This document shows positions 1-64,000 of a stretch of DNA of 64,000 bases, piece after piece; position 1 is the first letter of the stretch; every line of letters starts with the position of its first letter. The stretch is from Jaapia argillacea MUCL 33604 (Eukaryota > Basidiomycota > Agaricomycetes > Jaapiales > Jaapiaceae): the NCBI GenBank assembly GCA_000697665.1, contig KL197717.1, positions 897,950 to 961,949 on the forward strand. Direction: 5' to 3'. Made by a program: the position numbers and the translations under genes. Under the pieces are notes generated by a model, which saw nothing but the letters and a program-made list of their open reading frames with translations, was not told the origin of the DNA and did no database searches.

Positions 1-52
1 TCTGTGCCTCAACGCCGGCGAGGGCGAGGAGGTTCAGAAGGGTGAACACCAT
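1..52 (-). CDS. 5' end of a secreted protein, cut by the window edge
   Basis: Read on the minus strand from ATG at 52, the frame gives MVFTLLNLLALAGVEAQ and runs off the window. This is a short N-terminus, a hydrophobic core and an Ala-x-Ala-like end, as in a fungal signal peptide. Only 17 codons are visible, so neither family nor true start can be confirmed. A chance open frame is possible. Confidence 0.35.
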   Translation of the reverse strand, partial: MVFTLLNLLALAGVEAQ

Positions 53-920
53 TTCTTAACTTGAGGTAGATTCTCAAATGTGATGGTTTAAGTAGCAGCA
101 AGGAGCCTGCATGCAACCTAGGCTACCCGGTGCCAAGATCAATTCGATCCCCAGAATGACCCAAGGAAAAAAAAATTGTTACCGACGAACCAGCGAAAGA
201 GGATGGATGAATCACTAGGTATGAGAGGGATCATGAGCCTCTGTTAAAATTCTTCCGCTGCGAGAAGCGAGAAGACTTCCTTCAAGATGCGAGCGAGACC
301 ATGCATGTGAGGTGAAGGCTGCCTCTTCTATGTCTCGACAATTGAATTGTGGAGGAACAAGACGACCCGAACGGACCGGGGGAAGGAGCTCCTTCCCTTG
401 GAAATGTAGGCAGTTGACGGGGTTCGTGAGTTGGCAATTGGCCGAGGATACTGATGTCGTGCATTGCTGCGGGACAATAAGACTGAATGACCTTGCAAAG
501 AGTCGTGCCCTCGATGGGGGACAACACGCACTATCTCTCAGTGTGCTGAGAGATCTCAGAGGAGAACCTATGGCTCCTAAGGGTCCAAGAATTAAAGATC
601 CCATGTGGTGACAGCTTCTAAGTGACATGGAGCTGAACGAGATTAGACAGGACCGCAGTGTAAGGACCCGAAAGAGCTAGGATGTTGACATATTCAACCT
701 CGAAGTTGAGTTGAATGACCATGAGGCTGAGTCGTAGATGAATCCTGAAATTCTGACCGACCACCAGCCAAGCACCAGCAGCAACTTTTTCAAGGTTCGA
801 AGTTGATGTCCAAAGGGGATCCAAGTGGCGTGAGAATCTATTTTTCATCGCACTGTCCAAGACTGATTGACTCCCGAACGTCGATTGAACGTTGGCTCTC
901 CCTTTCACATATTGGCAACC
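53..920. other. Intergenic, no gene recognised
   Basis: Several short frames overlap on both strands but none shows domain-like composition or splice-consistent extension. It should hold the divergent promoters of the edge gene and the epoxide hydrolase. No regulatory motif stands out. Confidence 0.5.
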
Positions 921-2182
921 ATGACTTGGAATCTCCCTGCCGGGGTCTCCTCGCGCTTTGTACTAGTGAACGACCTCAAAATGCATGTTCTTGAAGGGGG
1001 AATCGCAGGAGACGGAGTAGAGGGAGATGGCAAGCAGCGACCAATGATCCTCCTTCTCCATGGCTTCCCAGAACTATCCTACTCTTGGAGGAAAATTATC
1101 ATTCCGTTGGCCATCGTAGGATATCGTGTTATCGCCCCTGATCAACGCGGTTACGGTGCAACTCAGTGTGCAAATCTGGAGGACAGTGAGACTCCCACCA
1201 TCAGATACGAAGACGATATCTCTCCATTCCGGATGTTGAATCTGGTGAAAGATGTCGTCGCATTGGTATATGCGCTGGGATATACATCTGTGGAAGCCAT
1301 CGTAGGGCACGATTTTGGATCTGCCGTGGCTGCCCATTGCGCTCTCATCCGTCCTGACTTGTTCAGGTCGGTGGTCCTGATGAGTGCTCCTTATCCAGGA
1401 CCGCCTACCTTGCCATTTGATATTCTTGCTACTTCATCAGACTCGTCCGTCAGCCAACCACCCTCGTCACTTGCTCCTCGCGTCGATGCCCAACTGGCGG
1501 AGCTCCACCCACCGCGAAAGCACTACACCACTTACTTATCTACCTCCTCGGCCAATTTTGACATGCACAATGCACCGCAAGGATTGCAGGCATTCTTGCG
1601 AGCCTATTTTCACATGAAGAGTGTTGACTGGGATGGCAATAACCCATATCCTCTATCCTCGCCCACCGCATCCTCGCTCGCCGTCATGCCTCATTACTAC
1701 ATCATGCCCTTGGGGGAGACAATGCCAGAAGTCGTTGCTCGACATGCTCCTCTCGCAGAGGAGATCGAGACAAACCATTGGCTCACGGATGACGAACTGC
1801 GTGCCTATGTCTCCACCTACTCGACCACCGGCTTCCAAGGAGGGTTGAACTGGTACCGATGTATGACATCGTTATCTCCTTCATACACCTCGGAGCTTGC
1901 TGTTTTCTCGGGGAAGACGATCGAGGTGCCCGCGATGTATATTGCCGGAGGGAAGGATTGGGGCATTTATCAGAATCCCGGAGCTGTTGAGAGGATGCGT
2001 GATGTCGTTTGTCAGAAAATGGACGAGGAAGATTTCGTCTTGATCCACGGCGCAGGACACTGGGTGCAGCAGGAGAAGCCGGAGGATGTAGTGTACCATA
2101 TTCTACGGTTTTTGAAAAAGGCAAGCACATTTGGATTCTTCAAACCCTTTTCCATAATCATGTCGGAATCAAGGCAAAGTGA
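921..2182 (+). CDS. Epoxide hydrolase-like alpha/beta hydrolase
   Basis: The protein reads MTWNLPAGVSSRF from ATG 921, which has a good context (ggcaaccATG). It shows the oxyanion motif HGFPE near residue 40, the nucleophile motif VGHDFGS with Asp (so an epoxide hydrolase or dehalogenase rather than an esterase), a cap-domain NWYR typical of soluble epoxide hydrolases, an acid in GGKDWG, and the catalytic His in GAGHW. The expected reaction is hydrolysis of an epoxide to a vicinal diol through an Asp-ester intermediate. The open frame runs on to 2456, but the family normally ends just after the ILRFLKK helix. A GC-AG intron at 2121-2173 would end the protein as FLKKAK at 2182. No other intron is evident. 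Aromatic substrate breakdown with the neighbouring dioxygenase is possible but unproven. Confidence 0.85.
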
Positions 2183-2856
2183 TACAGGAGGCGAAATATG
2201 GTCGTGTCGCATTCATGTTTGTCCAAACAGTGATTATATGCTCATTGGTAGAATGGTTCCTCCTCCTGAGGATCGTCAACCACTCCCGATCTGCATGGCT
2301 GAGGGTCATTCAATCGTTGGGGCACTCTCGGTCCCGGAAGCACTGATCACCAATCTCTGCCAAAGAGATCCGATGCGTCGCCATCTCAGTTGCCAATCGC
2401 CTTTACGTGGCGAGCCTACAATATCGGGTAGGACGTTGATCCACCTATCCAGATGAGATTGATGGGTGCGATGAGTCTTAAGAGCAGCGTAACGAATGCG
2501 CGTTTTACGGGCACTTGTCTGCAGTGGTGATTTTCTTCATGATCAGATCGCAGCTCAAGCATGAGGGGGGATCGCATTGCATTTTTGGAAGACTGTAGAT
2601 TGGTCACCCGCGAGTATTTCTGGGTCTAGTCTATGCTCTTCGAAGTACAAGCTGCAAAGACTGATCGAGTTCGACTGCGAAGACAAATCCGAGATGTTAG
2701 TAATGTGATGTGTGTTTACCTTATCTGGTCTTGCATCCTCCATGGTTTTGGGTCAGAGGACTCAGACGCCGACGACATGGATAAATGGTTACCCAAGCTG
2801 GTTTATAGTCGTTACTATCTTCGTCTCCTTCCCCACCACCATCCCCTCCTACATCC
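2183..2856 (+). other. Intergenic between epoxide hydrolase and dioxygenase
   Basis: No supported gene. It should contain the 3' end of the hydrolase transcript and the dioxygenase promoter. Small frames here have no family signature. Confidence 0.45.
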
Positions 2857-4241
2857 ATGTCCGATCCAGTCAAACCTGTCCAGAACAAGGCTGTCTCCAA
2901 TGGCATCCCCCCTCCTGAGTTGGATCTGCCCGTAGGTCATACAATGCTCGTCTTTCAAAGACGGTGACTTCACAAAGATTGTAGTTTCCGGACCGACCTG
3001 AGATCATTACGGACAACTTGATGAAACTGACGACACTGGTCCCCAATGAGTGAGCTCAGGTTCGTGACCCAGCGAAGTCGAAACTCACAACTTGGTTGCA
3101 GACGGAACAAGTTCATCTTCCAGAAACTCATCGGTCATTTGCATCAGTTTGTCAGTGAGACAAGGTGCGCCCCGCCTTACTCGATCGCCTTCTTCTGTGC
3201 GTTGACCAAGGTGATCCACAGCATCACCACCGAGGAATGGATGAACACCATCCAGTTCTTGACTCGAACTGGCCAAACCTGCACACCACTTCGTCAGGAA
3301 TTCATTCTTCTTTCAGATGTCTTAGGCGTCTCTGCTCTCGTCGATGCATTGAACAACCCTCCGGTGAGCGGGGGCACATCGAGTAGCGTGCTTGGACCGT
3401 TCTTCACCGAAGATGCACCTGATGGTACGTTACAATCCAACTTCTCGACTTTCTCGTACGGGTTCTGAATGTGTTACAGTGGAGCTAGGCGCCTCCATTG
3501 CATCCGAAGGAAAAGGCCAATACATGTACGTTGAAGGTCGTGTGTTATCAACGGATGGAAAACCTATCCCCGATGCCGTGATTGAGACATGGGAAACGGA
3601 TGAATTTGGTACGTCAATGAAATTTCTGCTTCGGTAGTCCTCGACTTGACCTCTGGATCTGTAGGATTCTATGATACCCAATACGCTGATCGTCCTCAAG
3701 CGGACTGTCGAGGCCGTCTCCGATCCGACAAGGATGGAAAATATGGCTATCGGGCAGTCGTCCCCGTTGCCTATCCAATTCCTGGCGATGTACGGCACTC
3801 TTATACTCTCCCCGATGCATTCATTTCTCACATGAGATGGCGATAGGGTCCCGTTGGTGATTTGCTGCTACTCCTCGGCCGCCACAACATGCGACCCAAC
3901 CACTTGCATATGATGATCGAAGCCCCTGGCTATCAGAAACTCACAACCGCATTCTATCCTGAAGGCGATACCTATCTCTCCAGCGATGCCGTGTTTGGTG
4001 TGAAGAAGTCCCTCGTGGTGGTACGTCCTTGTCTTCCTAAATGTATCCGCCATCCCTGACCCTCTTATCACCCCTCCGCCAGAAACTCACGGACGTAAAC
4101 GATGATGGTGAAGCTCGCAAGCGTGGTTTCCCCAAGGGCGGTTCTTTCAAGCTTCTGCAATTCGATCTCATTTTGGTTGAAGAGGAGCAATCGAAAGCCG
4201 CTCGTTTGCAATACGCAAGGGAGCATGGTGTAAAAACATAA
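2857..4241 (+). CDS. Intradiol ring-cleavage (catechol/hydroxyquinol 1,2-) dioxygenase
   Basis: Eight exons: 2857-2931, 2985-3049, 3102-3164, 3222-3424, 3480-3608, 3665-3789, 3847-4020, 4083-4241. They join in frame to 330 residues, the usual size for fungal catechol/hydroxyquinol dioxygenases. The N-terminal dimerisation region reads NKFIFQKLIGHLHQF and TTEEWMNTIQFL. The four Fe(III) ligands are visible as Tyr in FYDTQYADR, Tyr in PVAYPIP, and both His in RPNHLHMMI. The enzyme cleaves catechol-type rings between the two hydroxyls to give a cis,cis-muconate (or maleylacetate precursor) in the cytosol. The sequence alone does not decide catechol versus hydroxyquinol. All introns are 50-62 nt GT-AG. 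Confidence 0.95.
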
Positions 4242-4334
4242 AGCAATGTATGAATGGCCAAAGTTTGTATACTAGGGACTTCAATGTCATTTTACACTCT
4301 TGAATTTTGAGTATGGCGCTGGTCCCGGGCCAGC

Positions 4335-4340
4335 AAAAAA
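4335..4340 (-). terminator. Pol III terminator of the initiator tRNA
   Basis: An A6 run on the plus strand gives T6 on the minus strand, 24 nt past the 3' end of the tRNA, as expected for RNA polymerase III. Confidence 0.75.
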
Positions 4341-4363
4341 CTATTCCAATTCACGGCCTTCTA

Positions 4364-4436
4364 TAGCAGCGACTCGTCTCGATCGAGTGACCTTGGGGTT
4401 ATGAGCCCCACGCGCTTCCGACTGCGCCACGCTGCT
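4364..4436 (-). tRNA. Initiator tRNA-Met (anticodon CAT)
   Basis: Full cloverleaf on the minus strand: acceptor AGCAGCG/CGCTGCT with discriminator A, D-stem GCGC/GCGC, anticodon stem-loop TGGGG-CTCATAA-CCCCA, and T-arm ACTCG-ATCGAGA-CGAGT. Initiator hallmarks are the A1-T72 pair, consecutive G:C pairs next to the anticodon loop, and A instead of T at position 54 (ATCGA rather than TTCGA). It closely resembles yeast initiator tRNA except for one extra D-loop base. No intron. This is the cytosolic initiator, which is not formylated. Confidence 0.95.
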
Positions 4437-4711
4437 GGTAACGTAACCCATGGCAAATAGCAAATCTGTACATGATCTTAGCAGATGTCGAGTACAGTGT
4501 TCGCCGCCACGACACGGAGATGGAACTGTTCTGTGGGAATCCCTTCCCTCTGGACCGTGCTGTACAGCTGCGTAGAAGTCACATGAAGAACGTATACATA
4601 ACATACAGCCCTTATCGAAACACGAAGAGTAACCAGTGCGGTGGATGGGCGGAGATGGTACATTAGCGTAAGTAGGGTACAAGGGAGGAAGCCAACGGGT
4701 TGTACATGAGT

Positions 4712-5831
4712 TTATTTGATTCTTGGTAGCGTGCCGCGATAGCCGGGGTCCTTCTTCGAGCGGAGATCTCCCAAGACACGGCCAGCCTTCAAGGTCGCAA
4801 CGGCATCTGTACGAGGGAGGGTAGAGAAGCAAGTATAAGAATCATCTCGACGAAGCAAAGGAACAATATGCATTTACACTTATCGCCACTTGGATCCTGA
4901 GCTTGCAGCTTCCGTTTGAGTAATACGGCCGGAAGCAACATGCTCATGTCCCTCTTCCCATCTAAACACAGTTTGAATATTTCCTCCCAGTTTGTCAACA
5001 AGAATCGTTCCTCCACCGGACTCTCAACGCGTCCGCCTTCGGTGTGACCGGGGATCACACTGTCCCGGACACGGACACGGAATACTGAGACGCCGACACC
5101 ACCGTTTCTCATAACGGAGTTGCGGTCGGCTGCAAGGGCTGAGTTGATTGGGTTGGTCCAGTAATCTGGGTGGAAAGGCTGGACTGAGCATGATAGGAAG
5201 GTGAACATTTGGACTTTCGGGGCTTTAGGGTCTGTGTTGTATGCGACATCGATATCCAGGAAGTGCGTGTGTACTCTCTCAGGATGGATTTCTACCTGGA
5301 GAGCTTGGACTATGGCAAAGTCAATCAAGCTTCGGTGGATCTGAGCCACGAGGTGAAGGGCAATTGGAATATCAGTGGAGGAATTCACCGATGTTTCGAC
5401 GACGGACTTACCAAAGACCACTTCCTCACATCCTTGAGAACTGTGAGTAAATCTTTGCCTGTTCCGTCTCCGATGGTGAACCTTTGCTCGTTCACGCCAC
5501 CAGTTATACTTCCAACAATCATATCTGGATTTTCGCGTTGCATCTGACCTGCAGCACGAAGTTTGGCCTCCATCTTACACGCTTCCTTATGATTCGACCA
5601 ATGGGCCCGTTGGCAGTCCTTATTCTGGGTGGAACAGGGGACATTTCATGATGCGATAACGGAAGAACGAGACGCGAATACCCACGCAGTATACGGCATA
5701 GCGACAGCCTGGTTCGAGAATTCATTGGGTCAGTTCTGGAAGAAACATGGGGAAAGAGATACCATACCAGCGCATTTCATCAGCTTTTCTTGCCCTTTAC
5801 CGCAGTTCCAGCACTTGAGGTTTTCCGACAT
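4712..5831 (-). CDS. MYND-type zinc-finger protein
   Basis: Five exons on the minus strand (5831-5768, 5708-5686, 5624-5412, 5340-4890, 4806-4712) join to 281 residues. The N-terminal MYND finger is complete: CWNCGK, MKCAGCRYAVYC, then NKDCQRAHWSNHKEAC, matching C-x2-C, C-x2-C, YC-x3-CQ, W-x2-HK-x2-C. The MYND coding is split over three exons, one only 23 nt. The remainder contains KWSL-IHRSLIDFAIVQAL, a pattern common in agaric MYND proteins, and ends GTLPRIK. MYND fingers bind proline-rich partners or accompany other enzyme domains; no SET or other catalytic motif is seen, so the role is unknown. The last donor (GTGGCG at 4889) is weak but keeps frame. Confidence 0.88.
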
Positions 5832-6401
5832 GATACGGTAGGTCTTAAAATGCTGTAAAAGCGAGGCGAGCTAGTATGCTAGCTGGTGACCTGTGAGGGG
5901 CGTGTCCGTGACAGTGGCGATACGTGACGTCACGTGTTTAATCGCCGCTGCTTCGCTTGTCGCCCTCGTCCAAAGCAACCTCCGCCGAGACTATATGAGG
6001 TTACAGAGACATTCCCAAGAAAATCGAAAATAATTAAAATTCATAAAACGACGCAGTACCCGGCAGACCTTCCCAAGGAGATGATCATTCAAGGTCATAA
6101 GCCACCGCATCTTCGCGACAACGATCGCGGGACTCGATAAGCAGAGACAGTCCAGACGAAATCAAGTCACTTGGAGGTAGGACATGGGTGGAAGTGTTGC
6201 ATGGGTCAATGGATAGAAGCGGTGAGAAGTTTACCAAATAAGCTGGAACGACCAACCAGTCAACGAAACCTCAAGTTCCTGAGGTCACAAGCTCGATAGC
6301 CAAGGCGAGTGCAAGTACAGTGTTTCCGTCGATGGCAGCAACAGCGACTGGGTCGCTGCCTCCTCCGCACGTCCAACAGATCCCTTCTCATCACCAACCC
6401 G
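5832..6401. other. Intergenic, no gene recognised
   Basis: Lies upstream of the MYND gene and downstream of the cyclo-ligase gene. Frames here look random; no RNA gene or repeat seen. Confidence 0.45.
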
Positions 6402-7563
6402 TTACTCGACTTTTGAGACGTGATCACCTTGTATAACACCGTCTGGAGTGATGATAGCGTCCATCTTCCAATCATGCTCCCCGATTGGGACCACGCCTGA
6501 TTGAAGGATTTGTTCGCGGAGGGAGAGTGCGACTACGTGGGCGACGATTGCGAAATGGGGGGTTGATATATCAGGGCAGGCGTCACACGGGGAAGAGGAC
6601 GACAATTCAAGGGCGGTATCGGTGTCATTGGCGGAGGGAGATGTGGCATGTTAGACAGTCGTCGATCAGAGAAAGAAGGGAGAAAGACAAACCTAACGAA
6701 GGTCTCCTTACGTCGACTTTCGAGGAGATGCAATTCGTGATAAAGCGATCGTAATAGCCTTTGCCGTGACCTAGACGAGAAAGAGAAGGGTCGAACGCTA
6801 CGCCTGTTTAAGTGGGGGATGAGTGAGACGATGGTAGGGTCAGATGGGTACAGACCTGGGAGGAGGATCATATCGAGTGGTTCAGAGACTTCGTCCAGGG
6901 CTATAAATTTAACACGAGGGTCAGAATTGTATCGTAAAGCCATCTCGCAACATGACCGTGAAGAGATGTGGGTTCACGTATCCTACCTACAACCTCCAAA
7001 AAAGCTGACCAGGAATCAGAGAAAGGAACTCGCAGAAGACTTACCACTCTCCCTCCTCTTACCCTTCCACTCCCATCCCGGCTCACTAATCCCCCACAAT
7101 CCAGCGGGGAACGATCTGAGGTCCTCCTCACTGTACACCTTTAGAAAATCCATCTTTGGCTCGGAGTTAGGTACTGGGGGGTGAATCTTGGGCACGAATA
7201 GGGCTTTGCCTCGAGAATGAGATAGGTTCCATGTAGAAATAAGTGGGGGGATGCAGATTAGAACCGGGTATGGTCACCTGCTCGCAAGATTTCCAACACA
7301 ATTGAGGAAGTATCGACTTCGCCAGTTGGCATACTCAGGTAACAGCTGATGGATTTGGCAGCATGAAAACTGGGAAGTGAAAGTATATGGGATGTTATTG
7401 CTTGTGCTGTGGGTGTATCAATGGAAATTAGGTGGGGACGGATGGAGGGGAAGCTCGACGAACATTGTAATTGGATTTCCGCGGTAGGTACCGCGGAGAG
7501 CGTAGCAGACAGAGCCTTTCGCAGTGCCTTCTTCTGTGCTCTGAGGGGTGTAGTTGCTGCCAT
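6402..7563 (-). CDS. 5-formyltetrahydrofolate cyclo-ligase
   Basis: Minus-strand exons 7563-7278, 7203-7045, 6900-6856, 6803-6693 and 6532-6402 join to 243 residues. The N-terminus MAATTPLRAQKKALRK has the Arg/Lys-rich ATP site of the family. LFVPKI, LDMILLPGVAFD, the hallmark RLGHGKGYYDRF and the C-terminal HDWKMDAIITP are all present. The enzyme uses ATP to convert 5-formyl-THF to 5,10-methenyl-THF in one-carbon metabolism. Two introns are long for this window (144 and 160 nt). The last was placed by needing the SLVALSLREQI join, with a CTAAC branch site before acceptor CACGTAG. The gene is divergent from the PIG-P gene, 129 bp between start codons. Confidence 0.93.
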
Positions 7564-7692
7564 CGTGAAGCCACTGAAGGGGACAATGGATGTGCGAGAG
7601 AAAGGTGGTATGTCGGCATCTCGATTGTCGACAACATGCAAGATCAACCATTGGGACATCTCGACACATCGTACGCTTTCTTTCTCGTGGCC
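7564..7692. promoter_or_regulatory. Compact divergent promoter (cyclo-ligase / PIG-P)
   Basis: Only 129 bp separate the two oppositely oriented start codons, so both promoters must share this space or overlap the 5' exons. No clear TATA box is visible. Confidence 0.45.
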
Positions 7693-8377
7693 ATGTCACG
7701 AAACGACGGCTCATCCTCTCCACCACCTCCGACATCTCCAACCTCCCCACTTGCACAGTATCCACCACTCCCGCCCCTTCAAAATAAATCCCTCGCACCA
7801 GAATTCTACGGTTTTGCAACCCTCATCTCCACTTACCTTCTTTTCGTCGTCTACCTGCTTTGGGCACTCCTACCCGATGAATGGATAGTTTGGCTGGGAG
7901 TCGAGTGGTATCCTAGTCGGTAAGTGTTTTGAATTGTGTCACTTATCGTTAGGACTGCTTACCATCAACTTTTTTATGGCAGCGAGTGGTCCTTGTTAAT
8001 CCCAGCGTACACCATCGTGGTTATCCTCTTGACATACTTTACCTACTTTGCGCTGGCGATACGTGCGACACCTGCATTCAATGATTTGAGCACTATGATA
8101 GGTGAGTTGACTCTCGTCTCTTCCGTCTTTCCATTCCCCTCTCGTACTCCTCCCTCCTCCCTACCTACGAAAGTCTCATTTTCAACCATGTATAGACCTC
8201 AAATCTCACGTCCCAAAGAATCTGGATGCTACAAAACCACACCAATATCTCTCTCACTTACAAAAAGACGGAGCTATGAGGGAGATGCATGACGTCCCCA
8301 TCGGACTGGTCAATAGGATCTTATATTGCAATTCCAAGACAACCTCACATCTTACCGCCGAGCGCAAGTCAACATAA
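7693..8377 (+). CDS. GPI19: PIG-P, GPI-GlcNAc transferase subunit P
   Basis: Three exons (7693-7919, 7983-8101, 8196-8377) give 175 residues. After a Pro/Ser-rich N-terminus come two hydrophobic helices in the PIG-P arrangement: GFATLISTYLLFVVYLLWALLP, then a W-Y-P-S-R turn and EWSLLIPAYTIVVILLTYF. The C-terminal MHDVPIGLVNRILY matches the conserved PIG-P ending (D-I-P-I-x-x-VN-x-x-L-Y). The subunit belongs to the ER complex that transfers GlcNAc to phosphatidylinositol, the first step of GPI-anchor synthesis. An upstream in-frame extension exists, but the ATG at 7693 gives the family-like N-terminus. Confidence 0.92.
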
Positions 8378-8675
8378 CCAATGGTTTCTCCCCCATAATT
8401 CGTGCGATGTCCGGTCATTCGAGGACATCGCGATATGATTGGACTGGAACCAACCTGTCCCCTCCTCCCCATCTTATATGTCACAAATGTAACCCTCTGT
8501 CGATGATACAAGGAACCTCTGGCCGCAGCTATCCAGCTTGCGGGCCACAAGCAGCATCCTGAGTGGCAGGCGGAAGGTCCACTTTCCGGAACGAGAGGGC
8601 TGATTGATTCTTTGGCTCAGCGCCCCCTAGATGAAGCATTCGCCGATTCAGTGGTCGTCATATATCCCATCACTT

Positions 8676-9456
8676 CTACATCGTCTCCCCGAGACTTCGC
8701 AACCTCCCCGCCCACTCTTCAACAGCCGCGATCACGCTCGCTGTCATCGCAGTCGCGCCAAATATGCCTCCCTCCGTCTCCACCGTTTCACAAGTCGCCT
8801 CGTGCAGCTTCGATGATCCAGTACCACAAGCATCCACCACAAGCAAACAATCAAACCCTCTATCATTCGCGTCCCTCATCGTCCCACTCACACATACATC
8901 AGTCGTCACCCCAACGATCACCAAATTCCTCACTTCCCTCACTTTTAATAACAACTCGAAATCGGTATAACAAAAGGCTGATTTGCCTGGTTTGTCGATG
9001 ATGGGTTCACCAGGAACGGGTGTTAACTCGTCGATGATGTCGTGACCACGCTCTCCACGTATGAGGAGACGACTCATCGGGCCTTGGTCGCCGATCCCGA
9101 TACCGGTTGGGTTGTTCCGCGATCGAATGAGTTCGCGAGAGGTGAGATCGAAAAGGTCTGCTCGATGGCCTTCTCGAGTGTGGAAGATTGGAAAATTGTG
9201 CCGACGGAAGAGGGTTGGGAGTTTTTGGATTTGTGGGATGGTCCGGCGGGTAGGCTCAAGTGAGTATCCTTGATACTCGAGGTATCCTCCCGGAGTGCAG
9301 ACTGGAAAGGAACGTCATCAGCCTTAGGGCAAGGCAGTCGTTGTCGTCTCAGTGCTCACAGTCGTTCTACATATCGATTATAACTAATGCAGTTCGGCTT
9401 GGTGTGAATTGTCCGTGGAGAGGCCATTTGTATGGACGCGCATTCACGAACAACAT
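8676..9456 (-). pseudogene. Isochorismatase-family cysteine hydrolase with an in-frame TAG
   Basis: Two exons (9456-9360 and 9301-8676, 58-nt intron) join to a 241-codon frame. It starts MLFVNARPYKWP, then TALVIIDM. The next codon, 9369-9367, is TAG where the family has Gln (DMQxDF). The frame resumes NDFCTPGGYLEYQGYS, FHTREGHRADL, GIGDQGPMSRLLIRGE, EPIIDKPGKSAF and VGVTTDVCV. The catalytic Asp, Lys and Cys are all present. Relatives are biuret/ureidoacrylate-type amidohydrolases. Everything except one CAG-to-TAG change looks intact, so this is a very recent nonsense allele, a sequencing error, or read-through. A start after the stop would lose the catalytic Asp. Confidence 0.82.
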
Positions 9457-9751
9457 GGTGACGATCGAGGTGATTATCCACCTGCTGTATAAAGCTGTTA
9501 TCGAGGTTCTATCCTTGGGCGAGGATCATGGCTTTACTTTCTTGAGGTACTACGTTTAAAAACGCGAAGGGGGCGAGCTACTTTCGTGCCTCGCATCAGG
9601 AGATTCGCCGAGTAATGGGCGCTTGAATTCTCTGTCAGTCGATACCCCCGAGTCTCAAACTATCTGCCTGCCAAGCAGCACCGACGCGCCTACGTCGCGC
9701 CTGAAGCCATATTCCAGTGGATATATTCTAAGCAAACATCAGGTCTAATGT
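9457..9751. other. Intergenic between two minus-strand genes
   Basis: No gene or RNA recognised. Contains the promoter of the isochorismatase-family gene and the 3' end of the alpha/beta hydrolase. Confidence 0.4.
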
Positions 9752-11137
9752 TCACAGTTTGCTCAAAGGTTCCTTCCGAGTCAAAGCGAGAGCAATAGCG
9801 TCCGCAAGGCCTTTGGGAGCCATTTGGACGACCTAGTGTCACCACGGAACCCAGGTAGTCAGAGTAAATCCAAGAAGGAAAAACAGGCGAAATTTACCAG
9901 ATGACCTGCACCCGCTACCCTTTGAACGCTCGCGAGTCTTCCATCGGCCGCGACATCGATGACATCTTGGTGGACTTCTTTCTTCCTAAGAACGAGACTC
10001 CCATCAGTCCATGGTTAATAAAGAAGCAAATGGTACGAACAGGTAGTCGTTGATTGCCCCATAGATGATGTGGACCGGTTGGACCAAACATGCGTGTTTA
10101 AGGTATCTGTAGGCGATCTTGCGCCCGTTGAAATCTTCGTAGCAAGCCTACACCAACGGGGTCAGATAGGAATCAAGTTATCTTGATACTGATGCGACTT
10201 ACCACCTCCTGCTTTTTCGTACAGGTGAGGGTCACACCTTCTATCTTGTCAGGATACTGAGCAGTTGGGAGCGGGCGTAATCCATACTCCTGCACAACAT
10301 CCCATTATGACACTGAAACCCTTTCCTGATGACAAGATGTAGAACGTACTACGTAGAGTCGCAGGACTTCTGGATCCCACGACTTGAAAGCGGGTCGAGA
10401 TGCAAAAGCCTGGTGTGCATGAGCTTTTGAAGGCCATATGTCTCTTCGTACTTGAGCACCCTTGGAAAGGAAGTTACCCATGTCGTGCTCGAACGGAGCG
10501 GCCATGAGCATCGGGTCGACGAGTATCAGTGCTTGGTATTTAACCTTGGGCTGAAAGGTCGGTGTCGTCAAGCTTTGTTACACGAATAAGAATGAGTCCA
10601 AGTCGAGTTATAGATCGGTGGAACTGACATTGAAATGGCTCCCATCGAGTGGCCAATGCCAACGAGACGGTGCTTCGAGAAATCCACGTCCACACCTGTC
10701 CCATAGCCAGTCAAGAAGCAATGCAAGATGAACCCATAATCCGACACCCATCCGACTACATACTCCAAAAAATTAGGTCTGAGACTCTCCAGTACTCTCG
10801 AAGCACAATACTCGGACTCACAATACTGGTCATACCCCCACAACAGTTCCTTTTCATTCAATATTGCCGCATCGCCATGATTTGGACAATCAATAGACCA
10901 AGCCTCCCTAATCTTCAACCTTCCGTTATGGGCGAGATGCTGTAAAGTCGGTTCCCAGCATTCTTTATGATAACCTGTTGCATGAGCGAAGATGAGGGTG
11001 ACGGCATTTGGGTCCTGTGAAGCGTCGAAGCCAGTAAAGCGATAACGTTTTGCTACAGTTCTGAGAGGGTAGTTCGGTCGTGGATCAAAGGTGAAAGTGT
11101 CGGCTGATAATGAAGACATTTGAGCGAGGCGATCCAA
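9752..11137 (-). CDS. Alpha/beta hydrolase (AB_hydrolase_6 / LPX1-like)
   Basis: Multi-exon minus-strand gene. The first exon holds LIFAHATGYHKECW (oxyanion loop) and the nucleophile elbow GHSMG. Following exons read VKYQALILVDPML, then YGLRPLPTAQYPDK and CYEDFNGRKIAYRYL. The catalytic His lies in AGAGHLVVQMAP and the stop is at 9752. Introns were placed by GT-AG and frame; for example, the second exon starts LTTPTFQPK after a phase-2 intron. Two in-frame starts are possible, 11137 (MDRLAQMSS) and 11119 (MSSLSADTF). Members of this fungal family include peroxisomal lipase-like proteins, but no C-terminal PTS1 is seen (it ends EPLSKL). Substrate unknown. Confidence 0.85.
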
Positions 11138-11521
11138 GGGAGGGATGGTAAGCCTTGAAGCTCGAAGCTTGGGAGTGGTTGATAATTATCGGCTCGGCCA
11201 TGGCTCGGGCACCGGTCTCAGCAGGCAATTAGACCAAGGGAAACTTTCACGTGCAGGGGGAGGAACGGAATCGGGTAAGGGACACATACGAGCAAGTATA
11301 GAGGGTGCAGCTTAGTAGTCGAGTTGTATGGGTCGTGCGCTCAAACCGTGGTAGTATGCTAGTAGGCAGAGTCTTTCAGGCAGAGAATGCCCAGGTCGAT
11401 TTTATGTCGAGATCAATATCAGTCTTTGGCCCAGGCAGAACAGAATCGTTGAACAAATTCGCCAATGAAATACTGTACATAAAAAGCTAACAAGAATCTC
11501 ATATACTGTACCTACGATGAA
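11138..11521. other. Intergenic
   Basis: Upstream of the alpha/beta hydrolase and downstream of the permease, both minus-strand. No gene seen. Confidence 0.4.
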
Positions 11522-13465
11522 TCAACTCCACAAGAACCCCAATCTCTTCCAACCCCTCAGAGGCGTCTCAGGTGGCTCCGGGTTCTCCCTCGCAATCTTC
11601 AAAAAGTGTCTTATCGGCATCTCATCCAGAGGTACCATCTTCGTCTTCCGAATGATCTTGTATCCGAAGTAGAGAACGAGGATAAGAGGGATGTTGAAGT
11701 AGGAAGAGACAAAGGTCTCCGTATTCCAGTCGCCGTGGATAAAGACCACATATCCTGAAGTCAGGAGGATGACGGTGAAGGAGATGGCCCCGAACCAAGC
11801 GGCGAAGGGCTGCAAGGGACCTTTCCATGGCAGTTCACTTCGGTCGATGCCTTGCCTCCTAGTAAATCGCGGAAAGCTTCAGATACACGTATCACCATGG
11901 AGGAGCTCAGTGTAGACTTACTTCATGCCGTAGTAGAAGCGAAGATATACCACGCAAATGACCACCCAGGTCACCAACGCCGCAACGGACACCAAATCCT
12001 GGAACCATCCAAAGACGGTGGCAGCCGAGGATTGCAAAGTCATATAGGCGAGACCCAACCACATTCCAATGAAGCCAACGGCAACATAGGGAATCCCAAA
12101 CCGATTGACTCTCAAGAACACTTTCGGCGCATGTCCCTCTCGTGCCAATCCATATAAGCCGCGCGAACCACCGAGCATACTACTATTCCCAGAGGACCAA
12201 GCCGAAGTCAACACAATAGCGTTGATGATATGCGGCACGACTTTGATTCCAGCCCTGGTGGCGGCGATGACAAAAGGAGACTGTGCGGCCGTACCGGAAG
12301 ATTGAAGAAGATTGACGTCGTTGGAGGGTACGATAAGCGTTACGATAAAGATGGCCACAATGTAAAAGATGACGACACGCCAGAACAGACGCTTCGCGGC
12401 TTTGGGGATGTTGCGACGAGGGTTTTGAGTTTCGGCTGCTGCCGTAGAAATGGATTCGACTCCTGAGAATGCGTATGCGGCGTTGGAGAAAGTCGTCCAA
12501 AACCCAAGGAAGTGGCCTAAGGAACCTGGAAGTCCTAGGGAGGCGACAAATGGGCCAGGATTTCGCCAATACTGGAAACCTGTCATTCCATACTTAGTGG
12601 TTGCAGAGGGGGGTAAAACATAACGAGAGACAAACCGTATCGGTGATGGTCGGGGCCTCCTCCCAAGTCAATTGCCAGTCCCTAATAAATTCATGGTTAG
12701 AAGGTGGATAGAAGCAGATACAGTTCTTAATTACCATGATAATCAACCCAATTATCAACATAATCTTCAACATCGCAAACGTAAACTCCAATTCTCCATA
12801 AATCCTCACCAACACCAAGTTTGACACGAGGAGCAGGACACCGAGGATCGTAATGAAAATGGCGCTATTCGCATTGGTCCAAAACTGAATGATGACAGCG
12901 GCTGCGGTGATTTCTGCTGGTAAACTCATGCAGACACCATAGATGGAGTTCCAGCCTTGGGCGAATGATAGAGCGGGGTCGAAGAAGTATTCGGCATGTC
13001 GAATGACGGCACCGGAGAGCGGGACAAGTGCGGACATCTCGGCGATGGAGATGACGACGCATGAGACCATTATGCTAACAAGCACGTAACCAAGGAGTGC
13101 ACCGACAGGACCGCCTGCTGCGATAGCTCTCCCTGAACCAAGGAAAAGACCCTATCATCGTTGCGAAGGAGGGATGAGTAAGCTCGTTGCACAGGGGATT
13201 GGGGTACGGGGTCAGACGTACAGTTCCTATAGTACCTGCCAACGCTATCATTTGGATGTGTCGTTGCTTTAACCCCCGCCTGAAAAATGTCAAATCATTC
13301 CAATGCCTGCACAGTTCCAAGGAAAGCGCTGACATACTTCAGGTCTTTCTTCTCCTCAAATTCGACGGAGTCGTTGTCGAGCCCAGAATCGAAGGATCTG
13401 GCCTCCTTCACTTCTGTCGTGGCCGGCAAACCATCACCCTTTTCGTAGTCGTGTAAGGACGACAT
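11522..13465 (-). CDS. Amino-acid permease (YAT family)
   Basis: Minus-strand multi-exon gene starting MSSLHDYEKGDG (ATG at 13465; an in-frame ATG at 13507 is less likely). The cytosolic N-terminus leads into RGLKQRHIQMIALAGTIGTG and LFLGSGRAIAAGGPVGALLGY, the classic first transmembrane segment and substrate motif of yeast-type permeases. Later landmarks are EMSALVPLSG, LGGGP before FQYWRNPGPF, FSGVESISTAAAETQNPRR, SSMLGGSRGLYGLAREGHAP and a C-terminal GWKRLGFLWS. About 12 membrane helices are expected and most hydrophobic stretches are visible. It imports amino acids with protons at the plasma membrane; substrate range cannot be inferred. Confidence 0.93.
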
Positions 13466-14592
13466 GATTGAAATGGTTGAGAGATGAAGGGGAGACAATG
13501 ATGCCAAGAGGCGGCGAAAACGCCATCTGGTCCTCTTTATATATTGTCTCCTGGAATACGATAACAGATTCCTTGCAAAGCGGCCGTCCCTGACAGATTC
13601 GCCACATAGCTAAGTTGGGAGGAGCTAGATGTGAGTAAAGAAGCACACAGAAGATAAGGGTCAGGTCGAAGTGGTATCCAGTAATGTGGAAAGTCGGGTT
13701 ACCAAGTAGTGACGAGATTGGGGTACCTAATATTGGGTCGAAATGATGTCTTCCCTCTTCTTGATATTCTTTCACATGTGGAGCTATTCTTGGTAGATTG
13801 GCCACTTGTTATCGTGATAAGTAAGTTGATGGACGCACTTTGGAATATCCCGGCGTCGGATATAGGGATAGTTGACAGAGAGCAAGGACACAGCTGTCGA
13901 CAGTAGCGCATAACGATGAACTGCCGCTGATAGCCTGGAAGTCTTACACGCACCAACTGTAGGCACACGATGCCAGAACCACTGATAAGCGCGGGGGACC
14001 TCAGCAACACCCAAAAAGATGTATATATATGCTATCAGAGTTTGATGCAAGGAACCGAAGGATGGAAGACATTAGCAAGCTGTCAAGGCGAGAGCGATAT
14101 GAGAGCGACTTGGACGGGACGGTTACTTGAGAATCGAGCCCCTTGTAACACCATAAATGCCCCTCCTGACGCTACCAAGACGCCACTCAATAACAACGTC
14201 GCATGTTGTCCCGGAATTATACTTAGTAGATGCCAAGACCAGCGTCGGGTTCAGCTCGGGGGATCGCGTGAAGTTGTGATGAGATGGCCTTCCATTCAAC
14301 GAACTTCAAGCGCCATGAGTTCAGGTGAACTATGCCCGATAGAAGGCCTTCTGGGAAAAAAGCGAACCTTGAGGAGTTGACAGCGACTGCGGTACGCAAC
14401 CACTCGTTTCCTGGAGGTTAGTTCCGTACTGAGATATAGAAATTTCGCAGCCAGTACATCCAGGAGGGAGAAGACGTTCATGTGCAGTGCGGTCAAAATC
14501 GATGCGATTCTGGTGAGGGATTGTAGTGGTCGTGAACAAGGACGGAGGCAAATTGGTTTCGAGTTCGCGTCCACAACACCAAATAAGGACCA
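13466..14592. other. Gene-poor stretch between permease and MSH6
   Basis: About 1.1 kb with only overlapping random frames. Holds the permease promoter and the distal upstream region of MSH6. No tRNA or repeat found. Confidence 0.45.
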
Positions 14593-14622
14593 ACGCGTCG
14601 CGGTCTTCTCGAAATTGGCGCC
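14593..14622 (+). promoter_or_regulatory. MCB- and E2F-like sites upstream of MSH6
   Basis: A perfect MCB box ACGCGT lies at 14593-14598 and TTGGCGCC, an E2F-like core, at 14615-14622, about 120 and 95 bp before the MSH6 ATG. In yeasts MCB boxes drive G1/S transcription of replication and repair genes, including MSH6. The match fits that regulation, but a six-base site is also expected by chance now and then. Confidence 0.5.
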
Positions 14623-14713
14623 CACAACATATATATGCCACCCTCACTTACTGAGTTCCGTGCCACTGAAACTAACCAAGCTCAATACTCACTCCATCGA
14701 ATTTCTCCTCAAT

Positions 14714-17700
14714 ATGGCAGGTGGCTCGCAGAAACAAGGAAACACAGACAAGATGAAGCAAAAGTCACTCATGTCTTTCTTTGCAAAGCCTTCTGCTTCT
14801 GCTTCCGCAGGTTCTTCATCCAATTCGTCGTCCAAGCCATCGAAACCTATTGCCCAGCCTAAACCAGCCCCAAAAGCCTCCTCTTCCTCAGACTTGGCGC
14901 CTTCATCAAGCCCGTCTCTGGATCTGGCCACACCTGCTAAGCCGAAGTCCATCTCAAGCTCGAGCTCCGGCTTGGGCGTGACCAGTGCTACATACACGAG
15001 GTTCTCAGATGGTAGCGCGAAGGACACGCCGCCTACAAGCGACCCTGTGGATGTAGAGATGATCGAGGACGATGAGGCAGAGGAGGCAGAGCTGAATGTC
15101 AAGGCGTCGTCATCTGTGAGTACCAGTATCTGGTTTATGCGCGTGTTATTGATCTACAACCGTTTTGGGGATATCTCTACGATATAGAGACCAAAAAGAA
15201 AGATCGTCATTGAAGATTCTGATGAAGAGGAATCTGAATTGAACAAGAAGTCATCCTCTGTTGGAGGACTCGGATCCTCGTCTCCGCTTGCCTCTGTCGT
15301 CCGAAGTAAGTCTTCCCCCCCTCACAAATATGTATTCTCACAAATTCTCGTTCAATCCCAGGTCGCGCCAAAAAGGCTCGCCTCTCCGTCGCTCCATCCT
15401 CAGAAGACGAAGATGAGGCGGACGAAGAAGCCATCGTATCCTTCTCCAAACGAATCACACATTTCAAGAAGGCCTCTCCCAAAGGAAAACCTAAAGGTGC
15501 CTCTCAGTCTCCCTTTTGTTCTGTTGTTTCTGTAGTCCTAATACACGCGCACACGAACAGGGAAGAAATCCCATGCTTCCTCTGATGACGACGACTTCAT
15601 CGTGCCCGACTCCCCGCTCTCAGAGGAAGATGATGACGGCGAGGCTGACGATAAGCGATCACGAACTCTATCCTCTCGGTCGCGGTCGCGGTCATCGTCG
15701 ACCTCTTCCCAGTCTCTGCCCGCCCTCTCTGACGATGAAGACGACGAAGAAGCTCCACGCAAGTCTGCTGCCAAAAAGAAGCCTGCCAAGAAGTCAACGG
15801 CAGGAGGAGCTGCAGTCAGTGGTGGTGGCGATGCAGGCGGAAATTCTTCGTTCTTAACGGCCGCCGAACAACGCGCCCTCACGCAAAAGAAAGAGAAGAA
15901 AAGTTCAGATGAGGCTTATGCATTCTTGAGTGACTTGAGAGATGTACGTTTTTTCTCAGTCCGTTGATATATTGTTGTCTTGCTCACAGCTGGGGCTTTA
16001 TGTAGAAAGATGGCAATAGACCCTCCGACGCCAAATATGATCCTCGGACTTTGTACGTTCCGAAATCCGCTTGGGCGGATTTCACGCCCTTCGAAAAACA
16101 GTTTTGGGAGGTGAGCCGTCATTTCTGCCGGCCTCGACTGGCCCTTCCTCGTTAGCTTCCCGTGGTATACTGATGCCTTACTTGGCGACGTTAGATTAAG
16201 CAGAATCACTGGGACACGGTACGTCTCATGTCCTATCTCGTGAGCTGCGAACTCACAGGGCATATAGATTTTATTCTTCCAGAAAGGGTAAGTTTTCTAT
16301 CCATGGCTCTCGTTGTCCTGGGTGTCGTGGGCCCTCCACTATCAAATTTCTTTCGACTGCGGCCATCCTGGTGTTTTCTTCGATGGTCGCCGAATTGATT
16401 TTGAAACTGCTGCGACGATTTGTATTCCCCGCTGACCCTGACTTCCCGCTGTACCAGTAAATTCTTCGAGGTATGATTGATCTCCTCCATCATCTTCTCA
16501 CCACCGGTGAAATCATGTGCTTCACTGACATTCATCTCGGGTACTAGCTTTATGAAGAAGACGCGCGGATTGGCCACCGGGAGTTCGATCTGAAGCTGAC
16601 CTCGAGGGTAAAGATGTGTATGGTACGTTCTCTTGCTTTGCATATTCGTCGTAGCATAGTAGGATTACATTTCCTTTCCTGCCTCATCGTTTTCACGAGG
16701 ATAAATGCACTGACACTTTGGGTTTGTTTGCGTGCTAGGTCGGAGTGCCAGAGATGTCGTTCAACTTCTGGGCTGCGTAAGTCATTTCTACCACATATAT
16801 TCTCATCTCCGCGCGGTGAAGCTGGCCTAATACATGATCTCACCCCGATCGTTCGTCTAGAAAATTTCTAGCGAAAGGTTTGTCGCCGGTTCTCCATCTT
16901 GCCTTGCTCATCGCAAACGTTACATAATATAGGGTACAAAGTTGGACGTGTCGACCAAGCAGAGACTGCTCTTGGAGCGGAGATGCGTATGTCCAAAGGA
17001 AAGGGCGGGAAAGGGAAGGGAGAGGATAAGGCTAAGGATAAGATCGTTAGACGGTATGTTCCTCCTTCCCTTTCTATAATTTCCTAGCGTTCCGGTTTGT
17101 ATTTTTAACCGTGTTGATCATCCGTTACTCAAATAGGGAGTTGAACAAAATCTACACCAACGGTACCCTGGTAGACGATGAACTGCTATCTGACGAGCAA
17201 GCTGGACATTGTGTTTCTATTCGTGAGGAGGGTTCATCGTCTGGAGAAAGGGATAGTAGAGGGGAGAAGAGTTCCTTTGGCATATGTGTATTGGATAGTG
17301 CCACGAGCGAGTTCAATCTGAGCTCGTTTGAAGACGATATCTGCAGGACGAAGTTGGAGACGATGATAAGGCAGTTGAGGCCAAAGGAAGTTGTTGTAAC
17401 CAAGGTGAGTGAGATGCTTAGGTTCTGTGCACATGGAAGTTTTGCTTGCCTTTGCCATTCGCCCATTCGTTCGAAAATGCTTACCTTACGATGCTGACAA
17501 TATCCATCGGTATAGGACAATTTATCGGTCCACACAACTCGCTTGTTGAAGTCTATTCTCCCGGCCTCTTGTTTATGGACGACGTTGAGAGAACGTGAGG
17601 GGTTCGGTTACGACAAGACGTTGAAAGAGGTGAAACAACTCTATGCTCACAGTGAGGATGTCGAGGCAATGGAGGAAGATGAAGATAATGGCGAAGATGG

Positions 17701-20700
17701 GCTGGGTGCCAACGTTCCTGAAGCTATTAGGAGTATGGCCGACAGCCGGAACGCAATAGAGGCTTTGGGAGCTATGATTTGGTAAGCGCTATCGTTGGCT
17801 TTACAAGTTGACGCGAAGGAGGGTCCTGCTGACTTCCGTTATAGGTACTTGCGTCAACTGAATATCGACAAGGAGATATTGAGTATGAAGAATTTCAATG
17901 TCTATGACCCCATGAAGAGAGGACAAGGATTGGTTCTTGATGGGCAAACTTTGGCCCATATCGAAGTGCGCCATGTCCCGACTGACCTTGTTGCGCTGGT
18001 CATTGATGTTTCTCCTCTGGCTCCACTCGTTAGGTGTTGCTGAATAACGAGGGCACTGAGGAGGGCTCGCTATTACAACTACTCGGTCGATGTGTGACCC
18101 CTTTCGGTGAGTTCTACAAGAAAAAAATACGATATTAGGCTTAACTTTCGATGATTTGGCAGGTAAACGATTGTTCAGGATCTGGCTTTGTATGCCCTTA
18201 CGTGAGGTCGCAGACGTCAATGCACGGTCAGTTATTCTTCGTTTCTTTCTTCCGGATTGACCTTCTTCTAAATCAATCACCAGACTCGATGCTGTTCAAG
18301 GACTCATCGACAACCCCGAATTCGAAAAGGAGTTCGATGACCTTGCCAAAGGGCTGCCTGATCTTGAACGCATTGTTTCTCGGGTTCATGCGAAGAATTG
18401 TAAAGTCAAGGACTTTTTGAAGCTGTTGTCGGTGCGTTTTCCGGTCACGATGATACTTAGGCAGATTCGTTGAGATCATATACAGGCGTTCAAAAAGCTG
18501 AGTAAGGGCATATCCAAACTAGCCAATGCAACCGAAGCTTTCGAGTCTAAGAATGTTTTGGGCCTGCTACGCTCTGCGCCGGATTTACTATCTCATATCG
18601 AACACGTTGAGATGATGTTTGAGAAACCCGAGAAAGGTCTGTCCCTCGCCATTGACCAGGATTCCTCCTCTCATCACTTGAGGTGTTGAAGATGGCGATG
18701 AGCTTGTACCGCAGGATGGAAAGGATGAAGTGTACGATGGTGTGATGGCTGAGATTGCTGAGTTGGAGAACGAGCTGAGCGATAAGCTCAAGGGTCTTGA
18801 AAAGGACACCGGGTGCGTCCTTTCCACTCTCTAGTTCCCCTGGCCTTACATCTGAAATCTACGGTAGGATGTCGTTGACTTACTGGCATAGCGCCATTGG
18901 TACGAAGGTACATTTGCCAGGTATCATTGCTTCGACGCATACTGATTTCTCCATGTGGTCGAAGGATATATATCTGGTCCAGACTCCGACGAAAGGCAAA
19001 AACATCAACATTCCGAAGTCCTGGATCAAGAACGGTGGTACTAAGGTATTGAGTGCCCAGATTATCTCCCACTCCCCCCACCTACTGATCAATAATAGGC
19101 TGCGAACCGCTGGACTGTTCCCTCCCTTCTCCCTACCATCCGCCTTCTGAAAGAAGCGCGCGAGAATCGGAACACAGCGATCAAAGACTTCAAAGGCCGC
19201 CTCTACACCGAATTTGACGCGGATCGCGCAACCTGGCTTCGCGCCATTCGAGTTTTTGCGGAGTTAGACTGCCTGTTTAGTCTGGCGAAGGCATCGACTG
19301 CTCTTGGTGAGCCTGTCTGTCGCCCTGAGTTTATCGAAGGTGATGCTGCTTGGTTGGAGTTTAAGGAGCTCAGGCATCCCGCCCTTTGTGTAAGAACGAA
19401 GGGAGACTTTATTCCGAATGATGTGAAGCTGGGAAAGGACGTTGGAAGAATTGCTCTGTTAACTGGTATGTAGCGCTCTGCTGACTTCAATCTGTTGTTA
19501 ATCGATGCACGGTCCTAAACAGGTCCTAATATGGGGTAGGCTAATCCTCGTCCCTTGTTTGTTGTAGTTGACGTGTTATTTGCCTATCCAGGGGGAAATC
19601 GACCGTAAGTCCCCTTGATAACTGCGACAATTAATGACTGACCTTCAGTTGTCAGTTGATGCGAATGACTGCTGCTGGCGTTGTAAGCACTGTTGGACTT
19701 AGCTCGATGTTTACACCTAGATGACACTTGCCTCCAGATCATGGCACAACTCGGAATGATGGTTCCAGCTGCCAAGGCTCGGTAAGACCCTTCCGATCTC
19801 ATTTTCTTTACGACTGACGTCCATCCATCCGATTAGGCTTTGTCCGGTAGACGCCATTCTTACTCGCATGGGCGCCTACGACAGTATGTTCACACATGCC
19901 AGCACTTTCAAGGTGGAGCTCGATGAATGGTACGTGACCGGCCTATCCACCGTCAGCCAGTCACTGAGAGTAGTCCAGCTCTAAGATACTGCGGGATGCC
20001 ACTCCGCGGTCACTTGTCATCCTCGATGGTGGGCTTCCTCTCTCGAACGGAGCGACTTTATTCTGACATTTATCCTCCAGAACTTGGGAGAGGAACATCG
20101 ACCTACGTCTGTTCACCTTCACTTACGAAGCTTCCTGTGCTAATTTGAGTGTTTTTAGGACGGCATGGCGATTGCGGGGGTACGAGTATTCCAGATTACC
20201 TGACTACATTTGCTTACATAAACCATGACACTGCTCAACAGGCTGTTTTACACCAACTCGCTACCCATTCGCTCCCTTTGTCCTTCTTTGCAACCCATTA
20301 TGGATCTCTCACTGACGACTTCGCCTATCACCCCAACATTCGCAACATGCATGTGGAGACCCTCGTGGACGACGAAAAGCGGGAGGTGACAACAGTCTCA
20401 TTTTCACCAATGCCAGACAAGCTGATTATTTTGGACAGCTCGTCTTCCTATACAAGCTCGTCGACGGAGTAGCCGAGTCGTCGTTCGGCACGCATGTGGC
20501 CAACCTTGCAGGGGTCCCACTTGAAGTGGTTAAACGTGCAGGTCTCGTCTCCGACGATTTCGCACGACAGTTCAAACAGAAAATTGAAGGCAAGAAGCAG
20601 AAGACCAGGCTTCCGCTTGTTGCTCAGGCCGACTTTGTCTACCTACATGGGCTGGCGATGGGCAAATTCAAGATGCCAGAGAACCCTGTTCTTCAACGCG

Positions 20701-20753
20701 AAGTGCTCAGGATTGTGAGAGCTGCTGCTCAGAAATATGTTCCGACAACCTAG
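14714..20753 (+). CDS. MSH6: DNA mismatch repair protein MSH6
   Basis: Large gene with more than 20 short introns. The N-terminus carries a PCNA-binding PIP box QKSLMSFF (about residues 16-23), followed by Ser-rich, acidic and Lys-rich disordered sequence; no PWWP domain is seen. The mismatch-binding Phe-x-Glu motif is in GKFFELYEEDA (about 16540). Later domains read IDNPEFEKEFDDL and LERIVSRVHAKN (lever/clamp). The ATPase has Walker A TGPNMGGKST spread over tiny exons (19462-19604), then MMVPA, ILTRMGAYDSMFTHASTFKVELDE, Walker B VILDELGRGTST (about 20020-20102) and FFATHYGSL. The C-terminus ends KYVPTT. With MSH2 it forms MutS-alpha, which recognises single mismatches in the nucleus. Confidence 0.96.
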
Positions 20754-20945
20754 AAGTTACCCCTTGTTTTCTGTACATGTGCTCATCAGGTTACAGTAAT
20801 CGTTGCTCTGTATCATTATGGCTGCTTCACCGCCCAGATCGATTCAAACATTCATCTTTTCAATTTCAAATTCAGTTTCGCCTTGATCTGCGCCACATCG
20901 ACGTCCTTGCGCATACCATGACAATCTAGTGATTTATAAGTTTCC
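20754..20945 (+). other. MSH6 3' flank
   Basis: AT-richer sequence after the MSH6 stop, likely the 3' UTR. No gene seen. Confidence 0.4.
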
Positions 20946-21296
20946 ATGCATGTCCATCGCGCAAGAATGTTGTATGAAGCTCCTCGTCCTTTGTGCCCGA
21001 CCTACGACGACTACCGACACCTGTTACTAGACCCATTCCCAGAAATGAAGATGGAGGATATTCTTGGGACGAAGAAGGGGATTGAGGCACTAACCGATTT
21101 CCTTCAGGCGTCAGGAGCCTTTACGAAGACCGGATTGCCGAGAGGGGAGATATTAGCCCCGATATACGATGCAGGAGGCGAGGAGGAAGAAAGCGAGGAA
21201 AGCGACGGGGAGGGAGCGAGAGAGGAGGAGGAGGAGGAGGAGGAGGAGGAGGGGGAGGAGGACTCAAATGAGGGTAGTGATCAGGAGGAGGAGTGA
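20946..21296 (+). mobile_element. LINE-like RNase H/C-terminal remnant with acidic tail
   Basis: A 116-codon frame holds LCPTYDDYRHLLLDPFPEM, then ILGTKKGIEALTDFLQASG and AFTKTG. This pattern (CPxY, a short helix, a GT-x-GI-x-AL-x-FL-x-x-x-G-x-F motif) is what I associate with the C-terminal tail of fungal Tad-like non-LTR retrotransposon ORF2 proteins. No reverse transcriptase lies upstream; MSH6 ends 190 bp away. The last 40 codons are a GAG/GAA-rich run coding Glu. It could instead be a small host gene that captured the tail. Confidence 0.45.
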
Positions 21297-22210
21297 GGAC
21301 GAGTAACGCAGCAAACATCCACATATCGGACAACAGCACAACCACATCGCGCATCCAGCCCATTGGAGAGCACCGTACCTGCCACCCACTAGCGGATACC
21401 AAACGCGCGAGTCAGAATCCCTCTAATCGGCCATTTTCATCTTTTCCCTTTCATTCATTCTATTTATTTTTATTATGTACATGCACCTTCATTCCATCTA
21501 GACCCGATACTGACACCACCCACCGTAGACATTACTGCCCTAACACACCTGTAACATTATACGCAACCAAATACGATACCCTTATAAGTATACAGGCAGC
21601 TCTTTAGTACTTGCCCCGCGTCTGTACTCGTAGCTAGTGCACAGCGGTTCCATAGAATTCATCATCATCACCATCCTCGTCCTTTGTTCGCGGATTGGGT
21701 GGCAGGGCAAACAACACGTGACGCCGAATCCTGTTGATCAATGATCGGCCTCTGTATGAATCAGTTACCAGGTACCTATCTGATTCCATAGCGTTGCCGG
21801 ACTGGTGGCGCGACTCGACACCTTCCGTATCGGGTAGCGCTTCTTTCCCCAATCTGGTAAAGCCCAGCGCGGCAACTTCCGTCCCGCCTCGTAACTTCGA
21901 GTCCTCTGCTCTGCAGTCTCCCTAATTCATAGCACCTCCCCCCTCCCTGTCCCCTTCAGATAAATTTGATATGTATTTATCATAGAACCATAAAAACCCC
22001 ATTTAACCTGGAAATTGGATTTTTCTGCACCCTATCCAACATGGAAGCAATGGGTGAACATTCATTGAAATGGAAATGCTCTTCAAGAGAGTGAAGAAAG
22101 TAATCTTTGCTCATAACAACCCGGTAAAGAATACAGAATAGTGCAAAATAATATTATAGGGTTGCGTATGCTTTGCACAACGGGCCATAAAAACCGACTA
22201 GAAAAAGTTA
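21297..22210. other. Intergenic, no confident gene
   Basis: Contains pyrimidine-rich and AT-rich stretches. A 72-codon minus-strand frame (21852-21634) ends DEDGDDDEFYGTAVH and has protein-like composition, but no family or exons could be tied to it. Confidence 0.35.
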
Positions 22211-22218
22211 TAAAAAAG

Positions 22219-22289
22219 TACAACAGTCGGACTCGAACCCACGCATCGTCAAAACCGCAGCCACATTGTAACCATTACACCACAGCGTC
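22219..22289 (-). tRNA. tRNA-like element, degenerate tRNA-Gln(TTG)
   Basis: The minus strand has a consensus A box TGGTGTAATGG (22282-22272) and a perfect B box GGTTCGAGTCC (22239-22229), with TTTTGAC in the anticodon-loop position as in tRNA-Gln(TTG). A T6 run follows at 22217-22212 (Pol III terminator). However, the acceptor ends (GACGCTG and TGTTGTA) do not pair and the anticodon stem is poor. It is therefore a tRNA pseudogene or the head of a tRNA-derived SINE rather than a working tRNA. Confidence 0.5.
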
Positions 22290-22375
22290 TTGAAATGGTC
22301 AGACAATTATTGCGCTATGCTACCCAAATAATGGCCACCTTCTAAATTTGATAAGGACGGAGGCAAAGAGAAGCG

Positions 22376-22610
22376 CTACCTAATTTGGAAGGCGTCGAGT
22401 CCTGCCACAAAACCAGCGTTGCCACGAACCGCCAGGATAAAGCTGTCAAGACCTGTCATATCAGAATTGTAAGGGACCTCTGGGACTGCGTAAGCATCAA
22501 CGAGCACATGGCAGCCATATCCTAATGGGGAAATGGTCTTCCTCGTCGTGGCTGACAGCGACAAAGCCATTTTCGCCGCCTCACATTACGTAATTCTCCC
22601 AAAAAGGCAA
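22376..22610 (-). repeat. Inverted duplicate, left copy
   Basis: The minus-strand frame 22570-22376 starts MALSLSATTRKTISPLG and continues PEVPYNSDMTGLDSFILAV. It matches the right copy at 23038 over about 50 residues, and the similarity extends some 40 bp upstream of the ATG (TTTTGGG, ATTACGTAA). Both copies also share an alternative open frame reading KWLCRCQP. No known family is recognised. Confidence 0.65.
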
Positions 22611-22999
22611 GGGCTGCGCCGGCAATATCCAGAGCCTTCGCGCTCGTCGTTGCCGACAATGTTGACGGACATCCGCTTGTCCTGGACTGAATAAAATGAC
22701 TTCCTCTTTTTTTTCGTCCGAGTCGTCTATGACATCAATCTTTGTTTGATGTTTTGTATCTAATTGAAAACTACTGAGACAAAAAAAATAATGCTTATCA
22801 AGGCCCCATAAATACACACGTATTGAGTGTAAGTATCTTCTCCACGGTAAGAAGTTGTTGTGAACGATCTGAATTATTTTCTGAATTTCGCGAGGTTTTG
22901 TGATTTAAAACATGGGTGGTGACTACAGTGTCTCGTCACTGTCCATGACAGCGAGCGCGCCGGCGGCGGGAGGCTGATCAATTAAACCTAGAAAAACTG
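22611..22999. other. Spacer between inverted duplicates
   Basis: No gene assigned. On the minus strand just upstream of the left copy a frame reads ALDIAGAALAFLGELRN, which looks protein-like and could be the end of an exon with donor GTAATG, but its start cannot be found. Confidence 0.3.
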
Positions 23000-23283
23000 A
23001 CATTTTGGGCAGTATTACGTAAGAAACGTCGGCAGAAATGGCTTTGTCGCTGTCAGCCGCAACGAGGAAGGCCATTTCCTCTTTAGAATATGTCTACCAT
23101 GTGCAGGTTGGAGCTTACGGGGTTCCAGAGGTCCCTTATGATTCTGAGATGACAGCTTCATCCAGCTTCATCCTGGCGGCTTATGGCAACCGTAGATTCC
23201 AGGATCACCTAGGAAGGCCTTCCATCATTCCACTTGAGAGGGGAAGCCTCGTAATTTCTCCCTTTATACTCACGGCGAGATGA
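23000..23283 (+). repeat. Inverted duplicate, right copy
   Basis: The plus-strand frame from 23038 starts MALSLSAATRKAISSLE and continues PEVPYDSEMTASSSFILAA, about two thirds identical to the left copy. The two copies are divergent, 467 bp between start codons. Similarity starts before the ATG, so this is a DNA duplication, not only a shared protein motif. It might be a coding exon, a pseudogene fragment or part of a repeat element. Confidence 0.6.
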
Positions 23284-23454
23284 CTAGACTAGAAGGTTTG
23301 GGTAACCCGCTATCAAGCTCCTCATACTATTGGCCCCGCTGCTAGCGTACACCAACAGTTTCTCCTTGCACAGGTCGCAACTCTTCGCACTTCCACCGAG
23401 AGCACCGTGCACGTGGTAGGACAGTACCCTTTACTGTAGTATCCACATTCTACC

Positions 23455-26400
23455 ATGGTTTTCGGACCAGAACCTGGTGAGTTTGTTGATCGTGACCGCC
23501 ATTGTCCCAACCCTATTCACTCAGGCTCCTTGTAGGCATGCCGGAGGATGAGATCGAGCTGAATCACCTGGACGAACAACAAGACCGTACACCTTCACTG
23601 AGACCCTTATTGGAGTCTGCCAGTAGTTCTTCCTCTGAATTCAGGTTGTTGAAAGGTAAATCATCACAGCAAGCAGGCTTATTGTAACCTTTTCCGATGG
23701 TACTGATCGGGCTTTATCAGATACCCCGGCGACGCCCTTGAGAAACTCAAGACCTTGGGACCCTTTCATCCTCGGACGTCTACCTTTGTTTCTCTTCTTC
23801 ATATTTTTACTCGCATTGGTAGCAGTCCTCGAGGCTATCATCCGAATAGCTCGTCGCGATTCTGGATTTTCGCCGCCTTCGTCAAGTCGATTGGTTGCCT
23901 GGACTTATGTGCCACTCATCATCCTCGTCGGTATCGCATGGATTTGGCAGTTATTCGACTTGGAGGTACGTAAGATGATTCCCTGGACGGCGATGAAGGG
24001 TCACGCAGTCCCTGCGCAAGACTCCATCCTACTGGATTATATCGGTGGGGGTATCTTAGACGTCCTTTCTCAGGCTCTGAGAAGGCGTGACTATCCCGTC
24101 CTCATCACAGTGGCAGGACTCATCCCCGTATCTGTGGCAACAATTGTGGCAACCTCGTTATGGATCATATTTCCCATTCTTTCATCCCACCCCGATACCC
24201 TGATTCGTACTGCCACGTTCCATGGCGCCGAATTGAATGTCTCGTCATCCGATATATCTTATCTATATCAATATCTTGGCCACGTCACATACGACCTTCC
24301 CCGCCCGCGATGGTTGACCCAAGACTATCTCATCGCTCCTTTCAATTCCAGCAACCCGACTTCCAACATGCTCATCACAGGCTCCACGAAGGGGTATGCG
24401 GCTGATTTGGATTGTCAGCCCGCGGAGGTACAGCTTACCGGCCCACCTGATGCCCTAAATATGTCGTCACCGAACTTCGACTTTACTCAAGCGCAGATTC
24501 AGATCACTTACGGAGGCTGTGAGCAGACCTTCAATTTGACATTTGCGCAGTTCTTACACGGTACGCTCAGAGATTCGAATTCGAGGGAAATTCCAACCAT
24601 GTTAACATTCTGATAGATCGGTACATGGGTGGCGTGTTCAATTTCACCTGTGCTGGTACGACGTCCACGGCCCTCGTAGCGGGAAAGTTCGTCGCCATGA
24701 ACTTGACGGCCAACGCATATATCTGCGATCCTGTCTACACAGAGGTCGACATGATCGTATCCACCAATGCAACAAGCGCGGCTATCATATCGGAGACAGC
24801 TAATAACCCGACAAATTTCACCTACTTAGGGGGTCAATACGCCTTGCAGTGGATCGATAATGTCACTGACAGCGAATACGTCCAAACCGATCCCTTCGAG
24901 ACGTGGTTTCTCAACCAAACGGCTTTCAACATGTCTGGTGTTGTCTACAGCCCCTGGGTTAGTTTAGTCCGTCACATCCAAGATTGGAGTGCAGATGACC
25001 TTCTGAATCCTGACGCCATCGTCGTGGGTTCGAAACGGGTATTCCATGAAATTTGGGGTTACACAATGCAGAGCGTTCCCATCAGTGAAGAGTTCCCGGG
25101 GGCGACCTCGATCACGGCATCGCGACTTGTTACCAGAGATATATCGTTGCGCATCATGCAGGCTTGCCTCATTACAATCGCGTTGTTAACCCTAGCTTTG
25201 GCCATCCTTCGTCCTCGAACCTACCTTCCCCGAGATCCTTCGTCGTTGGCGTCCATGGCTCTGTTCTTGCATGCTAGTCCTTTTCTTGCTGCGAAGCTTG
25301 TAGGAATGGGTTCAATGTCGACAGACGATATGGCTCAACAATTGCATGATGCCGTCTTTCGGACCCGTGTCGACAGCAGCGGCAATCTGTCTATAGTTGT
25401 CGAGGAAGATCCAACCAAGGTGATTGCCTTGCGTATTCTTACTCCCTCATCTAACCACCCAACTCTATAGTCACCCATACTGGCTTCACCCACCAATCAA
25501 AAACTGACGGGCTGGTGGCGGCCAAATATTGTGCGAGCCGCTGCTCCAGCTTTGCTTATCTCAGCTTTGCTTGGCATGATAGCAACTTTGGAGGCGTTAT
25601 ACCAAGCTAGTCGTCATCGCCATGGGCTGTCAAATGATCACCCAGGCGACCTGGCTCATTACTCGTGGACATACGCGGCGCCGGCTGCATTGTTTATTAT
25701 AGGCCTGGCCGTGCAGTCATTCGACTGGATCATCCGTACGATCGAGACATTCGCTCTCCTACGGAGACGCCTGCTCCCCGGTCCCCGTTTCATCACATTC
25801 AATCCACTTCACCATACCACCCTCGCAGTTGCCTGGCGCGCCGTCTACCACAGGCAGATATTTCTCCTATTGAGTACCATCGCCATTTCTATTTTTCCTG
25901 TGATGAAGACGGCTGTTGCAGGCCTCTTCTATACCAACACTATCACGCACACGTCATCAATTTTACTGGGGCTTAACACCACCTTCAACACCACCTTTGA
26001 TAATACAACCAACTACGGTTCCGCTGGAGAAATTCTGGCAGTTACCCAAATTTATGGGCTACAATTCCCCAACTGGACGACCCCCGATGTTGCCATTGGC
26101 GATATACACCTACCTTCAAACATCAATATTACCAGCGACTCAGTCTTTCAGGCACGGCTGCCGACACTACATGCAGATCTTGTTGGCTGCACTGCCATCA
26201 CTGATCACAACTTCGATACACTTATGTCTCCCATGATTTCAATGGAAGTACATGACTATTGTTTCGAGGATTCCACAGTAGTATTCGCCCTGCCTCAAAC
26301 GCCTGGATACTTTGGTGTTTCTCGACCCGCGGACAACACTAGTTGTCCAACCATTGTCTACGTCTTCGGAAAGACTTCCGAAAACCCACCCACCTCCGGG

Positions 26401-27275
26401 AACGGTAGCGCCAGCGCTGCCATATCCGATATCGCTGTTATTTCATGTTCATCCACGATGACCATGTACGTACCGTTGTCTCTTTCCTTGTCAGTAATGT
26501 TGATGGAAAAATTTGTAGGTCTACCATGGAGGTCACTTTCGCGCCTGCATCATCCAATCAGGTAGTTCTGTCGGTGAACCAATCCTCTGAGCAGGACCGG
26601 GTCAACATGACTGTTCCCTCCTTCACGCTCGTCGACACAATGAGCTGGGACAGTAGTCTCAGTACTTTTTTTGATGACTTCATGCTCGTCCTTACACTGC
26701 ATGAGCCTCAAACAAGTCTGGAGACGTTCCTAGATACAGACTACCTTACCGGAGCTGTCAAGGGGCTATTCTCCGCGTACTGGGCCCTTTATGCCTCGGT
26801 CAACCTTCGCATCTCCGCTAATGCTACTTCTCAACCAACCACTGCCATTTTTACCCAACAAGATCCACGTATTTTCGTGGACTCCATCCCTGCTCGTCTA
26901 ATCGAGTCGTTCCTCGGTCTGGCGGCCACCTGCGTCGCACTCGTGTGGCTAGGAGTCGGGAGGCAGGCCTCCATGCCCAAGCCACCGTATTCTATTGGTG
27001 CACAGATGAGCTTTTTGGCAGGAAGCCGTTTCCTCGAAATCCCGGAGTTCAACGATGGTCGCCTAAGGCAGCAGATGTCGGACGATGAAATTCACGAGGT
27101 ACTTCGGGAGTATCGATTTGGATTCGGGTGGTGGCACGACGATGGGAAGCGGCGATTTGGGCTTGACGTTGGTTCGACGGACGATTATCATGATAAACAG
27201 GGATGGAATAGATCCACCTTGTCGTTGGCGAAATTGGATGGCGGTGGCCTTGAAGAGGAGGGCAGGTTCCTGTAA
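23455..27275 (+). CDS. DUF3433 multi-pass membrane protein
   Basis: The gene starts MVFGPEPG (taccATGg) and has at least five introns; junctions were checked near 24570, 25420-25470 and 26462-26520. After a short cytosolic segment it has two DUF3433-type repeats. The first has W-x-Y-V-P followed by LIILVGIAWIWQLFDLEVRKM, PW and SILLDY. The second starts WWRPNIVRAAAPALLISALL, then WTYAAPAALF and AVQSFDW. Between and after the hydrophobic blocks lie long extracellular segments rich in N-x-S/T sites and Cys. Total near 1,100-1,200 residues. DUF3433 proteins are large fungal plasma-membrane proteins of unknown function. Confidence 0.85.
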
Positions 27276-27499
27276 CTTGCCAATATTCACATTTCTATGT
27301 GTCTCCGGTCCCCTGTATTTATGCATCTATACCGTCACGGTGTTTATTGTCGACGATGGTCGATGAAATAAATCAATAAAAACTTTGAAGGGGGTCTCTT
27401 CGGCGCACTTGGATGAGCTGGCGATTGACTCACTGTGTAAGGCGAGTGAGTAGTTCCAGTCTAACTCCACACCTTTACTGGTCTTTCCTTGACCTTCCC

Positions 27500-28453
27500 A
27501 TGTTCTCATCCGTCCAACCAAGCCTCATATCGTTGTTCTCCTCGACTGGTAGCCAACCGTTGAGTCTATTCTCCGCACACACGGACCAGTCCTTGCCCGC
27601 CGACTCCGCGATTCATCTATTGAATGACTCGTCCGGCTGTTCTCAGGCTCCGTCTCCAGCAGCCCTTATCTCCCCCACCGATATAAACCGAGAATCAGAT
27701 AGACCCGAGGACTATGCATTGAATCAGACTGTTCTACATATCCAGTCCCCGACTCTTCGAACAACCTACATCAGGTGTCCTCCAACCCACCGAGTGGCGG
27801 AGGCGTCGGGGAGAGCCAGATCAGCACATTTAGGTCTGAAGCATCCTTGGGTGCATTTCCAAGTCAGGAACTTGGGGAAAGCATGGTCGTTTGAAGTGGG
27901 AGTTGTCGATCAGTCGGGGAGAGAAGGGATCATCCGTTGCTCAACATTCCAGGTGGATATTTTCTTCTGAGCTCCTCATTCGTCTGGCTCGCATACTGCC
28001 CCTGGGAAAATTTCACCTGTACTTTTCGAAACTGGGTTGACTGCATACTGAATCCTCCGCTAGAGGGACCCGTGTCTCAAATTGTCATCACCCCCTCTGC
28101 TTCACCTTCCCTTGTCGTTTCCGCCATCGTCGTCACATCCGTTGACCTCCTGGGCTACGATAGCGCTGAACCTCCCATCTTTGCTCCTCCACTTTTCTTC
28201 ACCCAATCTCATGGATAAATCTCGGGATCCGCTTGAGGGGGAGACCGAGACTGACGACGACGATCTTGATAATGACGATCCTGGAAAGCCCCTTCCTCAC
28301 AGGATTCTGAATGGCGCAGTACCGACGGGAATTTATTCGCATGTGTCATTTATCAAGGTGCATGCCACTTGTCGATTGAGAAGGATTTGGTTCAGTGAAG
28401 GTGGACCGACCCAGAACTCTCCTTGGGAATTTCAGATGTATGCGGCGGAATGA
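27500..28453 (+). CDS. CFAP20/DUF667-domain protein
   Basis: Two exons, 27500-27952 and 28064-28453, give 280 residues. The domain starts MFSSVQPSLISLFSSTGSQP and continues TTYIRCPP, LGLKHPWVHFQVRNLGK and WSFEVGVVDQSGREG. After the intron come STFQ-RDPCLKL, SWATIALNLPSLL and IKVHATCRLRRIWFSEG. These follow the order of human CFAP20 (Bug22), with an acidic insertion before the last strand and an insertion in the N-terminal third. CFAP20 is an axonemal inner-junction protein in ciliates and animals. Basidiomycetes have no flagella, so here it must do something else (nuclear or RNA-related roles have been suggested for plant and animal homologues). Confidence 0.85.
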
Positions 28454-28577
28454 GTATCGCGGATGGAATTCCGTGTCTAGTACCATTACATTGCAGCGTA
28501 ACTTGTCACATGATGAAGTAGATACAATGTCCCTTCATCCAGTCGTAAACCAATACATACCAACTACTGGAGACCCA

Positions 28578-30019
28578 CTAATTACCACCGCTCGTCACGT
28601 AGCATGATATGTCCTCGCCATTCCCCAGGAACCAGAATTTTCTCCGAGTTGCAGCATTGCGCTCTTGGATTTTATACGAAACGAAAAGTCGTTGTAATAC
28701 GGTGACGGATGAGCTAGCCTCCAATTGTGGCCGCTCTCCCGTGTGCTCGTCAACGGGTCCCAGCCAACGAGAGTCGATCAAATCCATAAGCGTCTCCTCC
28801 GTAAACTTGTTCGTCCCATCTGTTTCAAGGGTGAGATGTTGTAACTTGGGGACGAGAAAGGCTTGTTCCAGGTCATCCGAGGGGGTACAAGTTAAGGCGA
28901 TGAGAAATTTCTCTGTGATATAGTCGAATTCTGCGCCGACAGTGGGACGGGGAACTTCGAGGGATGGTGCCAACGAAAGTATTTCCAGCATCTCTTCCTC
29001 CAACACGTAGACATATGATAGCACGAGAGCGCGTAAATGGCAGGAGGATTGTTGGACCATCTGGGGGATTCCAAACGATTGTGGTCCCGGAGGGACGGGC
29101 CCAAGTGGTTTCGAACGATAGGATACCGATAAGGATCGAAGGGCGGGAAGGACTAGGGCTTCAATGACGGACTGCGGTGTTGTTTCGGTGATTACATGTA
29201 ATTTGCGAACCTTTTGGAGGACGATGGGCACAACTGATCCCACCGACATATACGGTTCCACGTATAGGGAACAGGAGACGAGATTATGGCAAATCCTTAG
29301 TATCTCGATATATTGTTCAAGGTGCGAAAAGGAAGGTGAGAGTTGAAGGTGGTGCAGCTTTGACCATGGGAATGATGTGACGATGGTGGATCCGGGGATA
29401 TCCAGATCCTCCGTATGAAGTGTGAGCTTTTGCAGCATGGACAACAGGCGAAGCATCGTATCCATTCGTGCAAAGCGGGGTTCCATGCCGTAGGGTAAAT
29501 TTTGATATCAAGACTCCGAAGCGAAGATAACTTCCTCGAGTCAACCTCAACGAGGGGTTGGAATGAAGGGAGTGGAAGGTGCAGTTTCAGAGACTGCAAT
29601 CGTGGTGCGTGAGCCAGGATTACTTCCAGGGCTTCTCTGCCACCCAGTTCTCGGTGAGACTGCCAGAGGACAGCGATCGACAACGGTCTCGTACCAGAGC
29701 GGTTTATCCAACTCTGGAGAGTGTTGATATAAAGTTTCGGGTCAGAAGGCGTCCTGAGCGTTAGAGATATGGAAGACCAAGGTTCCGGTACCGAAAAGGT
29801 AGTCGCTCTCCAACCCCGACAAATCTGACTGACGAGTAAAGGGGAATCATTGGCTCTTGGGAGGATGTATTCGTCGTTTGGAAGGCTGTAGCTGAAAATC
29901 TTTACCAGCAGCTCCGGTGGTAGATATGGTAACCGCGGTGGAGAACTTGCTGACAGGGACCTCCCTCCCTGGGTGTCGCGATGACGGTCCGGCGAAAGTT
30001 CAGCATTGCTGGTGTCCAT
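28578..30019 (-). CDS. F-box protein (agaric type), apparent frameshift
   Basis: From ATG 30019 the protein reads MDTSNAELSPDRHRD, then an F-box LPYLPPELLVKIFSYSLP with LVSQICRGWRATTFSVPEPW, as in the large agaric F-box families. Leu-rich sequence follows. At about 29500 the reading frame must shift by one base to continue as LPYGMEPRFARMDTMLRLL and then Leu-rich repeats to the stop at 28578. No GT-AG intron fits. A single A gained or lost in the four-A run (plus 29500-29503) would explain it. F-box proteins recruit substrates to SCF ubiquitin ligases. The partner and substrate are unknown. Confidence 0.8.
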
Positions 30020-30324
30020 GCTGAGCGCTGAGCGCCGAACCTGCAGATTCACAAGAAATATGTTCAGAATGCAAACCAAACCAAATATAAGTGCGATGCA
30101 CCTTGGACGTATGTACCAATAATTCTTCGCAGGTGTTGGCTGGTGTTGGTGATGTGGCACACGGCGGCAAGCGGTCCGATCAATCACCAAACGCGAGCTG
30201 GCGACTTCAACAGACTTCAACACGGCGACGGAACAACTTCTGTCACCCAAATATCCTAACCCGACTCAGAAACTCTCCCTGCACTCTGTCACTGACCGCA
30301 CTGAGAACCATATAAACCTTGCTG
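30020..30324. promoter_or_regulatory. Divergent intergenic region (F-box / formyltransferase)
   Basis: 305 bp between opposite start codons. An in-frame extension of the F-box frame runs into it but looks like 5' UTR. No specific site recognised. Confidence 0.35.
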
Positions 30325-31823
30325 ATGATTCGGGCTGCGCTATGTCACCGAAACACAGCTAATGTGGCGCGAACGTCTCCAGGGATCCGGGCATTGCGAA
30401 GGACCTGGTGCATACCTAAGGGCCGGCTTATCCATAGCATTGCTTCACCCGAACCATTCAAAATATTATTCTTCGGTCGAGACGAATTTTCTTGTCAAGT
30501 GTTGAGAGAGTTGTACTCTGCTCGTGGTGCGTACTCCCTTGCTCCGGTCATGGTCCTCGCTCAAATTGTCACAGAGCTATGGCAATCTATTGCCGTAGTC
30601 ACTCAACCAGACGAGAAGACTGGTAGGAGAGGGTCGCAGCTTTCTATCTGTGCGTGATTTATGGCCATAAGCTACTCTCCAGTTTTCGTCACCCAAATTC
30701 CTCTCTCACCTTCAGCGCCGCTCAAAGTTCTGGGACAAACTATGGACCTGCCAATCCATACCATCCCTCACGAGAAGTCAGCCTTCAAGTTTTGGCAGGT
30801 ACTAACTTTGCTCCAACTCTGTTTTTTATCGTATTAAACTCATCGACAGCCTCCAGATCCATTCAGCAAACCGGAACCTCCCCATCTCCTCCTGACAGCA
30901 TCATTTGGACGAATCCTCTCCAATGCACTGTTGCACAACTTCTTGCCGTCCCGTCGCCTCAATGTCCACCCTTCGCTTCTCCCACTGTATCGTGGCGCTG
31001 CACCAATACAACACGCCCTACTCGATGGGCGTGCTGACACCGGAGTCTGTGTTATTGAGATGATGGAGCGGAAAAAGGGGATCGATGCTGGCGAGATTTG
31101 GGGGATGAAACCCTTGGTAGGTTCTTCCCTTCCCCAGACCTGGAAACTCCTCTAAGGCTTCCCTTCCATCGGTCCCATTGTAGCCCATTCCTCGTGGCTC
31201 CACCTTCCCTACACTGCGAGACACTCTAGCCAAGGAGGGAGGTGGCCTCTTGGTGTCTACGTTGCGTAGCATTTTGTCCGGAAATGTAGGACCCTACCAG
31301 AGCTTGTCTCCTCCCAATGTTCATCGATTTTATACAGGCAGTTTCAACAACACAAACCTCTGCATTGGACGCACCCCGAGCACCAATTATCACAATTGAA
31401 CACTCGATTGTCAATTTCGAAACGATGACAGCCGAAGATATCATTAGGAGGCATGGAGCGATTTCTCATCAGGTAAATTAACTCTCTTATAGGTGTATTT
31501 ATTATTCACTCGTCTGCTGTTTTCAGAGGCCTCTCATCACCTATCTCCCGACATCCAAGACCCTTCAGCTCCACGAGATTTCTAGCCTGCCATCCTCACA
31601 ATCTCCACGACTCGCTCTCCCATTACCTGGCATGGCAACCTTCCACCCCCCGACGCGTTCACTGGTAATACGTTGCGCGGGCGAAGCTCTGTTGAGTGTC
31701 CAGAAGGTGAAGCAACAGGATCGCTCGCTGTTGGCAGCAAAGGAATGGTGGAACGGGTTGCGACCTGAAGCGATGTCCCTCGACTATCCTGGCACTGTCA
31801 ACTTCGTTCAGAGATGTTCGTGA
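30325..31823 (+). CDS. FMT1: Methionyl-tRNA formyltransferase, mitochondrial
   Basis: The N-terminus MIRAALCHRNTANVARTSPG is Arg-rich without acids, like a mitochondrial presequence. Then KILFFGRDEFSCQVL, a spliced ELWQSIAVVTQPDEKTGR, PLKVLGQTMDLPIHTIP and LLTASFGRIL. The catalytic loop LNVHPSLLPLYRGAAPIQ is followed by TGVCVIEM and the conserved Asp in KKGIDAGEI. A C-terminal domain ends FVQRCS. Six or so short introns. It transfers a formyl group from 10-formyl-THF to Met-tRNA for mitochondrial initiation, using the same folate pool as the cyclo-ligase at 6.4-7.6 kb. Confidence 0.94.
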
Positions 31824-32067
31824 ACTATTATTGGTCGAGGAATCCCTCTCAACTTTTGTTGTCGCCTCCGCCCACGTGATCCATCTCCACGTGGAATTTC
31901 CAAGATTACCTGAATCGGGGAGTCCTGCTTCACGGAGGGCATGAACTGTAAATACTGCCCTCGGTGAATAAGCCCCGCCGACGCGCGCAGCGGACTGCGT
32001 CAGTGTTACTACCTCGCTGTAATCGCTTTAATCGCTCCATCGTTGCTGTCCCGGTCGACACTTTCAT
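31824..32067 (+). other. Intergenic
   Basis: Short gap between two plus-strand genes; no feature seen. Confidence 0.35.
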
Positions 32068-32465
32068 ATGTCGTATCACCACCATCACCACCACAAGCGA
32101 CACAATGTGCTCAGGCCTGCGCCTGCTTACTATGCTAGCAATTATGGACGTGAGTTCAACGTCCTGGATAAAGATCTCCTTCTCTATCGAGGCACATTCA
32201 TGAGTCCCGCTGAGCTGAATCCAATTACTGCTTAGATCATGGACGGCATGATGGTGCTGTGTATTACACCGCGCAACCCCAACCGCAACTCCAGCCGCAG
32301 GTGATATATGTTCAGCAGTCACATAGACGCCATGACTCTGAATGTGAGGAATGTGCTTGGTACGTGCACCGTGCGTCTTCCGATCCGTCAGGGACTCAGG
32401 CGCCGTTCAATAGTTGCGCGGGATGTTTGGCTGCATTGTGCTGCTGTGACTTGTGTTGCTGTTGA
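32068..32465 (+). CDS. CYSTM-like small Cys-rich protein with natural His6
   Basis: Two exons, 32068-32149 and 32236-32465, give 103 residues. The N-terminus is MSYHHHHHHKRHN, a genuine run of six His. The middle is Tyr/Gln/Pro-rich (YYTAQPQPQLQPQ), and the C-terminus is CAGCLAALCCCDLCCC, the shape of a CYSTM tail: a short membrane segment packed with Cys. CYSTM proteins are tail-anchored, usually at the plasma membrane, and linked to stress or metal tolerance. The His and Cys content would suit metal binding, but that is inference. Confidence 0.75.
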
Positions 32466-35400
32466 GCATTGTGAACGATGTAGGACATTGGATATGTGTA
32501 TTTGTTGTCGTCCTCTCTGGAATTTCACCGCATTGCGTTGAGTATCCGTCTTCGTGGCTGGTCTTCCATGACTTAATTCAACGATTCTTGGCGCGTGTCA
32601 TGAAGGGCTCAGGAGTCCCGGTAACACTCCCGTCAACTGAGCATCGAGCCTGCTCCGCCTATTCTATGGTAAGTCTATGCCAGATGGCCGTGGTTCCCGT
32701 GAGGTTCGACCATAATGCCGGCGACTTCAGAGGTATCTCAGAATCCCAAAACCTGGAACAACTCCCACACAAGCATCGCATCGAGATGGTAGCAGTGCAT
32801 CGGAGCCCGAAGAGTCGTTTCAACACCGCAAGTAACAATGCTTTGCCCACTTTTGACGGATCTCAAGGATGCATCTTTGTGTAAGATCTTCGCAGATTGC
32901 TCCGTTGTTCTAATCATGAAAGGCGTGTAACGCGGTGATCAACCCCCTGTCTCCCACATGTTACGGGCTTCAACGCAGAAGGATTTAAACCCGAGGATAT
33001 GGCAGTGACAGGTCAACTCGCTGTACATCGGTAGGCCTGTCCCTTGTCATGGTGAATACTGATGGACGATGTTGATGGGTGTAAGCCGAACATCCCTCCA
33101 CGCGTCAAGCTTCAAGGCTGATGCATGTTAGGGGATCCAGCGAGACGGAGCTGATCTTGCTGTGCCCAAATTATGATTTCTCTTGCAGAGGCATGTGGGA
33201 TTTCTCCAATTTCACATTCGGTAAATAGACGGCTATCTAGGAAATATTCAACCCCCTCGCCACTACAAAGACAACAGGCACGAATAATAGCAAAGGGGAC
33301 GCCGAAGCTCCGGAAGGGGGAGGTGAGACGAAGGGACCAGATAAGATCTGGCTTGTTGTTCGTCGTAGATGGTCGCATCCGGATTCCCTAACTTTCCTCG
33401 GGAAATGGAGTTACAATTGCCTTCCTGTCAAAGGCGAAAGGAAGTTTAATCAAACAATCTGCCCGCGGCTGACAAGAACAACATACTTAGATTTTGGAGG
33501 CGATCTGTTCAATAACATGAAGCGAAGGGTGGCGTATATACTCCCGAGGGACTCGCCCCCGTGCCAAAGCCATCAATAGCGGTCTCTTGAGGAGGTGCGG
33601 ATGACGAACGAACGCCACGTTCCTCCTATCATCGGGACCAGTTTATTTACCAAACCGACCGATTGGAGTCGTGCATCCTCTTGAGTTCACTTCGACACCC
33701 TTTCGCTATATGATGCCCCCATGACTAAGGGGATAGGCAAGGGTATTCGCCTCGCGTACGAAATGCGACCCAGGTGGCTCGATACAATAGAATTGGGCGC
33801 CAGGGCACGGGGTAATGAGCTGATATAAAATGATACGACGGGAACCTCCCGCCAATAATGAATTTCAATGGATTGACGATTTTGGAGACCTCGGTTCCCG
33901 GAAGGATGTGCGTCTTTGAGTGTGGAATGTTAGCCTCGCTTTGGCTTGGTGTTGAGGCCTTGAGGACTTCGGAACGGGCGTCGATCTCAGCATAGCCTGC
34001 CCATCGATTGTACCTCAGGGAGCGGGGCTACAGGGACTCAATCTGGATTTCATTGAAATGAGATTGAGGTAGTGGCTGCAAAGATAGCGGATCTTAGAGA
34101 TGGGGAGGTCAGCGGGGTGTGATGAAGAATCAAGACGACGAACTGGATGAGGAATTTAGAGAACAAAGGGAAATGAGAAGGCTGAGCAATATCTTCGCGG
34201 TAGGCTAGGTGAACTCGAGATAGGGGAATCCAATGGTTGACAAGTTTGGATATCTGAGGGTCTCCTGTAGGCTACCGAGGTGGCGACAAGTGACCGACAT
34301 CCCCGAAGCAGGAGAGGGAAGATCCGTCAGACGACGAACAGCTTCCACTGAACGATTGTGCGCGCTTCCATGGACCGATCGATCACAAATTGGCATCGGG
34401 TCATCGTAGCTGGAAAGCAAGGATCCGCCGTGAAACAACCCTACAACAACCTCATTGTCGCGGCCAGAGCAAAATGACTGGGAAAAATAACGAGAGCTCT
34501 CAGTGTGGGTGGTGTGGGTGTAGTACCGAGGAAATGGAGAAAAAGATTGGAAAGGGACTGGAAAGGAGCCCACCATGACGGCTCGGCGGTCTTACTTCTG
34601 GACTCCAAAGAAAATGAGGCACCGAATGATTCGAGCCACGAGTTATTCTGGTGGAATGCTGCGTACACGCAGGATCCCATGAACGACGGGCAGGAAAGTT
34701 GAAGAACCTTCAGGTTCTCCTGGTTGGTTTCACCCTGCTCGAAGGAGGGACAGAGTTCGAAGACGAAGTTACAATCTGACATTGACAAAGAAGTTTCGGT
34801 CTGGAAAATCTGCGCGGAGGGCTTCCCCAGCTCAGTGCAATGGCGCCGCAGATCTTCACCTCCAAGCGAATGTAGAGCCTATGTCATTGCCAGTACTCGT
34901 GTACTCATCAGGCACGAAGAAGGGCAGCGCGAAAAACATCTGGCAAACGAGCCGTAAAAGACCCGCGTAAACACAAATGGGTCTAATACCTGCTTCTTCC
35001 AGTCATTGACAGGGTCTTGTTCCTTGGAGAGAGGCATCGGTAGGATGATCTACGTTGGTTCCAAAAGGATAAGAATACGGCGACCGGCGAATTTAATCTT
35101 ACCAGGCAGGCTCTGGTACCCTTCTTGGGTTTAACGACATTAGGCCGGGCTAAGATTGTCACTTGGTGGAGTTTCCGGCCTCTAAACGTGTGGTGATGAC
35201 GAGTGAGGTGGGAACGATCGATTCATATGAAATGTATTGATGGATTTTCAGCACAACGGAGCGAATGAGGTATAGGGTTTGAGCCTGATCGGGATGTTAG
35301 TGGCTGGACTGGGGCAGTACTGGGCGGACAGTCGTAAGTTCATACCGGGTTAAGAAACATTCATTCGGATTGATTTAACAGACGTTGTCTTCATGAGCCG

Positions 35401-36789
35401 TACGTATATCGACCATCACCATCCTTACATGGATGTCGCGGATCAGTGGAGGTGGATCGTTGCGGGATCAGGTGTGGCATTGGGGTTAGCAGAGAAAAAA
35501 TATTGGAGTTAACGCAGGGTGAGAGTCGCCTCCCCGTAGGACGGATTTTAACCTTGACAAAGTCATGGTCATCGATACCAGCGTTATCCAAATTGAAGAA
35601 TGTAGTGCGGCCTCACCATAAACGCCGTCCATTTATTATTGATCTCATCCGGCATAAGCCCGCCCTTCTGGTGCCTCTGCCCAGTTGTGACCCCAGTTCC
35701 TGACACGATATATATCGAAGCAAAGCGTAAAAGCTTCGACGACGGGATGAGATGAGGTGAAGGAAGCCGGCTGACTCTGAGCTCTCGAATCTCCGTAGCC
35801 AAACGTTCGCGGCTTGGGGGCGATTAGTTTCGCGGAGTTTGTTTTCGAGTAGTTTGGTCGCGGAGTTTGATTTCGCGGAGTTTGGATCAGATTGAGTTCA
35901 AGTTTTTCCTCGGCTCCCAAGCGGCAACCATCCTTCTTCGTGGTGGCTGTTCCGTAAAGTGAAGCGTTTTGCTCTTTTCCCAATGAATGGGCGTCGCACA
36001 TCTCTTCGGAGCTGGGAATACACCTTGGCGCTCAACGCGTGCTATGCCTCTCGGAGCCTCTTCTCCATATCACTGTTCGATCTTGGACAATAGGGTTGTG
36101 AATGTGTGTCAGTGCCGCTCCCATTGGGACCCTGGACTAAATTGTTGTCACTCGGCGGTGGGCAAATTCCGCCACCCTGTTGGGTCCTTGTCGTCGTCTT
36201 TTCTAGCATCTGCCAACATCAGCGCTTTCTACAGCGAACTTGGCGGGGCCCGTGGAAGAGAGCATGAGGGCCATATTTTGACACTCGGCGGATCCGTCTC
36301 AGATGTATACCTCAATGAGAAACGGAATTTTTATGGTGGGTGAGTTACCTCTTATCACACCATGCTGTGTCTTGACGTCGTGTCTTGATTGATCTCCTGC
36401 CCACAACAAGCCCTTCTGCGCCGCCGGCAGTATGCCCAATGTTGATCCTCGGATGTAACAATTGTACCCGACTTCGCGCTGAATCCAGAGGCAAAATGCA
36501 AGTTGTTCTGTCTTACTTTCCGGCTTGTTGACCTGAAGCTACTAACCTTATTCCGTAATGAACGCCGAATTGCTTATAATTCTAATTTCTGTTGACCGGC
36601 GTTGACACGCCAGGTGAGGATCTTCATGATCCTTCAAATAAGGAGACCCTGCCCAGCTTTTGCATCTCCGTTCCTCACTACCCACTCCCACTTCTAGATA
36701 ACATCGAACATACCATCTTCACCTTTCCTCGGCCAGTAAACTCGATCTCACTCCTCGGCATATTCCAGGTCTCCATCTCGATCCTCCTT
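32466..36789. other. 4.3-kb gene-poor stretch
   Basis: No frame longer than chance shows recognisable protein composition on either strand. One local repeat is visible: three copies of CGCGGAGTTTG at 35831, 35859 and 35874. It may be decayed coding or repeat DNA. Confidence 0.4.
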
Positions 36790-38300
36790 ATGACGCTGGT
36801 GGCCGACATGCATTACTCTATGCATGGGGACCCTCAGATGTCGTACCATAACGAAAGACATTCACCCGCTTCCTCCTTCCACTCCACCACCGAGCGTGAT
36901 ACCTTGCCACATGCATCGACATCTTCTCATGCTCACTGGCAGTCAATCGCGCACTCATATCTTTCCGTCCCGACCGATGCAGTCTACACAGCTGGATCAG
37001 GATGTAGCGCGACTGATTCTGGGACCTCATACTCTTGGAGCAACTTTCACTCTCCATCGTTGACCGATTCTTGCGAGATCTCCCAAGAGTCGGTACATCC
37101 CGCGCACCCACACAGCTATTCTGCGCTGAGGATGCACTCAGACTATGGCGAATCATCGATCTCTCTCCCGGCCCTCCCTCCTTCTCTGTCCCCCATGCCG
37201 TCAAAATCCACGTCTCCTCCACCCAATCGACTACCCACGTCTCACCACAAAAGCAAAAGAAGAACGTCCCAATCGAGCTCCTCGTCTTCTTCGCCCACAC
37301 AGGCTCATCGACCTTCACCTTACTCTCGCACCGCCCAATCTCCACGATCCAAGCCTACTATAAAACAGGAACCAGATGAGTTTATTATGGAGCTCCCTTC
37401 CCCCTCTCCTACTCGTCATATCATCCCAACATCCCCTTATGCACTTGCCAACACTGCTTCGACGGTTCCTTTACGAGCCACTCAAGCGAGCAAGGAGATG
37501 AGGGCCATGATGGGTGTATTTCGATTGGACCCTTTCGCTTGCATGGGAGACGGTAATGATGGTTGGAGGTACGAAGATGAGATGGGTCCGTTGCAAGAGG
37601 AAGCGGCCTTGTTGGAGTGGCAGCTGGAGGGTCCGGGATGGGATGTCGAAGAGGGGCCTAGCCTGATCCCTTTCGAGGAGGAAGAGGATCTAGACTTGCT
37701 TGTTGATGGCGAGTCTGCCAGCGGATCGGAAATCGCCTCCTCTGGAGTATCGTCGTTCGTGCGTCGAGGATCTTGGGACGTAGCTCAGGATGACCTTGAC
37801 GAGTTGGTCTACCCTTCACCTGAGATGATCACGGACCATTTCTCCCCCACTGGTTCGATGTACCGCGGATTGTCAAGAGCCGGATTACGGAGTGGTCAGT
37901 GTCACTTGGTCACTATTTCTTCCTTTTGCTTACGAATCAACACTGTTCAGATATCCACCAGACCGCCATCACCCCCGCGTTTGCGTATGCTCGGAGTCTC
38001 AATGTCCGGCATCCGCCACCCTCACCAGTTTCATCAGGGTCTTCTCATTCATTACCATCGACGACTGGTTTCGACTCTGCATCATCTTCAGTCTCTTCGT
38101 CCCCGTCACTCTCGTATTACTCCCCGCCGAACGGTTACTCCGACTCTGTGTTTAGCTCGGAGTCGCTTTCCTATAGCCATGGAGGGCATCAGCAGCGACA
38201 GCAACATCCACATATGTCTTTGTCTTTGGCCACCGCTACCAGGAGCTGGGCAATGTCTGGCCCTGGCATGTCGTCTGATAGTCTTTCTTTCGCGGTTTGA
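36790..38300 (+). CDS. Ser/Pro-rich protein of unknown function
   Basis: Two exons, 36790-37894 and 37951-38300, give about 484 residues; the exact start is uncertain (MTLVADMHYSM, or Met at 36808). The first half is His/Ser/Pro-rich. There is a SUMO-type site in TIKQEPDEF. A more ordered acidic centre follows (EMRAMMGVFRLDPFACMGDG, then ALLEWQLEGPGWDVEEGP). The C-terminal half is Ser-rich. Such composition is common in basidiomycete regulatory proteins, but no DNA-binding domain is visible. Confidence 0.75.
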
Positions 38301-40582
38301 CTCGGCATCTGACTTGTTCTGCTTGCTCTCCTCGTTACCCCTATGCTGCACACACGTTTGGCTTAGAACCGACATTACTATTCAACTTGTTCTTGGTTGT
38401 ATTGTGACTTATTAGGTTACCGAGGTATCCAACGTCGATCGACTGAATGCATTCATTTCGATTGGGAATATTGATCCAAATGAGATATCAAACAAGAAGA
38501 GACGAGAGACAAGGTTCGTAGACGAAAGGCGAGAGCGCATCAAAGCAGCCCAAGGAAGGGGGCCGACAACCTGGCGGGACATACACTAGCTGCACTGGGA
38601 CTGTGGGCGCCGCCGATGAACGAGTATCCGGCTATGCAGTGGAAGGCCGCGGGATCGAGGTTTCAGATTGGCGCATCATGTCTCGCCACCGGTGTTCAAT
38701 ACGCCTGGGTCATACAACCTAATCGACAGTTATTAGTCGTGATTTTGAGTACGAGATCGTCGTCGAGCGAGATACACGTCGGGCGGTAATTAGCCAAGCT
38801 CTCGGTCGTCAGTAATGTGCGCATCGTGTATCCAGGTCAAGCAGAAGTGGTTCTGAATACACATGGGGTGGTGTGCGTTAGGTGTGTGGTGTATTCAGCG
38901 TGGATCTGCCAAGTGGAGAAGCGCAGGTCTGTGAGGGCGATGGCCGGCTGGAATGAGGGACAGGGGTGATCGTGAGTGTTCTATCTCCTCTCACCGTCGC
39001 GAAGAAGCGCCCTTCGTATGAATTTCTAGGGAACCTCGGCGTTCAAAACGTGAGTGGAAACTCCGGCAATTCAGTTCCATGTGCGAAGTACCACCCATTG
39101 AAGGCCTTACCGATATTTCATCGCTTCAGAGCGAGGTGGCCTTGGCTGGCCAGAATGATTGGGAGGGTACATATTTGACTATAAAGAGGTTTGATAGGGA
39201 TGCTGTAGATGTCAGATTGGTGATGGAGAGAAGAGAGGAAGAGAGATGGACATGACTTACGGCATTTTTATAAATCTCCACAGGAAAATTAGAACTCGTG
39301 GTTGGGACACCCCTCGGCGTTCAAATTTAAGTCAATCTTGAGTTGAGATTGAGCGCGACCCAGAAATGTACATCCGTCGGAACCGGCTGGTGATGGGAAA
39401 TAGGTCGTCACTCACCAAGTGGGAGTAGTTTCGCAAGAATAGACGGATCCCCCGCTGAAACCGTAGAACTAGGGGTCTCGCCCGGAAAGTTGTTCACACC
39501 GAGCTACGGCGTCCGTGTCCAGGTGGCCAGTTGGCTCGCGGTGGCCGAGAGGATTGGCAGACATGGGTAAAGCAACATCGATTATTGAGCCTAACGTCAA
39601 TTTCTCCACAGTCAAGCGCTGGGGTAGTGAATAGATGAGAATAGGCGTTTGAGAATCGCCTGTTGTGTTCAACCGAACAAGCCCGGTCGAAAGGGAGACG
39701 CAAAACGCTTTCAAGGAGTGGCAGTAGGAGGGGGGGAACCATTTGGACAGTGTGGCTTCTCAGCGCATACAAAGGTTCCCAGTATGCTGATACACAGGTT
39801 AAACAGCCTTTGCGGAAGAGTGTGCCTTTATCGATGATGACGCTCGACTGTGCCACTTTTCCCAGCCAATCATAGGGCGGAGGTCAAGGCATTCCGTAAC
39901 ATGAGCCTCAAAGCGGATGACGTCCGTTGCAACGGGAAAGGGGGAAAGAAAGTCGGCAAGAAGAAAGCGCAAAACTCACGGGAGGAATGGAGACAAAGTT
40001 AGGTCGCTCACGTACATACCGTGCTATGATTGTTGATCAACTGTTCTTGGAGGTTGACTTTGTATCCCTGTGAAGTGAATTGCTTGTCCTTCCTCAATAG
40101 GAACCGAAACGAACCTGCGCTATTGTTACGCTTTGGGTACCACGGTGCAACGGCCTCGCGTGATGGTTAGTCAGGATAAGGAACGGAGAACAAATCGCGG
40201 CTGTGGAGGCGGTATAATATCGCAAAGCACAGGAGCTGTTGTCGCCGTTTGCTTGATCCCTTTCCTCCATCAACGACAGCGGACGAGGAAGTTCGCAAGG
40301 ACCGAACCGCCGAACCGCGACCGACAGACCGGAAGGGCCAGGTTCTCGGGCGGCGTACTAGGAGAGTGACCACGCGGGTTTTGCGTGGCGACATATTTGA
40401 TCGACCAGAAGCATTCGGGACCACGCGCTTCGAAACACAACAACCCCTCATACTCCTTCCCACTTTCCTCTTCTTGCAATCCTTGGCCCCTTCTCCCTGC
40501 GTCGTCCCTCTCTTTTTATTTCCCTTCTTTTGCGACGCGAAATCCCCCCGCACAAAATCACATCTCTTCTGGTTTTCCCACA
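38301..40582. other. 2.3-kb gene-poor stretch
   Basis: Only overlapping short frames. Includes the PDE promoter just before 40583. No repeat or RNA gene seen. Confidence 0.4.
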
Positions 40583-42917
40583 ATGTGCACGGGTCATAGT
40601 CAAATTGCTCAGTTGAGACGGCGAAGTGTCGATGTCGGTGGACTCGCTTTGGCCCTTGGCCTGCAAGGTTTAGGTCACGGATGGGGAGGTTGGGACTCTG
40701 ATGAGACCGGGGAAGCCATGTCCGTTACTTTTCGCGTCAGTATCCACGATGATACGAGTTGACTGATTTCTCTTGTTTTTCTAGGTGGGCGTGGGCAGAG
40801 GGAATGAGCGATATGTGGAGGCAAACACACAACTACACATCTGGGGACTACTCCCAGGATCAAACGTACGTGCTCAACCGTGTCATCGCCCCAGCTTGCA
40901 CGCTAAATTAGAGCAGGCCTCGACACCCTATCCCCGCAGATGTGCGGTTGAAGCTCATCAATCTTTTGGATTCCTGGGAGTTTGAGCCCCATAAGCTGCA
41001 GGAGGAGGAACTGTTAGCTGCTTCTATCATACTATTCGAGACAGTCTTGTCGATCTCTGGCATGGCTCTCGACGTCGGTGTGAGTCTCGGTGAGTCGCAT
41101 CCACAGCTTCCCCCCAGCTTTCTGATGGCTTATCGTGTCCACAGACAACCTTTCCTGCTTTTTGCACCACCTCCAGGGCGTATATCGTCGGCAACCTGCC
41201 TACCATAACTTCCAGCATGCAGTCGACGTCCTTCAAGCAACACACCGGTTCTTATGCCAAGCGGGCGTTGTACCACCAGTGTCAATATTACTCACAGAAG
41301 ACCGGGCTTGGACACCGAACCTAAGTGACTCTAGCAAGGGGCTACTTTCGTGTTTGGATAACGAAGACATCTTCGTCCTGTATGTCGTTGCCATCGGGCA
41401 CGACGCGGGCCACCCAGGCTTTACCAATATGTTCATGGTAAGTTTCTTCGTTTCCCAACTTTTGGGGCGTTGTCCTCATCTCTATGACCAGAAAAATGCG
41501 CAATCCCCCCTCTCCGCCGTGTACGACCACAAATCAGCATTGGAACAAATGCACTACGCGTTCCTCCTAAAAATCATGCGATACCACGGAATGGGTCGCC
41601 TTCTGGATCGCCCCATAACCGGTCCACTCTTTCGCAAGTTATTGCTGGAAACCGTTCTAGCGACGGACATGAGTGTCCATTACGACTTCATGAAGGACTT
41701 CCAAACCCTGCTCGATGGCAAGGGCGGCGAGGCGTTCAATCGGAAGATCGTTGTTTCACGCGCCGTGATCAAATGCGCGGACATCAGTAATCCCGTACGC
41801 CATTCTATCCCTGTGTCCTGTGTGATATTCTGACATCATTTGCTCAGTGTCGACCCATGGGTGTGGCCCAGCATTGGGCGGGCGCGTTGATGCAAGAATG
41901 GGCGTGTCAAACCCAACTCGAGAAGCAGTTGGATCTAGCTCCGTCCTTGCCATCGTTGCACCCTTCAGAAGGACCCCTCAAGGAAGCTCTCACCCAGATT
42001 TGCTTCATCGACAATTACGCGAAGCCTCTGTTCGATCTCGTATCTTCGGGCATTCCTCGTAAGTACCTCTCGACTTCTTCGTGATTGGAACTGCTTCTTG
42101 ACCAGGATACTTATCACTTTCCTGCGGTTCTATAGAAATGGCGTGCTTCTCTCAGCAATGCGCCAATAATCGGCGGTCGTGGGAGATTCGCCGAGATGAG
42201 GCGATTGCTGCAGCGAATGATGGCGCAGCTATCAGCGACCCTGAAGTCTCTGAACGAGCCAGCGAGTGCTTCCTGACGGCCTTCCCATTAACCCTTCCCC
42301 CTTCGTTGCTGCCGGAAGCTGAACACAACGAGTCCCTCTCGGTGATTGATGATCATTCATCATCATCAGCGTCCGAGGGTGCCCCCTCTTTAGAGTCACA
42401 AACGTCGTCCCCCACTCGCTTTCACATCCAACTACCTTCCATCCCTTCAATCAACTACCCATCATCTCCTTCCGCCACACCATCAGACACCGCGTCTTCG
42501 ACCACCTTTCCCATGTCCGACAGCTCGATATCTCTATTGCATCCACAACCTGCGAGCGTGAGCGGTCACACGAATTATAGTTTCTCCGAAAAGGAGTCGA
42601 CAGCTTCAATGCGCGCTGCTGTTGCGGCCAGTGTTCGGAAAAAGAAGAGTTTCCATCGGAATTCGTGGAATCCGGAGTCGTTTGCAGCTTTCCCATCTTT
42701 TCCCACATCCAAACCATCCGCTGTCCAGCCCGATTCTGACTCGGTGGACTCGACTCCCAGCAAAAAGACAGAGCTACTATCTGCACTGTCGGCGCCTCCT
42801 GTCCCTGAACCTCCTCGCTCCGCAATAGTCGAATCTTCCTCTACCAGCAAACGATCCCTGTTACTCGTCTTAGGGATTTTCGGCGGTCTTCTCCTTCATC
42901 TCTTTATCTCTTCATAA
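40583..42917 (+). CDS. 3',5'-cyclic-nucleotide phosphodiesterase, tail-anchored
   Basis: The frame starts MCTGHSQIAQLRRRS and continues through spliced NTQLHIWGLLPGSN and IPADVRLKLINLLDSWEF. The class I PDE core has AYHNFQHAVDV, the metal site HDAGHPGFTN, HYAFLLKIMRYHG, ETVLATDM and KCADISNPCRPMG, in the usual order. A Ser-rich tail (about 200 residues) follows, and the protein ends SLLLVLGIFGGLLLHLFISS, a single C-terminal membrane helix. It hydrolyses cAMP and/or cGMP; in fungi this damps PKA signalling. The terminal helix suggests membrane tethering. The 5' exons are short and the true N-terminus may be longer. Confidence 0.9.
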
Positions 42918-43492
42918 CCCGATGGACGCTCCTCTTTGTGTGCATAACCCTGTCTATCATTTTTGTTTATTTTATTTGATGTGTTCTATCCACCGTCCAA
43001 CTTTCCGTTCAATTGTTCTATCGTGACCCCCTCCTCCCACTCATTTGGTCTCTGCGTGGTTTTCGTTCGACTTTTCCTTTGACGTCCTCTCCCCAGTGTA
43101 AAAATGTGCGTCAGTGCGCACCGTTCGTTTTGATCCGATTGTGTGATTACTCTATAGCACTAGGTCCTCCACTGTGTACAGAATTGTACATACGATCCAT
43201 ATCTACCCCCGGGATGTCAATGCATGACGTTCAGCATTCGTTCAGTGTTCGTCTTGCGTTTTGCTGTCCGTGGAAGAATATTGAGAAGTCGACAAGTCGA
43301 CAACCCCACGTCTTGTCGGTGACATCATCGTGGAACGACGTCAGAACGCATCATGCCCACCAACCCCCTCCTTTACTTAGCTCTCTCCAACATTCCCAAC
43401 TACTCGCCGTCTGGGATAAAGGGCGTCGAAAACACCAGCGAAACTACACTAAACAATTACCCATTCTCGACCTCCCATCCAAACGAACAACA
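42918..43492 (+). other. Intergenic after the PDE
   Basis: T-rich 3' UTR-like sequence, then a region with no supported gene. Confidence 0.35.
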
Positions 43493-43830
43493 ATGCCGAC
43501 AATCTCTGGAACTCAGTCTCCCCCTCTCGAAGCCACCGGCTCGCACATCCCAATGGGAGCATCGTCAGTCGAGCAGGCGATGAACACGAAAGGCCCGTGC
43601 CAATGTGCTTATGTTTCTGACAGAGAGCAGAGGAGCCGTACGTACCCTTGTTTCGTTGCTAGAATTCGTTCGTGCTGACCTGGGACTTTTTGTTGTTGCC
43701 AGAATACTTTGAGGATACTCCTAGGTCTGGGACTCCAGTTACTGGGGCAGAAAAGGTACGCTGAGAACCGAATAACAGATGGACAGTGACTGAGTTGAAA
43801 TGTTGATAGGAGAAGAGCACGACGAAGTAG
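43493..43830 (+). CDS. 72-residue small protein, unknown
   Basis: Three exons (43493-43637, 43703-43755, 43810-43830) join in phase to MPTISGTQSPPLEATG, then KGPCQCAYVSDREQRS, QYFEDTPRSGTP and EKSTTK. Both introns are clean GT-AG (65 and 54 nt), and the ATG has the good context caacaATG. It has a CxC pair and many Ser/Thr-Pro sites, no signal peptide and no membrane helix. Splicing in a single consistent frame is the main evidence. Confidence 0.55.
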
Positions 43831-44027
43831 GATGTTTCCTGTTTCCGGTTGCGAGGACCATTGTATGAGTATAGCTAGCTGGCTGCATGTGTAACATCAT
43901 CTGTATTATGCAGAAATGCACGTTCCGGAGAGTCTACAGCACACGTATATGCGTATCAGAACGAGACCGACAACCGTCCTTGTGTATTCATACATCCTTT
44001 AAGACTTCTCTTCGCAGTTTCAACAAC

Positions 44028-45355
44028 CTACTGAACCTTCTCCAAATACTGAGTCCACCACTCTTCAAATGGTGTCCATCCCAATCCACCCTCAACGCCC
44101 AACTCCTCTGTCTCCAACGTATACAACTGACAATCCCTTGGTCGGGTAGTAGCGGCCTCTCCTGTGGGTGGTTCTGCGTCCGGTATGATGTGATCGTGTG
44201 GCAAACCGAGAATTTTGGAAAAGACAAGGGCCATTTCGTATTTGGTGAATGGTTCCGGAGCGGAATAGTGGATTATTGGTGGGAGGGTAGTCGATTTCAG
44301 CGCTAGAGGGAGTTAAGCAAGAGTTTGGGGCGAAGGATACGTGACAATGGGGAAGGTACGGACCTGACAGCCGGACGAGGAAGGACGCGATGTCTAGGAC
44401 GTTCGTCGGGTAACGGGTAGCGTAATGATCCATCTTAGACTTCTTGCCAGACTGGTCTTGCACCACGTCAAGGAGGATGTTCACAGCCGAATCAGAGTTC
44501 TTCGGCGCGGGCCCATATCTGATGAAAGAAACCGCGTTCTCAGCCAAGTCCAGAGATACAGAAACAAGGAGTGTGATCTTACAGCACGGGTACCCTGAGA
44601 ACGACACTCTTGGCACCAGCCACGCCCAGTACAGCAAGTTCGCCATCGCGTTTGGTTCGTCCATATAAGTTGACAGGGTTTGTCTTAGCTCCAGGAGTAT
44701 AGGGCGGCGAGGTCCCATCAAAGACATAATCTGCCGGAATCCGAGTTCGTGAGTCGCGTAAGTGCGGAAAGCAGAACCGATACATCGCGTACCGGTGGAT
44801 ATGTAGATCAGAGTGAATCCAAGGTCTTTGGAGAGGTGTGCCAGATGCTCTGGGACGCCAACATTGAGCTGGAGTACTCCGGTTATCAGAACCAATTGAA
44901 TGGCACGTAGACAACTGAGGGATCGACCTGGACAGCACCCTCTGGGTTCTACACTCAAGCAACATCAGTTTGGAATCCTGCCGTCAGTGATGAGATGTCC
45001 ATTCACCTTCTCAGCGACATCGGGCCTTCTCTCAGCAGCACAATGTATCACCCCTTCAAGATCATCGGGCGATCAATCACGGGAGGTTCAAATTCATCAA
45101 GCGGGCTTACGAACAATCAGGTTTGAACTCCTTGAACACTTTCTCCACCTCAGGCTTATCACATAGATCGAATTTCTTGAGATCGCCTGTGGGTCTTGAA
45201 TTCGCGAGACCAAGGACTGTGTGACCACCTTCAAGGAAGGCTGCGAAGACGGCAGAGCCGAGGACTCCTGAAGCTCCTGTTGAATGAGAGGGTGTGGTTC
45301 AGAAGAATATCCACATTGAAAACTCGGGAGATTTACCGGTCACTAAGACTCGCAT
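44028..45355 (-). CDS. NAD(P)-dependent epimerase/reductase, RmlD/MAT2B-like
   Basis: Starts MRVLVTGASGVLGSAVFAAF, a Rossmann TGxxGxxG motif split by the first intron. Then DWVIHCAAERRPD, LGFTLIYIST-DYVFDGTSPPY and the catalytic Tyr-x-x-x-Lys in NLYGRTKRDGE. Later exons read VVLRVPVL, ATRYPTNVLDIASFLV and ILGLPHDHIIPD, ending YLEKVQ. This order matches the extended SDR family of dTDP-4-dehydrorhamnose reductase and the regulatory beta subunit of methionine adenosyltransferase (MAT2B). Fungal members usually resemble MAT2B. Which of the two activities applies cannot be told here. Confidence 0.88.
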
Positions 45356-47106
45356 CGCTGTTGGAGGAGCTGAAGGTTGGTAGATGGTAGCTGTTGGCGA
45401 TGTGCATTGGTAAGAACCTGAGATCAAGGAGCGAGGGTCTCTGCACGTGATGAGTCTCATGAGCCATGCACAACTGTACGCTTCAAGTTACCATCATCGA
45501 CTCGTCTACATTCCGAACCAGGACTTTCGTTCAACAGGGGGAAAATGGTGTCGAGTGTTCGAGTGGGACGCTTGGTGTATTGGCTCGAATGCGAAGACAC
45601 CACCGAAGACACAGTATGATTTGGAAACAGTCAAAGCCGTGGTGGCCTGCAGCCTCCTGCAGCCATTGCCCAAGTTCGCTCAGTACGACTCTTCTGACCT
45701 CATAATACCCATTCTCAAACTCAATCCATCGAACGACGAGTGCTATCTTACATCCTTTTCGAAACTATCTTCTCAGGAATACTACATGGAGGGGATTCTC
45801 CTGACTGGGCCACAATTGGCGACGTCGACCTTCCTCCTCGATTCGAGGATGTGATCCAATTGTTGTGACTGAAACTGGGTGAGTCTCTCACAATCCGTTG
45901 ATGTTTATTCATTGCTGAGCGAGCTATGTTGTAGGGCAGGTTTAAGGGTGTCGTTTGGCTGGCGTTCGCTGGCCGGCGAGGCAAACGTCCCTACCTTCAG
46001 TTTGAGGGGCGAGCTTGGCGTATCGAAATATTCATGTTGAATTGGAGAGGCGGTGGAGTTACGGTGGTTGCATCGTTGGGACCTTGTTGGGACTTGCCCG
46101 GTTGGACGCCTGTTCTGATCCGTCGACTTTCCGTCGATGTTCTGAGTTGCTCTGCCCAGCAGATATGCAGCTTCCAAGGTTTTGCATGGGTCTTATCCCG
46201 CCATCCCTGCCTTGTATCCAAGGTCAGAACCCTCTAGGCTTTGTAACGGGGTCGGGCCAGGGGAACTCCTCGTCCGTGGATCTGGTCGTAGTTCTCTTCC
46301 TTATTCCTTCATCTCTAACCGTACGCTCTTCGCTAATCACCGCCCTGCACTCGTAGAGGGCCTGCCGGGATTGTGTTCATTGTTTCTGCTTTCCTCGTCT
46401 GTAACCCTGTCATGTAGAGCACATCGTTCAAGGACATACCACCTCCTATGTCTCCATGTTCACATTCGGTCTAATAGTTATGTTGTGCTCAAATCTTGTT
46501 TTCTGTCTGCCACAAGTAGAATAGTGTATGCTTTGAATCGAGATGATTCGTTCTTGAAATAACAGTCTCGCATCGGGCATGGTTTCGAGCGCCTGGCGTT
46601 GACACGTGTTCGTCTGCTGCTTGCCTCCAGTCGCCTCGCCCTTCCGCTCAACGTCGCACAACTCTTTCAGGGCCCGTCTCTGACAGAAATCCCCTGTGTC
46701 TCGCCTCACTCCATCAAATATCCATCGTTTATAACGGTCTCGGTGCTCGTCGTTAGGTCCGTGTAGTAAGAGAGACATCGCCGTGCGTACATGTCACTAC
46801 TCATCGCGGCAACTCGTTGCTGAAACGAACATCGTCCATCGCATATTTCACTGTGAACGTCACCTTGGAATCCTTCCATGTCGCGATCTTTCACGCTGCA
46901 ACCATCGCATAGATCGGAGCACCGCCACGCCGTCCTCTCGCACTTGTTCACCTCCGTTGGTATCCGTCCTTCAAGGTATCCGTCACCGATATTTAGCCCC
47001 TTTGTCCGCACTGCTGACGTTTCGGAAAGAGATCGAAAATTTTCAAGCGACGAAGACTACACTTGCATTCACATCTTTCATTCATCCACGAGAAAGGTCT
47101 GCTTTC
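45356..47106. other. 1.75-kb stretch, no confident gene
   Basis: A plus-strand frame around 45745-45860 reads IERRVLSYILFETIFSG and GGDSPDWATIGDVDLPPRF, which looks protein-like and may be one exon of an unrecognised or decayed gene. No start or partner exon could be joined. The rest looks random. Confidence 0.35.
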
Positions 47107-47829
47107 ATGTTCGTTCGTCACCCCATGGTTAACTTGACTGAGCAAATAACCAAGGCCATCATGGACATTATACGAATCGATCAGCTCGCATCCGCTCGCG
47201 ATGCCAAGATTTTGGGCAAGAGTAGCGTTGCGAATTTTCTCAAATGGGTCAACTCCGCCGACGCCCTGGCTATCGGAGTCGAGAATATTTCAATACGCGA
47301 ACTTAGGTGGGGCAAGAGCCCAGGCAAACCATCCCACGAGTATCTCATCATGGTCCTTGACCATGGGGCCCTTCGTGCCGAACGTGATGCCCCATCCTGG
47401 TACTCCATTCTTTCACCAAACTATCGTGACAAGTGCGAGGACACTATTATATACAAGAACACCCCTGAAGAACTCCTGGACCATCGTGATGAAGTCCTGG
47501 CTACTCTCCACTTTCGTAAAGGTGATGTCCAGGTCTTCCATTTGGCATTGCTTCTTTCAGCTATCAGCGAGAAGGCTGATTTTTACAATGTCTACACAAT
47601 TAACTGCTGGTGGTATACCTGCTGCTTGTGGAACAATTTGGCCAAGCTTCCACACCAGTCCCAATACCGCTTTCATATGAAGATAGATTGGATTGATGAT
47701 GGTAGCATTATCAAGTGGAATCCAATCAGATTTGGCCGTAGAATGCAGCTCATACATATAGGTGGTGTTCGACGTGGGATTGGGGCTGATGGACATCGTG
47801 TGGGAAGAATAGTGGAGAGAGTGTTGTAA
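47107..47829 (+). CDS. Orphan protein with His...Asn-Cys motif
   Basis: Single open frame of about 240 codons from MFVRHPMVNLTEQI (alternative Met at 47125). It contains ISIRELRWGKSPGKPSHEYL, LHFRKGDVQVFHLALLL, and YTINCWWYTCCLWNNL, then a basic C-terminus. Many agaric orphan proteins carry such an N-C-W/Y-W segment after a conserved His. That spacing recalls papain-fold folds (NlpC/P60, PPPDE), but this is only a resemblance. It lies 81 bp before the HEAT-repeat gene on the same strand and might be its 5' part. Confidence 0.6.
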   Translation: MFVRHPMVNLTEQITKAIMDIIRIDQLASARDAKILGKSSVANFLKWVNSADALAIGVENISIRELRWGKSPGKPSHEYLIMVLDHGALRAERDAPSWYSILSPNYRDKCEDTIIYKNTPEELLDHRDEVLATLHFRKGDVQVFHLALLLSAISEKADFYNVYTINCWWYTCCLWNNLAKLPHQSQYRFHMKIDWIDDGSIIKWNPIRFGRRMQLIHIGGVRRGIGADGHRVGRIVERVL

Positions 47830-47910
47830 GAGGTGGAGATTACATTTCAAAGACATCAAAGGGGTGCAATCCTTTCCCACTTGGGAAGACTAATCAATTG
47901 GGGATGTAAC

Positions 47911-50327
47911 ATGTACATCTCAGGGTATCTGAAAGAGATTGGTCAAATATTGAGGAATGGTATGATTTATTTCTACATTAAAATTTGCACTTGATATGAC
48001 TAATTATCCTTAATTACTGAACTACTAGATGCAGTCAATGGCTGTATTTTGCAGCTTATAAATATTCTTGAGAAAGAAAAGTCTACCAAGAAAGAAACTG
48101 CCTCAGAGAGGGCCACAATACTTGCTCAATATAGTAAGACTCACTAAGCCTAGCATATATATGGTTAATTGTTGTTAACAGCTAGGCTACAAGAAGATAT
48201 TGATGGCTGTATTGCTCAGCTTGCAGATCTGCTCAAGAGTCAAGAGTTTAGTATACAGAAAACTGCTGCACAGACAACAGCAATACTTGCTCACTATAGT
48301 AAAGTTTCAAAAACATACCAGTTATATAACTGACTATTCTCAATAGCTACACAGCAAGGTGCAATAAATAGCAGTCTCTCTCAGCTTGAAAATCTGCTTG
48401 AGAATGAAGTGTCCAGTGTGCAGATGACAACTGCAAATACTATGGCAACACTTGCTCAATATAGTAAGGTTGTAAAAATATAGCATTGATATGACTCATG
48501 GTTCTCGACAGCTGGACTGCAAAAGACAATTGATAGCAACATTTCTCATCTAGAAAATTTACTAGAGAATAAACAAGTGTATGGGCAAAAAGCTGCTGTA
48601 CAGATGATTACAGCACTTGCTCAATATAGTAAGGTTTCAAAAACATGGCATTTATGTGACTCATTACTTTAAACAGCTGAACTGCAAGACACAATCAATG
48701 ACAACATCCCTCAACTGGCAACTTTACTAGATGATATGAACTCTTATGTGCGAGAAGCTGCTGCAAACATGATGGTAAAACTTGCTCAATCTAGTAAGGC
48801 TTTAAAGCTATGGCATTCTTATCACTCATTATTCTTAACAGCTAAACTGCGAGAGACAATCAATGGCAACATCCCTCAACTGGCAAATTTGCTGGAGGAT
48901 GAGAGCTGGATTGTGCAAGAAGCTGCTGTAGAGACCATGGCAACACTTGCTCAATATAGTAAACCTTAAAAAATATGGCATTTTCATTACTCATTGTTCT
49001 TAATAGGTGAACTGCGAGAGACAATCAATGACAACATCCCTCAGCTAGCAAATCTACTGGAGGATATAAACTCTCATGTGCAAGAAGCTGCTATAAAAGC
49101 TATGGGAACACTTGTCCAATATGGTAAGGCTTCAAAATTCTGGCATTTTTATTACTCATTGTTGTTAATAGCTGACTTGCAAGATACAATCAATAGCAGT
49201 ATCTGTCAACTGATGAATCTGCTGGAGAATGAGTACCAGAAAAGGCGAACAACTGCTGCAAAAGCTATGGCAACACTTGCTCAATATAGTAAGGTTTCCA
49301 AAATATGGCCTTTTCATCACTCATTGTTTTGAATAGCTGAACTGCGAGAGACAATCAATGGCAACATCCCTCGACTGGCAAACTTGCTATGGGATATGGA
49401 CTCTGATGTGCGAGAAGCTGCTGTAGAGACCATGGCAACACTTGCTCAATATAGTAAGACTTTAAAATTATGGTATTTCCATCACTCATTGTTCTCAACA
49501 GCTGACTTGCAAGAGACAATCAATGGCAATATCCCTCAGCTGACAAATCTGCTAAATGATGAGAACTGGAGAACACAAATATCTGCTGCAAGAACTATAG
49601 TAGCACTTGCTCAATATAGTAAGGATTCAAAAATATGGCATTTTCATCACTTATTGATCTCAATAGCTGAACTGCAGGAGACAATCAATGGCAACATCCC
49701 TCAACTAGTAAATCTGCTGGAGGACAAGGACTGGACAAGTCAAACAACTGCTGCAAAAGCTATGGCAATACTTGCTCAATATAGTAAGGCTTTAAAAATA
49801 TAGCATTTTTATCACTTATATTTCTGAACAGCTGAACTGCAAGAGACAACTAATGGCAACATCCCTCGACTGGCAAATTTGCTACAGAATATGAACTGGA
49901 GAACACGAATAACTGCCATAGAAACCATGGCAACACTTGCTCAATATAGTGAGGCTTTAAAATTATGGCATGTCCATTACTTATTGTTCTGAACAGCTGA
50001 ACTGCGAGAGGCAATCAATGGCAACATCCCTCGACTAGCAAATTTACTACAGGATCCATACTTTGATGTGCAAGAAGCTGCTATAGAGACCATGGCAACA
50101 CTTTCTCAATATAGTAAGGCTTCAAAATATGGCATTTTCATCACTCATTGTTCTCAATAGTTGAACTGCAAGAGACAATCAATGACAATATCCCTCAACT
50201 AGCAAATCTGCTAGAGGATAAGCACCACATTATGCAAAGAGCTGCTGTACAGACCATGGAAAGACTTGCTCAATATAGTAAGGCTTCAAAAATATGGCAT
50301 TTTCATCACTCATTGTTCTCAACAGAT
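47911..50327 (+). CDS. HEAT/ARM-repeat protein, 3' end replaced by an LTR
   Basis: The first exon, 47911-47959, reads MYISGYLKEIGQILRN. Exon 1 (48029-48133) is 105 nt. Thirteen exons of exactly 117 nt then follow, starting at 48182, 48347, 48512, 48677, 48842, 49007, 49172, 49337, 49502, 49667, 49832, 49997 and 50161. All are phase 1-1 and each encodes one 39-residue helical repeat, consensus-like ELQETINGNIPQLANLLED plus VQEAAVETMATLAQY. Introns are 48 nt (the last is 47) and also nearly identical, so the unit is 165 bp of exon plus intron. Every repeat is open after splicing. One base after the next splice acceptor (50325) an LTR begins, so the 3' end is missing. A scaffold/protein-binding role is typical for HEAT proteins. 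Confidence 0.82.
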
Positions 50328-50824
50328 GTCATGGACATGTCTGGACTTGTGCAGTTTCATTTGTATTGTGTGCATTTTATTCTTTTACTGGACTTCACTC
50401 ACTTTGTATCATTTCCACTGTCTATGATACTCAGTATGATTCTTGTCTCATCTTATCTTATCTTATCTCATCTCATCTTATCTTATCTCAGACTTTGTAC
50501 TGTTATTAGCACACAATGACTCACCCTGTACAGCCTCATCATTGTTCTCCATTTCCATTGTTCTACCTTCTATTATCTCTGAACTTTAACCCATTTGCCA
50601 TTGTTCAAGTACATTGTCTCACTTGTTATTGTCCTTAGTACATTTTTTGACTTTCCATTGTTCTCTTAGTATACAAGAATGTCTAGCTACTCTGTATTCA
50701 GTAGCTTGTCCACTTGAACAATACAGTGCCTTAGTTGTATCCTTCAACCAGTTTGCTCATTCCCGTCATCCTGTATTGCCTCAAGATTGTAGCCTGAGTA
50801 CTAGTTACTAAAGCACTCCTAACA
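50327..50824 (+). repeat. Old LTR of the Ty3/Gypsy family (about 498 bp)
   Basis: Diverged relative of the 530-bp LTRs at 53545 and 62230, starting TGTC and ending AACA. It carries a repeated CTTATCTTAT tract, the AGCTTGTCCACTTG segment and the same terminal region. It is followed at 50825 by the same primer-site sequence and leader, so it is a 5' LTR of an older, truncated copy rather than a solo LTR. Confidence 0.85.
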
Positions 50825-51500
50825 CTTGGACAAGCTCTTACCAACTCTACTCACTCTATGATGCTGACATAGTCAGGATCTGTAATCCCATCACCCACGC
50901 ACATCCAGTCCAGTAATTTACTCATTGACTTTGTCAACTTTGCATTATGACTTGATTGGTACATACAAAGACACTTTCTAACACCAATCACACTGTTACG
51001 AGCACCTTAGCATTTAGCAAAGGTAGCGAGTAAGACTTGTAAGTCCTTTGGATACTTCGCTTTACCAGATACTCAGGCTACAACAAATTGAGGCAGTAGA
51101 GGATGACGGGCAAGAGCGAACCAGTTGAAGGGTACAGGCTAAGATGCTGTATTGTTCAAGTGGACAAGCTTAAGAAATACAGGAGGGCGAGAGTGCCTTA
51201 TATACTAGGGCCAGGAAGAGAGAATGTAGTAGAATGGTATAGAAGGCGCTAAGAATAGCATCCAGGGAATACAAGAGAACGTAGTGGAAAGTGAGAGAAT
51301 AAGGAGGAAGATCCAAGGGATCGGTAACCGGCTGAAGAAGGTATAGAACGAGAAGGCAAACTAATAATAGTACAGCGAGATATAAATAGAACGAGTCTGG
51401 GAGAAGGCGCAGTAAGACGGGATAAGACGTCCGAGATAAGATAAGATAACGAAAAATGAAACAGGTATACAAAGTCGTAACACACACTGGCTGAACAAGA
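50825..51500 (+). mobile_element. Leader fragment of the older LTR element, interrupted
   Basis: Resembles the leader after the LTR fragment at 62982. It is split by the inverted solo LTR at 50994-51482 and resumes as TGGCTGAA afterwards. Similarity fades near 51500. Fossil. Confidence 0.7.
50994..51482 (-). repeat. Solo LTR, second subfamily, inverted, with target duplication
   Basis: Read on the minus strand it begins TGTTACGACT and ends CTCGTAACA. It contains TATATAAGG and AGCTTGTCCACTTGAACAATACAGC, so it is related to, but distinct from, the main LTR. The 5-bp repeat CACAC flanks it at 50989-50993 and 51483-51487. The flanking leader reads through when it is removed. No coding part remains. 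Confidence 0.88.
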
Positions 51501-52600
51501 AGCCTGTTACAAACCATGCCTTAGTAGGACTGTTTTCACTTTTCTTTTCTTTAGGCTTGCTACTGGTGTGTGTGGTAGATACCAGCCAGATAGCAGAGTT
51601 TCAATTATTTTTCCACGCCTGAGACACATGGCTGTAGTTACTATATTCAGACATTTTGGGTGCATTTTCTCGTGGTCCTTCTGATGCTTGTAGCTCCTCA
51701 TCCACAGCCTCTCAGACAACCAAACAAATTCAGAAAAATCCGAATTTTATCTACAAAAAGGTCTTTGGTCTTTATCCACCCACTAGACTCAAGAAAGCTA
51801 ACTTTTATCCACTTATTCTGCCTGTACCGCTGGGTTCTTAAGTTTGCTTGTTGATGGACAACACCCCAGGACCCATCAGTTGTCAGAAGTGACTTTGGTA
51901 ATGGGTTTGATGAATTGTACAGGGCACAGAAAGATCTCCCTGAGTGTAACAATCACAAAGTGGGAGATATTATAATGGGAACCAGGTGTGGCTATCAATT
52001 TCTTCCCAATTCTGATTTTGCTAGTTGTGAGCAATGAGAGATAGGTCAGATTTACTCATTGTACTATAGAGCTAGGCTTTCAAGGACTTGGACTAGGTAC
52101 AATCCTGTGGAGGTAGTAAAATGGTCATGAATGGCCTTGGGGTGGATTGGGACTCAAACTCAGATAGCCAGGGTGACAGGACTTGTACCAAGATTCAGTA
52201 AATTTCATCTCATTAGAGGTGTTTTGAAGCACGTAAATCCAGGTTTTTGAGTCATGTGGGTAGTTCAATGTGGAGTAGTAAGGCATTACTGTCTCTTACA
52301 ACCAAAATGGCAAAGTTTTAGGTTTTTTTTTGCACTTTGCCAAAGCCCAGAATGTCTGAATAATCAAGAAAAGAGTAATGCTAGTGTGAGTAAAAATTCC
52401 CTGTGATGTGTGATCGCCTTTGAGGTTGTGAGAGACTGAGAGTATAGTATTATTATCACTCAAGCAAACTGCTGATGATTTGAGATAGTTCTATATGTTC
52501 AAAATTTATGGCAGAACACACAGAATAGATACCAGTAGGTTTGAATACCAAACTGTCTCAGATACAACCAGAAATCCTGAGTAAAAAATAATTTATCAAA
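51501..52600. other. AT-rich accessory DNA, no gene
   Basis: Low-coding sequence between repeats; no domain recognised on either strand. Probably decayed repeat material. Confidence 0.4.
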
Positions 52601-52680
52601 AATGTTCTCACTCAGGATTGAACCAACACTCATCCACAAACAGGGGTAGAATATAACCACTTGGCCACAGGACCTTTGAA
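52601..52680 (-). repeat. tRNA-like / SINE-like element
   Basis: The minus strand has A box TGGCCAAGTGG (52667-52657) and B box GGTTCAATCCT (52624-52614) at tRNA spacing, preceded by AAAGGTCCTG. The arms do not fold into a clean cloverleaf. The body towards 52500 is AT-rich. A tRNA-derived SINE or decayed tRNA is the best guess. Confidence 0.4.
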
Positions 52681-52830
52681 GATAGTGGTATCTGAGTGTA
52701 TAGATAGCGAAAATAGCTCCACTATTTTTGATTATTCTTATTCTTATTCTTTTTCTTTTTCTTTTACCCACAAACACCAGTATCTTGCCTTTCTTTACTT
52801 TGCTTCATCATTTGACTACAGACTATGGAA

Positions 52831-53544
52831 TCCTATTTTCCTTTGACTCATCTTGACTCCTTTCTTACTCATCATTACTATGGACTACGGACTGTGCCAA
52901 CTACAGACTATGCTTCTATCCAGTATATATACCTGCCTGTATTCACTAATAGTCCCTATCTTGTTCAATTTGTCAATACAAGTCTTTACTTGCATTCCTA
53001 CAAAGTCTGACTTGGTCTTTATCCAGTTTCCTCTCTATTATCACCCTTATACCACCTCACTCTGTGTTGCAACCTAAGTACCATCAGAGAAGTACAAGTC
53101 TCGACCTTTGGTACTTCGTTGAAGTAATGACTTTAACACTTGAACAAGATCTCTCTTCTACTTACCTTCTAACCTCATTATCCAATGAAGTTATAGAAAA
53201 AGTTAGACAATTACCACCATTCTCACCACAAGTCATCCCACCTTTGTCAATCTTCTTGTTATTGTCATCAACTTCATTGTCAATCTACTGTTTTGGGCTA
53301 CCATCCAAAAAATAGAACTATCCCTTGTTACTGTTAAAGTCATTATTTCAACAAAGTACCTGAGGTCAAGACTTGTACTTCTCTAATGGTACTTAGGTTA
53401 CAATGCAGAGTGAGGATGATAAAGAGAGGAAACCAGAAAGAAACCAAGTCAGACTTTGTAGGAATGCAAGTAAAGACTTGTATTGACAAAGTGAACAAGA
53501 TGGGAATTATTAGTGAATACAGGCAGGTATATATACTGGATAGA
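52831..53544 (+). repeat. Long inverted-repeat (foldback) element, left arm, loop and inner right arm
   Basis: The left arm, 52831 to about 53138, is the reverse complement of 53332-53544 continued by 62765-62850. The arms are about 300 bp, close to 90% alike by eye, around a 193-bp loop. No transposase is present. The element is interrupted near the middle of its right arm by the chromovirus at 53545-62759. It resembles foldback or long-TIR MITE elements. Confidence 0.82.
53540..53544. repeat. Target site duplication ATAGA (left)
   Basis: Five bases directly before the 5' LTR, identical to 62760-62764 after the 3' LTR, as expected for Ty3/Gypsy integration. Confidence 0.9.
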
Positions 53545-54074
53545 TGTTGTGAACACATTTGGACCTGTATATTTTCCTCGTATTTTCATTCTTTTATTGG
53601 ACTTCCTTCGCTTCGTATCATTTCCCTTGTCTATGGTACTCAGCATCCTTTCACATTATCTTATCTCAGACTGTGTACTATTTATATCATACAATGACTC
53701 ATCTCGTACAGCCTCATACAGCCTCGCCATTGTTCTCTACTTCATTGTTCTATCTTCATTGTTCGTTGTCATTGTTCCGAACCTTAACTCGCTCACCATT
53801 GTCCTTAGACATTGTCTTGTTCGTTATTGTCTATAGTACATTGTTTGATATCTCATTGTTCCTGTAGTATATAAGGACACCTACCTACTCTGTATTCGGT
53901 AGCTTGTCCACTTGAACAATACAGCACTTTAGTTGTATCCTTCAACCGGTTCGCTCATTCTCGTCATCCTCTATTGCCTCAAGATCGTAGCCTGAGTACT
54001 AGTTAGCAAGAAATACCCAAAAGACTTACAAGCCTTATTCGCTACCTTATGCTAATGCTAAGGCGCTCATAACA
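53545..54074 (+). repeat. 5' LTR (530 bp)
   Basis: Starts TGTTGTGAAC and ends CTCATAACA. TATATAA box at 53868-53874. Same length as the 3' LTR. Confidence 0.93.
53868..53874 (+). promoter_or_regulatory. LTR TATA box
   Basis: TATATAA in the 5' LTR. Transcription would be expected to start 25-35 bp downstream, around 53895-53905, at or just before the segment that matches the primer site. Confidence 0.65.
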
Positions 54075-54087
54075 CTTGGACAAGCTC
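54075..54087 (+). other. Primer-binding site, self-complementary to the LTR
   Basis: The first bases after the LTR read CTTGGACAAGCTC. TGGACAAGCT (54077-54086) is the exact complement of AGCTTGTCCA at 53901-53910, near the expected mRNA 5' end. That is the arrangement of self-primed Tf1-like elements rather than tRNA priming. Confidence 0.7.
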
Positions 54088-55686
54088 TTACCAACCCTAC
54101 TCACTCTACGATACCGACGCAGTCAAGATCTACGATCATTCCACCCACACGCCCCATACACATCCAGTTCATCATCCTCCTACAATTTCTCAGTGACGTA
54201 CTCATTGACATCGCATTGCAACTCAATCGGTACCTACGAGAAATTCGACGAAAGTACAACGAATGCAACAACTAGCAAACTGACTCCAATCAAATCCATC
54301 ATTGCCACCGCACTCAACCTTCTAGCCTACAAACTCTATCGACTAGCTGAAAAGCTACAACCTAGACCGCAGGAAGTCTATCCAGAGTCGCAGCAATCCC
54401 AAGATTCCTTGTCACAGATCGACTAGATCTCATTCATCCATCACGACATCTTCATGAAACAACACAGAGTTTGGACATCAACCACACATGACTTGTCCAA
54501 ACCAACGCTGCCACCGAAACAGACATCACCCACATTGCGTTAACAACCCACGCAATGCACCACCAGCATACAACGCCCCATGAGCCACAACCAATAGGAA
54601 CCCAAATCCAGTCCCGATTCTGGCAGCAACCCCACGGCCTAACACACTTAGCTTCACAGAGTTCCTCATCAAATTCCACCACGTGATCCTCACAGCCATC
54701 CATTTTACAATCACCAACTACCTTATTCTCAACAAACGACTATCACCACCGAAACCCTAATCATTCCATATTCACTAATCTACATGGTCTTATCAGAACT
54801 CCTTGATATTCTCATCAATCTTTTGATCGGGATCCGCAATCTCCTTGTAATTCTGCACGAATACTTCTAATCAATCATCATCACGGAACGACCACAGATC
54901 AACCTAAAAGAAGGGTTCCAAGTAGCAACCCCTGAAGATCTCCGCCCTCTAGAAGGAAACGATTTCAGACTATTACAATATGATCCAATCTCCCAACTCC
55001 TTTACTACGATCAGAAGATCTTAGTTTGGTACTCAAGCCAAGATCCAGCAACCAACCAGATCAAAAAGGAACTTCAAGTTACTAAACACAGCCAATACCC
55101 ATACTGAGACAAATTCCCCACATACCACGATTGGGAACAGGAACAACTACAGGCACTATCGCCTAGAGAACCCAAACCACTATCAGTACTCCACGCATCT
55201 CCAACCTCTTACGCTGCACCGGAACCAACTAGTTCCACATCAGAACTACTACCTTATCATAATCCATATTCTAGGCCAGGGACCCCAAAGACTCCTCGAT
55301 TACATTCTCCTCGACTTCCCTCATGAGCCCCATCTCAATTACGCACAAGAGAACCTATTGACTACACCACCAATCCTTCTACAGCATCTCCACACACTCT
55401 CACGCCAAGCAGATCATTCAAAGCACCAAGCGATACTGATGAAGAGAAGGAGAACTCAGAAGAAGAAGACCACACCGTATGACAACCACTTGGTACAGAC
55501 AGCGTACCAACCGAGGCACAGGACCCTGAAACCAATCTGATTGATCCTCAAGAAAACGAACCTATAGACACCGAACACCCTTTTGTCAACCCATCAAACC
55601 CTCTCGATCCAGTTGTATTCTAACCTCGACAACCGCCTTCTCCACCCACACCACCACCGATTCCTCCACCACCGCCACCAGTAATC
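54088..55686 (+). other. Element leader and N-terminal gag region
   Basis: Long leader, then Pro- and Thr-rich coding sequence before the gag core. Fossil; no complete frame is claimed. Confidence 0.5.
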
Positions 55687-56503
55687 ATGACCACTCCCAC
55701 ATGCAAAGGACCCAAACTGGCTGCACCAACTCCATTCACAGGGGACCGTCGTAAAACCGACAAATTCTTATCTGAAGTCAAATTGGTACTAGGCGCCAAT
55801 AAAGGAGACTTCCCAGACGAATGGTCCAAAGTTGCCTACAGCCTTTCATTTATGAAGGAAGGCACGGCCAGATCATGGGCCATGCAACTATTGGAGGACA
55901 TAGAAGCATCGAAAGCATCGGCCATAAAGATAAGGGATGACTGGGAAGAATTTGCCAGAGCATTGAAGGAAGCCTTCGGCGAATTGGACAAAGGAGCTAT
56001 GGCAAGAATGCAGATCCAGAATCTGCACCAAGGTTGTGCCACTGTTGATCAGTACATTGCTAAATTCGAAGACCTCGCTCGCCACACCAAATTCAACGAT
56101 CTAGCCTTGTGGGAATACTTCAAACGAGGACTTAATTGGGACATCCTCAAGGTTCTTGTACATCTTCCCACACCACCTAGTACTTTCGCCAAATTCAAAG
56201 CCGCTGCTATCTGAGAAGACCTACATCGCGAACAGGCCAGGAATGAAGAATCCTGGTGGTTTCGGAAATCCAAACCCATCTACCCTGACACAAATGAACA
56301 TCTACCATTGTATAATCAGAATCATCAATCCACTAGGCTCGACATGGGTGTACCCATGGACATTGACACTGCGAAATTCAAATGTTCAGGGACGACGACT
56401 CGATTTAAGAAGCTTACAGACGCAGATAGAAAGGCTTTGTGAGATAGAGGAGCATGCTTCTACTGTCGCAAACCTGGACACTTCTCCAACAAATGTCCCT
56501 GAA
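55687..56503 (+). mobile_element. gag region with zinc knuckle
   Basis: The retrotransposon gag core reads TPFTGDRRKTDKFLSEV and later VDQYIAKFEDLARHTKF. A CCHC zinc knuckle, CFYCRKPGHFSNKC, is visible near 56452-56499. Broken. Confidence 0.85.
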
Positions 56504-56705
56504 AGAGACCAGGACAAAGAAGATTCCCCAATCGATTCCAGGCACGAGTAGCAGAAGTGGAAAGAGAAGAAGAGGGACACCCCCGATCCACTATGGAAAG
56601 GATCGAGGAACTACTGAAAGAAACAGCAGATGACAAGAAGGAGGAAGTTGTTCAGGGAATTCAGGAACAACTTTCCAAATTGGGTTTTTAAAGCACCTTC
56701 CATTA

Positions 56706-57185
56706 GTGGCGAATGAGAAGGTAATTGGACGTTTCTCCCATAATTATAACAGATATAACACTTTGGACATTCTGGACTCGATAAATGTATCCATGCTTAG
56801 GAATTCAGGAACTCCTTCATTGTGTATTCAGGTGGAACTTATCAGGAGAAACAAAACCGCCACAACAGAGGCTCTAATCGACAGTGGAGCCACAGGAAAC
56901 TTAATCAGTTATGAATACGCACTCAAGAAACAGATGCCCCTCCAAAAACTAGCAAGGCCCATACCCATTCATAATGTCAACGATACCGAGAATACAAATG
57001 GAGAAATCAATCATTATGTTGAATTGGGCATCAGGATATATGGGAGGGAGGGAGGACAACATGAAGAAAAAAACCACCTCTACATAACCAACATCGGGAA
57101 AAGTAACATCATTTTGGGAAGTGACTGGTTACTCGAACACAATCCAGAGATCGACTGGCGATCTTACATCCTCGAATTCACATGA
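56706..57185 (+). mobile_element. Aspartic protease region
   Basis: A retropepsin-type active site, EALIDSGATGNLIS, lies near 56870, followed by the second lobe IILGSDWLLEHNP. Part of the chromovirus. Confidence 0.85.
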
Positions 57186-57572
57186 TGCCCTGAAACTTGC
57201 AATATATCCGAAGAAGGAGTAACCGCTCAAACAAAACCCAAATTACAACCACCCAAAGCAAGGGTCGAAACAGAACCACCTGTCGTCAGAACCACACGAA
57301 CCAAACCGCCTAAACGAAATACAATCATAGAACTACCAAAAGAACTTTGGATAAATGATGAAACACTTCAGATCGAGACAGATGCCCACAGATGGGCGTA
57401 CGAGGGGATCAAAGCATATAGAGTCCAAATTGGAGATCCCATACCAGAAGACGACAACACCATTGACGACACCGAACATCTGACAATAGTACAGATTCGG
57501 GCACAAGGAAATAAATCAATCGAATTAGCGGAAAGAGCTGCTCAGGGTCAGAAAGAAAAATCCTTAGAAGAA

Positions 57573-58440
57573 ATGGTGCCAGAGGAATATCAGAAATACC
57601 GGAAGGTATTCGAGAAGGGAGCATCAGAACGATTCCCTATACCAAGACCTTGGGACCATGCCATTGAACTCAAGAATGGATGGAAGCCAAATAACTGCAA
57701 AACATATCTGCTATCGCCAGCAGAACAAAAGGAACTTGATTCGTTCCTAGAAGAACAACTACGAAAGAAGTACATCTGACCTTCTAAATCCCCATTATCG
57801 TCACCATTTTTCTTTGTCAAAAAGAAGGATGGGAAACTTTGACCAACTCAAGATTACCGATACCTGAATTCCCAAACCATCAAGAACGCATATCCCATCC
57901 TGTTAATATCAGAACTAGTTGACAAACTAAAAGGAGCTAAGGTCTATTCCAAACTGGACCTTTGCTGGGGATACAATAACGTCAGAATCAAAGAAGGAGA
58001 CGAATGGAAGGCCGCATTCAAAACCAATCGAGGGTTATTCGAACCCCGAGTCATGTTCTTCGGTCTCACGAATTCGCTGGCAACATTCCAAACAATGATG
58101 AATGAGTTATTCAAAGAACTCATCGATGAAGGTTGTGTAGTCGTATACCTGGACGACATCCTAATATTCACAAAGGATCTCAGACATCATTGACAAATCC
58201 TCCATCGCGTAATGAAGATCCTGTAAGACAATGATTTATTTCTCAAACCAGAGAAATGCACATTCAAAGTACCAAAAATCAAATACTTAGGATTAATTGT
58301 ATCCCACAATCTTGTGGAAATGGATCCAATCAAGGTTGCAGGAATCACGGAATGGCCAGAGCTGAAGAAAGTCAAGGAAGTTCAATCATTCCTCAGATTT
58401 TGTAACTTCTACCAATGATTCATCAAGGACTTCTCCCGAA
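57573..58440 (+). mobile_element. Reverse transcriptase region
   Basis: Contains YLDDILIF at about 58145-58168 and the upstream [13 protein letters not shown]-type motif. Interrupted, so fossil. Confidence 0.88.
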
Positions 58441-58451
58441 TCGCGAAACCA

Positions 58452-58859
58452 TTGTTTGAGTTGACAAAGAAGGATCATGAATGGGAATGGACTCCAAAAT
58501 GCCAAGAAGCATTCAACACCCTGAAAACAGCATTCACATCATCCCTGACACTGGTCATGCCAGACACTACGAAGGAATTCCAAATAGAATGCAATGCCTC
58601 TGACTATGCAACTGGAGCTGTGTTAACTCAGAAAGAAGCAGACAGCAAATGGCACCCAGTCGCATACCTGTCCAAATCCCTAACCAATACCGAGAGGAAT
58701 TACGACATTTATGACAAGGAACTACTAGCAATAATCAGATCATTGGAAGCTTGGCGCCATTACCTCGAAGGATGTGTGCACCCTATCCAGATATACACAG
58801 ATCACAAGAACCTTGAGTACTTCCGAAATGCGCAGAAACTAAGCCGCAGACAGGCCTGA
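58452..58859 (+). mobile_element. RNase H region
   Basis: Reads FQIECNASDYATGAVLTQ, then YDIYDKELLAIIRSLEAWR and IYTDHKNLEYF, the Ty3-type RNase H. Confidence 0.88.
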
Positions 58860-59099
58860 TGGGCCCAATTTTTGACAAGATTCAAATTCAATCTGATTCA
58901 CAAACCTGGGAAGACAAACAAGTCTGATGGTCTTTCGAGACGACAAGACCATAAGGAGGGGGTGGATTCAGATAATTCAGACAGAATACTATTAGGCCCC
59001 AATCTTTTCACGAAAACAATCAATCTTACAGGTTGAGGAAACACCTCAACCCACTCCCCCACACTAGCACGACAAGTTCGAATCGCCCTCAGAGCGGCT

Positions 59100-60968
59100 A
59101 TCACAACATTAGAAGGTGATTTAGGACTCAAAGAGGAAATTCAGAACCACACACAACTCGACGAATCAGTAGCAACAGCCTTAGACATCATAAGGAAACA
59201 AGGACCACGATCCTTGAAGAGGGGACTAGAGGAATGGAATCAGGAAGACGGATTAATCCTCTATCGAGGAAAGATCTACGTCCCCAAAGACACGGAATTA
59301 CGATGCAAAGTGGTCAAATCATGTCATGACCCCATATTGATGGGACATCCAGGGAGATATAAGACGTTGGAATTAGTATAAAGGGACTATTGGTGGCCAG
59401 GAATGTCCATCTTCGTACAAAATTACATCAATGGATGCGCCACCTGTCAATCAATCAAACCAAACACCAACCCCACTCAGGAACCACTACATCCAACAGA
59501 AATCCCAACATGTCCCTGGCAGATCGTAACACAAGATTTCATCACAGGATTACCAGAAGCAGATGGTTATGATTCAATCCACGTCATAACCAATCGATAC
59601 ACCAAAACTATCGTTGCTACACCCTGCAATAAAACCATTGACACTGATGGGACAGCCAAGATTCTAATGGAAGGACCATTCCGATGTTACGGATTGCCTG
59701 ATAAGATCATATCAGATCGAGGACCGCAATTCGTATCACAAGTGTTCCGAGCCATTCTAGAACGACTCAACATCAAATCCGCTCTCAGCACAGGATTTCA
59801 TCCAGAAACAGATGGAGCTACAGAGATAGTCAATAAGGAACTAGAAATCTACTTCCGAGCATACTGCAATCGCGCCCAAAACAATTGGCCATCATTACTC
59901 TACACCACCGAATTGACCCACAACACACAAATACACTCCGCCACCAAACAAACACCGTTCGAACTCATGCATGGCTATCGCGCCAAAACCTCTGGAACAT
60001 TCAGACCAATACCAGATATACCAACTGCAGACCAACAACTGGAAGAATTAAAGAAATCCAGACAAGAAGCAGAAGCTTGCTTACATATTGCTGCCAAAGC
60101 AATGAAGAAGCAAAATGACACCTATGGAATCAAAGGACCGAATTTCGCAGTAGGAGATAAAGTTTGGTTAGAAGGAAAGAATGTCAAAACGGAATACCCC
60201 AGTGCCAAACTATCTCCCAAACGACATGGACCTTTCCCAATCAAAGCAACCATTGGTTCTGGTGCCTACAAGCTGACGCTACCAAAGAAATGGAGAATCC
60301 ATCCCGTATTTCATGCAGGATTACTCACACCATACCAAGAAACCAAAGAACACAGAATCAACTTCCCACAACCACCCCCAGATCTAATAGAAGGCGAAGA
60401 AGAATATGAAGTAGAGGAAGTTGTTAGATCGAAATTCGTAGGAAAAACCAAGAAAATCAAATACTTAGTCAAATGGAAAGGCTACCCTGAATCAGAAAAT
60501 ACTTGGGAAGATATTGGCAACTTACGCAACTCAGCAAAACTAGTCAATTACTTCCATCAGAAGAATCCAAAGGCACCGAAACCTGTGCAAATTGCACTCA
60601 CATTACTCAAAGTGCCTGAGGAACAATGGAGACGCTTTTGGATCAACAGAGAGGTAGAACAGACAACAAAGGAAAACTACCTACAAATTCCTGAAGTACT
60701 ATCAAAACGTCCGAACCCAGAACGTATAAAGGCACATCTGGCGAGACTGCAAAACTTCATTCCTTGCCGAATACTCCAGCAGCACCAGCAGTCTCTTAGC
60801 CCACTAGCTAAAACTCCAGCTCGACTATCATCTACTCTTGTCTCCCAACCAAACACCCTCCAACCACATCATGCTCTCAGTCATCAACACCATCTACCTC
60901 TACAACCACATCACTCCCACCACTCATTTCTTCATCAGTCCCCGTTACACCAGGAACGAACACGGTGA
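59100..60968 (+). mobile_element. Integrase with C-terminal chromodomain
   Basis: The zinc-binding end contains CATCQSIK. The catalytic core has IVTQDFITGLP, IISDRGPQF and DGATEIVNKELE, the D, D and E residues. The chromodomain is YEVEEVVRSKFVG then KYLVKWKGYPESENTWED (about 60405-60530). A Pro/His-rich tail follows. Confidence 0.9.
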
Positions 60969-60995
60969 AGTCGTCGACCGCGCTGACGTCATAGA

Positions 60996-62187
60996 ATGAG
61001 AATGAGGTCTTGTCACCGACCACCTGTGCAGGGCAGGATATCTTCAGGCATCCCTATGGACCCTCCGAAACAATCCCACTCAGATCAAGGCCCTCACCGT
61101 CGCCATGCACCACCCCACCACGAGCGAACTACTCGAGGAGTCCGAAGGGGTAGTTTACTACCCCACCCCAGTCGTCACTATCCGCTACAACCCCTCCAAA
61201 GACCTTCAGGCCAACACCTCCATCCTACCCCCACTTACTTGCCTCTGTCTACCCAAACTCCTGATAGTGGAACCCGTTCGGATTCACATCGACTCAGACA
61301 CCGACGTCGCCTCCAGTGCCTCCTACCACCCCGACTCCCTGACGTCCTCCCTCCATGAATCAGATTATCAACCCATCTCACCTCTCTTATCCGCCATGGG
61401 GGACTCCTCCTTCACATCCACTACCAACTTAGACCTCAAGGAACGACACCCCCGACCCTTCTCTGGACACCCATCAGCTTCGCCAGCAGACGCACCAGCA
61501 GACGCACCCAACCCCTGAGTACCGACCCCTCATCCATTCACACTAGTGGGTACGTATGCATTAATTCAGAGCGAAATATCTGATCACCCATCATTACCTT
61601 CTCTAGTATCTGTGCCTACCACCCCCACACCTGAATGGCCCTCTCCACCAACACCTCCAAATGAACCTTCGACTGTCAACTCATGGGGAGAAGGATGGAC
61701 TCAGGAGCAGGTAGACAAGTGGAATCAAACTCGCAACGAGGGATGGAACGAGGAAGCCATTATAGACTCAGAGAGCATCTGGCCTCAAACCAATAAGGAG
61801 AAGAGACGCCATCAACCCAAGTGCTGGGGATGTGGAGTATGGGGGCACACCATCTACTGGTGTAAAAAGACCAACTATTATAAGCCTGTTCTTCGATCAC
61901 GACCCACCACCACTCATTACAACTCAGCCAGCAATACCCTGCTTCCACCCCTACACTGGTCGACCCCTTCCATCCCATACGCCGACCGCATCCACACCGA
62001 AAATGACCTCTTTGACTTCCTTATGGAACGAGTATCGGCATCAGCGACCGCTCTCCAGACGGCTGAGTGGACCCACTCCTACTGGATTGAACAGGGAAAA
62101 CGTCTGGCTGGGTCAGATGGTCTCATGGGCCCTCAACTCCTCTCCTGGTACCCTTCTAAACCTGCCCCTGTCGCCCCTAAGGCTTAA
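60996..62187 (+). mobile_element. Extra 3' ORF region with zinc knuckle
   Basis: Between integrase and the 3' LTR lies coding-like sequence rich in Pro/Ser/Thr that ends in a frame with a second CCHC knuckle, CWGCGVWGHTIYWC (about 61828-61870). Chromoviruses usually end soon after integrase, so this is an additional ORF of unknown role. Fossil; frames are not joined here. Confidence 0.65.
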
Positions 62188-62216
62188 CTAGGACATTAGG
62201 GACAATGTCGGATTTT

Positions 62217-62229
62217 AGAGAGGGGGTGG
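62217..62229 (+). other. Polypurine tract
   Basis: AGAGAGGGGGTGG directly before the 3' LTR, the usual plus-strand primer. Confidence 0.75.
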
Positions 62230-62759
62230 TGTTGTGAACACGTTTGGACCTGTATATTTTCCTCGTATTTTCATTCTTTTATTGGACTTCCTTTGCTTCA
62301 TATCATTTCCCTTGTCTATGGTACTCAGCATCCTTTCACATTATCTTATCTCAGACTGTGTACTATTTATATCATCCAATGACTCGTCTCGTACAGCCTC
62401 ATACAGCCTCGCCATTGTTCTCTACTTCATTGTTCTATCTTCATTGTTCGTCGTCATTGTTCCGAACCTTAACTCGCTCGCCATTGTCCTTAGACATTGT
62501 CTTGTTCGTTATTGTCTATAGTACATTGTTCAATATCTCATTGTTCCTGTAGTATATAAGGACACCTACCTACTCTGTATTCAGTAGCTTGTCCACTTGA
62601 ACAATACAGCGCTTTAGTTGTATCCTTCAACCGGTTCGCTCATTCTCGTCATCCTCTATTGCCTCAAGATCGTAGCCTGAGTACTAGTTAGCAAGAAATA
62701 CCCAAAAGACTTACAAGCCTTATTCGCTACCTTATGCTAACGCTAAGGCGCTCATAACA
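62230..62759 (+). repeat. 3' LTR (530 bp)
   Basis: Same ends and length as the 5' LTR, about 98% identical by eye. Confidence 0.93.
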
Positions 62760-62764
62760 ATAGA
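62760..62764. repeat. Target site duplication ATAGA (right)
   Basis: Identical to 53540-53544. It continues into the displaced part of the inverted-repeat arm. Confidence 0.9.
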
Positions 62765-62850
62765 AGCATAGTCTGTAGTATGCACAGTCCATAGTCTGTA
62801 GTAATGATGAGTAAGAAAGAAGTCAAGGTGAGTCAAAGGAAATAGAAGGA
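62765..62850 (+). repeat. Outer part of the foldback right arm
   Basis: The reverse complement matches 52831-52916 (shared CATAGTCTGTAG and GATGAGTAAGAAAG). It shows that the chromovirus split this arm. Confidence 0.82.
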
Positions 62851-62981
62851 TGTCTGGCTACTATGTATTTGGTAGCTTGTCTACTTGAACAATACAGCCC
62901 TTTAGTTGTATCCTTCAACCAGTTTGCTCCTATTGCCTCAAGATCATAGCCTGAGTATTAGTCACTAAGGTGCTCCTAACA
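62851..62981 (+). repeat. LTR fragment, 3' portion
   Basis: Matches the last ~130 bp of the older LTR type, from ATGTCTGGCTACT to CTCCTAACA. Its 5' part is missing next to the inverted-repeat element. Confidence 0.8.
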
Positions 62982-63580
62982 CTTGGACAAGCTCTTACCA
63001 ACCCTACTCACTCTATGATACCAACACAGTCAGGATCCACAAGCTCATCACCCACTAACACTCCATCCAGTAACATACTCATCAACTTCACAAGCTTTGC
63101 CTTATGACTCGATCAGTACATACAGAACACCACCCAACACCAAATCATACTGGCTGAAAGGTGGATTCACATTGATGCCTTCTTGGCAGTGTTCCTCTCC
63201 ATCACACATGATCTTGACCAGATCCACAACTACACCAACATCATTTTGGGAGACCTAGCCATACTTCACTCATGAGTAAACAACATCATTGAGCGAATAA
63301 AGAACCAATCTGAAGAAGCAGAACAACTTTGTCAACAGAACATCAACACCAGATGCTATAGCATAATTGCAATTATTCCAGCAAATAACAAGGAGGTGTT
63401 TGCAACTACCCCAGCAAATGTATTGCAATAAGTGCCAAGTCCTGTAGCATCAGTACAGCCAGGCTATCTGGGACCTGCTGAGACCATGCAGACCTGACCC
63501 TAGGGAATGTCCAGAATGAAAAATGGTCATGTGACCAGGCCAACCACCCAAATCAGTAAATCGTTAACAATACCCCATAA
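62982..63580 (+). mobile_element. Leader fragment of an LTR element
   Basis: Begins with the same primer-site sequence CTTGGACAAGCTC and a leader alike to that at 50825. It then decays into unrecognised sequence. Confidence 0.65.
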
Positions 63581-63904
63581 AAATGGAAGTCAAACAATGT
63601 ACTATAGACAATAACAAACAAGACAATGTTCAGAGATAATGATGAGTGAATTAAGGTTCAAGACAATGACAATGAACAATGAGGAAAGAACAATGAAACT
63701 GAGAACAATAACAAGGCTATACAAGGCAAGTCATTGTGCACTAGTAATAATACAGAGTTTGAGATAAGATAAGATAAGATAAGATAAGACTGAGCCAAGT
63801 ATCATAGACAAAGGAAATGACACAAAGGCAAATAAAGTTCAAGGAAAAGAATAAAATACATACAATACAAATGAAAATTTATAAGTCTGAACATATTCAC
63901 AACA
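63581..63904 (-). repeat. Inverted LTR fragment, 5' portion
   Basis: The minus strand starts TGTTGTGAATATG and carries the repeated CTTATCTTAT tract. It ends before the TATA region. An old truncated copy in opposite orientation. Confidence 0.8.
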
Positions 63905-64000
63905 TATCGTTTGCACAATGTTCTACTCAACACTCAGTGAGTTTTGTGGAAAGCTAACAGTGTAGAATATTGTGTAGGCATCACAAGTAGGATGGGTTAA
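63905..64000. other. Unassigned edge sequence
   Basis: AT-rich, no feature seen. Confidence 0.3.

Follow-up and report, generated by a model that had tools for sequence, protein, structure and literature searches.

The window, a stretch of 64,000 nucleotides corresponding to C9:897950-961949 (C9 being contig KL197717.1), holds an array of short exons, here termed W, with an exon for an N-terminal domain before it and a high-copy repeat behind it. Sister arrays A and B lie on the same contig, and the genome searches covered a single assembly of 43.7 Mb in 95 contigs. The features of the window copy are as follows.

47161..47959, + strand: exon of the N-terminal orphan domain (N-domain), with an in-frame TAA inside; start assumed at ATG 47161, a phase-1 GT follows at 47960; aligned with two paralogs
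47827..47829, + strand: the in-frame TAA; sense codons in both paralogs; lies within GTAAGAG, a consensus-like 5' splice site
47960..48028, + strand: putative intron 0, between N-domain exon and array; boundaries placed by eye from the alignment
48029..48133, + strand: exon E1, first HEAT unit, 105 nt (four codons short of 117); acceptor predicted
48134..48181, + strand: array intron 1, 48 nt, from exon-by-exon translation
48299, 48464, 48629, 48794, 48959, 49124, 49289, 49454, 49619, 49784, 49949, 50114 (47 nt) and 50278, + strand: starts of the later introns
48182..50277, + strand: exons E2-E14, 13 x 117 nt, one 39-residue HEAT repeat each, from PF02985 on spliced E5-E14
50278..50325, + strand: 14th intron, intact GT-AG, no unit exon 3' of it, from donor spacing and translation
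50326..50996, + strand: LTR-like high-copy repeat adjoining the array, in the place of the paralogs' terminal exon, from LTR homology; related stretches continue to ~51207

Fourteen GT donors run from 48134 to 50278 at a spacing of 165 nt, with a last step of 164 nt. Exon-by-exon translation showed that E2-E14 are 13 stop-free exons of exactly 117 nt, phase 1-1, each encoding 39 residues. These exons enclose 12 introns, 11 of 48 nt and one of 47 nt; all 14 introns of W (13 of 48 nt and one of 47 nt) are in phase 1 with GT-AG ends. This is the gene structure that a sequence-only reading of the window had proposed, and translation bears it out. Tandem Repeats Finder independently reported a 165-bp array at 48431-50325 (score 1795). 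That reading called the array almost perfect, which is right for unit length and wrong for sequence: DNA identity among the 13 exons is 56-88%, with a mean of 72%. At the protein level, nine of the W units share 49-64% identity with E5 (the first column of this alignment is an artefact of the chosen frame). The introns, also said to be alike, are 56-92% identical among the 13 of 48 nt in W (mean 75%). When 25 such introns following 117-nt exons were pooled from the three arrays, mean identity over positions 7-45 was 75%, versus 30% (maximum 32%) in 200 shuffles. At position 50277 the preserved array ends; a gene end is not marked by it. Base composition shifts here as well: over 48001-54000, which takes in the array and the repeats that follow, G+C is 0.38-0.41, lower than the ~0.50 of the 48 kb before.

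The 48-nt stretches might not be introns at all, in which case the protein would consist of 55-residue repeats read straight through, or of a mixture produced by intron retention. Forty-eight nucleotides make 16 codons, and a Pfam HEAT match is found in an unspliced ORF of 156 aa. Moreover, the coding frame stays open through 20 of the 35 introns in the three arrays, whereas the shuffled expectation is 13.2 +/- 2.7. The openness is weak evidence, because the introns are copies of one founder and so not independent; the excess is probably a founder effect. Against read-through, coding-frame stops occur in 15/35 introns (9/14 in W) versus 0/32 internal exons, a count that leaves aside first and terminal exons (in A and B the first exon, too, is open). 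Intron lengths (28 of 48 nt, three of 55, two of 52, one of 51 and one of 47) include the non-triplet values 47, 52 and 55, which are confined to introns, and the variant array exons, at 105 and 108 nt, are all triplets. Differences between introns by position (0.224, 0.273 and 0.178) show no third-position excess. Splice signals are kept: GT-AG ends in 35/35 introns, and a branch-like CTNAY before the acceptor in 32/35, a motif that 24.5% of shuffled sequences show. Unspliced 55-residue repeats were rejected on three grounds: the stops in frame, intron lengths that are not triplets, and the lack of a coding pattern in introns. By these signs the introns look real, and we regard read-through or a retention mixture as very improbable. 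Open introns make up 15/21 of those in A and B, and the protein would gain 16 residues from a 48-nt intron that is retained.

The repeats had been named HEAT repeats from the letters alone, and the profile search agrees. The peptide spliced from E5-E14 (10 of 14 exons) matches PF02985 at 1.8e-46 with 152.1 bits, above the curated cut-off of 23.5. In the PDB, 36 distinct sequences matched this peptide at E <= 0.001; a PR65/A chain of PP2A scored best (5.6e-19), and the PR65/A-type HEAT alignment spans residues 50-388 of its 390. PR65/A is a housekeeping scaffold, in contrast to the array protein, whose likeness to it is one of HEAT sequence and does not extend to a known phosphatase partner.

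Array A lies near 824-826 kb of C9 on the same strand as W, and array B near 841-843 kb on the opposite strand, so that three arrays fall within 125 kb of one contig. The genome was searched by protein, by DNA and by pattern; among the matches listed, whose counts are lower bounds, matching units occur at W, A and B only, plus an inverted remnant beside A. A single 56-base match to the 3' flank of the query was found at C9:797826. Counting terminal exons, A has 12 exons and B has 11; W has 14, its terminal exon being lost. The orphan N-terminal domain that stands in front of W is also found before A and before B. The inverted remnant is a degraded fourth copy (L009 6499-9317), N-domain plus array remnant, that stands tail to tail with A and is broken in the domain by a ~1.3 kb insertion and a deletion. 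The Pfam HEAT profile gave eight listed matches over the genome, three in these arrays and five elsewhere (C20, C1, C2 twice and C32), and there may be further one-exon-per-repeat HEAT arrays of unlike sequence in this genome. The sequence right after the stop codon of array B (3' flank, L010) resembles fragments at L012 1840-1886 and 5037-5075, which are perhaps pieces of another local gene family.

Exons and introns of W appear to share a history. Distances between W exons correlate with those between the introns downstream of them (Mantel r=0.73, p=0.0004, n=12 units) and upstream of them (r=0.59, p=0.007, n=12). Units with odd-length exons or introns were dropped from these tests. For B, the downstream correlation is weak (r=0.43, p=0.045, n=7) and the upstream one absent (r=0.02, n=6); for A, neither is seen (downstream r=0.19, p=0.30; upstream r=0.00; n=6 each). 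Individual copying events can be picked out in both sister arrays. Exon B2 is 93% identical to B3, and the 52-nt introns that immediately precede these exons (1 and 2) agree at 98%, a single-unit copy. In A, a two-unit copy links A2-A3 to A5-A6 (87-88%); of the introns concerned, 2 and 5 agree at 90%, 3 and 6 at 85%. The W correlation and these two copies uphold the earlier proposal that the array grew by duplication of exon-intron units.

A tree was made of 34 exon units. To assign each unit to its array takes 8 label changes, whereas shuffled labels take 16.5 (0/200 as low), and the terminal exons of A and B group at 100/99. Many inner branches are weak (8/31 starred), and no array forms one clade. 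Because array labels cluster and the terminal exons group, the end units of A and B are orthologous and the interiors differ between arrays. Mean dS between units of different arrays, 0.51-0.67, is greater than N-domain dS, 0.35-0.47, a sign that some of the unit copying may be older than the copying of the gene. Taken together, these sequence comparisons make growth by whole exon-intron units, with separate turnover of the interiors, a well supported account. In it, each HEAT repeat occupies a single 117-nt phase-1-1 exon and has a short intron of its own. The sequences show that, once the gene had duplicated, each of the three copies gained and lost interior units independently, whereas the terminal unit of A and B stayed orthologous. 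Unequal crossing-over or slippage between units may drive the change in copy number. Gain or loss of a unit would be harmless to the frame, because phase-symmetric units carry their own splice sites. The sequence-only reading had further expected repeat number to be readily and rapidly changeable. Repeat number does differ between the paralogs; speed is not borne out for W, where no exon pair exceeds 88% identity and, for that reason, there is no sign of very recent growth.

Substitution rates were compared within arrays. For W, the values are 0.337 (pS), 0.272 (pN) and 0.245 (intron divergence), from 13 exons and the 12 following 48-nt introns. In each of the three arrays, introns have changed less than synonymous sites have. 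Neither simple co-duplication nor simple neutrality accounts for this; splice constraint or homogenisation would be needed. Overall within-array dN/dS is 0.58-0.85. Amino-acid change is clustered, around codons 21-30, the A-B turn and the start of helix B: in a column-permutation scan, the best windows fell between codons 21 and 32 (p 0.0003-0.001). Over codons 19-30, within-array pN is 0.417 versus a pS of 0.312 (30 full-length exons, two of 108 nt dropped), and codon positions 1, 2 and 3 differ at 0.461, 0.415 and 0.312. Bootstrap pN/pS is 1.05-1.69 in codons 19-30, a region chosen after inspection, and 0.47-0.62 elsewhere. For the same region, likewise chosen after looking, pN is 1.84 times intron divergence (bootstrap 1.64-2.16). 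Divisions drawn by hand on the HEAT consensus gave pN/pS of 0.46 for helix A, 0.87 for the turn, 1.25 for early helix B and 0.86 for the remaining helix B. The pN/pS excess tested against permuted columns was not significant (p 0.25-0.67). These data make positive selection on the turn and helix B suggestive, not proven.

In HEAT proteins, loops at the surface commonly tolerate variation. The array could be spliced and its repeat number neutral, with the turn/helix-B ridge of a scaffold varying under relaxed constraint and not under pressure from a ligand. The non-significant pN/pS scan and the overall dN/dS are consistent with this alternative to recognition; the excess of first- and second-position differences over third-position ones in codons 19-30, and a pN there above intron divergence in that post hoc region, argue against it. 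We hold it possible, and would sooner bet against it than for it. In PR65, the intra-repeat loops form a ligand ridge that binds small t antigen and B56, according to the available part of PMC1945078. The variable face of the array coincides with this known HEAT binding ridge, which suggests recognition and is no proof of it. The tunable binding surface of the sequence-only reading is plausible and unproven. That the variable turn/helix-B ridge binds a changing partner, making the protein a recognition scaffold, is a tentative reading, somewhat short of even odds.

A working gene at the window copy is not supported. Each N-domain carries one lesion: in W a TAA at codon 221 (47827), in A a TGA at codon 122 (codons of the aligned segment), and in B, by eye, the lack of an ATG at the expected start. 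B has no internal stop in its N-domain segment or array exons. A genome search counted more stops in its matches to A (4) and B (2), with a query that reached back beyond the assumed start into sequence not expected to be coding. At the other end of W, sequence from 50326 onward is homologous to an LTR pair (53545-54074 and 62230-62759) and to an inverted stretch at 63579-63905. This LTR-like repeat gave 48 listed matches genome-wide, with 40 of 258 candidates scored. The terminal exon of W was not found in the next 23.7 kb, comprising the end of the window and adjoining sequence. With a stop ahead of the array and LTR-like sequence in the place of the last exon, the W fusion is probably non-functional. 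By the readings tried, W could not make an N-domain-HEAT fusion; its array is itself undamaged, and the copy is probably decaying or broken. Bypass of the TAA through the overlapping GTAAGAG donor was considered by hand and rejected: that donor is in phase 2, unfit for the phase-1 acceptor at 48029. Further along, 53545-62759 is an LTR retroelement whose LTRs are 97.7% identical, with integrase core and chromo domains at 59382-60965.

All three loci could then be decaying pseudogenes and the array a fossil of past expansion with no present function. The single lesion in every N-domain points that way, and the family may be dying; so do the LTR-like sequence in place of the terminal exon of W and the broken inverted copy beside A. 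Set against this are the stop-free internal exons (0/32), exon length changes in triplets, GT-AG ends in every intron, and copy B, free of internal stops in both N-domain segment and array exons. A relic is a real possibility here, if one we would put below an even chance. The N-domain segments of W, A and B align in frame over 260 codons, bar the stops noted. N-domain dN/dS is 0.39-0.42 overall and 0.22-0.24 over the first 150 aligned codons; by these low values, the three segments were under purifying selection in the past.

The likeness to NLR genes drawn in the sequence-only reading was not supported. A NACHT profile search listed 50 matches genome-wide, the nearest listed to the W array being C9:1052516, ~104 kb away, and by this test the arrays are not NLRs. 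The genome as such is NLR-rich, with 50 NACHT and 46 DUF6533 matches listed. DUF6533 is a family that marks Agaricomycetes; together with the short introns and the gene content, it points to a fungus. Fungal NLR repeat domains show repeat-number polymorphism, and one Podospora gene is of the NACHT/TPR(HEAT) type, as stated in the accessible text of PMC4986451; HEAT is a major C-terminal type of Sordariales NLRs in the portion of PMC12258605 available. The arrays resemble such repeats, as those partial texts describe them, in forming superstructures, in turnover within and between loci, and in variable sites on the presumed binding face. Unlike them, they have no NACHT match near the loci and their repeats are split by introns. 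The repeats are not of the HNWD type, defined in the accessible part of PMC4986451 by identity above 85%: W units reach the 49-64% to E5 and the DNA mean of 72% given above. On the selection side of that definition, nonsynonymous clustering is significant here and the pN/pS scan is not.

Other parallels lie outside the fungi. Brown-algal ROCO (LRR) genes have one 72-bp phase-2 exon per LRR and, with NB-ARC-TPR genes, are candidate immune receptors according to the part of PMC11378527 available. The arrays share with both one repeat per exon, symmetric phase and tandem exon-intron units. In that partial account, exon shuffling acts on the algal receptors and their repeat domain is proposed to bind ligands, likewise the proposal here. 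They differ in that the repeats are HEAT and not LRR or TPR, the exons 117-nt phase-1 and not 72-nt phase-2, the organism a fungus and the loci found three. No ROC-COR or NB-ARC domain was recognised in the Pfam search of the upstream exon, which gave no match. As to a signalling or nucleotide-binding fusion of the algal type, a domain without Pfam or PDB match precedes all three arrays, and an attempted fold reached pLDDT 31. Tetrahymena LRR arrays have 90-bp exons with phase-2 introns, and unequal crossing-over has been proposed for them in the available text of PMC6564038. Exact exon length, uniform intron phase, tandem units and retroelements nearby are common to both, as far as that text goes. 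By the same text, Tetrahymena differs in having LRRs, phase 2, thousands of genes, introns of ~257 bp in the youngest T. thermophila group, and a non-LTR element; W differs in that an LTR-like repeat cuts the array off. Among the means of diversifying sensor domains, a review lists, in its accessible part, exon shuffling in brown algae and microexon splicing in Tuber (PMC10197012). A literature search by title and start of abstract, with partial coverage of subscription papers, found among the papers listed none on one-exon-per-HEAT-repeat arrays in fungi, which does not prove absence.

We favour, at a probability of roughly 0.7, a small local family in which an orphan N-domain is joined to a PR65-like array of 39-residue HEAT repeats, the units having turned over separately, and the product may be a recognition-type scaffold. 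A bolder version would make this a fungal non-NLR recognition family, with each HEAT repeat a free-standing exon-intron cassette on a widespread orphan N-domain. Shuffling, and possibly in-frame exon skipping, would then vary length and ridge, in parallel to the exon-shuffled receptors of brown algae. We think this version unlikely. What is new is the combination of HEAT repeats, a fungus, a 117+48 nt unit and an orphan N-domain. One-repeat-per-exon arrays, known for brown-algal LRR/TPR genes, and the similar LRR exon arrays known from Tetrahymena, are thereby extended to fungal HEAT. The introns serve as a second record of unit history, by which unit duplication can be separated from exon-only conversion. 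With three arrays found in 125 kb, the family is small enough that strain resequencing could measure repeat turnover directly.

The arrays also draw attention to the N-terminal domain, which is widespread, with 80 tblastn matches genome-wide (pieces, not genes). Eight members were aligned and share 29 invariant columns, including H59, C149, W150 and W151. None of the eight matches Pfam at E <= 5, and no PDB sequence turned up in a profile search at E <= 10. One peptide pattern each found no relative in prokaryote or viral contigs. A single-sequence AlphaFold2 model had a mean pLDDT of 31 and was unusable. The H...NCWW pattern may resemble permuted papain folds of the LRAT/PPPDE type. C-termini in the family of the domain at 47161-47829 are varied: by eye, coiled-coil-like, acidic, or with possible membrane helices.
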